The position numbers and the translations under genes are program-made. DNA of 46,376 bases, taken from contig JAJQCO010000003.1 in the NCBI GenBank assembly GCA_021202655.1, positions 10,316-56,691 of the forward strand, in the 5' to 3' direction. Below are positions 1 to 46,376 of this stretch, in pieces. Origin of the DNA: Clostridiales bacterium. Lineage in GTDB: Bacteria; Bacillota; Clostridia; Lachnospirales; Lachnospiraceae. Position 1 is the stretch's first letter. Each line of letters opens with the position of its first letter. Under the pieces are notes generated by a model. The model saw nothing but the letters and a program-made list of their open reading frames with translations. It was not told the DNA's origin and did not search any database.

Positions 1-10
1 ATTTTTTTGC

Positions 11-61
11 CATAGCATACGAAAGGAGCTGCCGGTGGCAGGTCCTGTAGTTTATGCTATC
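11..61. repeat. Nested inverted-repeat element, copy 1 of a dispersed CATAGCATAC motif
   Basis: Outer arms ATAGCATA (12-19) / TATGCTAT (53-60); inner arms AGGAGCTGCC (24-33) / GGCAGGTCCT (37-46) with one mismatch and loop GGT. Related sequence recurs near 12185, 16455 and 17049. Confidence 0.7.
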
Positions 62-75
62 AGGGAGGGAATGGC

Positions 76-498
76 ATGCAGCTTGAGGACAGTATTCATT
101 TTCTGCTCACGGTCTCTCAGCATACGGTCTTTCAGCGACTGAGCCGGGAGCTTACTCCATATGATATCACCCCGTCTCAGTATGGCGTCTTAAGCTGTCT
201 CTGGTCCGCCGGAGGCGTCTGCTTTCCGAGGCAGATCGCAGAGACGCTTAGTCTGGAGACGTCTACGGTATCGGGAATCCTTGACCGGATGCAGCGGAAG
301 GAGCTGATCACGCGCGGGATCAATCAGGACAACCGCCGGGAGATTTTTGTGTCTATGACGGAAAAGGGAGAAGCGTTAAGAGAACCGCTTCAGAAGATCG
401 TTGAGAATTTAAACGACGAAATGCTGCAGGGGTTTACCGAGGAGGAACGCGCGTTCCTGAAAAAGGCGTTGCTTCGCATGGCGGAGAGGGAAGCCTGA
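76..498 (+). CDS. MarR family winged-helix transcriptional regulator
   Basis: 140 aa; MarR-like wHTH pattern (ITPSQYGVLSCLWSAGG...IAETLSLETSTVSGILDRMQRKELITRGINQDNRREIFVSMTEKG). Confidence 0.9.
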   Translation: MQLEDSIHFLLTVSQHTVFQRLSRELTPYDITPSQYGVLSCLWSAGGVCFPRQIAETLSLETSTVSGILDRMQRKELITRGINQDNRREIFVSMTEKGEALREPLQKIVENLNDEMLQGFTEEERAFLKKALLRMAEREA

Positions 499-529
499 AA
501 AATATCTGAAATATTTATAGTAAACGACT

Positions 530-733
530 ATGCGCCGCTTACGCGGCGCGCCACCACGTATGAAAGTCAGCTGCTTCGCGCTTACGCGCTCCCGCAGCTG
601 CCACCGGTATTCGCAATCCGCTCGTTTTTCTTCGAAAAACGGCTACTTGCTCATACCGGCTTGGTTGCCAAATGTCTGTACGTCCTTGCGTGCGAGCACG
701 CAGTCCGTACAGCCGCTTGGCAACACTTTCATA
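530..733. repeat. Multi-hairpin structured intergenic element (cloverleaf-like fold)
   Basis: Outer stem TATGAAAGT (559-567)/ACTTTCATA (725-733) encloses three hairpins: CAGCTGC/GCAGCTG (568-574/594-600), CCGGTAT/ATACCGG (604-610/653-659), GTTGCCAA/TTGGCAAC (664-671/717-724). It is preceded by hairpin GCGCCGCTTACGCGGCGC. Confidence 0.75.
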
Positions 734-835
734 GTAAATTTTCATTCAGAGGCATTGTGAAATGAAGTCGCTTATGGTAAACTGTGGAATAGCGGAGGCG
801 CGGGTGCGCCCTGGATTCTGGCGGGAGGAAGTTCC

Positions 836-1441
836 ATGATAGCGATTGTTGATTATGATGCGGGAAATCTGAAAAGTGTGGAGAAAGCGCTGACAGCTCT
901 GGGAGAACAGCCGACGGTCACGCGGGACGGGGAGACGATCCTTGCCGCGGACAAGGTGATTCTGCCGGGCGTCGGCGCTTTTGGCGATGCGATGGGGCGT
1001 CTGCGCCAGTATGGGCTGGTGGATGTGCTTCGCGGGGTGGCCGCGAAGGGAACGCCGTTTCTCGGGATCTGTCTGGGGCTGCAGCTTCTGTTTGAGCGCA
1101 GCGACGAGAGCGACGGCGTGGAGGGACTGGGGATTCTGCCGGGTGAGATTCTGAGGATCCCGGAATGTCCGGGCATGAAGATCCCGCATATGGGATGGAA
1201 TTCCATCGACATCCGTCCGGGCAGCCGACTGTTTTCGGGGATCCCGAACGGCTCTTATGTATATTTTGTTCATTCGTATTATCTGAAGGCGTCGGAGCCG
1301 GAGATTGTGGCCGCGACGACGGAATATATCACGCACATTCACGCGGCGGTGGAGCGGGGCAATGTCTTTGCAACCCAGTTTCATCCGGAGAAGAGCAGTG
1401 AGATCGGGCTTCAGATCCTGAAAAATTTCATCAGCCTGTAA
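836..1441 (+). CDS. hisH: Imidazole glycerol phosphate synthase subunit HisH
   Basis: Class I glutamine amidotransferase motifs ([32 protein letters not shown]); adjacent to hisF. Confidence 0.97.
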
Positions 1442-1467
1442 GAGCATGGCGGGAAGGAGCTTCTGAT

Positions 1468-2232
1468 ATGTTTACAAAAAGAATCATTCCCTGCCTGGAT
1501 GTGAATAACGGGCGGGTGGTGAAGGGCGTAAATTTTGTCAACCTGCGGGATGCGGGGGATCCGGTGGAGATTGCGGCGGCCTACGATAAGGCGGGCGCGG
1601 ATGAGTTGGTTTTCCTGGACATCACGGCGTCTTCGGACGCGAGGGAGACGGTGGTGGATATGGTGCGCCGGGTGGCCGAAAAAGTATTTATCCCGTTTAC
1701 GGTTGGAGGCGGCATCCGGACGGTGGAGGATTTTCGGAAGATCCTGCGCGAGGGCGCGGATAAGATTTCCGTGAATTCTGCGGCGATTAACCGGCCGGAG
1801 CTGATCTCGGAGGCGGCGGATAAGTTCGGTCGCCAGTGCGTGGTGGTGGCGATCGACGCGCGCCGGAGAGCGGACGGTTCCGGCTGGAATGTATTCAAGA
1901 ACGGCGGCCGGATTGATACGGGACTGGACGCGGTCGAGTGGGCGAAACGGGCGGATGCGCTCGGCGCGGGCGAGATTCTGCTGACGAGCATGGACTGTGA
2001 CGGTACGAAGGCAGGTTACGATAATGAGCTGACTGCGCGGATCGCCGAGCAGGTGTCTGTGCCGGTCATCGCCTCCGGCGGAGCGGGGACGATGAAACAT
2101 TTTTACGATGCGCTGACGGCCGGGAAGGCGGACGCGGCTCTTGCGGCATCCCTTTTCCATTATAAGGAGCTGGAGATCTGCGACCTGAAGCGATATCTGC
2201 GCGGTCGGGGCATTTCCGTGCGAATGAATTAA
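1468..2232 (+). CDS. hisF: Imidazole glycerol phosphate synthase subunit HisF
   Basis: [23 protein letters not shown]... (beta-alpha)8 HisF signature, [24 protein letters not shown]. Confidence 0.98.
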
Positions 2233-2290
2233 GCTGGCGGCCGGGATTCCGGATGAAATGGATCAAAAACGGCAGGAAGGAGAGACGACG

Positions 2291-2998
2291 ATGGGGGCGA
2301 TTGCAAACGACTGGCTGGAGCCTTTGAGGCCGGAGTTTGGGAAACCGTATTACAGGGAGCTTTATAATAAGGTACGTGAGGAATATTCGACGCGTCAGTG
2401 TTTCCCGGACGCGAACGACATTTTTAATGCATTTGAATTTACCCCTCTTTCCGAGGTGAAGGTAGTGATTCTGGGACAGGATCCCTATCACAATGTGGGG
2501 CAGGCTCATGGTCTGTGTTTTTCGGTGAAGCCGGATGTGGAAATTCCGCCGTCCCTGGTGAATATCTATCAGGAGCTTCACGATGATCTGGGCTGTTATA
2601 TTCCGGATAACGGATATCTGGTGAAGTGGGCGAAGCAGGGGGTTATGCTCTTAAATACCGTTCTGACCGTGCGGGCGCACGCGGCAAATTCTCACCGCGG
2701 GATTGGCTGGGAGGAATTCACGGACGCGGCGATCCGCATCCTGAATGAACAGGATCGCCCGATGGTATTCATTCTCTGGGGGCGTCCGGCGCAGAGAAAG
2801 AAGATAATGCTGACGAATCCGAAGCATCTGGTTTTAGAAGCGCCGCACCCGAGCCCGCTGTCTGCGCACCGCGGTTTTTTCGGCAGCCGTCCGTTCTCGA
2901 AGACAAATGCGTATCTGGAGGAACACGGACTGACGCCGATCGACTGGCAGATTGAGAATGTCGGCCGCGGTTTGCCGGGTGGGAATGATAACAGATAA
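2291..2998 (+). CDS. ung: Uracil-DNA glycosylase, family 1
   Basis: VVILGQDPYHNVGQAHGLCFSV motif and HPSPLSAHRGFFG; start chosen at internal ATG 2291. Confidence 0.97.
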   Translation: MGAIANDWLEPLRPEFGKPYYRELYNKVREEYSTRQCFPDANDIFNAFEFTPLSEVKVVILGQDPYHNVGQAHGLCFSVKPDVEIPPSLVNIYQELHDDLGCYIPDNGYLVKWAKQGVMLLNTVLTVRAHAANSHRGIGWEEFTDAAIRILNEQDRPMVFILWGRPAQRKKIMLTNPKHLVLEAPHPSPLSAHRGFFGSRPFSKTNAYLEEHGLTPIDWQIENVGRGLPGGNDNR

Positions 2999-3010
2999 AA
3001 GGAGACTGAG

Positions 3011-3838
3011 ATGATAGAATGTTTGAAGGTCATTGTGCTTGGCATTGTGGAGGGCTTTACGGAATGGCTCCCGATCAGCAGCACAGGCCATATGATTCTG
3101 GTGGATGAACTGATTCGCCTGAATGTGACGGAGGATTTCAGAACGGTCTTTCTGGTGGTGATCCAGCTGGGGGCGATTCTGGCGGTGGTCGTCCTGTATT
3201 TTCGCAGGCTGAATCCGTTTGATCCCGGGAAGACGTCAAAGCAGAAGTGGGCGACGGTTCGTCTGTGGGTGAAGATCGTCATCGCCTGTATCCCGGCGGC
3301 TGTGTTCGGCCTGCTTTTAGACGACTGGATGGACGCTCACCTGTACAATGGCTGGGTGGTTGCGGCGATGCTGATTGTCTACGGCATTCTTTTCCTGATG
3401 ATAGAAGACCGGAATCGGGGCAGAGAGTTTCGGATCCAGAGGGTGACACAGATCAGCTATCAGACGGCGCTTTTCATCGGCCTGTTTCAGGTTTTGTCCC
3501 TGGTGCCGGGTACGTCCCGTTCAGGCGCGACGATTCTGGGCGCGATGATCCTTGGCTGTTCCCGAAGCGCGGCGGCGGAATTCTCTTTCTTTCTGGGGAT
3601 CCCGGTTATGTTTGGCGCGAGTCTTCTGAAGCTGGTGAAATTCGGGCTTGCGTTCTCAGGGCTGGAGCTGTTTTATCTGCTTTTGGGTATGGTAATTGCC
3701 TTTGGCGTGTCTGTCGTGTCCATCCGCTTTCTGATGGGCTTTATCCGGCAGAATGATTTCAAACCGTTTGGATATTACCGGATTGTGCTGGGTGTGATTG
3801 TGCTGGCATATTTTACCGTGCAGACACTGCTGGCGTAG
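3011..3838 (+). CDS. uppP: Undecaprenyl-diphosphate phosphatase (BacA/UppP family)
   Basis: [17 protein letters not shown] and [17 protein letters not shown] motifs. Confidence 0.97.
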
Positions 3839-3844
3839 CTTCGG

Positions 3845-4198
3845 TCAGCGCTCCGGCTCGACAACGCGAACAATCAGACGGTTTGGCAGGCAGACGATCA
3901 TCTCCCCGTTTTGGGAGATACGGCCCTCGTTTACACAGATATGATCCGGGCAGCTGGCTTCTGTGATCCGGGCGCTGCCTTCGTGGATGACGAGATGGTT
4001 GGAGCCGCCGGACCAGGTTTCAAGGATGGTATCGACCTCGTCGTCCAGGCGGTAGGTCGCGACGACAGAGCCGTCCACGGAAACCTCCACGCGGGCAGCC
4101 GGTCTCTGGCGGATGATGAAATTAGCCAGGGCGCCGACTGCGGCGATGACAAGGATGGCAACGATCAGGATGAAATCCTTTCGGGTAAATTTTTTCAT
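3845..4198 (-). CDS. NusG domain II-containing protein
   Basis: Single N-terminal TM, EVSVDGSVVATYRL...CPDHICVNEGRISQNGEMIVCLPNRLIVRV, typical of NusG_II membrane-anchored proteins. Confidence 0.85.
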   Translation of the reverse strand: MKKFTRKDFILIVAILVIAAVGALANFIIRQRPAARVEVSVDGSVVATYRLDDEVDTILETWSGGSNHLVIHEGSARITEASCPDHICVNEGRISQNGEMIVCLPNRLIVRVVEPER

Positions 4199-4334
4199 AG
4201 ATAAGGAAACCTCTTTCTCTTGTTCGTTATCAGTGTATCACAATGTGAAAAAAGCCGCAACGGAAAACCGGTGACAGGCGGATGGATAGGCGGATCGCGG
4301 GCAGGAAAATATGGAATTGAGGAGGAATGAGAGC

Positions 4335-4853
4335 ATGAAGAAAGACGGCCATGGAGCCAGGGCGGCAGCGCTTTACGGGATGCTGATCGCCCTGGCCTTT
4401 ATTTTCAGCTATATCGAATCGCTGTTTCCGATGCCGGTTCCGATTCCGGGTGTGAAGCTGGGACTGGCGAATCTGGTAAACGTCGTGGGACTGTATACGG
4501 TGGGCGCCGCCGGGACGGCGGCGGTATCGCTTCTGCGCATTGTGATGGTTGGTTTTACCTTCAGCAATCCGGGAAGTATGCTGTATTCTCTGTCTGGGGG
4601 CGTTCTGAGCCTGCTTGTTATGATTCTGATGAAGAAGACCGGGGGCTTTGGCAAGGTCGGCGTCAGTGTGATGGGAGGGATTTTTCACAACATTGGCCAG
4701 CTGGGAATGGCGGCTCTGATTACGAATACCGTCGGCATCTTCTCCTATCTGCCGGTTCTGCTGGTGGCGGGCGTCATAACCGGAGCCGTGATCGGGCTTG
4801 TCGGCGGGCTGGTGGTGGAGCGCATTGCACCAGTGGTGACGCGGATGAGGTAA
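4335..4853 (+). CDS. Gx transporter family protein (heptaprenyl diphosphate synthase component I-like)
   Basis: ALIFSYIESLFPMPVPIPGVKLGLANLVNVVGLY-type membrane protein; next to a NusG_II gene, a common pairing. Confidence 0.85.
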   Translation: MKKDGHGARAAALYGMLIALAFIFSYIESLFPMPVPIPGVKLGLANLVNVVGLYTVGAAGTAAVSLLRIVMVGFTFSNPGSMLYSLSGGVLSLLVMILMKKTGGFGKVGVSVMGGIFHNIGQLGMAALITNTVGIFSYLPVLLVAGVITGAVIGLVGGLVVERIAPVVTRMR

Positions 4854-4993
4854 CCGACCGGGACATGCTTCTTCCATTCACAAGGGATTCTCTGTGGACG
4901 GTTCAGGGATATTGATGTTTGAAATTTGTCGAAAACAGAGTTATATTTCCATCGACAGGAGATTTTCTGACAGGTGTCGGAGGGAATGAAAAG

Positions 4994-6664
4994 ATGGAAA
5001 TGAAGAAAGAGAGAAATGCAGCCGATCTTCTGGTGGAATGCCTGGAAGAAGAGGGCGTAGAATATGTTTTCGGAATTCCGGGAGAGGAAAATCTGGCGGT
5101 GATGAATGCCATTGACGCGTCTCCGATTCGTTTTATCACGACCAGGCATGAGCAGGGCGCGGCGTTTATGGCGGACGTCTATGGGCGTCTGACCGGCAAG
5201 GCGGGCGTGTGCCTGGCGACGCTTGGCCCAGGCGCGACAAATCTGGTGACCGGCGTGGCGGATGCGGACAGCGACGGAGCTCCGTTGGTAGCGATCACCG
5301 GACAGGTGGGGACGGAGCGGATGCACATCACCGGACATCAGTTCCTGGATCTGACGAAGATGTTTGAGCCGATCACGAAGCGGACGAAGATGGTGGTGCG
5401 CCCGGATACGGTGAATGAGATCGTGCGTCTGGCGTTCAAATACGCGGAGAGCGAGAAGCCGGGTGCGACCCATATCGATCTTCCGGTCAATATAGCGAAG
5501 ATGCCGGTGACGGAGAATGATGTGCCGATGCATAAGAAGGTTCCGGCCAAGGAATTCGCGGAGCTGGATACAGTGGAGGATGCGGCCGGACTGATCTTCC
5601 AGGCAAAGAATCCGGTCATTCTGGCGGGCTGCGGCGTGGTGCGTGGTCGCGCCTCAAAGGAGCTTACGGAGTTTGCGACGCGCTTGAAGATCCCGGTTGT
5701 TCACACGATGATGGCAAAGGGCGTGATTCCGTTTGACAATGAGTACTCCATGTGGACCATCGGAATCCCGCAGAGAGATTACCAGAATAAGCTGCTGGAG
5801 AATTCAGATCTGGTCATTGCGGTCGGCTATGACCTGGTAGAATTTGCCCCGTCGAAATGGAACGGACAGGGCAGGATTCCCATCGTCCATATTGATATGA
5901 GGGCGGCTCATATCAACAAGCATTACGAGCCGAAGGTGGAGGTCGTCGGTGATATCGCAGACTCTCTGATGCAGATTCTCAGGCGGACGTCCCGGACCGG
6001 AGAACCGGAGATGGCTCGTCGGATCAAGAAGCAGATGATGGAGGAGCATATGGCCTATGCGTCGGACGACTCCTTCCCGATGAAGCCGCAGCGCATCCTG
6101 TATGACGTGCGGAAGGTGCTGGGCAGAGAGGACATTCTGATCTCGGATGTCGGCGCCCATAAGATGTGGATTGCCCGGCATTATCATTGCTATGAGCCGA
6201 ATACCTGCATCATTTCCAACGGATTTGCAACCATGGGCATCGCGGTGCCCGGCGCGATCGGCGCGAAGCTCGTCTATCCGGACCGGCGGGTGCTGGCGAT
6301 CAGCGGGGACGGCGGCTTCATGATGAACTGTCAGGAACTGGAGACGGCGAGGCGTGAAGGAATTCCGTTTGTGACGCTGATCTTTGAGGATTCCAGCTAT
6401 GGCCTGATTAAGTGGAAGCAGATGGATCAGTACGGTAAGAGCTGCTGTGTCGATTTTACCAATCCGGATTTTGTGAAATTCGCCGAGAGTATGGGCTGCA
6501 TCGGTTACCGGATTGAGAAGGCGGCGGATCTGATTCCGACGCTTGAGAAGGCGTTCGAACAGACGGTGCCGGTCATCATCGACTGCCCGGTCGATTACTC
6601 GGAGAACACGAAGCTCACTGCGCACTTAAAGGAGCTGATGGCACAGCTTTCGCAGCAGATGTAG
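4994..6664 (+). CDS. Acetolactate synthase large subunit (ThDP-dependent)
   Basis: ThDP enzyme signatures (EYVFGIPGEENLAV, RHEQGAAFMADVYGRLTGKAGVCLATLGPGATNL, GDGGFMMNCQELETA). No small regulatory subunit gene is adjacent. Confidence 0.9.
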   Translation: MEMKKERNAADLLVECLEEEGVEYVFGIPGEENLAVMNAIDASPIRFITTRHEQGAAFMADVYGRLTGKAGVCLATLGPGATNLVTGVADADSDGAPLVAITGQVGTERMHITGHQFLDLTKMFEPITKRTKMVVRPDTVNEIVRLAFKYAESEKPGATHIDLPVNIAKMPVTENDVPMHKKVPAKEFAELDTVEDAAGLIFQAKNPVILAGCGVVRGRASKELTEFATRLKIPVVHTMMAKGVIPFDNEYSMWTIGIPQRDYQNKLLENSDLVIAVGYDLVEFAPSKWNGQGRIPIVHIDMRAAHINKHYEPKVEVVGDIADSLMQILRRTSRTGEPEMARRIKKQMMEEHMAYASDDSFPMKPQRILYDVRKVLGREDILISDVGAHKMWIARHYHCYEPNTCIISNGFATMGIAVPGAIGAKLVYPDRRVLAISGDGGFMMNCQELETARREGIPFVTLIFEDSSYGLIKWKQMDQYGKSCCVDFTNPDFVKFAESMGCIGYRIEKAADLIPTLEKAFEQTVPVIIDCPVDYSENTKLTAHLKELMAQLSQQM

Positions 6665-6697
6665 AAAAAGGGACTTGATCTGCATGCCAGGACATGG

Positions 6698-6734
6698 AAA
6701 AACGGAATGATGGACTTTGCATCATTCCGTTTTT
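6698..6734 (+). terminator. Rho-independent terminator
   Basis: AAAAACGGAATGAT - GGACTTTGC - ATCATTCCGTTTTT, perfect 14-bp arms ending in T-run. Confidence 0.9.
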
Positions 6735-6749
6735 GTGTTATCATAGGGG

Positions 6750-7841
6750 ATGTGCAGGAAAGCAAAGAGACAGATTCTGGGAGAATGGTGGCGGATCATG
6801 AGACGACAAAGATGGATCCTCGTGCTGGCGGTCATGTGGCTGTTAGCCGGTTGCGCCGGGAAACATGCGGCGCTGACAGAGTATCATGCGCAGTATTTTG
6901 ATTATTTTGATACCTTTACGACCGTGACGATTTATGCGGAAAGTGAGGAGGCCTTTGCGGAGTATGAGACTCTGATCCGCGAGGAGATGGATGCGTGTCA
7001 TAAGCTGTCTGATATCTATCACACCTATGACGGCATGAATAATGTAAAGACGGTCAATGACCATGCAGGCCTTGCGCCGGTGCAGGTGGAGCAGACGCTG
7101 CTCGATCTGCTGTTATACGCGCGGGAGGAATATGAGGTAACCGGCGGCCGGATGAATGTGGCGATGGGAAGCGTGCTTTCCATCTGGCACGAATACCGGG
7201 AGAGAGGGACGGCGGATCCGGATCACGCCGCGATCCCGGACATGGCGGAGTTAGAGCGGGCGGCGGCGCATACAGACATGGATGATATGGTGATCGATGA
7301 GGAAGCATCGACGGTATATCTGGCAGATCCGGAGATGAGCCTGGATCTTGGCGCGGTGGCGAAGGGATTTGCGGCGGAGCAGGTAGCCGGGAAGCTCAAG
7401 GAGGCAGGGGTGACCTCGGCGCTTTTAAGCCTTGGCGGGAATGTCCGGACGATCGGCGCGAAGCCGGATGGCAGTCCGTGGCGCGTGGGAATTCAGAATC
7501 CGGATGAGGCATCTGAGATGTCTTACATCCATGCGGTAGATGTCAACGACAAAAGCCTGGTGACCAGCGGGACATATCAGCGCTATTATGAGGTGGACGG
7601 GGTGCGTTAGCACCATATTATTCACCCGGATACGCTGATGCCGTGGGACAGATATGTCTCGGTGACGATTCTGTGTGAGGACAGCGGCCGCGCGGACGCC
7701 CTTTCTACCGCGGTGTTCAATATGGATCCGGATGAGGGGCTGGCTTTTATTGAATCACAGGAGGGCGTGGAAGCGCTGTGGATTTTTGCGGACGGGAGCG
7801 AGATGGAGAGCTCCGGGATGGGAGAGTATGTGGAGCAGTAG
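6750..7841 (+). pseudogene. FAD:protein FMN transferase (ApbE family) interrupted by in-frame TAG at 7608-7610
   Basis: ORF 6750-7610 has a lipoprotein-like signal and ApbE motifs (LDLGAVAKGFAAEQV, LLSLGGNVRTIG). The same frame continues HHIIHPDTLMPWDRYVSVTILCEDS...MGEYVEQ to 7841, completing the family C-terminus. The stop falls in DGVR*HHIIHPDT. Confidence 0.85.
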
Positions 7842-7898
7842 CCGGTCATGGAGTCCGTCGCATGAGAAGGAAAAAGAACAGGGAAGGACAGGACATTC

Positions 7899-8795
7899 AT
7901 GAGACAAAGGACGAGTGTGAGGAGCAGCCTGCTTCTGGTGCTGACAGCTCTTATCTGGGGGATTGCCTTTGTGGCGCAGAGTGAGGCCATGCATGACGTG
8001 GGCTCCTTTACCTTTAACGGCTGTCGGTTTGTGGTCGGGGGCATGGTGCTGATCCCGGTGATTCTGCTGCTTCGAAGAAGAGGCGGAGGAGCCCGCGGAC
8101 GGGACGGACGAAGGCGCATGCATACGGCGGTTGTCGGCGGAATCTGCTGCGGGTTGTGCCTTTGTCTGGCGAGCAGCCTGCAGCAGTTTGGAATCGCGCA
8201 GACTACCGTCGGGAAGGCCGGATTTATCACGGCGCTTTATATTGTGATTGTGCCGCTCCTGGAGATATTTCTGGGGAAGCGGATTGGCAGGAATGTCTGG
8301 ATTAGCGTGCTGATCGCCGCGCTGGGGATGTACCTGCTCTGTATCAGAGAAGGATTTTCTGTTGGCCGGGGAGATCTGCTGGTCTTTTTCTGTGCCATTG
8401 TCTTCTCGTTCCATATTCTGGTGATTGATCACTTTTCGCCCCGGGCGGACGGGCTGGTCATCTCCTGTGTGCAGTTCCTGACCGCGGGGATCATTTCCTG
8501 GATCCTGACAGGACTTTTTGAGAGGCCGACCGTGGGGGCGATCGCGGCGGCGACCGTTCCGATCCTGTACGCAGGCGTGGTGTCCTGCGGCGTGGGCTAT
8601 ACGCTGCAGGTTGTGGCGCAGAAGGACGTCGATCCGACGATCGCCTCGCTGCTCATGAGCCTGGAATCGGTGTTTTCCCTTCTCGCAGGCTGGGTGATTC
8701 TCGGCCAGCGCCTTTCCGGAAGAGAGCTGGGCGGCTGCGCGCTGGTTTTTGCCGCCATTGTGCTGGCACAGCTGGCGCCGGAGAGATGCTGTTAG
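7899..8795 (+). CDS. DMT (EamA) family transporter
   Basis: Ten-TM drug/metabolite transporter pattern, two EamA repeats (SLLLVLTALIWGIAFVAQ..., ...SLLMSLESVFSLLAGWVILGQRLSGRELGGCALVFAAIVLAQL). Confidence 0.92.
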   Translation: MRQRTSVRSSLLLVLTALIWGIAFVAQSEAMHDVGSFTFNGCRFVVGGMVLIPVILLLRRRGGGARGRDGRRRMHTAVVGGICCGLCLCLASSLQQFGIAQTTVGKAGFITALYIVIVPLLEIFLGKRIGRNVWISVLIAALGMYLLCIREGFSVGRGDLLVFFCAIVFSFHILVIDHFSPRADGLVISCVQFLTAGIISWILTGLFERPTVGAIAAATVPILYAGVVSCGVGYTLQVVAQKDVDPTIASLLMSLESVFSLLAGWVILGQRLSGRELGGCALVFAAIVLAQLAPERCC

Positions 8796-8828
8796 CTTTT
8801 GCCCGTAGCTTTTGCCCGGAACAAGTGC

Positions 8829-8857
8829 TTGCAGAGTTTGACGGGATATGCTATACT
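8829..8857 (+). promoter_or_regulatory. Putative sigma-A promoter for the SCIFF precursor
   Basis: TTGCAG (8829-8834) - 17 nt - TATACT (8852-8857). Confidence 0.65.
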
Positions 8858-8899
8858 TTTGGTGAGTTCCAGGAAAATAACCGTAGGAGGCGAGAACAG

Positions 8900-9046
8900 A
8901 TGAAGCATGTGAAGACTTTGAATCATAAGACTCTGAAGGAGTCCATGAAGAAGGGCGGCTGCGGTGAGTGCCAGACTTCCTGCCAGTCCGCGTGCAAGAC
9001 GTCCTGCACCGTAGGCAACCAGACCTGCGAGAACGCGAACCGGTAA
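8900..9046 (+). CDS. scfA: SCIFF (six cysteines in forty-five residues) ranthipeptide precursor
   Basis: MKHVKTLNHKTLKESMKKGGCGECQTSCQSACKTSCTVGNQTCENANR: 48 aa, six Cys, immediately upstream of the radical SAM/SPASM maturase. Confidence 0.95.
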   Translation: MKHVKTLNHKTLKESMKKGGCGECQTSCQSACKTSCTVGNQTCENANR

Positions 9047-9081
9047 GCTGCGGTTTGTGAGGACTGTGATGAAGCGATGAG

Positions 9082-9115
9082 AAAGACCCCTATTTTTAGT
9101 GGTAGGGGTCTTTTC
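9082..9115 (+). terminator. Terminator/attenuator between SCIFF precursor and maturase
   Basis: AAGACCCCTA (9083-9092)/TAGGGGTCTT (9103-9112) followed by T-run. Confidence 0.85.
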
Positions 9116-9122
9116 CTTGTGT

Positions 9123-9159
9123 AACTCAGCGAAGCGGAACGCTGAGTTGCAGGATTTTT
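9123..9159 (+). terminator. Second terminator-like hairpin upstream of maturase
   Basis: AACTCAGCG (9123-9131)/CGCTGAGTT (9140-9148), T-run at 9154-9159. Confidence 0.5.
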
Positions 9160-9179
9160 TCAGAAGGAGTAAAGTTCGA

Positions 9180-10670
9180 GTGATTCACCAGTATAAGAAT
9201 AACGGATATGATATTGTGATGGATGTGGCGAGCGGCTGTGTCCATGTGGTTGACGATGTGGTGTACGACGCGGTGGAGCTTTTGGAGCCTGTGATGGGTG
9301 AGCTGGCGGCGCCGGAGCCGATTCCGGCGGCGGAGAGAGAGCGGGTGGCCGCGATCCTGCAGAAGACCTACCCGGCGGCGGACGTGGAGGAAGCGCTGGA
9401 TGAGGTGCAGGGGCTGATCGACGCGGAAGAGCTGTACACGAAGGATATTTACCAGAATTATGTGATGGATTTTAAGAAGCGCAAGACCGTGGTCAAGGCT
9501 CTGTGCCTGCACATCGCGCATGACTGTAACCTGGGCTGCCGGTATTGCTTTGCCGAGGAGGGCGAGTACCATGGCAGGCGCGCGCTGATGAGCTATGAGG
9601 TCGGAAAAAAGGCGCTGGATTTTCTGATTGCGAATTCCGGAAACCGAAGAAATCTGGAGGTCGATTTCTTCGGCGGGGAGCCGCTGATGAACTGGAAGGT
9701 AGTAAAGCAGCTGGTTGAGTATGGCCGTTCGCAGGAGGAGGCGCATCAGAAGCGCTTCCGTTTTACCCTGACGACGAATGGCATGCTGTTGAATGATGAA
9801 ATCATGGATTTCTGTAACCGCGAGATGAGCAATGTCGTTCTGAGCCTGGACGGTCGCCGGGAGGTCAATGACCGGATGCGTCCGGTGCGCGGCAGCGGGA
9901 GCAGCAGCTACGACATCATCGTCCCGAAGTTTCAGAAGTTTGCGAAGAGCAGGGCGGGGAAGGATTACTATGTGCGAGGCACCTTTACCCGGAACAATCT
10001 TGATTTCTGCGCGGATGTGATGCATTTTGCAGATCTGGGCTTTGACCGGATGTCCGTTGAGCCGGTGGTTTCGGATCCGACGGAGCCCTATGCGATCCGG
10101 GAAGAGGATCTGCCGCAGATCCTGGAGGAGTATGATAAGCTGGCAAAGGAGTATATCAAGCGGTGGAAAGAGGGAAGAGGATTTGTTTTCTTCCACTTTA
10201 TGATTGACCTGAATCAGGGTCCCTGTGTGGCGAAGCGCTTGTCCGGCTGTGGTTCGGGAGTGGAATACCTGGCGGTGACGCCGTGGGGCGATCTCTATCC
10301 CTGTCATCAGTTTGTGGGCCAGGAGGAATACCTCATGGGCAATGTGGACGTCGGGATTGTGAGGACGGACATCCGCGATGAGTTCAAACTGTGTAACGTC
10401 TATGCGAAGGAGAAGTGCAGAAGCTGTTTTGCGCGTTTCTATTGCAGCGGCGGCTGCGCGGCGAATTCCTATCATTTTCACGGGCGCATCACGGATGCCT
10501 ATGAGATCGGCTGCGAGATGCAGAAGAAGAGGATCGAATGCGCGATTATGATTCAGGCGGCGCTCGCGGACGATGCGGAAGATCCTTCCATGCAGGGAGC
10601 GAAGGAGGCAGTACCGGCTGCGGAGGAAAACAGGATGGCAGCCTGCACAGATGAGGGAAAACCGGCATGA
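9180..10670 (+). CDS. scfB: SCIFF maturase, radical SAM/SPASM thioether-forming enzyme
   Basis: VIHQYKNNGYDIVMDVASGCVHVVDDVVYD N-terminus, CNLGCRYCFA radical SAM CxxxCxxC, SPASM cysteines CGSGVEYLAVTPWGDLYPCHQF...CRSCFARFYCSGGC; GTG start at 9180 after AGAAGGAG. Confidence 0.95.
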   Translation: MIHQYKNNGYDIVMDVASGCVHVVDDVVYDAVELLEPVMGELAAPEPIPAAERERVAAILQKTYPAADVEEALDEVQGLIDAEELYTKDIYQNYVMDFKKRKTVVKALCLHIAHDCNLGCRYCFAEEGEYHGRRALMSYEVGKKALDFLIANSGNRRNLEVDFFGGEPLMNWKVVKQLVEYGRSQEEAHQKRFRFTLTTNGMLLNDEIMDFCNREMSNVVLSLDGRREVNDRMRPVRGSGSSSYDIIVPKFQKFAKSRAGKDYYVRGTFTRNNLDFCADVMHFADLGFDRMSVEPVVSDPTEPYAIREEDLPQILEEYDKLAKEYIKRWKEGRGFVFFHFMIDLNQGPCVAKRLSGCGSGVEYLAVTPWGDLYPCHQFVGQEEYLMGNVDVGIVRTDIRDEFKLCNVYAKEKCRSCFARFYCSGGCAANSYHFHGRITDAYEIGCEMQKKRIECAIMIQAALADDAEDPSMQGAKEAVPAAEENRMAACTDEGKPA

Positions 10671-11806
10671 AATATCAGGTAATTACGACAGACGGACGTG
10701 CAAAGCGGGCGCATATGGAGACCGTCCACGGCACGATCGAGACGCCGGTCTTTATGAACGTGGGGACGGTGGCGGCGATCAAGGGCGCGGTATCGACGGA
10801 TGATCTGCGCGGGATTGGCACCCAGGTGGAGCTGTGCAACACCTATCATCTGCATGTGCGGACCGGGGATCAGCAGATCAAAAAACTGGGCGGCCTGGGA
10901 CGGTTTATGAACTGGGACCGGCCGATTCTGACAGATTCCGGTGGATTTCAGGTGTTCTCTCTGGCGAATCTGCGCAAGATTAAGGAGGAAGGGGTGTACT
11001 TCCACTCCCACATCGACGGACATAAGATCTTTATGGGGCCGGAGGAGAGCATGCAGATCCAGTCAAATCTGGCGTCGACCATCGCCATGGCCTTTGACGA
11101 GTGCCCGCCAAGCCGCGCGGATATTTCCTATATCCAGCATTCGGTTGACCGCACGAGCCGCTGGCTGGAGCGGTGCCAGAGGGAGATGGCGCGGCTCAAT
11201 GCGCTGCCGAATACGATTAACCGGGAGCAGCTTTTGTTTGGCATCAATCAGGGCGGCGTCTCGGATGAGATTCGCACGGCTCACGCAAAAACGATTGCGG
11301 ATATGAATCTGGACGGATACGCCGTCGGCGGACTTGCTGTCGGCGAGACGCATGAGGAGATGTATCATATTCTGGATGTGACGGTGCCGAATCTGCCGCA
11401 TGATAAGCCGACCTACCTGATGGGCGTCGGCACGCCGGCGAACATCCTGGAGGGCGTCGCGCGCGGCGTAGATTTCTTTGACTGCGTCTATCCCACGAGA
11501 AATGGCCGTCATGGGCATGTCTACACGAACGAGGGCCGACTCAATCTGTTTAATCAGAAATATGAGCTCGACTCACGTCCGATCGAGGAGGGCTGCAGCT
11601 GTCCGGCCTGCCGGTCATACAGCAGAGCCTATATCCGGCATCTGCTCAAGGCAAAGGAAATGCTCGGATTGCGATTATGTGTCTTGCATAATCTTCATTT
11701 TTATAATACAATGATGTGTGAGATTCGAGAAGCAATCGAGGAACACCGTTACGCATCCTACAAGGCGGAGAAGCTCGCCCGGATGGCGTCGGGACCGAAG
11801 GACTGA
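10667..11806 (+). CDS. tgt: tRNA-guanine transglycosylase (queuine tRNA-ribosyltransferase)
   Basis: FMNVGTVAAIKGAV, DSGGFQVFSLA, GGLAVGE, ARGVDFFDCVYPTRNGRHG, zinc site CSCPAC..YIRHLLKAKE. Confidence 0.98.
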   Translation: MKYQVITTDGRAKRAHMETVHGTIETPVFMNVGTVAAIKGAVSTDDLRGIGTQVELCNTYHLHVRTGDQQIKKLGGLGRFMNWDRPILTDSGGFQVFSLANLRKIKEEGVYFHSHIDGHKIFMGPEESMQIQSNLASTIAMAFDECPPSRADISYIQHSVDRTSRWLERCQREMARLNALPNTINREQLLFGINQGGVSDEIRTAHAKTIADMNLDGYAVGGLAVGETHEEMYHILDVTVPNLPHDKPTYLMGVGTPANILEGVARGVDFFDCVYPTRNGRHGHVYTNEGRLNLFNQKYELDSRPIEEGCSCPACRSYSRAYIRHLLKAKEMLGLRLCVLHNLHFYNTMMCEIREAIEEHRYASYKAEKLARMASGPKD

Positions 11807-11823
11807 TAAGGAGGAAAAACAAG

Positions 11824-12117
11824 ATGTTGGTTGCAAGTTCACTTTCTCAGCCGGTCATTCTGATCGGTTATATCGTCTTCTTCTGTGCGCTGATGTACTT
11901 TATGGCGATCCGCCCGCAGCAGAAGGAAAAGAAGAGGCAGCAGGAGCTGTTAGCCAGTGTGGCGGTTGGGGACAGCGTGCTGATCAGCTGTGGATTTTAC
12001 GGTGTGATCATCGACATGACCGAGGACACCGTGATTATTGAATTTGGCAATAATAAAAACTGCCGGATCCCGGTGCAGAAGGCTGTTATCGTGGAGATCG
12101 AGAAGCCGGAGGCGTAG
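11824..12117 (+). CDS. yajC: Preprotein translocase subunit YajC
   Basis: YIVFFCALMYFMAIRPQQKEKKRQQEL...VGDSVLISCGFYGVIIDM; downstream of tgt. Confidence 0.95.
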   Translation: MLVASSLSQPVILIGYIVFFCALMYFMAIRPQQKEKKRQQELLASVAVGDSVLISCGFYGVIIDMTEDTVIIEFGNNKNCRIPVQKAVIVEIEKPEA

Positions 12118-12139
12118 GAATTTCCGGATTGCAGAGAAA

Positions 12140-12178
12140 AGAGAGGTACCGTATGGCGCGGCGCCTCTCTCTTTTTTT
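12140..12178 (+). terminator. Rho-independent terminator after yajC
   Basis: GAGAGG...CCTCTC hairpin followed by CTCTTTTTTT. Confidence 0.8.
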
Positions 12179-12184
12179 AGTTGT

Positions 12185-12222
12185 CATAGCATGCGGAAGG
12201 AGCTGCCGGTGACAGCTCCTGT
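12185..12222. repeat. CATAGCATRC hairpin element, copy 2
   Basis: CATAGCATGCGGAAGGAGCTGCCGGTGACAGCTCCTGTAGTT; AGGAGCTG (12198-12205)/CAGCTCCT (12213-12220). Closely similar to positions 11-52. Confidence 0.7.
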
Positions 12223-12224
12223 AG

Positions 12225-13085
12225 TTATCGCTCCCAGCGGCCTGCCGCGCCGCATGGCAGGGAAAGGCCGGTCTCTGAGACCGGCAGCCCGATCTCCTGC
12301 GCGTCGACATGGCCGCCGTACCTGGGAATGATTTCCAGGGAAATCATATAGGTGAGGACAGCCGGAGCCAGCCCGGTTGTGTAAGAGTTGATGAGGAAAA
12401 AGAGCGGGTCGTCGGAGAGCAGCTGTGTGCATAAGCGGACGAGCGGGTGGATCATGTCCTCGATCTTCCAGATCTCACCCTTTGGACCGCGTCCATAGGA
12501 CGGCGGATCCATGATGATGGCGTCGTAATGGTTGCCCCGGCGAATCTCACGCTCCACAAACTTGACACAGTCGTCTACCAGCCAGCGGATCGGGGCGCTC
12601 TCCAGGTGAGAGGCCGCGGCATTCTCCTTCGCCCAGCCGACCATGCCCTTTGACGCGTCCACATGGGTCACGGAGGCGCCGGCCTTTGCCGCAGTCAGCG
12701 TCGCGCCGCCGGTGTAGGCGAACAGGTTCAGCACCTTTACCGGTCGCCCGGCGGTCCGGATCTTTTCGCCAAACCAGTCCCAGTTTGCGGCCTGCTCCGG
12801 GAAGAGACCGGTGTGTTTGAAGCTGAACGGTTTCAGGTGGAAGGTCAGATCCCGGTAGCAGATCTGCCATTGCTCCGGCAGATAAAAGAATTCCCATTCG
12901 CCTCCGCCCTTCGCGCTGCGGTGGTAATGCCCGTTCGGACGCGTCCAGCCCCGGTGGGTCCGTGCGCGGCTCCAGATGACCTGCGGATCCGGGCGAATCA
13001 GAAGATAGTCGCCCCAGCGCTCCAGCTTCTCGCCCTCCGAACAGTCAATCACTTCATAATCGTTCCAGTTGTCTGCCAGCCACAT
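12225..13085 (-). CDS. Class I SAM-dependent methyltransferase (RlmI/YccW-like)
   Basis: VLNLFAYTGGATLTAAKAGASVTHVDASKGMVGWAKENA, IIMDPPSYGRGPKGE motifs. Confidence 0.88.
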   Translation of the reverse strand: MWLADNWNDYEVIDCSEGEKLERWGDYLLIRPDPQVIWSRARTHRGWTRPNGHYHRSAKGGGEWEFFYLPEQWQICYRDLTFHLKPFSFKHTGLFPEQAANWDWFGEKIRTAGRPVKVLNLFAYTGGATLTAAKAGASVTHVDASKGMVGWAKENAAASHLESAPIRWLVDDCVKFVEREIRRGNHYDAIIMDPPSYGRGPKGEIWKIEDMIHPLVRLCTQLLSDDPLFFLINSYTTGLAPAVLTYMISLEIIPRYGGHVDAQEIGLPVSETGLSLPCGAAGRWER

Positions 13086-13279
13086 ATATTTTTCCAGCCT
13101 TTCCGGTCTTATTGCCTGTCATTCATGATCGACATTCGTCATGAGTGCGTAAACGCCCTCCTGACTCACTTTCGCTCATTCTGTCATGTCGGGGGTGAAA
13201 CGCGTTTGCCCCCGGCATCATCAGTATAAGAGAAATGAGAATTCATTGCAAGCGCGATTTATTGTTCTTATAAAAGAAC

Positions 13280-13308
13280 TTGTCTTTTATATATAAGTCT
13301 GTTATAAT
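13280..13308 (+). promoter_or_regulatory. Putative sigma-A promoter for pflB
   Basis: TTGTCT (13280-13285) - 17 nt - TATAAT (13303-13308). Confidence 0.75.
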
Positions 13309-13386
13309 TTTAACAGCGATTAGGCTAGGCTAACCCAAAAAAGAGGCTCGCCGATATCGAATCATAATTTAAGCAGGAGGTGCCTT

Positions 13387-15642
13387 ATGTTAAAGGACAG
13401 GGAGCAGTGGAGCGGCTTTAAGGGAACGCACTGGAGATACAAGGTGGATGTGCGCGACTTTATCCAGAACAATTACACCCAGTACGAGGGGGACGAATCG
13501 TTCCTGCAGGGGCCGACGGAGGCGACGAACCGGCTGTGGGGCCGTCTTCAGGAGCTGCAGAAGGAGGAGCGCGCGAAGGGCGGCGTGCTGGATATGGAGA
13601 CTGAGATCGTTTCCAGTCTGACCGCCTATGGTCCCGGATATATTGATGAGGAGATGAAGGATCTGGAACAGGTGGTCGGCCTGCAGACAGATAAGCCGCT
13701 CAAGCGTGCGTTTATGCCGTATGGCGGAATCAAGATGGCAGAGCAGGCCTGTCGGATGTACGGCTATGAGCCGAGCGAAAAGCTTCATGAAATCTTTACC
13801 AAATATCATAAGACACACAACCAGGGCGTATTCGATATCTATACTCCGGAGATGAAGAAGGCCCGTCATGCCCATATTCTGACCGGTTTGCCGGATACCT
13901 ATGGCAGAGGCCGGATTGTGGGCGATTACCGCAGAATCGCGCTCTATGGCATTGATTATCTGATTGAGAGCAAGCAGAAGGATTTTGCGGCGACCGAGCG
14001 GCATGGCATGAGAAGATATGATTTCCAGCTCCGCGAGGAGATCGCAGACCAGATTCAGGCGCTGAAGGACATGAAGGAGATGGCGAAGTCTTATGGCTTT
14101 GACATCTCACAGCCGGCGGCTAATGCGAAGGAAGCGATTCAGTGGACCTATTTCGGTTATCTGGCCGCGGTCAAGACGCAGAACGGGGCGGCGATGAGCG
14201 TGGGCCGTATCTCGACCTTCCTGGATATTTATTTTGAGAGAGACCTGAAGGCGGGCGTCATCACGGAAAAGGACGCGCAGGAGATGGTCGATCATTTCGT
14301 CATGAAGCTGCGCATGGTGAAGTTCGCGAGAATCGAGTCCTACAACCAGCTTTTCTCCGGAGACCCGGTATGGGCGACTCTGGTCATGGCTGGCTTCGGG
14401 AACGACGGACGTCATCAGGTGACGAAGAACGATTACCGCTTCCTGCACACGCTGGAAAACATGGGACCGGCTCCGGAACCGAATCTGACGGTGCTGTATT
14501 CCTCCCGCCTGCCGGAAAACTTCAAGAGATATGCGGCTGAGATTTCTGTGAAGACCAGCTCCATTCAGTATGAAAACGACGAGGTTATGCGTCCGGTATG
14601 GGGCGATGATTATTCGATCTGCTGCTGCGTGTCCGCGACCGAGCAGGGCAAGGAGCTGCAGTTCTTTGGCGCACGTGCGAATCTGGCGAAATGCCTGCTG
14701 TACGCGATCAACGGCGGCGTCGATGAGAAGCTCGGCGAGCAGGTCGGACCGAAGTATGCGCCGATCACCTCCGAGTATCTGGATTTTGACGAGGTTGTGG
14801 AGAAGTATAATGATATGCTCGACTGGCTGGCACATCTGTATGTCGGCACGCTGAACATGATCCATTATATGCATGACAAGTATTACTATGAGGCGGCGGA
14901 AATGGCGTTGATCGACACCCATTTAAAGCGCAGCTTCGCGACCGGTATTGCGGGCTTCTCCCATGTGGTCGATTCCTTCAGCGCGATCAAATATGCGAAG
15001 GTGAAGCCGATCCGCAACGAGAAGGGAATCACGGTTGATTTCGAGATCGAGGGCGATTTCCCGCGCTACGGCAACGATGACGACCGTGCGGATGAGATCG
15101 CGGTCTGGGTGCTTCGCTCCTTCATGGATAAGTTAAAGCACATCCATACCTATCGCGATTCCAAGCCGTCCACCTCGATTCTGACCATTACCTCGAATGT
15201 GGTTTACGGAAAGAATACCGGAGCGATGCCGGACGGAAGAAAGGCCTGGGAGGCGCTTTCACCGGGCGCGAATCCGGCGTATGGCGCGGAGAAGAGCGGC
15301 CTTCTGGCATCTTTGAATTCCGTCGCCAAGCTGCCATACGAGGATGCGCTTGACGGAATTTCCAATACTCAGACGATCAACCCGGACGCGCTCGGACACA
15401 GCGACGAGGAGAGGACAGAGAATTTGGTGAACGTACTGGACGGCTATTTTGACCAGGGCGCGCATCACCTTAATGTCAATGTCTTTGGCATTGAGAAGCT
15501 GAAGGATGCGATGGAGCATCCGGAAAAGCCGGAGTACGCAAACTTCACGATCCGCGTATCCGGTTATGCCGTGAAGTTCATCGACCTGACAAAGGAGCAG
15601 CAGCAGGATGTGATCAACCGGACCTGCCATGCAGTCCTGTAA
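13387..15642 (+). CDS. pflB: Formate C-acetyltransferase (pyruvate formate-lyase)
   Basis: Active-site cysteine region [35 protein letters not shown] and glycyl-radical motif RVSGYAVKF; activating enzyme adjacent. Confidence 0.97.
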
Positions 15643-15646
15643 GTCA

Positions 15647-16387
15647 ATGAGTGAGGAGACGACAGGCCGGGTGCATTCCCTGGAAACCTTTGGGCTGGTG
15701 GACGGTCCGGGCGTGCGGTGCGTGGTGTTTTTGCAGGGCTGCCGCATGCGCTGCCAGTACTGCCACAATCCGGAGACCTGGCGGACGGACGCGGGCGAGC
15801 CGTGGACAGCCGGGAAGCTGTTTGAGAAGGTGTATCGGTATCACAATTACTGGAAGCAGAAGGGAGGCGTCACCGTCAGCGGCGGCGAGCCTCTCCTGCA
15901 GATGGATTTTGTTACAGAGTTTTTCTTGTTGGCAAAGGAGAAGGGAGTCAATACGGCCTTAGATACCGCCGGAAATCCATTTTCCGCCGACAAAGAATAT
16001 CTGGAACGGTTCGACCGTCTGATGGCGGTCACCGATCTGTTCCTGCTTGACATCAAAGCAGTTGACGGCAGCCTGCATCACAGCCTTACCGGCTGGGACA
16101 ATGAAAACATCCTGGCGATGGCCCGCTATCTTGCGGATCACGGCAAGGAAATGTGGATCCGGCATGTGCTTGTGCCGGGGCTGACGGATTCCGAAGAGGA
16201 GCTTAGCGCCCTGCGCGATTTCGCGCGCGGGCTTCCGACGCTTAAGAGGATTGAGGTCCTGCCCTATCACACGCTGGGCCGTTTTAAGTGGGAAAAGCTG
16301 GGTATCCCCTATTCTCTCGATGGCGTTCCTGTTCCCACACAGGAGGAGGTGGCACGCGCCGAGAAAATCCTGGGGATCCGCAACTGA
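15647..16387 (+). CDS. pflA: Pyruvate formate-lyase-activating enzyme
   Basis: Radical SAM CRMRCQYCHNPETW, GGVTVSGGEPLLQ; follows pflB. Confidence 0.96.
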   Translation: MSEETTGRVHSLETFGLVDGPGVRCVVFLQGCRMRCQYCHNPETWRTDAGEPWTAGKLFEKVYRYHNYWKQKGGVTVSGGEPLLQMDFVTEFFLLAKEKGVNTALDTAGNPFSADKEYLERFDRLMAVTDLFLLDIKAVDGSLHHSLTGWDNENILAMARYLADHGKEMWIRHVLVPGLTDSEEELSALRDFARGLPTLKRIEVLPYHTLGRFKWEKLGIPYSLDGVPVPTQEEVARAEKILGIRN

Positions 16388-16415
16388 GTGAAACGACGTT
16401 AGTCGCTTTCCTTCG

Positions 16416-16454
16416 CCCGGAGAGTCGGAATCTGACTCATCCGGGTATTTTTTT
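16416..16454 (+). terminator. Rho-independent terminator after pflA
   Basis: CCCGG AGAGTC...GACTCA T CCGGG followed by T-run 16447-16454. Confidence 0.9.
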
Positions 16455-16475
16455 GCCATAGTATACGGAAGGAGA
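16455..16475. repeat. CATAGYATAC motif, partial copy 3
   Basis: GCCATAGTATACGGAAGGAG directly after a terminator T-run, matching the 5' half of copies 1 and 2. Confidence 0.55.
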
Positions 16476-16521
16476 TGTCAAATCGCGTCAAATCGTGTCA
16501 GGTTTTGTCGGTGGAAAAAGG

Positions 16522-16550
16522 TTGAATCACGGAAAAAAACGTAGTATACT
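16522..16550 (+). promoter_or_regulatory. Putative promoter for the coiled-coil protein
   Basis: TTGAAT (16522-16527) - 17 nt - TATACT (16545-16550). Confidence 0.6.
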
Positions 16551-16598
16551 GAGGATGCAGCTTTTCAATGTTCCTCGAGGACAGAAGGAGGTGTTTCG

Positions 16599-16967
16599 AT
16601 GGATGAAAAGTTTGTTGTAACTGCGTTGCTTGACGCGATGGCTGGCATGGAGAAGCGGATCAATGAGCAGATGGCTGCCATGGAGAAGCGAATCAATGAG
16701 CAGATGGTTGCTATGGAGAAGCGAATCAATGAGCAGATGGCTGCCATGGAGAAGCGTCTCACTGAGCGAATGGACGCCATAGAGAAGCGGCAGGATGCTC
16801 AGGAGCAGGAGATGGCGACCATGAGGCGCGACATGAATCGGCGGATGGATGAGCTGAAGCATGACATCAACGCGAATAAGCTGGAAAAGGGAACGATTGA
16901 CCTTTTCATGCAGAGAACGGACCAGCTTGACGAGAGAGTCACCAGGCTGGAGGCAAGATTTGCCTGA
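16599..16967 (+). CDS. Small coiled-coil protein with 11-residue tandem repeats
   Basis: 122 aa; repeated MEKRINEQMAA units, charged helical C-terminus; SD (AGGAGG) upstream of ATG. Confidence 0.8.
   Translation: MDEKFVVTALLDAMAGMEKRINEQMAAMEKRINEQMVAMEKRINEQMAAMEKRLTERMDAIEKRQDAQEQEMATMRRDMNRRMDELKHDINANKLEKGTIDLFMQRTDQLDERVTRLEARFA
16647..16778 (+). repeat. 33-bp tandem repeat (4 units plus a degenerate fifth)
   Basis: Units 16647, 16680, 16713, 16746: ATGGAGAAGCGNATCAATGAGCAGATGGCTGCC and variants. Confidence 0.95.
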
Positions 16968-17014
16968 CGGTACGACCTACGAAAGATAATTCAACAATGA
17001 TAGATACATAAGAC

Positions 17015-17040
17015 CAGTGGCTGCATGATTGCAGCCACTG
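17015..17040. repeat. Perfect inverted repeat
   Basis: CAGTGGCTGCA - TGAT - TGCAGCCACTG, 11-bp stem, no adjacent T-run. Confidence 0.85.
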
Positions 17041-17124
17041 ACTGTATATGACCATAGCATATGAAAATCTCTGCGGATATGCGCAGATTCAGAGTGGAAA
17101 AATTTTTGAGAGGAGATATATTTT

Positions 17125-19560
17125 ATGAAACGAGGACTCTTTATCGTGGCGGTGCTGACGGCAATGTCCGGACTGGCTGCCTGTGGCAGCGGCGCGGGTG
17201 TGGAGGACAGCGCAGAGCCTACGGTGCAGGAAGAGGAGCAGACAGAAGCGTCGGCTTCTGAGGAGGCCGGGGAGACGGCGGTTGCCTCGGAGAAGGAATC
17301 GATTGAGGCTGCGCTGAATCTGGCGAACAATGAGGATCAGGAGTGGACCTATCAGGCGGATGCGGATGCCTGGGTGCTCTCCATTGTGCCCGCCGTGGTG
17401 AATCCGGAGCTGCCGGATCAGCAGGGCGTGTCGGTCTGTGTCCCGGGAGCTTATGTCGTGGGGATTGATACGGACGGCGATGGCGTGGAGGATGTGACGG
17501 CAGAGAGCGATACAGGCGTGGTGAAGGGCGCCCTGGTGATCGACGACGAGGCGCAGGTGACCAGTACGAACGGCCAGATTTATACGGCTGCGACCGCACC
17601 GGTCATCTTAAATACCGGCGCTGCGGGATATGGCTCCAGCACAAACACGACTGCGGCTACGACCTATGCGGCAGAGGGCTATATCAATGTTTCCTGCGGG
17701 AACCGCGGCAAGCAGGATACCGCAGAGGACGCAGACGGAAACACTTATTATACCGGCGACGCGCCCTCCTGCCTGGTAGACCAGAAGAATGCAGCCCGTT
17801 TTGTGAAATATAATATATTGCTCGGCAATCTTCCGGGCAGTGTGGATTTCTTTGTCTCGACCGGCGGCTCCGGCGGCGGCGCACATGCGGTTATGTTTGC
17901 CGCGACGTCCAACAACCCGGATTTCTATGATTATGAGATCGAAGCAGGGGCAGTCGGCGTCTATCTTCTGGAGGATGGGAGCTATTCGACGACGGTGACG
18001 ATCGACGGAGTGGATTATGAGCTTTCTGACGGCGCCTGGGGTTGCATGGCGTATAGCCCGATTACCTCTCTGTATGAGGGAGATATGGCGATGGCCTTTG
18101 AGTATCACATGGACACAGCCTATGATTTCGGAACGCCATTCCAGGCGCAGCTTGCGGAATATCTCTCCGAAGCCTATATGGAATATATCAATGATCAGAA
18201 TCTGAGCGTGAGAGAAGCGGATGTCGGATTTGACCTGGATGGCGACGGAGATCAGGAGGATACGGTCGCGCTGACCATCGAGTATGATCCGGAAGGATAT
18301 CCGGAGACGAACGGGTATTACGGAACCTATCTTGATTTGTACTTGGCGGAATTCCAGTCCAATCTCCAGTGGTATCTGGATCATCTGGACTATGCGGATG
18401 GCTGGACCTGGTTTGACGCGGATGGCAATGCCCTGAGCGACGAAGAAACTGCGGCCATGACTGCCGCAGACAGGACGTTAGCTTTTCTTGAGGGGCGGTA
18501 TGCAAAGAAGGAGGCTGCCCGTGGAGGCCCCGGCGGCATGGGAGGCATGCTGCCGAGCGGGATGAATGGCGCAGCCGATTTCGGCGGGCCGGATGGAGAA
18601 AATAACCAGATGCCGGGCGGTGAAATGCCAGACGGCGGGATGCCAGATGGTGTGAGATCCGATGACCGTGCGCCGGGCGGCGGAGCCCCCGGCGGGAAGG
18701 GAAGAGGGAACAGAGAAGTTCCTGACGGAGAGACGCCTCGCGGCGGGAATGGCAATCCGGATGGTGGAATGCCGGATATGGCAGAGGAAAACAGCCGTAG
18801 CTTCGCGAACAGTTCCGTAGCGGAGAACAGCGCAGGCGACACGATGGATGTGGGAACGCCGGACGCCGGTACGACACAGGCAGCGGGAAGCGGCACAGAT
18901 TCTCTGAACTATTCTTCCTATGAGGAGATGGTAGAGGCGTATGCGTCGGATATCGCAGAGATTCAGGCCGGCGATCAATACGGAAAGAATCTGGTGGAGC
19001 TGTATCATCCGCTGAATTACATTGGAGCGGAGGGTACGGAGAATCCGACCTGGGTCAGAATGCTCATGGGCGCGGCCGAGGGCGATATGTCGATGTTCGC
19101 CTCCCTGAATCTGCAGATCGCGATGTTAAATGCGGGGATTGACGCCAATGTTGAATGGCAGTGGGATGGCGGACATGTCCCGTCTGAGACCTTAAGCGAA
19201 TCCTTCAGCCTGTACGTGGATCAGATGTTTGCAAAGCATGAGAATGGAACCGTAATTGAGACGCCTGCGGCTGTGCCACAGACCGCGAACGGAACCGAAG
19301 AGACGCCTTCCGGGACGGACCTGACCGGCTGGGTGGACGCCACAGATCCGGAGCATGTCACCTTCTCGCTTGCAGATGCCGCCGCATACCGGACGAAGGG
19401 AGCGAGCAAGGCGATTCCCGGCTTCGATGTGATTGATTATGGGCAGGAGGATTATGTTTTTGGAAATACCGAGCGGGATGCCCGCCACTGGAATGCTTGC
19501 CTGCTGCGCATTTTTGAGGAACATGCCGACACGTTGGAACCGCTGTTTAATCAGAATTAA
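17125..19560 (+). CDS. Secreted lipoprotein, tannase/feruloyl-esterase-like alpha/beta hydrolase (subtype A tannase-like)
   Basis: Lipobox-like LAACGSG; INVSCGNRG...SCLVDQKNAARFVKYNILLGNLPGSVDFFVSTGGSGGGAHAVMFAATSNNPDF...AYSPITSL resembles the tannase family (nucleophile in GGSGGG); late GGH motif (WQWDGGHVPSETL). Gly/Pro/Met/Asp-rich linker at about aa 470-560. Confidence 0.65.
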   Translation: MKRGLFIVAVLTAMSGLAACGSGAGVEDSAEPTVQEEEQTEASASEEAGETAVASEKESIEAALNLANNEDQEWTYQADADAWVLSIVPAVVNPELPDQQGVSVCVPGAYVVGIDTDGDGVEDVTAESDTGVVKGALVIDDEAQVTSTNGQIYTAATAPVILNTGAAGYGSSTNTTAATTYAAEGYINVSCGNRGKQDTAEDADGNTYYTGDAPSCLVDQKNAARFVKYNILLGNLPGSVDFFVSTGGSGGGAHAVMFAATSNNPDFYDYEIEAGAVGVYLLEDGSYSTTVTIDGVDYELSDGAWGCMAYSPITSLYEGDMAMAFEYHMDTAYDFGTPFQAQLAEYLSEAYMEYINDQNLSVREADVGFDLDGDGDQEDTVALTIEYDPEGYPETNGYYGTYLDLYLAEFQSNLQWYLDHLDYADGWTWFDADGNALSDEETAAMTAADRTLAFLEGRYAKKEAARGGPGGMGGMLPSGMNGAADFGGPDGENNQMPGGEMPDGGMPDGVRSDDRAPGGGAPGGKGRGNREVPDGETPRGGNGNPDGGMPDMAEENSRSFANSSVAENSAGDTMDVGTPDAGTTQAAGSGTDSLNYSSYEEMVEAYASDIAEIQAGDQYGKNLVELYHPLNYIGAEGTENPTWVRMLMGAAEGDMSMFASLNLQIAMLNAGIDANVEWQWDGGHVPSETLSESFSLYVDQMFAKHENGTVIETPAAVPQTANGTEETPSGTDLTGWVDATDPEHVTFSLADAAAYRTKGASKAIPGFDVIDYGQEDYVFGNTERDARHWNACLLRIFEEHADTLEPLFNQN

Positions 19561-19585
19561 AAAACAAAAAAGAAAGATAGAAAGA

Positions 19586-19625
19586 GTTGCCGTACCGATG
19601 AATTTCGGGCGGCAGCTCTTTTTTG
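19586..19625 (+). terminator. Rho-independent terminator
   Basis: GAGTTGCCG...CGGCAGCTC followed by TTTTTT. Confidence 0.85.
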
Positions 19626-19795
19626 TGCTTATTATTCCATAACTATCCAAAAGGCTGATATAAGATTTTACAATATCATAACAAGAAATAGGTATTGGAT
19701 TTTGAACGACAATTTGTGCAAAAATAACAATGATAGCGATGCTTCGCATGAAATTATTGGGAGAGTTACTTGCGAGAGGAGGAGGAAAATTTCAT

Positions 19796-21484
19796 ATGAG
19801 AAGTGATTGTGTCAAAAAAGGTGCGCAGCAGGCCCCGCATCGTTCGTTATTTTATGCATTGGGTTTGACGAAGGAGGAGATGGAGCGCCCGCTGGTCGGA
19901 ATTGTCAGTTCGCAGAACGAAATTGTCCCGGGTCATATGCATCTGAATCAGATCGTGGAGGCGGTGAAGACCGGCGTCAGCATGGCTGGGGGAACGCCGA
20001 TCGTATTTCCGGCGATTGCCGTATGCGACGGGATCGCGATGGGGCATCAGGGAATGAAATATTCCCTGGTTACGAGGGAGCTGATCGCGGATTCCACGGA
20101 AGCCATGGTGATGGCGCATGCGTTTGACGCGCTGGTTATGGTTCCCAACTGCGACAAGAATGTGCCAGGGCTTCTGATGGCGGCGGCACGGCTGAATCTG
20201 CCGACGATCTTTGTCAGCGGCGGACCTATGCTGGCGGGAAAGGTCTATGGGGAGAAAAAGAGTCTTTCCAGTATTTTCCAGGCGGCAGGCGCCTACGCGG
20301 CCGGAAAAATCAACGATCAGGATCTGGAGGAGTATGAGAGGAATATCTGCCCGACCTGCGGCTCCTGCGCGGGAATGTATACAGCCAATTCCATGAACTG
20401 CCTGACGGAGGCGCTGGGCATGGGCCTGCCGGGGAACGGAACCATACCGGCGGTGTATTCGGAACGGCTCCGCCTGGCCAAGCATGCCGGAATGGCGATT
20501 ATGGAGCTGTACCGGAATCATGTCTGCGCACGGGATATCATGACGAAGGAAGCATTTTTAAACGCACTGGCCGTCGATATGGCAATGGGATGTTCGACCA
20601 ATACCATTCTTCACCTGATCGCCATTGCCCACGAGGCTCAGGTGGACTTTGATCTGGAGCAGTTTAACCGGCTCAGCGGAATGGTTCCGAATCTCTGCCA
20701 TCTGGCTCCGGCAGGGAATCATTACATAGAGGAGCTCCATGAGGCCGGAGGGATTTCCGCGGTTATGCATGAGCTTTCCAAAAAGAATCTGATTGATTTA
20801 AGCGCGAAAACAGTCAGCGGCCAGACGGTGGGAGAGAAGATTTCCGGCGTCAGAAATAAAAATCCGGAGGTTCTGCATCCGATTGATCAGCCATACAGCG
20901 CGACCGGCGGGCTTGCGATCCTGCGGGGAAATATCGCGCCGGATACCTGTGTGGTCAAGCAGTCGGCGGTTGTCCCGGAAATGCTGGTGCATGAAGGGCC
21001 GGCGCGGGTGTTCGACTGTGAGGATGAGGCCATTGTCGCCATCAAGGACGGAACCATTGTTCCGGGCGACGTGGTAGTGATCCGCTATGAGGGTCCGAAG
21101 GGCGGGCCGGGAATGCGCGAGATGCTGAATCCGACGTCGGCGATTGTCGGGATGGGGCTGGGCTCCAGTGTGGCGCTGATCACAGACGGCAGATTCTCCG
21201 GCGCTTCCAGCGGCGCGGCCATTGGACACGTTTCTCCCGAGGCAGCTGTGGGCGGACCGATCGCCCTGATAGAGGAAGGAGATATCATTTCTATTGATAT
21301 ACCCGCTCATTCCATTCAGGTCAGAGTGTCAGATGAGGTACTGGCGGAGAGAAGAAAGAAGTGGAGGCCGAGAGAACCGCGCATCACAAGCGGTTATCTG
21401 GCAAGGTACGCGGATCATGTGACGTCAGGAAACCGCGGGGCGATCCTGCTGCCGTTGAAGGAGCAGGAAGGAAACAGAAAGTAA
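19796..21484 (+). CDS. ilvD: IlvD/Edd family dehydratase (dihydroxy-acid dehydratase-like)
   Basis: [89 protein letters not shown]. Confidence 0.92.
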
Positions 21485-21547
21485 GCAGAAACTTTTTTCG
21501 TTAAACAAAGCCACAACATACATTCTGATGTGAGAAAGGAATAAAAT

Positions 21548-22819
21548 ATGACGAATTTAGCGATTATATCCCTGATTTTCCTGATCGCTGCGATCGTGAT
21601 CGGATTTATCAGAAACGTCAACGTAGGACTGGTGGGAATTTTGCTGGCTGTCATCCTGGGTTATGGGAGCGGCTCATTTACGGGGAAGCAGATCTTATCC
21701 GGATGGAGCAGTTCCATGTTTCTGACATTAGCGGGAATTACTCTCGTGTTTTCAATCGTACAGGCGAACGGCTCGCTGGAGCTTCTGATCCGGAAAATCG
21801 TAAACAAAATGGGAAATATGGTTGTCCTGGTGCCGATCGTTTATTTTGCCATCAGCTGGATCATTTCCGCGCTTGGCCCCGGCCTGATCCCGACGGCGGC
21901 GCTGGTTACGGTTTTGGCTGTTCCGCTGGCGCATGAGACAGGTTTTCATCCGATCCTTCTGGCTCTCATTGGCGTTCATGCCGCAGATGCGGGTCGGTTT
22001 ACCATGCTGACTGTGGAGGGAAACCTGATCACGGAGCTTCTGCTCGAGCAGGGCTTCACGGATCATATCATGACCGGAATCTGCGTGAGCTCGACGATTC
22101 TTGCGCTTTTAATGTCGCTCATTGCCTATCTCTGGTATAAGGGGTATCGGGTCAGAGTCGGGATGGGACGCGCCGTGGAGGTGGAGAAATTTACGTCCAA
22201 GCAGATTATTTCTCTGATTGGCATGCTGGTCATGGCGCTTCTGATTCTGGTGTTTAAGTTTGAAACCAGCCTTGCCGCGTTCTCCGTGGGAATCGTTCTC
22301 ATCCTTCTGGGTGTCGGCGACCAGAAAAAGGCCTTGTCGCTCATGCCCTGGAATACCATGTTTCTGGTCTGCGGCGTCGGCGTTCTGATGAATCTGGTCA
22401 TTGAGCTGGGCGGGATCGACCTGCTTTCTGATTTCCTGGCGAGCATTATGTCGGCGCAGACCGCGGCGGCTCTGATCGGACTTACGGCTGGAATTATGTC
22501 GCTTTTCAGCTCTACGCTGGGAGTTGTGATTCCGACGCTGGTTCCAACAGTTGGCCCGTTGATCAGCCAGGTGGGAGGCGCTGTTACGACGATGGAGCTC
22601 TGCGCGGCGATCGGTTTTATTGCCTCCACCTCGGGAATCAGCCCGATGTCTACTGCAGGCGGACTGACGCTGGGCGCGATCAGCAGCGATCCGGAATATG
22701 CGGAAAAGTATACGACAAATAAAATATTTATAGAGCTGATCGCCTGGGTGGCGTTCTATCTCATCTTCTGTACCGTTGTCGCGCTGACCGGATATTTCCA
22801 CTGGTTTGCGGCACTGTAA
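21548..22819 (+). CDS. SLC13/MatC-type dicarboxylate carrier family permease
   Basis: Multi-TM protein with MatC_N-like N-terminus (IRNVNVGLVGILLAVILGYGSGSFTGKQILSGW). Confidence 0.75.
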   Translation: MTNLAIISLIFLIAAIVIGFIRNVNVGLVGILLAVILGYGSGSFTGKQILSGWSSSMFLTLAGITLVFSIVQANGSLELLIRKIVNKMGNMVVLVPIVYFAISWIISALGPGLIPTAALVTVLAVPLAHETGFHPILLALIGVHAADAGRFTMLTVEGNLITELLLEQGFTDHIMTGICVSSTILALLMSLIAYLWYKGYRVRVGMGRAVEVEKFTSKQIISLIGMLVMALLILVFKFETSLAAFSVGIVLILLGVGDQKKALSLMPWNTMFLVCGVGVLMNLVIELGGIDLLSDFLASIMSAQTAAALIGLTAGIMSLFSSTLGVVIPTLVPTVGPLISQVGGAVTTMELCAAIGFIASTSGISPMSTAGGLTLGAISSDPEYAEKYTTNKIFIELIAWVAFYLIFCTVVALTGYFHWFAAL

Positions 22820-22850
22820 ACAGGAAGAAAAAGGAGGGATGACGGCAGTC

Positions 22851-24071
22851 ATGAAAAACGATATTGCCTTTATGAAAAACATGCATGTATCAGCCGGAGC
22901 GGGACCGGAATTTTTATCTGAGACTGCGATCGAGCCGGTGAGGCATCTTCACCGTTCGGTGGAAAGCTATCAGTGGACGCCGCTGGTATCTCTGGGGGCA
23001 TTGGCAAAGGAAGTCGGCGTAAAGGGAATTTATGTGAAGGACGAGTCGTACCGGTTTGGTCTGAATGCATTTAAGGGACTGGGCGGGATCTATGCGTTGA
23101 GCTGCGCAGTATGCGAACGGCTTGGTCTGGACGTGGAAAAGGTGAGTTTTGCCGAACTGAAAAAACCGGAATATCAGGAAAAGCTTCGGAACATGATTTT
23201 TGTGACGGCAACAGACGGCAATCACGGAAGGGGCGTTGCCTGGGCAGCCGGGCAGCTTGGCTGCAAAGCCTATGTCTATATGCCGAAGGGGTCTTCAAAG
23301 TATCGGGCGCAGGCAATCCGGAACGCGGGAAAGGCAGAGGTTACAATTACAGATCTGCCATATGACGATGCCGTGCGATATGCCCAGAGTATGAGTCGGG
23401 AGCACGGCTGGATACTCATTCAGGATACCTCGTGGCCGGGTTATGAGAAGGTGCCGTCGTGGATCATTCAGGGATATACGACGATGGCATATGAGGCGTT
23501 GCGTCAGCTTCGTAAATATGGAGAGGAAACACCGACTCATGTGTTTCTCCAGGCCGGAGTAGGAGCCATGGCAGGCGGTGTGGCTGGGTATCTCGTAAAC
23601 GCTTGCAGGCCAAGGCCGGTGATTACGGTTGTGGAGCCGGATCAGGTGGCCTGTATTTATGAATCCGCCAGACATCAGGATGGAGAACCTCATGCGGCGG
23701 TTGGAAATGGCACGACGATTATGGCCGGTTTAAATTGTGGCGAGCCATGCACGGTTACCTGGCCGATTTTAAGGGATTTTGCCAGCTTTTATATGGCCTG
23801 TCCGGATTATGTAGCGGCAAATGGAATGAGACAGCTGGCTGCGCCGAAGGGAGGCGATCTGAAAGTGACCTCGGGAGAATCCGGAGCAGCGACCATGGGT
23901 GCGTTTATGGCGGTTATGGAGAGGCCGGAGCTTGCCGGGCTGAAACAGGAAATGGGTCTGAATGAGAATTCTGTCGTACTTCTTTTCAGCACGGAGGGTG
24001 ACACGGATCCGGAATCCTACAGAGAAATTGTATATCATGGCGCCTGCGCCGCACCAAAGGAAACGTATTAA
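22851..24071 (+). CDS. dpaL: Diaminopropionate ammonia-lyase (PLP-dependent)
   Basis: GLNAFKGLGGIYAL (PLP lysine), VTATDGNHGRGVAWAAGQLGCKAYVYMPKGSSKYRAQAIRNAGKAEVTITD, QAGVGAMAGGVAGYL. Confidence 0.9.
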   Translation: MKNDIAFMKNMHVSAGAGPEFLSETAIEPVRHLHRSVESYQWTPLVSLGALAKEVGVKGIYVKDESYRFGLNAFKGLGGIYALSCAVCERLGLDVEKVSFAELKKPEYQEKLRNMIFVTATDGNHGRGVAWAAGQLGCKAYVYMPKGSSKYRAQAIRNAGKAEVTITDLPYDDAVRYAQSMSREHGWILIQDTSWPGYEKVPSWIIQGYTTMAYEALRQLRKYGEETPTHVFLQAGVGAMAGGVAGYLVNACRPRPVITVVEPDQVACIYESARHQDGEPHAAVGNGTTIMAGLNCGEPCTVTWPILRDFASFYMACPDYVAANGMRQLAAPKGGDLKVTSGESGAATMGAFMAVMERPELAGLKQEMGLNENSVVLLFSTEGDTDPESYREIVYHGACAAPKETY

Positions 24072-24085
24072 CAGGGGGATTTGAT

Positions 24086-25501
24086 ATGGAACAGGAGAAG
24101 AAAACGCCGAGTTTTGGATATGCATTATTTGTAACACTGATTGCTTTTGCAGTTATTATGATCCCAGCTGTTTTTCTGGGGGCGAAGACGCAGCCGTTAT
24201 TTTTGATTTCCTGGATTGTGTCGATTCCGTTTTGCATGAGACTGGGGTATACTTATAAAGAGCTTCAGCAGGGCATGCTGGCTTACTGTGCCAAATCGCT
24301 GGTGCCGATGACGATTGTATTGTGCGTCGGCGCCCTGATCGGGACATGGAACGCCTGTGGAACCGTGCCGATGATTACAAAACTGGGACTTATGACGATC
24401 AACCCGAAATATTTCCTGGTCATCAGCTTTTTTATCTGTATCGTGTTTTCTCTGTTTACCGGTACGTCTTTCGGAACCTGCGGCACGGCTGGTGTGGCTC
24501 TGATGGGAGTTGGCCTTTCGATGGGGCTGAATCCACTGGTCATTGCGGCTCCGATTATCGGCGGCGCGTATTTTGGGGATGCGATTTCACCGTTGTCTGA
24601 CAGCACCAACTGTGCGGCCGGTTCCGTAGGTGTGGACTTGTTTACGAGTATTGGATATCAGGTTTATACCACGGCTCCGGCAGCGCTGATCAGCGCTGTG
24701 ATCTATCTGATCTGGGGGATGAATATTGATACCAGCGGGGTGGATTTAAGCAGTATCGACGGAGTGATTTCCGGGATTGAAAGCAGCTATCGACTGGGGA
24801 TTGTAACCCTGCTTCCGATGCTTGTCGTTCTTGTCATGCTTCTGAGGAGAATTCCCTCAATTCCTTCCATCCTGTGCGGCAGCATCTCAGGGCTGCTGGT
24901 AGCCTGGCTGTATCAGGGACAGAGCTTAAAAAGTGTGATTTTGAGTATGTGGAGCGGATATACGCTGGAGTCGGATAACAGCTTTATCGCCACGATTTTC
25001 AGCCGGGGCGGAATTACGAGCATGCAGGGAACCGCGTTTCTGTTTATCTTTGCGTTTGGCCTGTTTGGGATTCTGAGCACGGCAGGGATTATTGATAAGG
25101 TTGTGGAGCCCCTGATGAAGCGGGTGACCGGTCGCCTCAGTGGAACCATCTGCACGGTGATCCTTGGGTTTATTGCCAATGAAACCTCAGCTTCCGGTAA
25201 CTTTTCCTTCGTGTTTACCGGCAATCTGATGACGCCGATCTATGAGAAAAATGGACTGAACAAATGGGATCTGACCCGTGCCATGTCGGTGGGCTGCCTT
25301 CTCAGCGGACTTCTGATCCCGTGGAATTCCAATCCGCTCACGGTAACCGGTTTCCTGGGCGTCGACGCGGCGGAAATGCTGCCCTATATGTTTACGCCGA
25401 TTGTGACCTGCGCGGTTCTGCTGTTCTACACCAGCACCAATATTGATAAGAAATTCAGCAGACTTGCCAGAGAGACCGAACATCCGCAGAAAACGGGCTG
25501 A
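24086..25501 (+). CDS. Na+/H+ antiporter NhaC family protein
   Basis: Multi-TM NhaC pattern (FTGTSFGTCGTAGVALMGVG..., IIGGAYFGDAISPLSDSTNCAAG). Confidence 0.88.
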   Translation: MEQEKKTPSFGYALFVTLIAFAVIMIPAVFLGAKTQPLFLISWIVSIPFCMRLGYTYKELQQGMLAYCAKSLVPMTIVLCVGALIGTWNACGTVPMITKLGLMTINPKYFLVISFFICIVFSLFTGTSFGTCGTAGVALMGVGLSMGLNPLVIAAPIIGGAYFGDAISPLSDSTNCAAGSVGVDLFTSIGYQVYTTAPAALISAVIYLIWGMNIDTSGVDLSSIDGVISGIESSYRLGIVTLLPMLVVLVMLLRRIPSIPSILCGSISGLLVAWLYQGQSLKSVILSMWSGYTLESDNSFIATIFSRGGITSMQGTAFLFIFAFGLFGILSTAGIIDKVVEPLMKRVTGRLSGTICTVILGFIANETSASGNFSFVFTGNLMTPIYEKNGLNKWDLTRAMSVGCLLSGLLIPWNSNPLTVTGFLGVDAAEMLPYMFTPIVTCAVLLFYTSTNIDKKFSRLARETEHPQKTG

Positions 25502-25544
25502 GAATCTGAAAACAATGCCTAATATCAAATGAAGGAAGAAGATT

Positions 25545-26726
25545 ATGAATAAATATTATGATCAGATCTGCGATTTTATCGACGCACACAGAGATGAAAT
25601 GGTGGAAAAATGGAAGACGCTTGTGAATCTGGAAGGCCATTACAATGAGAAGGCCAATGTGGAGCGGGCACGCGACTATGTGCAGCGGGAATTTGAGGCG
25701 GAAGGCTTTCGATGCCATGTTCATGAGGTGATGGAAGAGAGAGCCGGTATTCTTGTCGGCATGCTGGGGGAGGATCGTCCAGGAGCTCCGATCCTTTTCT
25801 CCGGTCATGTGGATACCGTACACAAATCAGGCTCTTTTGGCAGAGAAAATCCGTTTGAAATCCGGGATGGAAAGGCTTATGGGCCGGGCGTGTTGGACAT
25901 TAAGGGTGGGATTATTCTTTCGCTTTATGTGGTGAAAGCGTTAAACAATATCTGATCTCAGGATCATCCGATTAAGATCATGTTTGCCGGGGAGGAGGAA
26001 TCGGATCACATCGGCAACGATGCCGACGTATTCTTCCGCGAGGAAAGCAGAGGAGCGCTCTGCGCATTCAATATGGAAACCGGCCATATCCAGAACCGTC
26101 TGTGCGTCGGCCGGAAGACACAGTATACGATTCATGCCTGTGTACATGGATTGGGCGGACACGCCGGAAACGAATTTACCAAAGGGAAGAATGCGGTTCA
26201 CGAGGCGATTTTTAAGTGTGCGGAGCTGACGCGCCTTACGGATCTGGATAAGGGGACGACGGTGACGGTCAGCGTGATCAACAGCGGCGGAAATACGAAC
26301 AGCACCTCGATTCCGGATCTGAGTGAATTCACCGTCGATATTCGTGTATTTTCCGATGAGATCGGGAAACAGGTTCTCGAGGATGTCGCCGCCATTATGA
26401 AGAAGACCTTTATCGAAGGGACGACGACGGAGTATTCGGTCGATTTTGCGAAGCTGCATCCGTTTGAGCCGAACGAAAAAATTATGAAGCTGTTTCATCT
26501 GATTAATCAGGTTGCGGTGGAACATGGCTTCCCTGAATTTGGTCAGATTCAGCTTGGCGGAGCGTCTGATGCCGGCGCGATTGCGTCAGCAGGAGTTCCG
26601 GTCGTCTGTTCCTGTGGCCCGATTGGAGAGTACAATCACAATATCCGTGAGTATGCAGTGGTGGATTCTATGTTCAGTCGTGCAAAAATTTATGCGCTGA
26701 CTGTGACAGAGCTTGATCAGCTGTAG
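25545..26726 (+). pseudogene. M20 family metallo-hydrolase (ArgE/DapE/CPG2-like) interrupted by in-frame TGA at 25953-25955
   Basis: Frame 25545-25955 has FSGHVDTVH and GPGVLDIKGG; same frame resumes SQDHPIKIMFAGEEESDHIGND...GGASDAGAIASAGVPVVCSCGPIGEYNHNIREYAVVDSM to 26726. Confidence 0.88.
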
Positions 26727-26764
26727 GAAATACGCCGCCCCGCATGGCGGGGAGGTGGGAAACC

Positions 26765-27817
26765 ATGACGCCGGAAGGGATGTGCGACTGGATGATGACG
26801 GAACGATTCCCCAATATAGATGAAATCCTTTTAACCAGCAGCTTTGCCGGGATGAGCCGCGTACGCGTGTTTCTGATCCCCGGGAAAAACGGCGGAAGGA
26901 GTCTGATGATTGACGCCGGGTTCCGAAGCGCAGACAGCCGGGAGCGCCTGGAGAGAGCTCTGGCACAGAGAGGAATTTCCTGCGACAGCCTTGATATCTT
27001 TCTGACCCATAAGCATTCGGATCATTGCGGGCAGGCGGAATATTTTGCCAGGAAGGGCGCCAGGATTTTTCTGAACTCACAGGAGGAGGCGCACGCCTAC
27101 AACTGTATGTGCTGCAATTTAAAAAAAGAGGCGGTCGATGAGATGGAAACGGTTCTGCGCTTCATGGGTATCACGCCGGAGCGCCAGCCGGGGCTGCATC
27201 AGTTCTATCATGATTTTAATCATAAGGCGCAGGAGAGGGACTGGCTTCTGATGGTAGATGATTTTCCGTATGATAAGATATCTGAGGGGGAATTACTGGA
27301 ATATGGAGATTACTGTTTTGAGACAGTCCGACTGAAGGGTCACACCTCCGGCCAGCTGGGGCTTTATGACCGGGAGCGGAACATTCTGTTCTGTGCGGAT
27401 CAGCTGATGGAGGGACTGACGCCGGTTGTCCCGACCGCGTTCCCGGACGAGCGTCTTCTTTCCGGTTATTTTGCTTCCCTTGCATGGATCAGGAAAGAGA
27501 GTGAAAAAAGCCGGATCATTCCTTCTCACGGGAGAGATATCGCGGATCCTGGCCGAACCGTGGATCAGACCAGAGAAAATTATATGGACAAAATACAGGT
27601 GGTCAGGGCGATTCTCGCGCGCGAGAAGAGACAAATGACGGTGGCGGAAGCAACCAGCCTTTTCCTGGGCAGAGACAGGCTGCCGGAAAGCGACAGAGAG
27701 TGGATGCGTCTGCGGACGGCAAACGCGATGGTATTTTCCTGCCTGGAATACCTGCATGATACAGGACTGGCAGATCGCATAAATGAAAACGGAATCCTTT
27801 ATTGGAGGACGACATAG
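26765..27817 (+). CDS. MBL fold metallo-hydrolase
   Basis: FLTHKHSDHCGQAEYFA (HxHxDH), GHTSGQLGLYDRERNILFCADQLM; start ATG 26765 after GGGGAGGTGGG. Confidence 0.9.
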   Translation: MTPEGMCDWMMTERFPNIDEILLTSSFAGMSRVRVFLIPGKNGGRSLMIDAGFRSADSRERLERALAQRGISCDSLDIFLTHKHSDHCGQAEYFARKGARIFLNSQEEAHAYNCMCCNLKKEAVDEMETVLRFMGITPERQPGLHQFYHDFNHKAQERDWLLMVDDFPYDKISEGELLEYGDYCFETVRLKGHTSGQLGLYDRERNILFCADQLMEGLTPVVPTAFPDERLLSGYFASLAWIRKESEKSRIIPSHGRDIADPGRTVDQTRENYMDKIQVVRAILAREKRQMTVAEATSLFLGRDRLPESDREWMRLRTANAMVFSCLEYLHDTGLADRINENGILYWRTT

Positions 27818-27833
27818 AAGAAAGGAGTAGAAA

Positions 27834-28601
27834 ATGAAAAATTTATTTGACTTGACAGGCAAGGTGGCGCTGGTGACAGGCGCGTCTTCCGGACTTGGCG
27901 TCCAGATCGCAAAAGCGCTGGCTGGAAACGGGGCGAACGTGGCAATCGTTGCCCGTCGTGAGGGAAAGCTAAAGGAGGTAAAGAAGGAGATCGAGGCGCT
28001 GGGCGTCGAGTGTTATATGCATTGCTGTGATCTCACTAAGGTAGAGGAGATCCGGCAGCCGGTTGCGGATGTGGAGGAGCATTTCGGGAAAATTGATATC
28101 CTGTGCAACAATGCGGGCACGGGTCTGATGGATCTGGCTGAAAATCAGTCGGATGAGATATGGACAACCATGATGCATACCAATCTGGATGCGCACTATT
28201 ATTTTTCTCGTGAGGTCGGGAAGGGAATGATTAAGAGGGGTTATGGAAAGATTGTCATGACCGGATCAATCCATTCTGTTGTAGGGATGGCAGAGCTGCC
28301 GCTTTCCGCATACGCGACGACCAAGGGCGGAATCCTGATGCTGACAAAACAGCTGGCGATCGAGTGGGCAAAATATGGAATTACCGTCAATGCGATCGGA
28401 CCTGCGTATTTCCCGTCTGAGATGACCGGAGACGTTCTCAAGGATGGCGGCTTCCAGGATATCATCAAAGCGCATTGCCCGATGGGTCGGCCAGGGCGTG
28501 AGGGAGAGTTAAACGGTGCGGTCCTCTATTTCGCGTCGGATGCTTCGACCTATACGACCGGACAGATCCTGTGCGTGGATGGAGGCTGGACGGCAGTCTA
28601 A
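27834..28601 (+). CDS. SDR family oxidoreductase (gluconate 5-dehydrogenase-like)
   Basis: TGASSGLGVQIAKAL, NNAGTG, YATTKGG, C-terminal QILCVDGGWTAV. Confidence 0.92.
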   Translation: MKNLFDLTGKVALVTGASSGLGVQIAKALAGNGANVAIVARREGKLKEVKKEIEALGVECYMHCCDLTKVEEIRQPVADVEEHFGKIDILCNNAGTGLMDLAENQSDEIWTTMMHTNLDAHYYFSREVGKGMIKRGYGKIVMTGSIHSVVGMAELPLSAYATTKGGILMLTKQLAIEWAKYGITVNAIGPAYFPSEMTGDVLKDGGFQDIIKAHCPMGRPGREGELNGAVLYFASDASTYTTGQILCVDGGWTAV

Positions 28602-28625
28602 GTGAAAAAAAGAAGGAGACAGAAT

Positions 28626-29591
28626 ATGAAAATTGTGGTATTAGACGGTTATACGGAGAATCCGGGCGACATCAGCTGGGCGCCGCTTGAGGCGTTTGGC
28701 GAGGTGACGGTCTATGACAGGACGGCCTATGAGGAGTCCCCGCTGATTGCCGAGAGGATCGGCGACGCTGAGATCGTTGTCATCAATAAGACGCCGATCA
28801 GCAAGGAGACAATAGATAAGTGTCCGAACATGAAGGCGATCGCGGTTCTGGCAACCGGTTATAACGTCATTGATTATAATTACGCGAAGGAGAAGGGAAT
28901 TCCGGTTATGAATGTCCCGGTATATGGGACGGACAACGTCAGCCAGTATGCCATTGGACTTCTCTTAGAAGCCTGCTCTCATATCGGTCACCATGACGCC
29001 TCTGTGCATGCCGGCGAGTGGGCAGGCAACGCGGACTGGTGCTACTGGCACTATCCGATGATCGAGGTATCCGGCAAGACGGCGGGTGTTATCGGACTCG
29101 GACGGATCGGTGTGAACACCGCGAAGATCCTGAAGGCGATGCATGTAAATGTGATTGCCTACGATGCGTTTCAGAGTGACGCCGGAAAGGCCGTCGCCGA
29201 ATATGTGGAGTTGGACGAGCTGCTTGCAAAGTCTGATTTCATCTTCCTGCACTGCCCGCTGTTCCCGTCTACGCAGGGAATCATCAACAAGGACAACATC
29301 GCCAAGATGAAGGATGGCGTGATTATCATCAACAACAGCCGCGGACCGCTGGTGGTCGAGCAGGATCTGTACGAGGCGCTGGAGAGCGGCAAGGTTGCCT
29401 TTGCGGCAGTCGACGTAGTTTCCACAGAGCCGATCAAGGCGGACAACGTCCTCCTCAAGGCGAAGAACTGCATCATCACTCCGCATATTTCCTGGGCGAC
29501 CAAGGAAGCGCGTGAGAGAATCATGAACACGACCGCAGAGAACATCAAGTCTGTGATCGATGGCGCTCCGGCTAACGTCGTGAATAAATAG
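28626..29591 (+). CDS. D-2-hydroxyacid dehydrogenase family protein
   Basis: MKIVVLDGYTENPGDISW, VIGLGRIGVNTAKILKAM NAD site, NNSRGPLVVEQDLYEAL, TPHISWATKEARERI. Confidence 0.92.
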   Translation: MKIVVLDGYTENPGDISWAPLEAFGEVTVYDRTAYEESPLIAERIGDAEIVVINKTPISKETIDKCPNMKAIAVLATGYNVIDYNYAKEKGIPVMNVPVYGTDNVSQYAIGLLLEACSHIGHHDASVHAGEWAGNADWCYWHYPMIEVSGKTAGVIGLGRIGVNTAKILKAMHVNVIAYDAFQSDAGKAVAEYVELDELLAKSDFIFLHCPLFPSTQGIINKDNIAKMKDGVIIINNSRGPLVVEQDLYEALESGKVAFAAVDVVSTEPIKADNVLLKAKNCIITPHISWATKEARERIMNTTAENIKSVIDGAPANVVNK

Positions 29592-29628
29592 GAATTTCGC
29601 GGATGGAAAAAATGAGGACACAGTGACA

Positions 29629-30525
29629 TCAGTCCTCAGGGGGACACAAGAGTCCCCCAAATTCCGACCGCGCCAGCCGGATCAGGTTCTGGGTGCCGGA
29701 GCTTAAGTGGCGGTTTTTGTTCCAGATCAGCTTGATCTGCGTACTGGGAAGGTCGTCGACCGCCAGCCTGACGATATTGCGATCGGTGGGGATCAGGTTG
29801 TCAAACAGGAAGGTAGCCGCGGCGTTGCGTTCTACCAGCTGCTGGATGGCCGTGATCTGGTTGGTGTGAAGAATAATGTTGGGCGTCTGGTTTAAAACCC
29901 GGAAGCGCTGGCACAGATAATCGGTCAGGAAGCAGTCCTCTGCCAGCATGACCAGGGGAACGTCCGTCAGATCAGACAGGGAGACGGAGGAATTCACAGC
30001 GATCGGGTTCTCGATGGACACGTAGAAAACGATATCCAGGGAACACAGATCGCAGGATCCGAAGGAGGCTGGAAGGGAGCCGTCGCAGGAGATGATGGCG
30101 GCGTCCAGCGTCCCGTCTGATACCATTTTTTTGTTTGTCAGCGTGCCGTTTTCAATCATTTTCAGACAGGTATTCGGAAAGCTGGCAAGGTAAGCCTGAA
30201 GGATATGCGGGAAAACCAGGCTGGCCAGCATGGGAGGCACGCCCAGGCGAACCGTCTGGTTGGCCTTGCCGAGGGCGTTCATCTGCCCGGCAAGCTGATC
30301 CGCCTGTTCCAGCAGGCGGGTCGCTTCCTGAAGGAAAAACTCGCCCTCCTCCGTGAGGACAAGTCCCTTGCTGAGTCGGTAAAAGAGCGCGACGCCAAAT
30401 TCGGCTTCCAGATCCCGGATGGTATTGGAGAGACTGGGCTGTGAGACGTGAAGCTCATTGGATGCACGGGTAATGTTATTGTGCTTGCATATGGTCTGAA
30501 AATATCGCAGCTGCGTCAGCTTCAT
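29629..30525 (-). CDS. LysR family transcriptional regulator
   Basis: MKLTQLRYFQTICKHNNITRASNELHVSQPSLSNTIRDLEAEFGVALFYRLSKGLVLTEEG, canonical LysR HTH. Confidence 0.95.
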   Translation of the reverse strand: MKLTQLRYFQTICKHNNITRASNELHVSQPSLSNTIRDLEAEFGVALFYRLSKGLVLTEEGEFFLQEATRLLEQADQLAGQMNALGKANQTVRLGVPPMLASLVFPHILQAYLASFPNTCLKMIENGTLTNKKMVSDGTLDAAIISCDGSLPASFGSCDLCSLDIVFYVSIENPIAVNSSVSLSDLTDVPLVMLAEDCFLTDYLCQRFRVLNQTPNIILHTNQITAIQQLVERNAAATFLFDNLIPTDRNIVRLAVDDLPSTQIKLIWNKNRHLSSGTQNLIRLARSEFGGLLCPPED

Positions 30526-30546
30526 GGTCGGATATCCTCCTTTTTG

Positions 30547-30569
30547 TATCGTGAACATGGCTCACGATA
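30547..30569. promoter_or_regulatory. Perfect inverted repeat in the LysR/mdcA-like divergent region, candidate LysR operator
   Basis: TATCGTGA - ACATGGC - TCACGATA. Confidence 0.6.
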
Positions 30570-30813
30570 TCATGTCTTTTATTATAATGCAATTTGCCCT
30601 CAGATTCAAGAAATCACTCTCCTGTTTGGTTAAATATTTCTATACATTTCGAGGAGAAGGGGTCGCCTTTGCGGGATGACTCCTTCTTTTTGTGACATAC
30701 GCTATTGTGAAATATGCCATAAAGAAAAGCTATTTCACGGAAAGGTTTCGGTATTTTACTAATAACATGCCCGGAAATATAATAAGAGTATCAACAAATA
30801 AGGAGAGGGTAAG

Positions 30814-32460
30814 ATGAATGTTCAAGCCAACATGCAATGGGATACGGGAAAACAGTCCAAGCGCCAGAAGCAGATAGCGGCAGATTCGTTTGTCAAGGGA
30901 AAAATCTTTCAGCCTTCTGATGCGAAAAGTCTGCTGGAGGCCGTGATTCGTCCGGGAGACATCGTAGCCATTGAGGGGGACAACCAGAAGCAGGCGGTGG
31001 AGCTTTCCAGGGCGCTGGCCGCCGTGGATCCCAAACAGGTATATGACCTGCACATCGTGATGTCCTGCCCGCAGATGGAGGAGCATCTGGATATTTTTGA
31101 AAAGGGGATTGCCAAGGTTCTGGATTATTCCTATTCCGGAAACGCGGCAAAGAGAATTCCGGAAATGCTCCGCGCGGGGACGCTGCAGATCGGTGCGATC
31201 CATACCTATCTGGAATTGTTTGCGCGGATGTTTACGGATCTGATTCCCAATGTCTGTCTCTGCGTGGCGGAGGAAGCCGATCATGAGGGAAATCTGTATA
31301 CCGGCAACAATACGGAAGAGACGCCGACGATTATCGAGGCAACCGCATTTAAGGACGGAATCGTGATTGTCCAGGTAAACCGGATTGTGGACAAGGTTAC
31401 GAGAGTGGATATCCCCGGACAGTGGGTGGATTTCGTGATGCAGTCAGAGGAGCCGTGCTCCATTGAGCCGATTATGACCCGCGATCCGAAGTATATCAAG
31501 GACGTCCATGTCTTACAGGGAATGATGGCGATCAAGGGCGTGTATGCCCGTCATCTGGTGACCTGTATGAACCACGGCATCGGATTTAACACGGCGGCTA
31601 TTGAGCTGCTGCTCCCCACCTACGGAGAGGAGCTGGGGCTGAAGGGAAAGATCTGTCGCAACTGGGTATCCAACCCGATCCCGGCCATGATCCCGGCTAT
31701 TGAGAGCGGATGGGTAAAGAGCGTGGTTGCGTTCGGCAGCGAGCTGGGTATGGAAGATTATGTGGCTGCCAGACCGGACGTATTTTTCACTGGAATCGAC
31801 GGAAGCCTTCGCTCCAACCGCTGTTACGCACAGATGGCCGGACTCTACAGCATCGACATGTTTACCGGTTCCACGCTGCAGATGGATCGCGATGGAAATT
31901 CCTCTACGGTGACAAAGGATCGTATCACCGGATTTGGCGGAGCGCCCAATATGGGAAGCAACCCGCTGGGACGGAGACATTCTTCCTCGTCATGGGAGTC
32001 CATGCGTCTGGACAGAGAGAATCCGGTATCCAGAGGAAGAAAGCTGGTGACCCAGATCGTCCGCACGACGACAAAAGCAGGCCCGACCTTTGTGGACGAA
32101 CTGGATGCGGTGGAAGTAGGAAGAGTGGCCGGTTTCCCGGAGGCGCCGGTTATGATCTACGGAGACGATGTGACGCACCTGATTACGGAAGTGGGCCTCG
32201 GTTATGTCTATATGGGCAGGGATCAGAAGGAACGGAGAGAGATCATTGCCGCGGTGGCGGGGGATACGCCGGTCGGACATACGATCACCGATAAGAGAAT
32301 CCGCGAGCTGCGGGCAGAAGGAAAGGTGATGTTCCCGGAGGATCTGGGCATCGACCGCTCCGAGGCGACGCGCGAACGGCTGGCTGCCAAAAACATGAAG
32401 GAGATCACCGAATGGTCTCATGGCCTTTATAAAGCCCCGGCAAAATTTAAGGACTGGTAA
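30814..32460 (+). CDS. Malonate decarboxylase alpha subunit (MdcA)-like CoA/ACP transferase
   Basis: 548 aa with MdcA-like features (EGDNQKQAVELSRALA, DLHIVMSCPQMEEHLDIFEKGIAKVLDYSYSG, GGAPNMGSNPLGRRHSSSSW). Confidence 0.82.
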   Translation: MNVQANMQWDTGKQSKRQKQIAADSFVKGKIFQPSDAKSLLEAVIRPGDIVAIEGDNQKQAVELSRALAAVDPKQVYDLHIVMSCPQMEEHLDIFEKGIAKVLDYSYSGNAAKRIPEMLRAGTLQIGAIHTYLELFARMFTDLIPNVCLCVAEEADHEGNLYTGNNTEETPTIIEATAFKDGIVIVQVNRIVDKVTRVDIPGQWVDFVMQSEEPCSIEPIMTRDPKYIKDVHVLQGMMAIKGVYARHLVTCMNHGIGFNTAAIELLLPTYGEELGLKGKICRNWVSNPIPAMIPAIESGWVKSVVAFGSELGMEDYVAARPDVFFTGIDGSLRSNRCYAQMAGLYSIDMFTGSTLQMDRDGNSSTVTKDRITGFGGAPNMGSNPLGRRHSSSSWESMRLDRENPVSRGRKLVTQIVRTTTKAGPTFVDELDAVEVGRVAGFPEAPVMIYGDDVTHLITEVGLGYVYMGRDQKERREIIAAVAGDTPVGHTITDKRIRELRAEGKVMFPEDLGIDRSEATRERLAAKNMKEITEWSHGLYKAPAKFKDW

Positions 32461-32529
32461 ACAGCCGCAGGAAGACAGACTTCCTGAAAGAAAACGAACG
32501 TGAAAAATAAGAAAATAAATCAAAGGAAA

Positions 32530-33981
32530 GGAAAAGAAAGGAGTTCAATCATGGAAAACAAGGAACTGAATTACGAAGGTTATATGGACGATATGATCGC
32601 GCGCGCCCGCGTCGCACAGGCTGTCGCCAGACATTATGATCAGGAGCGTGTGGACGAGCTGTGCGAGGCTGTGTCCTTTGCGGCGATCAACGACGAATTT
32701 CGCAAGACAGCGGCACAGATGCTCGTAGACGAGGCTCATATGGGCAGATTCGAGGATAAGTTTGCGAAAATCCGCAGCAAGGCGATGGGCGTTTATCGTG
32801 ACATGAAGGGCGAAAAATCCGTCGGAATCATTGAGACAAACGTCGAAAAGAATCTGGTCACCTACATTAAGCCGATGGGAGTTGTGGGAGCGATCCTGCC
32901 GGTGACCAACGGCGAGGCGACGCCGATTGTAAAATCCCTCTGGGCATTGAAGAGCCGCAACGCGATCATCTTCTCCCCGGGCCGGGCTGGAAAGAACACC
33001 GCCATGTATGTTGTGAATTACATCCGTAAGGTATTAAAGCGGTTTGACGCGCCGGAGGATCTGGTGCAGTGCATTGAGCCGGATTACGTGGGAAGAGAAG
33101 CGGCCGGCTTCATGATGAAAAAGTGCGATTTTATCGTGGCGACAGGCGGAAGCGGCCTTGTCCGTTCCGCTTATTCATCCGGGACGCCGACCATCGGTGT
33201 GGGAGCCGGAAACGCGACCACCTATATTGATTCGACCGCAGACCTTGCGGACGCCGCGCGCAAAATCCGCATTTCACAGACCTTCGATTACTCGACCAGC
33301 TGTTCTTCGGAGAACAATGCCGTTGTGGATGAGACTGTCTATGATGCGTTCCTGGATGCCTGCCGTGCAGAAGGCGCGGTTGTGATTCACAATGGAACTC
33401 CGGAAAAGGAGCGCCTGTTAAAGACCCTGTGGCCGGAGTGGCCGGAGAATCATAAGATCAGCCGTTCCGTGACGGCCCGGAATATTTCGGTTTTCTTAAA
33501 GAGCGCCGGAATTGAAGCGCCGGAGAATGCGACGTTTGCAATCGTCGAAGAGGAAGACGGTCTGGGAGAGGGATATCCGTTCACCGGCGAGAAGCTGAGC
33601 CCGATCCTGACGGTTGTGAAGGCAAAGAATTTCGAGGATGGCCTTGACAAGATTGAGAAGATCCTGGAATATTCCGGAAGCGGACACAGCTGCGGTATTC
33701 ATACAAAGGACGATAAAAAGATTGACATCATTGCGGAGCGTATGAATGTGGCCCGTGTTCTGGTCAATCAGCCGCAGGCATTGGGCAATGCCGGAGCCTT
33801 CTTTAACGGCCTTCCCATCACCATGTCTCTCGGCTGCGCAACCTGGGGCGGCAACAGCACCTGCCGCAACGTCACCTGGAGAGATATTACAAACACTACG
33901 ACCGTATCCCGCCCGGTGGAGGAGATTGTGCCGAAGGAAGAGGAGCTTTATTCTGAAAAGATCAGAAACACTAAGTTTTAA
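32530..33981 (+). CDS. CoA-acylating aldehyde dehydrogenase, SauS (sulfoacetaldehyde dehydrogenase)-like
   Basis: MENKELNYEGYMDDM start; GTPTIGVGAGNATTYID, FDYSTSCSSENNAVVD (catalytic Cys), PFTGEKLSPILTV, SLGCATWGGNST resemble SauS-type acylating ALDHs. Confidence 0.8.
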   Translation, partial: GKERSSIMENKELNYEGYMDDMIARARVAQAVARHYDQERVDELCEAVSFAAINDEFRKTAAQMLVDEAHMGRFEDKFAKIRSKAMGVYRDMKGEKSVGIIETNVEKNLVTYIKPMGVVGAILPVTNGEATPIVKSLWALKSRNAIIFSPGRAGKNTAMYVVNYIRKVLKRFDAPEDLVQCIEPDYVGREAAGFMMKKCDFIVATGGSGLVRSAYSSGTPTIGVGAGNATTYIDSTADLADAARKIRISQTFDYSTSCSSENNAVVDETVYDAFLDACRAEGAVVIHNGTPEKERLLKTLWPEWPENHKISRSVTARNISVFLKSAGIEAPENATFAIVEEEDGLGEGYPFTGEKLSPILTVVKAKNFEDGLDKIEKILEYSGSGHSCGIHTKDDKKIDIIAERMNVARVLVNQPQALGNAGAFFNGLPITMSLGCATWGGNSTCRNVTWRDITNTTTVSRPVEEIVPKEEELYSEKIRNTKF

Positions 33982-34054
33982 GAAAACCAGGAGGCCGGAT
34001 GGGATAAAAGTTTACCTGTCTGTGCCGAAAGCTGAACAGTCGTGAATGATTTTG

Positions 34055-34114
34055 ACTTCTCACTGTCAAACAGGTATTTCCGCACATTCCTGTCTGAACA
34101 GTGGGAAGTTTTTT
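34055..34114 (+). terminator. Terminator with nested hairpin
   Basis: ACTTCTCACTG (34055-34065)/CAGTGGGAAGT (34099-34109) plus internal ACAGG/CCTGT, followed by TTTTTT. Confidence 0.75.
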
Positions 34115-34253
34115 GTTCATAAATTTTTCAGTAAGTTTAAAAAAATATCAGTCAAAAAAAGCGATTTGTGTGGTATGATGAAAACGGGTCTTCGTTTTAG
34201 TAATCCGGCGTTATGCGAACGCCGGAAAGCTACATAAGAAAAAGGAGGATATT

Positions 34254-36086
34254 ATGAGTCGTCTGGAATTATTCACTCCAAGCGCCGGCCAGCTGATTGT
34301 GGAAGGACTCTACAAAAATCTGGAGCAGCGCATTGTCGCCAGTCCGCCGGGGCTCTGCCCGGTCGACATCACGCGGGCGTTTATCGAGCTCTGTCACGCG
34401 CAGACCTGCGGGAAGTGCGTGCCCTGCCGTGTCGGCCTTCTTCAGCTCAAGCATATGCTGACGGACGTCCTGAATGGGACGGCGTCTCCGGACTGCATCG
34501 ACCGAATCGAGGAAACCGCGTATTCCATCATGCAGACAGCGGACTGTGCCATTGGACAGGAGGCTGCCGGGATGGTGTGGCGGGTAAGCCGCATCTGCCG
34601 GGATGATTTCGAAAGTCACATTCGCAGTAAGAGATGCACATGCACCACGTCCCAGCCGGTCCCGTGCGTGACTCTTTGCCCGGCGCATGTGGATGTGCCC
34701 GGTTATATTGCCCTTGTGCGGGAAGGGCGATATGCGGACGCCATCCGGTTGATTCGCAAGGACAATCCGTTTCCGTGTACCTGCGGCTTTATCTGCGAGC
34801 ATCCCTGCGAGGCGCGCTGCCGCCGCAACATGGTCGATACCTCGGTCAATATCCGTGGACTTAAGCGTGTGGCCGCCGATCTGGCCGGGAAGGTCGCTCC
34901 CCCGCCCTGCGGCCCGTCGACCGGCAAGAAGATCGCCGTCGTGGGCGGCGGTCCGTCCGGACTTTCCTCCGATTATTATCAGCAGCTGATTGGGCATCAG
35001 GTAACCGTCTATGAGATGCTGCCGAAGCTTGGCGGCATGCTGCGCTATGGAATTCCGAATTACCGTCTCCCCAAGGATCGGCTGGAGGAGGATATTGATG
35101 CGATTCTCGAAACCGGCGTCGAGGTCTGTTATCACGTCAAGGTCGGCGTCGACGTGAAGCTGGACGACCTGCGCAGCCAGTATGACGCAGTCCTGATTAC
35201 GGTGGGCGCCTCCACGGACAAAAAGCTCCATCTGGACGGCGAGGACGCGCCGGGCGTCATGTCCGCGGTCGGTTTCCTCAGAGATATTTCCCTGGGAAAT
35301 ATTCCTGACCTTTCCGGCCAGGAGGTTGCGGTCGTGGGCGGCGGCAACGTCTCCATGGATGCGGTGCGCAGCGCGATCCGGCTTGGCGCGAAGAAGGTCA
35401 GCATTGTTTACCGGCGTCGCGTGGCAGATATGACGGCTCTGCCGGCGGAGGTCGAGGCGGCAGAGGCAGAGGGCGTAGAGCTTCTGACTCTTCTGGCGCC
35501 GACTGCGATCGAGCTCGGCGAGGACGGCCATGTGTGCGGCCTGCGGGTCACTCCGCAGATGATCAGCACCGTGCGCGGCGGCCGCGCTTCGGTTCACGCG
35601 AGCGGCGAGCCGGATCGGATCATTCCGTGCCAGACGCTGATTGTCGCCATCGGTCAGAATATTGAGACCAGGCACTACGAGGAATCCGGCATTCCAGTTT
35701 CCCACGGTAAGATCGTCACCCTGCCGAACGGGGGCTTCGAGGGTATTCCCGGCGTATTTGCAGGCGGGGACTGCGCCTCCGGACCGGCGACGGTGATTCG
35801 GGCGGTTGCGGCAGCCAAGGTGACGGCGGCCAACATCGACGAGTATCTGGGCTTTCATCATGACATCACCTGCGATGTTGAGATTCCGCTTCCGAAGGTA
35901 AGCGACCATGTTCCCTGTGGCCGCGTAGAGCTGCCGGAGCGGGAGGCTTATGTGCGCAAATGTGATTTTGAAGCGGTGGAGAACTGTATGGGAGAGAGCG
36001 AGATTGCCCAGGAATCCGGGCGTTGTCTTCGTTGCGACCATTTTGGCTATGGAATATTCCGGGGAGGACGTGAAAAGATATGGTAA
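34254..36086 (+). CDS. GltD-like FAD/NAD(P) oxidoreductase with N-terminal NuoF-type Fe-S domain
   Basis: N-terminal FIELCHAQTCGKCVPCRVGLLQL (NADH_4Fe-4S-type); GltD-like C..C cluster region CTCGFICEHPCEARCRRN; VVGGGPSGLSSDYY and VVGGGNVSMDAVRSAIRLGAKKVSIVYRR. Confidence 0.88.
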   Translation: MSRLELFTPSAGQLIVEGLYKNLEQRIVASPPGLCPVDITRAFIELCHAQTCGKCVPCRVGLLQLKHMLTDVLNGTASPDCIDRIEETAYSIMQTADCAIGQEAAGMVWRVSRICRDDFESHIRSKRCTCTTSQPVPCVTLCPAHVDVPGYIALVREGRYADAIRLIRKDNPFPCTCGFICEHPCEARCRRNMVDTSVNIRGLKRVAADLAGKVAPPPCGPSTGKKIAVVGGGPSGLSSDYYQQLIGHQVTVYEMLPKLGGMLRYGIPNYRLPKDRLEEDIDAILETGVEVCYHVKVGVDVKLDDLRSQYDAVLITVGASTDKKLHLDGEDAPGVMSAVGFLRDISLGNIPDLSGQEVAVVGGGNVSMDAVRSAIRLGAKKVSIVYRRRVADMTALPAEVEAAEAEGVELLTLLAPTAIELGEDGHVCGLRVTPQMISTVRGGRASVHASGEPDRIIPCQTLIVAIGQNIETRHYEESGIPVSHGKIVTLPNGGFEGIPGVFAGGDCASGPATVIRAVAAAKVTAANIDEYLGFHHDITCDVEIPLPKVSDHVPCGRVELPEREAYVRKCDFEAVENCMGESEIAQESGRCLRCDHFGYGIFRGGREKIW

Positions 36087-37873
36087 ATCTGACAATTGAC
36101 AACCAGCCTGTGTCTGTGAAGGAGGGTACGGCGATTATCGAGGCGGCCGCTTCCGTCGGTATCCATATTCCGCGTCTCTGCTACTGGAAGGATCTCAATG
36201 AGATCGCGGCCTGCCGTGTCTGTGTCGTGGAAATTGAGGGGAAGGAGCAGCTGGTTACCGCCTGCAACAATTATGTGGAGGAGGGCATGGTGGTTTACAC
36301 CAACAGTCCGAGAGCGCGCCAGGGGCGTCGGCTGAATGTGCAGCTGATTTTGTCCCAGCACGATTGTAAATGCGCGACCTGCGTGCGCAGCGGAGACTGT
36401 TCGCTTCAGAAGCTCTCGAATGACCTGAATATTCAGGATAACTGCTTTGAGGAGCGCCTGGAGCATCAGGAGTGGGATCGAACCTTCCCGTTGATCCGCG
36501 ATTCCCAGAAGTGTATCAAGTGTATGCGCTGCGTCCAGGTCTGCGACAAGATCCAGGGCTTAAATATCTGGGATCTGGAGGGAACCGGCGCGCGCACGAC
36601 CATTCATGTATCCGGCGGCCGCACGATCCGGGAGGCGGACTGTTCCCTCTGCGGGCAGTGCGTGACTCATTGTCCGACCGGCGCCCTTCGCGAGCGGGAC
36701 GACACGGAAAAGCTGTGGCGCGCGCTGGCGGATCCGACAAAGACGGTGGTCGTTCAGGTTGCCCCTGCCGTCCGCGCCGCCTGGGGAGAGGGACTTGGCC
36801 TGACGCGCGAGGAGGCGACCATTGGCAAGATTTTTGACGCCCTGAAAAAAATGGGGGCGGATTATGTGTTTGACACGGTGTTTTCCGCGGATCTGACGAT
36901 CATGGAGGAGGCGAATGAGCTTCTGCAGCGCATGGCGTCCGGAAATCTGAACGGGAAACCGATGTTTACCTCCTGCTGTCCGGGCTGGGTTCGCTTTGTC
37001 AAAGCGGAATTCCCTGAGTTTGTCCCGCAGCTTTCTACGGCAAAATCGCCCATGCAGATGTTTGGCTCGGTGATGAAAAGCTATTTTGCGCAGACCATCG
37101 GAAAGCGGGCAGAGGATATTTTCTCTGTTGCGGTCATGCCCTGCATGGCAAAGAAGGGAGAAGCCTGGATGGAGCTTTATTATGAGGAGTATGCCGGTCA
37201 TGACACGGATTGAGTCATTACGACCCGTGAGCTGGTGCGCATGATCCGGGGCTCCAGCATCGTGCCGTCTCTTCTGAAGGACGTGGAGCCGGATCAGATT
37301 TTCCGCGAGGCGTCCGGCGCCGGTGTGATCTTTGGCGCGACGGGCGGCGTTATGGAGGCGGCGCTGCGCACGGCCTATTATAAGATCATGGGGCGAGACT
37401 GTTCTCCGGACGCCTTTATGGCGGTGCGCGCTTCTTCGCAGGCGACCAGCGTGACGGAGGCTTCTTTTGAGCTGAACGGAAACACTCTGCGCATTGCCGC
37501 GGTCAGCGGCCTTGCGAATACCCGCGCTCTGCTCGAGGATATCCGGTATGGACGGAAGCAGTATGATTTTGTGGAGGTGATGGCCTGTCCCGGAGGCTGC
37601 GTAGGCGGCGGGGGCCAGCCGCAGCGGGACGGCTGCGAGATGGCGTTTGAGAGGGGAAAGAATCTCTATTTCCTGGACAGCCGGTCGCGTATCCGCCACT
37701 CGCATCACAATCCGGACATCCAGAAGCTCTATGAAAATTTCTTCGAGGAACCCTTAAGTCACAGAGCTCATCAGCTGCTGCACACGGATCACAATGCCTG
37801 GGAGATGCCGCAGGGGCCGGTGCGCGACCGAAACGGCCTTGTGGTGAATCCGAACGCAAAGCTGTACAGATGA
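36080..37873 (+). pseudogene. [FeFe] hydrogenase (HydA/HndD-like) interrupted by in-frame TGA at 37211-37213
   Basis: 2Fe-2S and 4Fe-4S domains, H-cluster motifs TSCCPGWVRF and MPCMAKKGEAW before the stop; same frame continues VITTRELVRMIRG...MACPGGCVGGGGQP...NPNAKLYR to 37873. Start overlaps upstream gene stop (ATGGTAA). Confidence 0.92.
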
Positions 37874-37897
37874 TGTGTTCCGTTGCATGTCATACCT

Positions 37898-37918
37898 ATG
37901 CCACGCGTTGCGTGGCAT
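37898..37918. repeat. Perfect hairpin downstream of hydrogenase
   Basis: ATGCCACGC - GTT - GCGTGGCAT. Confidence 0.8.
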
Positions 37919-38015
37919 GGGCCATGCGGCCGCTCTCCGGATCCGGACTTGCTTTTTTATCGGCGATGGATTACAATCAACTACAAATAAAGGTAGAAGG
38001 ATAAGGGATTCACGC

Positions 38016-38969
38016 ATGAATAAACAGGCATTGAAACTGACAACCGGCGCGATGGCCACGGCGATCTTCGGCGCGTTGATGCTTTTTAACCGGCAGACGG
38101 GCGCCATGTTTGAGGATCTGCTGATCTTTTTGTATCCGATTCCCATGGTATCCTACGCGGCCATGTATGGATTCCGGGGCGGCGCGCCTGTGCTGATCGC
38201 GATGTCGCTCATGTCATTTCTGTTTGGAAATCTCACGTCGATCTTTTATGCGGTGACGCAGGCCGGGATCGGACTGATCTTCGGCGGATGTCTGTATCAC
38301 AAGGTCGATGCGACGAAGATTATGTTTACGGTGATGGCGCTGTCGGCGGTCGTGAGTCTTTTGAATATTGTCGTGGTGGGATTTCTGTTCGGCATCCGTC
38401 TGGATCAGGAAGTGGCCGAGATGCGGACGATGATGATAGAGATTTTTGAGCAGGCAGGGACTACCGTGCCGGAGGGCATTCTGACGACGGGGTATCTGAA
38501 GCAGATGATCGTGATCTCCATCACTGTTTTCGGGATGCTTCAGGGCTTCGTGGTGTATGAGGTCAGCCTGATGATCCTCCGCAGACTGCGCTTCCCCGTA
38601 CAGAAGCCGAAGTCGATTTTCCTGTATTACCCGCCGAAGTGGTCTGGCTATCTTGCGCTTCTGGCCTTTGTCTCGTATGGTCTGCGGGCGGCCAATCCGG
38701 TGGCCAATGAGACCGTGCAGAACATGATCCTGATGGTCGGTATTCTGGGATATATTTATCTGATCTGCTTCGGTTTTATCGGCATGATGCTGCTTTTGAG
38801 AGTTCATTTCCGGATGCGCGTGGCAGGCGTGATCCTGTCGATTCTGGGGATTTTTATCTTCCCGTATCTGGAGATGCTTCTGGGAGTGATTTATATAGTA
38901 AGCTCGTATCATCGGCGCCTGGTTCAGGCGCTCCAGGATATGCAGGACAAAAATGGGGCTGTCGTGTGA
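38016..38969 (+). CDS. DUF2232 (YybS-like) membrane protein
   Basis: Multi-TM; C-terminal GVILSILGIFIFPYLEMLLGVIYIVSSYHRRL typical of YybS/DUF2232. Confidence 0.75.
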   Translation: MNKQALKLTTGAMATAIFGALMLFNRQTGAMFEDLLIFLYPIPMVSYAAMYGFRGGAPVLIAMSLMSFLFGNLTSIFYAVTQAGIGLIFGGCLYHKVDATKIMFTVMALSAVVSLLNIVVVGFLFGIRLDQEVAEMRTMMIEIFEQAGTTVPEGILTTGYLKQMIVISITVFGMLQGFVVYEVSLMILRRLRFPVQKPKSIFLYYPPKWSGYLALLAFVSYGLRAANPVANETVQNMILMVGILGYIYLICFGFIGMMLLLRVHFRMRVAGVILSILGIFIFPYLEMLLGVIYIVSSYHRRLVQALQDMQDKNGAVV

Positions 38970-38989
38970 CAGCCCTGTCGTATATGTGA

Positions 38990-39028
38990 TGCCGGGATAC
39001 GATTTTTCTGTCCCGGCGCCTTTTTACA
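38990..39028. terminator. Rho-independent terminator
   Basis: GCCGGGA...TCCCGGC followed by GCCTTTTTA. Confidence 0.75.
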
Positions 39029-39043
39029 TGGCGTAAGAAAATA

Positions 39044-39538
39044 TTATGGTTCCATCAGGAGAGAGCCTTCCGTGTCAAAGAAATAGACATCCGCAACGTC
39101 ATCTCTGGGAAGAATGCGGCACGCATGGCAGGAATCATTGATCGAGGCGGAGACCTTCTGATAGATGTGATCCTGCTGGGTCGTGCTGTAGCTTTCCCAC
39201 AGGGAGGCGTTCATATAGACATAGTAGCTGTCATTCTCCTTCCACACGATTTCCTGCACGTCATTCCTGGACTCCGCAATGTCGCGGATGCTGGACTGAA
39301 ATGCGTACTGGTTGATTTCCGGACGGGTCATGGTGCGGAAGCTTAAGGCCGACAGGACGATCAGGAAACCGGCTAACAGCGCCACAGCCAGTCCGAGGAT
39401 CAGCGTGGCCGTGCGGCGGTAAAAGCGGTGCAGGCCGTTTCGGAAGCTGAAATTCTCCGCAAGCTTGATGGGAGTCAGATCCGGGTTGGCTTCGGCATAA
39501 TTTCGATAAGCGTGAGTGACGCGGGAATCTCCTGGCAT
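39044..39538 (-). CDS. Hypothetical single-TM protein
   Basis: 164 aa; TM ATLILGLAVALLAGFLIVLSAL; no family recognised. Confidence 0.65.
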   Translation of the reverse strand: MPGDSRVTHAYRNYAEANPDLTPIKLAENFSFRNGLHRFYRRTATLILGLAVALLAGFLIVLSALSFRTMTRPEINQYAFQSSIRDIAESRNDVQEIVWKENDSYYVYMNASLWESYSTTQQDHIYQKVSASINDSCHACRILPRDDVADVYFFDTEGSLLMEP

Positions 39539-39828
39539 ATTTCTCCCCTCCTTTGGTGGCAGGCTTTATGGCATTGTCCGGCAGAACACGGTTTAGATTC
39601 ACAGAAAATTCATGGTTTCTGTCTTAATCTTAGCATATATGCATGAAAAAGTAAAGAAAACCGAAAGAAAATTGTAAAAGTTCACAATTTGAAAAAGCTA
39701 TCTTTTTCGGAAAATAGGAAGCTGCAAATACTGTCGCAACAGAGACTTGCCAAGATTCCCATTTTCCGTTATACTGCTTTTGAATGTCGAAAGGACAAAT
39801 GACAACAGGTAAGAGGAGATTAAATGAT

Positions 39829-40428
39829 ATGAAAATTGTGTGTCTGGATATGGAGGGTGTGCTGGTGCCGGAGATCTGGATTGCGTTCTCTGAGGCAAGC
39901 GGGATTCCGGAGCTTCGGCGGACGACTCGCGACGAGCCGGATTATGATAAACTGATGAGATGGCGTCTGGGGATCTTGAAGGAGCATGGTCTTGGACTGA
40001 AGGAGATCCAGAAGACGATCGCGACGATTGACCCGTTCCTGGGTGCGCGCGAGTTCCTGGATGAGCTTCGCACGATGACGCAGGTGATCGTCATCAGCGA
40101 TACCTTTACGCAGTTTGCGAAGCCGCTCATGGAAAAGCTGGGCTGGCCGACGCTTTTCTGCAATTCCCTGGAGGTGGCGGATGACGGAGAGATCACGGGT
40201 TTCCGGATGCGCACCGCAAATTCCAAGCTGTCGACGGTGAAGGCGCTCCAGTCTATCGGTTTTGAGACGATTTCCGGCGGGGACAGCTACAATGACCTGG
40301 GAATGATCCGCGCGGGCGAGTATGGATTTTTGTTCCGGACGACCGATCAGATTAAGGCGGACAATCCGGATCTTCCGGTATTTGATGAGTTTGACGAGCT
40401 TCTGGCGGCTCTTAAACAGGAGCTTTAG
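39829..40428 (+). CDS. thrH: Bifunctional phosphoserine phosphatase/homoserine phosphotransferase ThrH-like HAD protein
   Basis: MKIVCLDMEGVLVPEIWIAFSEASGIPELRRTTRDEPDYDKLMRWR, VISDTFTQFAKPLM, GGDSYNDLGMI. Confidence 0.9.
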   Translation: MKIVCLDMEGVLVPEIWIAFSEASGIPELRRTTRDEPDYDKLMRWRLGILKEHGLGLKEIQKTIATIDPFLGAREFLDELRTMTQVIVISDTFTQFAKPLMEKLGWPTLFCNSLEVADDGEITGFRMRTANSKLSTVKALQSIGFETISGGDSYNDLGMIRAGEYGFLFRTTDQIKADNPDLPVFDEFDELLAALKQEL

Positions 40429-40491
40429 GAGCGCTGAGCCGGACCTGAAAAACAACGGAGATGTACCAGGCGTGGGGCCGGGAAAAACAGG

Positions 40492-40520
40492 TTGACAAAT
40501 CACAGGGGATGGCGTACAAT
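40492..40520 (+). promoter_or_regulatory. Putative sigma-A promoter for metNIQ
   Basis: TTGACA (40492-40497) - 17 nt - TACAAT (40515-40520). Confidence 0.8.
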
Positions 40521-40550
40521 ACGCCTTAAGGAACTGGTTTCATAGTTTAC

Positions 40551-40570
40551 ATACCAGATTAGTAGGAATT
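40551..40570 (+). promoter_or_regulatory. Candidate CymR/Rrf2-like sulfur-regulon box
   Basis: ATACCAGATTAGTAGGAATT just downstream of the metN promoter; ATACC...GGAAT-type pattern recalled from Firmicute sulfur-gene promoters. Confidence 0.45.
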
Positions 40571-40648
40571 GCGCGTCGCAGCTGTGACAGGCAGGGAATC
40601 GCAGGCGCAGGCTTACCTGCGGTTTTGCATATGCGGAAAGGACATGAG

Positions 40649-41668
40649 ATGGCGGAAGAGGACGTGATCATTCAGCTGAAACATATGGGCAAGGAGTTTC
40701 GGACTTCGGGAGGCCCGGTGGTGGCGCTGGATGATATCAATCTGGATATTTACAGAGGAGAGATATTCGGTATCATCGGGCTGTCGGGCGCAGGCAAGAG
40801 TACCCTGGTGCGATGCATCAATCTCCTGGAGACGCAGAACTCCGGCGAGGTGATTTTTGAGGGGGAGATTCTGGCGGTGATGCTGGAGGCAAGACAGCGC
40901 AGGGCGAGACAGTCGATGGGCATGATTTTTCAGCAGTTCAACCTGCTGGCCCAGAGAAATGTGCTGCGCAATATCTGCTTCCCGATGGAGATTGCGGGCA
41001 TACCCAGGGCGCAGGCGCGCGCGCGGGCCATGGAGCTTTTGCAGCTGGTAGGGCTTGAAGACCGGGCGAAGGCATACCCGGCGCAGCTTTCCGGCGGACA
41101 GAAGCAGCGGGTGGCGATCGCGCGGGCAGTCGCGACGAACCCGAAGGTGCTGCTCTGCGATGAGGCAACGAGCGCCCTTGACCCGAATACGACCAAGTCG
41201 ATTCTGGAGCTGTTAAAACAGATCAACCGGGATCTCGGGATCACAGTGATTGTGATCACCCATGAGATGGCGGTGATCGAGGCGATCTGTGACCGGGTGG
41301 CGATCATTGACCACAGCCATATCGCGGAGGTCGGGAGGGTGACGGATATTTTCTCGGAGCCGAAGTCCAAAATCGGGCGGCAGCTGATCCTCGGAGACGC
41401 GGCGGAGCAGGCCAGGTTTGACCGCTCGAGGAAGATCCGGATCACGTTTGACGGCCGGTCTTCGGTGGAGCCGATTGTTGCCAATACGGTTCTCGCGACG
41501 AAGGTGCCGATCAATATTCTTTATGCGGCGACGAGAGACATTGGCGGGACGGCACACGGACAGATGATCATCCAGCTGCCGGAGGATGAGGGGGACGCCG
41601 GTCGAGCGCTCACTTATCTGAGATCGGCGAAGGTTCCCTTTGAGGAGGTTAGAGATGGTGATTTTTAG
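40649..41668 (+). CDS. metN: Methionine ABC transporter ATP-binding protein MetN
   Basis: Walker A GLSGAGKSTLVRCINLLE, LSGGQKQRVAIARA, C-terminal NIL-type domain; followed by MetI and MetQ. Confidence 0.93.
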   Translation: MAEEDVIIQLKHMGKEFRTSGGPVVALDDINLDIYRGEIFGIIGLSGAGKSTLVRCINLLETQNSGEVIFEGEILAVMLEARQRRARQSMGMIFQQFNLLAQRNVLRNICFPMEIAGIPRAQARARAMELLQLVGLEDRAKAYPAQLSGGQKQRVAIARAVATNPKVLLCDEATSALDPNTTKSILELLKQINRDLGITVIVITHEMAVIEAICDRVAIIDHSHIAEVGRVTDIFSEPKSKIGRQLILGDAAEQARFDRSRKIRITFDGRSSVEPIVANTVLATKVPINILYAATRDIGGTAHGQMIIQLPEDEGDAGRALTYLRSAKVPFEEVRDGDF

Positions 41669-42323
41669 CGCGAAGATTATAAACCTGATTCTGGAGGGAA
41701 TCGGCGAGACGCTGAATATGGTGATTCTCTCTGCCATCATTTCGTATCTGATCGGGATCCCGCTGGGGATCCTTCTGGTGGTAACGAACCGGGACGGGAT
41801 CCGGCCGGCGCCGGCCTTTGAGCAGGCGCTGGGCGTTGTGATCAATCTGCTCCGCTCGATTCCGTTTCTGATTCTGCTTATCATGGTTATGCCGGTGACG
41901 AGGCTGATCGTCGGGACGACGCTGGGCTGGAAGGCGGTTGTTCCGCCCCTGGTTTTCTCCGCGGCTCCGTATATCGCGCGGATGGTGGAATCCTCCTTAA
42001 AGGAAGTGGACGCGGGCGTGATCGAGGCGGCCAAATCCATGGGAGCCTCGACGTTTCAGATTATCTGGAAGGTTCTGCTTCCGGAGTCGCTGCCCTCGCT
42101 TCTGATCGGCGCGGCGATTTCGACGACGACGATCCTCGGCTATTCGGCCATGGCAGGGGCCGTGGGCGGAGGCGGCCTGGGTGGAATCGCCATCAATTAC
42201 GGCTATTATCGTTATCAGACCGATATGATGTTTCTGACGGTGGCAGTGCTTGTCCTGATCGTTCAGATCATCCAGATGATCGGGATGCGGCTGGCGCGGT
42301 TCTGTGATAAGCGGATCCGGTAA
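41655..42323 (+). CDS. metI: Methionine ABC transporter permease MetI
   Basis: Binding-protein-dependent permease (EVDAGVIEAAKSMGASTFQIIWKVLLPESLPSLLIGAAIS). Confidence 0.93.
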   Translation: MVIFSAKIINLILEGIGETLNMVILSAIISYLIGIPLGILLVVTNRDGIRPAPAFEQALGVVINLLRSIPFLILLIMVMPVTRLIVGTTLGWKAVVPPLVFSAAPYIARMVESSLKEVDAGVIEAAKSMGASTFQIIWKVLLPESLPSLLIGAAISTTTILGYSAMAGAVGGGGLGGIAINYGYYRYQTDMMFLTVAVLVLIVQIIQMIGMRLARFCDKRIR

Positions 42324-42393
42324 AAGGGGAACGTAACCGTCCGGCGTCAAGGCTCCGGATGGTTATAGTATATAGAAAAGAGGAGGAACTATT

Positions 42394-43311
42394 ATGAAGA
42401 AGAACATTGGCTTTGCAGCGGCAGCGCTTCTCGCGGCGGTTGCGCTGACGGCATGCTCCGGCAGCAGCACGACAGAGACGACGGCGGCAGCGACTGAGGC
42501 GGCGGAAACCGAAGCGGCCGGGGAGGCTGAGGCAGCGGAGACGGAAGCAGAAGAGACAGAAGCGGCAGAGGATAGCGGAGAGCTGGTGGAGATTACCGTC
42601 GGCGCGAGCCCGGCGCCTCACGCTGAGATCCTGGAGGCGATTGCCCCGGTTCTGGAGGAAAAGGGCTATCAGCTGAATATTGTCGAATATACAGATTATG
42701 TGCAGCCGAATCTTGCTCTGGATACCGGAGATCTGGATGCGAATTATTTCCAGCATTCTCCCTACCTCCTGCAGTTTAACGAGGAGAACGGCACCAAGCT
42801 GGTGAGCGCGGGCACGATTCATTATGAGCCGTTTGGCATTTACGCCGGAAAGACGGCTTCTCTGGAGGAGCTTCCGGATGGCGCGCAGGTCGCCGTTCCG
42901 AATGATGCGACCAACGAGGCGCGGGCGCTGCTTCTTCTGGAGGCGCAGGGTCTGATCACCCTGACGGACGGGGTTGGCCTGAACGCGACCAGGACGGATG
43001 TGGTTGAGAATCCGAAAAACATTGAGCTGATTGAAGTTGAGGCGGCGCAGGTGCCGCGTTCTCTGCAGGATGTGGATATCGCTGTCATCAACGGCAACTA
43101 CGCCATCGACGCGGGCTTGAAGGTTTCGGACGCTCTGGCGGTAGAGGCTTCCGATTCCGAGGCGGCGACGACCTATGGCAATGTGGTCGCCGTGCAGGAA
43201 GGCCATGAGAATGATGAGGCGATCGTCGCGCTGGTGGAGGCACTGACCAGCGAGACCGCGCGGGAGTTCATCGAGAGCACCTATGAGGGAGCCGTTGTCC
43301 CGATGTTCTAA
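42394..43311 (+). CDS. metQ: MetQ/NlpA family methionine-binding lipoprotein
   Basis: Lipobox LTACSG; ITVGASPAPHAEILEAI, LDANYFQHSPYLLQFNEENGTKLV. Confidence 0.94.
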   Translation: MKKNIGFAAAALLAAVALTACSGSSTTETTAAATEAAETEAAGEAEAAETEAEETEAAEDSGELVEITVGASPAPHAEILEAIAPVLEEKGYQLNIVEYTDYVQPNLALDTGDLDANYFQHSPYLLQFNEENGTKLVSAGTIHYEPFGIYAGKTASLEELPDGAQVAVPNDATNEARALLLLEAQGLITLTDGVGLNATRTDVVENPKNIELIEVEAAQVPRSLQDVDIAVINGNYAIDAGLKVSDALAVEASDSEAATTYGNVVAVQEGHENDEAIVALVEALTSETAREFIESTYEGAVVPMF

Positions 43312-43397
43312 CCGAAGAGACGCCTGAAATACAATTTCTGAATCCATTCAGACAGAATGCGCATAAGATATACCAGGGGAAAGACCGGGGGTATCGA

Positions 43398-43661
43398 ATG
43401 CGCATTTTTGATATGAAGCGGAAGGAAGTCATCAATATCTGCGACTGCAGACGGCTGGGATATGTCGGAGATGTGCAGTTTGATCCTGCGACCGGCTGTA
43501 TCACGCATCTGATCGTGCCCGGGCCGGGATGCCTGTGCGGAATTTTTGGACGGGAAAAGGAATGGGTGATTCCCTTTTGCGACGTCAAGCAGATTGGCGA
43601 GGATATTTTGCTGGTTGAGCTACCCAAACCGGAGGAATTCGAAAACCCGTGCGGGCTTTAA
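43398..43661 (+). CDS. YlmC/YmxH family PRC-barrel sporulation protein
   Basis: MRIFDMKRKEVINICDCRRLGYVGDVQFDPATGCITHLIVPGP...EWVIPFCDVKQIGEDILLVE. Confidence 0.9.
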   Translation: MRIFDMKRKEVINICDCRRLGYVGDVQFDPATGCITHLIVPGPGCLCGIFGREKEWVIPFCDVKQIGEDILLVELPKPEEFENPCGL

Positions 43662-43831
43662 GAGCCGGGACTTTCATGCTTTAAACGGGAAAACAGGCTT
43701 GCATATATCCGGGTTTCAGGGTATAATTTCACGTGATAGCAGGTCAAAGAGCGGTGAATCGTATGCGGATATACCGATTCCGAAACTTTGAGATCTGTCA
43801 GAAAAGAGGACAACCGAGGGAGGTGGGTGCG

Positions 43832-44287
43832 GTGAAATGCCCATATTGCAGCGCGGCGGATACGAAGGTGATCGACTCCAGACCGGCCGACGATAACAGC
43901 TCGATCCGGCGGAGGAGACAGTGCGAGTCCTGCGGCCGCCGTTTTACGACATATGAGAAGCTTGAGACGATGCCGCTTATGGTGATCAAGAAGGATCGCT
44001 CCAGGGAGATGTTTGACCGCGCCAAGCTGGAGGCCGGGATTGTGCGCTCCTGTCACAAGCGTCCGGTATCCACCGAACAGATTGGCGCGATTGCGGATGA
44101 GATCGAGAACCGGATTTATGGGATGGAGCAGAGAGAGATTCCCACGTCGGAGATCGGTGAGATTGTGATGGAGCGCTTGAAATCACTCGATGAGGTGGCG
44201 TATGTGCGTTTCGCGTCCGTATACCGCGAGTTCAAGGATGTCAACACCTTTATGGAGGAGCTGGGCAAGCTTCTGAAGGAAAGATAA
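43832..44287 (+). CDS. nrdR: Transcriptional repressor NrdR
   Basis: GTG start; [45 protein letters not shown] zinc ribbon plus ATP-cone. Confidence 0.96.
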
Positions 44288-44307
44288 GAGAAAGGGATGC
44301 GCGTAGC

Positions 44308-44805
44308 TTGATACTGGAACGCTTTTATCCGAAGGAGTGGCTGGACAGCGCTTATGAGATCGACTGGGCGCAGTGGTATGAGAAGGGAATCCGGGGCGTT
44401 ATTTTTGATATTGATAATACCCTGGTCATGCATGGAGCGCCTGCCGACGATCGGGCGATTACCCTGTTTGCTAAGCTTCATGACATGGGGATGAAGACCT
44501 GCCTGTTATCCAACAACAAAAAAAACCGCGTGGCAGGCTTTGCCAGGCAGGTAGATTCTTTGTATATATACAAGGCGGACAAGCCGTCGGTGAAAAATTA
44601 CCGGAGGGCGATGGAACAGATGGGAACGGATTCCCGCACGACGCTTTTTGTGGGGGATCAGCTGTTTACCGACGTGTACGGAGCCAACCGAGCCGAGATC
44701 GATGCGATTCTGGTGAAACCGATCAATCCGAGAGAGGAAATCCAGATTGTGCTGAAGCGCCGTCTGGAGGCAGTGGTATTATTTTTTTACAAAAAGAGAG
44801 CATGA
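44308..44805 (+). CDS. YqeG family HAD IIIA-type phosphatase
   Basis: GVIFDIDNTLVMHGAPADDRA, LLSNNKKNRV, FVGDQLFTDVYGANRA. Confidence 0.93.
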   Translation: MILERFYPKEWLDSAYEIDWAQWYEKGIRGVIFDIDNTLVMHGAPADDRAITLFAKLHDMGMKTCLLSNNKKNRVAGFARQVDSLYIYKADKPSVKNYRRAMEQMGTDSRTTLFVGDQLFTDVYGANRAEIDAILVKPINPREEIQIVLKRRLEAVVLFFYKKRA

Positions 44806-44817
44806 GGTCAGAGAGCA

Positions 44818-45333
44818 ATGAAGGATAATGTGATACTGATTGGATTTATGGGAGCCGGCAAAACCAGCGTGAGCAAGGCGCTTGCAAAGCTGGAGCAGAT
44901 GCCGCTCATTGATACCGATGAGCAGATCGAAGCCGAAGTCGGGATGGCGACGTCCAGGATTTTCGAAACCTACGGAGAGGAATACTTCCGGCAGACGGAG
45001 ACCTCAATACTGGAGAAGCTGATCCGTGAGACGGACCATTCGGTCATTTCCGTCGGAGGCGGCCTCCCGGTGAGAGAGATCAACCGGAAGCTGATGCGGG
45101 AGCTGGGAACGGTGGTCTTTCTGAACGTGAAGGCAGAGACCGTGTTAAAGCGCCTGGAGGGGGATACCACCAGGCCGATGCTCTATGCGGATGACAAAGA
45201 GAAGCGCGTCAACGACCTGATGGCTTTCCGCAATCCGCTGTATCGGGAGGCGGCTCAGGTGGTGATCGACACGGATGAAAAGAGCGTGGAGCAGATTGCC
45301 AGGGAGGTGGCAGAGCTCGCCGTCCGCCGGTGA
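44818..45333 (+). CDS. aroK: Shikimate kinase
   Basis: NVILIGFMGAGKTSVSKALAKLEQMPLIDTDEQIE, VISVGGGLPV, TRPML. Confidence 0.93.
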   Translation: MKDNVILIGFMGAGKTSVSKALAKLEQMPLIDTDEQIEAEVGMATSRIFETYGEEYFRQTETSILEKLIRETDHSVISVGGGLPVREINRKLMRELGTVVFLNVKAETVLKRLEGDTTRPMLYADDKEKRVNDLMAFRNPLYREAAQVVIDTDEKSVEQIAREVAELAVRR

Positions 45334-45381
45334 GCGGCGGCTTTATCTGTGATCCGGCACAGACAAAGCCGGGTGAGATCG

Positions 45382-46146
45382 TTATATATTCTGGTGAAGA
45401 CAGGTCAGGATTTCCCGCAGGTCAGAGACGTTGATCTGGCCGGGGGCAGAGGCTTTTCCGACGGCGCCGAAGGTCAGGGCGGATCCAAAGACCTCGCCGC
45501 AGAGGCGGCTGATCAGGCCGGCGCCTGACATGGACATGGTGATGATCGGCCGGTTCGCGTGTTCCTCAGACATCTCGCGGGTCGCTTCCAGGAGCGTCAG
45601 GACGTCTTTTTTGCTCTGTGGCATGACGGCAATCTTCGGGAGGTCGGCGCCCAGCTCCTGCATTTTGATCAGGCGGCGGATCAGCTCATCCTTGTCCGGA
45701 GTTTTGCCAAAATCATGGTTGGAGACGACGACCCGGACGCCGGAGTTGTGGGCTGCGGAGATGATATCGGTCACCACCGCGTCGCCGGTGAAGCCCTCCA
45801 CGTCGATCAGATCGACCTGGCCGCTTTCAGCGGCCATTTTATTTAACGCCGCGTAAGTATTTGTGTCAATATTTTTTTCGCCGCCCTCCTTTAAGGTGCG
45901 GAACGTGAACAGAAGAGGAGTGTTCCCCAGGGCTACCCTCAGATGTATTAGGACGTCCTTTACCTGTTCAAAGTCAGACGCGCCGTCAAACCAGTCGGCG
46001 CGCCATTCGACGACATCCGGCTTTACAGCCTGCAGCGCTGCGGCGGCAGCCAGGATTTCTTCCTTTGTCTGTCCGACGATGGGGACGCAGATTTTGGGGA
46101 TTCCCTCGCCGATTTTTATTCCTCGTATTTCTACGCAGTGATTCAT
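45382..46146 (-). CDS. aroD: Type I 3-dehydroquinate dehydratase
   Basis: KICVPIVGQTKEEILAAA, VEWRADWFDG, LLFTFRTLKEGG, KIAVMPQSKKDVLTLL, SMSGAGLISRL. Confidence 0.96.
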   Translation of the reverse strand: MNHCVEIRGIKIGEGIPKICVPIVGQTKEEILAAAAALQAVKPDVVEWRADWFDGASDFEQVKDVLIHLRVALGNTPLLFTFRTLKEGGEKNIDTNTYAALNKMAAESGQVDLIDVEGFTGDAVVTDIISAAHNSGVRVVVSNHDFGKTPDKDELIRRLIKMQELGADLPKIAVMPQSKKDVLTLLEATREMSEEHANRPIITMSMSGAGLISRLCGEVFGSALTFGAVGKASAPGQINVSDLREILTCLHQNI

Positions 46147-46318
46147 AGTCTTTTCCCTTTCTTCTGGCGCTTTCGTTTTTATTCATCATTATATATCAGA
46201 AGAGCTTCTTTGACAATTCTTTTGATAATGCGAAAAAAACAGTTGAAAATCGTCTGTATTTATTATAAAATAAGATAGATTGTGAGCGAGTATACAAATT
46301 CAAGGAGGAACATCACAG

Positions 46319-46376
46319 ATGATTTCAGCAGGTGATTTTAGAAACGGTATTACTCTGGATATTGACGGGTCAGTGT
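46319..46376 (+). CDS. efp: Elongation factor P, 5' end (truncated by window)
   Basis: MISAGDFRNGITLDIDGSV; SD AAGGAGG upstream. Confidence 0.88.
   Translation, partial: MISAGDFRNGITLDIDGSV

Follow-up and report, generated by a model that had tools for sequence, protein, structure and literature searches.

Clostridiales-1 (RF01699) originates from Weinberg et al., 2010 (PMC2864571), where its table row gives it as a likely RNA, not cis-regulatory and not a switch, from Clostridiales and the human gut, and assigns the family no function. Rfam files it under the type 'Gene; sRNA'. In the openly accessible literature, no subsequent work on what it does turned up, nor, with subscription papers and supplements outside the scope of the search, did any description of it as mobile. 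Correia/NEMIS, ERIC, YPAL, and other bacterial MITEs are small, non-coding, hairpin-forming sequences that generate duplications and usually lie between genes; in most of those reviewed, a single long stem is combined with inverted repeats that end in TA (PMC2229807, PMC10969869). In the Bacillus cereus group, the bcr1–bcr3 repeats (cited in PMC3446304) are likewise dispersed intergenic MITE-like repeats, other bcr families (bcr10 and bcr18) show conservation of secondary structure, and roughly half of the bcr copies overall are found in transcripts (PMC3446304). QMITE2 of Coxiella burnetii is 150–190 bp long, has direct repeats of 7–11 nt that are unique to each copy, folds stably, occurs in large and small versions, and includes a copy that was first detected as an sRNA (PMC5896051).

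We investigated an element in the window (the whole 46,376-nucleotide stretch of DNA analyzed here) that lies between a gene for a MarR-family regulator (76–498, plus strand; Pfam PF01047, E = 4.1e-13) and hisH (836–1441, plus strand; Pfam GATase, 1.4e-23, and His_biosynth, 5.8e-87), the latter followed by hisF (1468–2232). A cmscan of the window aligned positions 561–731 on the minus strand with the whole RF01699 model (1–166) at 119.7 bits (E = 7.5e-27; curated gathering cut-off, 48 bits). The element shares with the family described by Weinberg et al., 2010, its sequence and fold over the 166-position model, its strand, and its host group (Clostridiales, human gut). Since this match exists, the structured RNA motif is already known, and the novelty as an RNA that the initial annotation had made conditional on there being no Rfam match is gone. 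That annotation had left open a structured RNA, a MITE- or REP-like element, or a DNA cruciform; the RNA motif proved to be in Rfam already, and a MITE-like nature is supported for the family. Matches to mir-214 and mir-138 were far below their cut-offs and were taken as chance. What is new is the nature of the family, that is, its reclassification as a mobile element: we conclude that the window element is very probably a copy of such a transposable element, MITE-like and non-autonomous, with Clostridiales-1 as its core.

The fold of the window copy is as the initial annotation had drawn it from the letters, a closed multi-branched palindrome. Positions 559–733 form a closed four-way structure, all arms of the stem, hairpins, and nested palindromes were found where they had been placed, and a separate hairpin precedes them (arms 532–538/543–549). 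The suggested RNAfold run on positions 500–760 gave −105.4 kcal/mol, compared with −72.0 ± 5.1 for 200 dinucleotide shuffles (z = −6.6; 0/200 as low). The open reading frames across the palindrome, suspected of being spurious, have no Pfam match. Two points needed correction. The Rfam family is read here from the minus strand, and the unit is longer than had been thought, as it includes the 532–549 hairpin and lies between direct repeats at 517–524 and 731–738.

Read in the sense of the family, the outer stem P1 has its 5' arm at 725–733 (ACTTTCATA on the plus strand) and its 3' arm at 559–567 (TATGAAAGT on the plus strand); the two form a perfect (100%) 9-bp inverted repeat, and across genera both arms vary with the pairing retained. 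Hairpin 1 (664–724, minus strand; arms 664–682/706–724) carries a conserved apical loop region, which reads TGC-TCGC-ACGC in the window copy and has a nearly invariant consensus of GCTTGC. Hairpin 2 (604–659, minus strand) has a variable tip at 623–641 and conserved, purine-rich internal loops (TGAGCAAGTAG / GCGGATTGCGAAT), and hairpin 3 (568–600, minus strand) has an internal loop, GGGAG / GCGAAGC, within which some sister copies harbor a nested hairpin of ~50 nt. Nested arms in the window copy are CGTTTTTC/GAAAAACG and TGCGTGC/GCACGCA. Comparison of the flanks of copies added a 3' tail (525–558, minus strand) with its own hairpin, GCGCCGC/GCGGCGC, at 532–549; this tail and hairpin are common to many copies in genome G000 and its relatives, and tail matches of ~50 nt occur in several genomes. 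Both ends of the unit carry ATAGTAAA (on the minus strand, TTTACTAT) as a terminal direct repeat, at 731–738 on the 5' side and at 517–524 on the 3' side.

Copies of Clostridiales-1 are numerous and unevenly distributed. The source genome has 16 above the cut-off, and 24 species of the genus show between 0 and 47 matches per genome (E ≤ 0.001, weak matches included), 14 of them with a match over the cut-off. The family is carried by 65 of 150 genus representatives of the host family Lachnospiraceae, several of which have at least 17 copies, and by 6 of 194 genomes of the class (five from the same family, the source genome counted, and one from a second family of the same order). Pattern matches in public genomes were, by title, to Lachnospiraceae, Butyrivibrio, Agathobacter, Blautia, Lachnospira, and uncultured Clostridia. 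In one 3.7-Mb genome, 83 right ends were found within at most two mismatches; the reversed control pattern gave 0. Tandem copies occur. Most scored sister copies (29/38) are intergenic, with no uniform orientation to their neighbors. A search of plasmids returned nothing similar, and one of phages returned only a single partial match of 45 bp. Clostridiales-1 is short, non-coding, and dispersed in multiple copies, as MITEs are.

Orthologous loci were then compared between species rather than strains, with diverged flanks around the empty sites. HisH is present in 24/24 genomes of the genus searched, and none of the relatives examined has the element upstream of hisH, among them the nearest, G007, whose HisH is 89% identical. 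The upstream neighbor of hisH in the relatives is not the MarR gene, so this is not a base-exact empty site. G009 has upstream of hisH a different and smaller element, an independent remnant of what we call subfamily 2 below. Elsewhere, 1.1 Mb of G007 was compared, and at the positions of two copies, L008 and L012, and of a shorter related element, L169, the conserved flanks enclose no counterpart; a copy in G006 is absent from G008, G000, and G007. At L008, and only there, a near-exact left boundary was obtained, with homology to the empty site in G007 stopping at TTTAC. As a separate observation, G006 and G008 (L202, L203) have a large inverted repeat (GTCCCTGCGAGGAAAGAATATCC...) upstream of hisH, the inner part of which stands in opposite orientations in these two close species; it is possibly an invertible segment.

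The copies appear to fall into two subfamilies. The commoner, subfamily 2, starts with GATACCAGGGTC and ends with AACATC after an extra 3' hairpin (GATACC...AACATC), and its opposite ends form terminal inverted repeats, TGATACCAGGGTCAAAAGG / TGATGTTGGGGTCAAAAGG. A perfect 7-nt flanking duplication, of the kind expected of a MITE target site, was found in 22 of 60 copies; when left and right sides were re-paired between copies in 1000 trials, the mean was 0.6 and the maximum 4 matches of 7 nt. The duplication consensus is ATNNNAT. The same ends bound a full form (~190–200 bp), truncated forms, and a minimal 38-bp hairpin, and both the deletion derivatives and the 38-bp hairpins are themselves flanked by duplications, for example ATCTTAT and ATCTCAAT. 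Many subfamily 2 copies in G017 (L065, L070, L144, L146, L147, L155) share a target context around AAATGACATTG, which is either a preferred target or another repeat used as a landing site.

The family is thus dispersed, multicopy, polymorphic, and absent at orthologous loci, and its commonest subfamily is bounded by 7-nt duplications. Because copy number varies, copies are missing at orthologous loci, duplications of 7 nt flank the ends, and size variants exist, we consider the family mobile and MITE-like. A transposase supplied in trans would recognize the hairpin-forming ends, cut or copy the unit, and insert it, with a stagger of 7 nt, at AT-rich sites that are mostly intergenic.

A partner that might supply this activity was sought in several ways, in a search that was not exhaustive. 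No autonomous element with the same inverted repeats was present in 20 regions around single ends in G017 and G019; these regions held deletion derivatives, minimal hairpins, or remnants, and no transposase lay between the ends. The right ends followed up in G061, G133, and G109 were of the same kinds and had no partner. The fetched loci, G007 stretches left out, yielded no convincing case of a transposase with a pair of ends. Y1 transposases (REP/IS605) were rejected as partners, as none of ten Y1 loci, some of them cut by contig ends, had these ends, and RF01699 copies occur in G009, G015, and G016, which gave no Y1 match.

The window copy belongs to subfamily 1, which starts with TTTACTAT-GAAAGT and ends with ...GTTTACTAT; the left-end motif TTTACTAT is kept in most copies. 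Terminal inversion in this subfamily is confined to the inner 9-bp stem, the outermost ends being direct repeats, and the window copy is flanked by the 8-nt direct repeat ATAGTAAA. Identical left and right 7-mers were found in 4 of 38 copies, compared with 3.3 by re-pairing; since this is at the level of the control, a target duplication is not demonstrated for subfamily 1. Its left flank, TTTAC(TAT), is conserved, and the sequence beyond the right-end TTTAC is variable.

These features raise the possibility that the two subfamilies move differently, subfamily 1 by a single-strand Y1 mechanism (IS200/IS605 or REP/RAYT-like) and subfamily 2 by a different, duplicating transposase. On such a scheme, subfamily 1 would insert 3' of TTTAC and itself end in TTTAC without duplicating its target, in keeping with the conserved left flank, the variable sequence after the right end, the control-level 7-mer matches, the end of homology at TTTAC in L008, and the presence of Y1 genes in 17 of 24 genomes of the genus. 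Nevertheless, the examined Y1 loci lack these ends, G009 carries several subfamily 1 copies without a Y1 match (G015 and G016 likewise have none), the source genome has only Y1 fragments, and TTACTAT also fits an (A/T)TNNNAT version of the subfamily 2 duplication pattern. We regard a separate Y1 route for subfamily 1 as a possible but less likely option.

Several other small repeats were noted alongside subfamily 1. In the source genome, L164, L166, L167, L169, L170, L172, L174, and L184 are shorter elements that lack the Clostridiales-1 core but share these ends (TTTACTATGAAAGTCCAAG ... CATAGCTGTTTAC); they make up a separate, apparently mobile hairpin family. Another small hairpin repeat, about ATAAGTGAGACAGGAAATCTGTGATTTCCGTAGTCGAACTTAT, lies within L013, L014, L016, L180, L183, and L190 of the source genome, and in L013, L014, and L016 it sits inside hairpin 3 of the core, right after the GGGA/GCGA/ACGA motif, which suggests an element that inserts specifically into hairpin loops. 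Lastly, the site of a G006 copy is occupied in G008 (C41, near 17300; L218) by a different stretch with a near-perfect palindrome, TTATAGTAAACGGCAAATTTATTTGTCGTTTACTATAA, which is similar to paired right ends of subfamily 1.

We next considered the fold itself. Covariation, a check that the initial annotation had proposed, turned out to be very strong. In 30 copies, mostly one per genus and drawn from across the host family, 97.8% of 1004 cells of the consensus fold are paired, and 30 of 34 consensus pairs show double changes. The covariation score of 0.598 exceeds that of all 500 shuffles (0.202 ± 0.011) and of every slid alignment (≤0.122), so the RF01699 fold is supported by covariation. 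The sense strand of the family folds better than the antisense strand in 65 of 65 copies tested, probably owing to the purine-rich conserved internal loops on that strand. G-U pairs are rare for an RNA: they make up 1.2% of helix pairs in the family and, by minimum free energy folding, 3.8% on the sense and 2.5% on the antisense strand, compared with 13% in 15 tRNAs of a relative treated by the same method. Selection or repair at the level of DNA hairpins would fit the rarity of wobbles together with the perfect double changes, and the strand asymmetry would fit a single strand, RNA or DNA, being the one recognized; between RNA and DNA, these data do not decide.

It could be argued from this fold that RF01699 is a trans-acting small RNA gene, or another structured non-coding RNA, with paralogous copies whose dispersal is incidental. 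The extreme covariation, the conserved unpaired positions, the consistently better folding of the sense strand, and the table row of Weinberg et al., 2010 (PMC2864571), with its likely RNA lacking a cis-regulatory role, are all in line with such a gene, and the strong covariation and conserved unpaired purines do exceed the needs of the typical, decaying interior of a MITE. However, the variable copy number, the copies missing at orthologous loci, the 7-nt duplications, and the 38-bp minimal versions without any core speak against a gene of this kind; G-U pairs are rare for an RNA, and the window copy has neither promoter nor terminator consensus around it. We judge an RNA gene of this kind highly improbable. 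Instead of a fixed sRNA gene, RF01699 resembles in its behavior a MITE-like element that is non-autonomous and whose fold covaries strongly. For such an element, retention of the three-hairpin core would most likely reflect its use by the mobility machinery as a folded, single-stranded substrate, or else the shielding of neighboring genes by an RNA.

The position of the window copy also bears on a possible effect in cis. One end of the element lies ~17–20 bp upstream of a conserved promoter-like motif of hisH (TTGTGAAAT ... TATGGTAAACT, 755–783, plus strand), which was assigned as a promoter by inspection; a promoter consensus scan around the window copy, including 755–783, found none, and neither a terminator consensus nor a U-tract was found there. 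The TTGTGAAAT...TATGGTAAACT motif is kept upstream of hisH in many relatives of the genus without the element, and it is intact here, as though a subfamily 1 copy had landed upstream of it without breaking it. The −10-like part of this motif is similar to the terminal repeat ATAGTAAA of the element. A copy placed in this way, between the end of one gene and the promoter-like motif of the next, might act on transcripts between marR and hisH as a boundary, an RNase III site, or an mRNA stabilizer that was spread by transposition. Transcripts of MITEs are reported to act so in other bacteria (PMC2229807, PMC10969869), and the intergenic location of most scored sister copies would suit this role. 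Against it stand the missing terminator U-tract, the lack of one orientation relative to neighbors, and relatives that manage without the element at hisH; we think such a role unlikely.

Seen as a MITE-like element, Clostridiales-1 can be set beside the systems described above, and its working may be likened to that of the reviewed MITEs, most of all QMITE2, with which it shares a comparable length, direct repeats that differ from copy to copy, a stable fold, large and small versions, and a history of first detection as an sRNA. QMITE2 differs in belonging to another phylum, in having a GTAG REP as the target of IS1111, and in a core not described as covarying across genera, the comparison being one of descriptions only. 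The bcr repeats, a further parallel and also compared by description, are dispersed between genes as well but come from one species group, whereas Clostridiales-1 spans many genera of one family. Like the reviewed MITEs, Clostridiales-1 is a small non-coding sequence that forms hairpins, generates duplications, and usually lies between genes; unlike most of them, it has a multibranched core, a separate end hairpin, and ATNNNAT duplications. Against the filing of RF01699 as an sRNA gene, without a function in the table row of Weinberg et al., 2010, its duplications, size variants, copy-number variation, and absence from orthologous loci point to a mobile element. A bolder view, to which we give little weight, is that the core is itself a working nucleic-acid device. 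As a structured RNA or a folded strand of DNA, it would guide, license, or regulate the transposition of its own element or have been exapted by hosts, and it would have been kept across dozens of genera as mobile ends of at least two kinds were exchanged around it.

A curated Rfam sRNA family that is annotated in many gut bacterial genomes therefore appears to be mobile, and its copies need a different annotation. Mobility would explain the patchy distribution of Clostridiales-1, and strains might be told apart by its copies. A puzzle comes with this view, in that throughout a bacterial family a non-coding element keeps a multibranched, G-U-poor fold and conserved purine loops that are specific to one strand.
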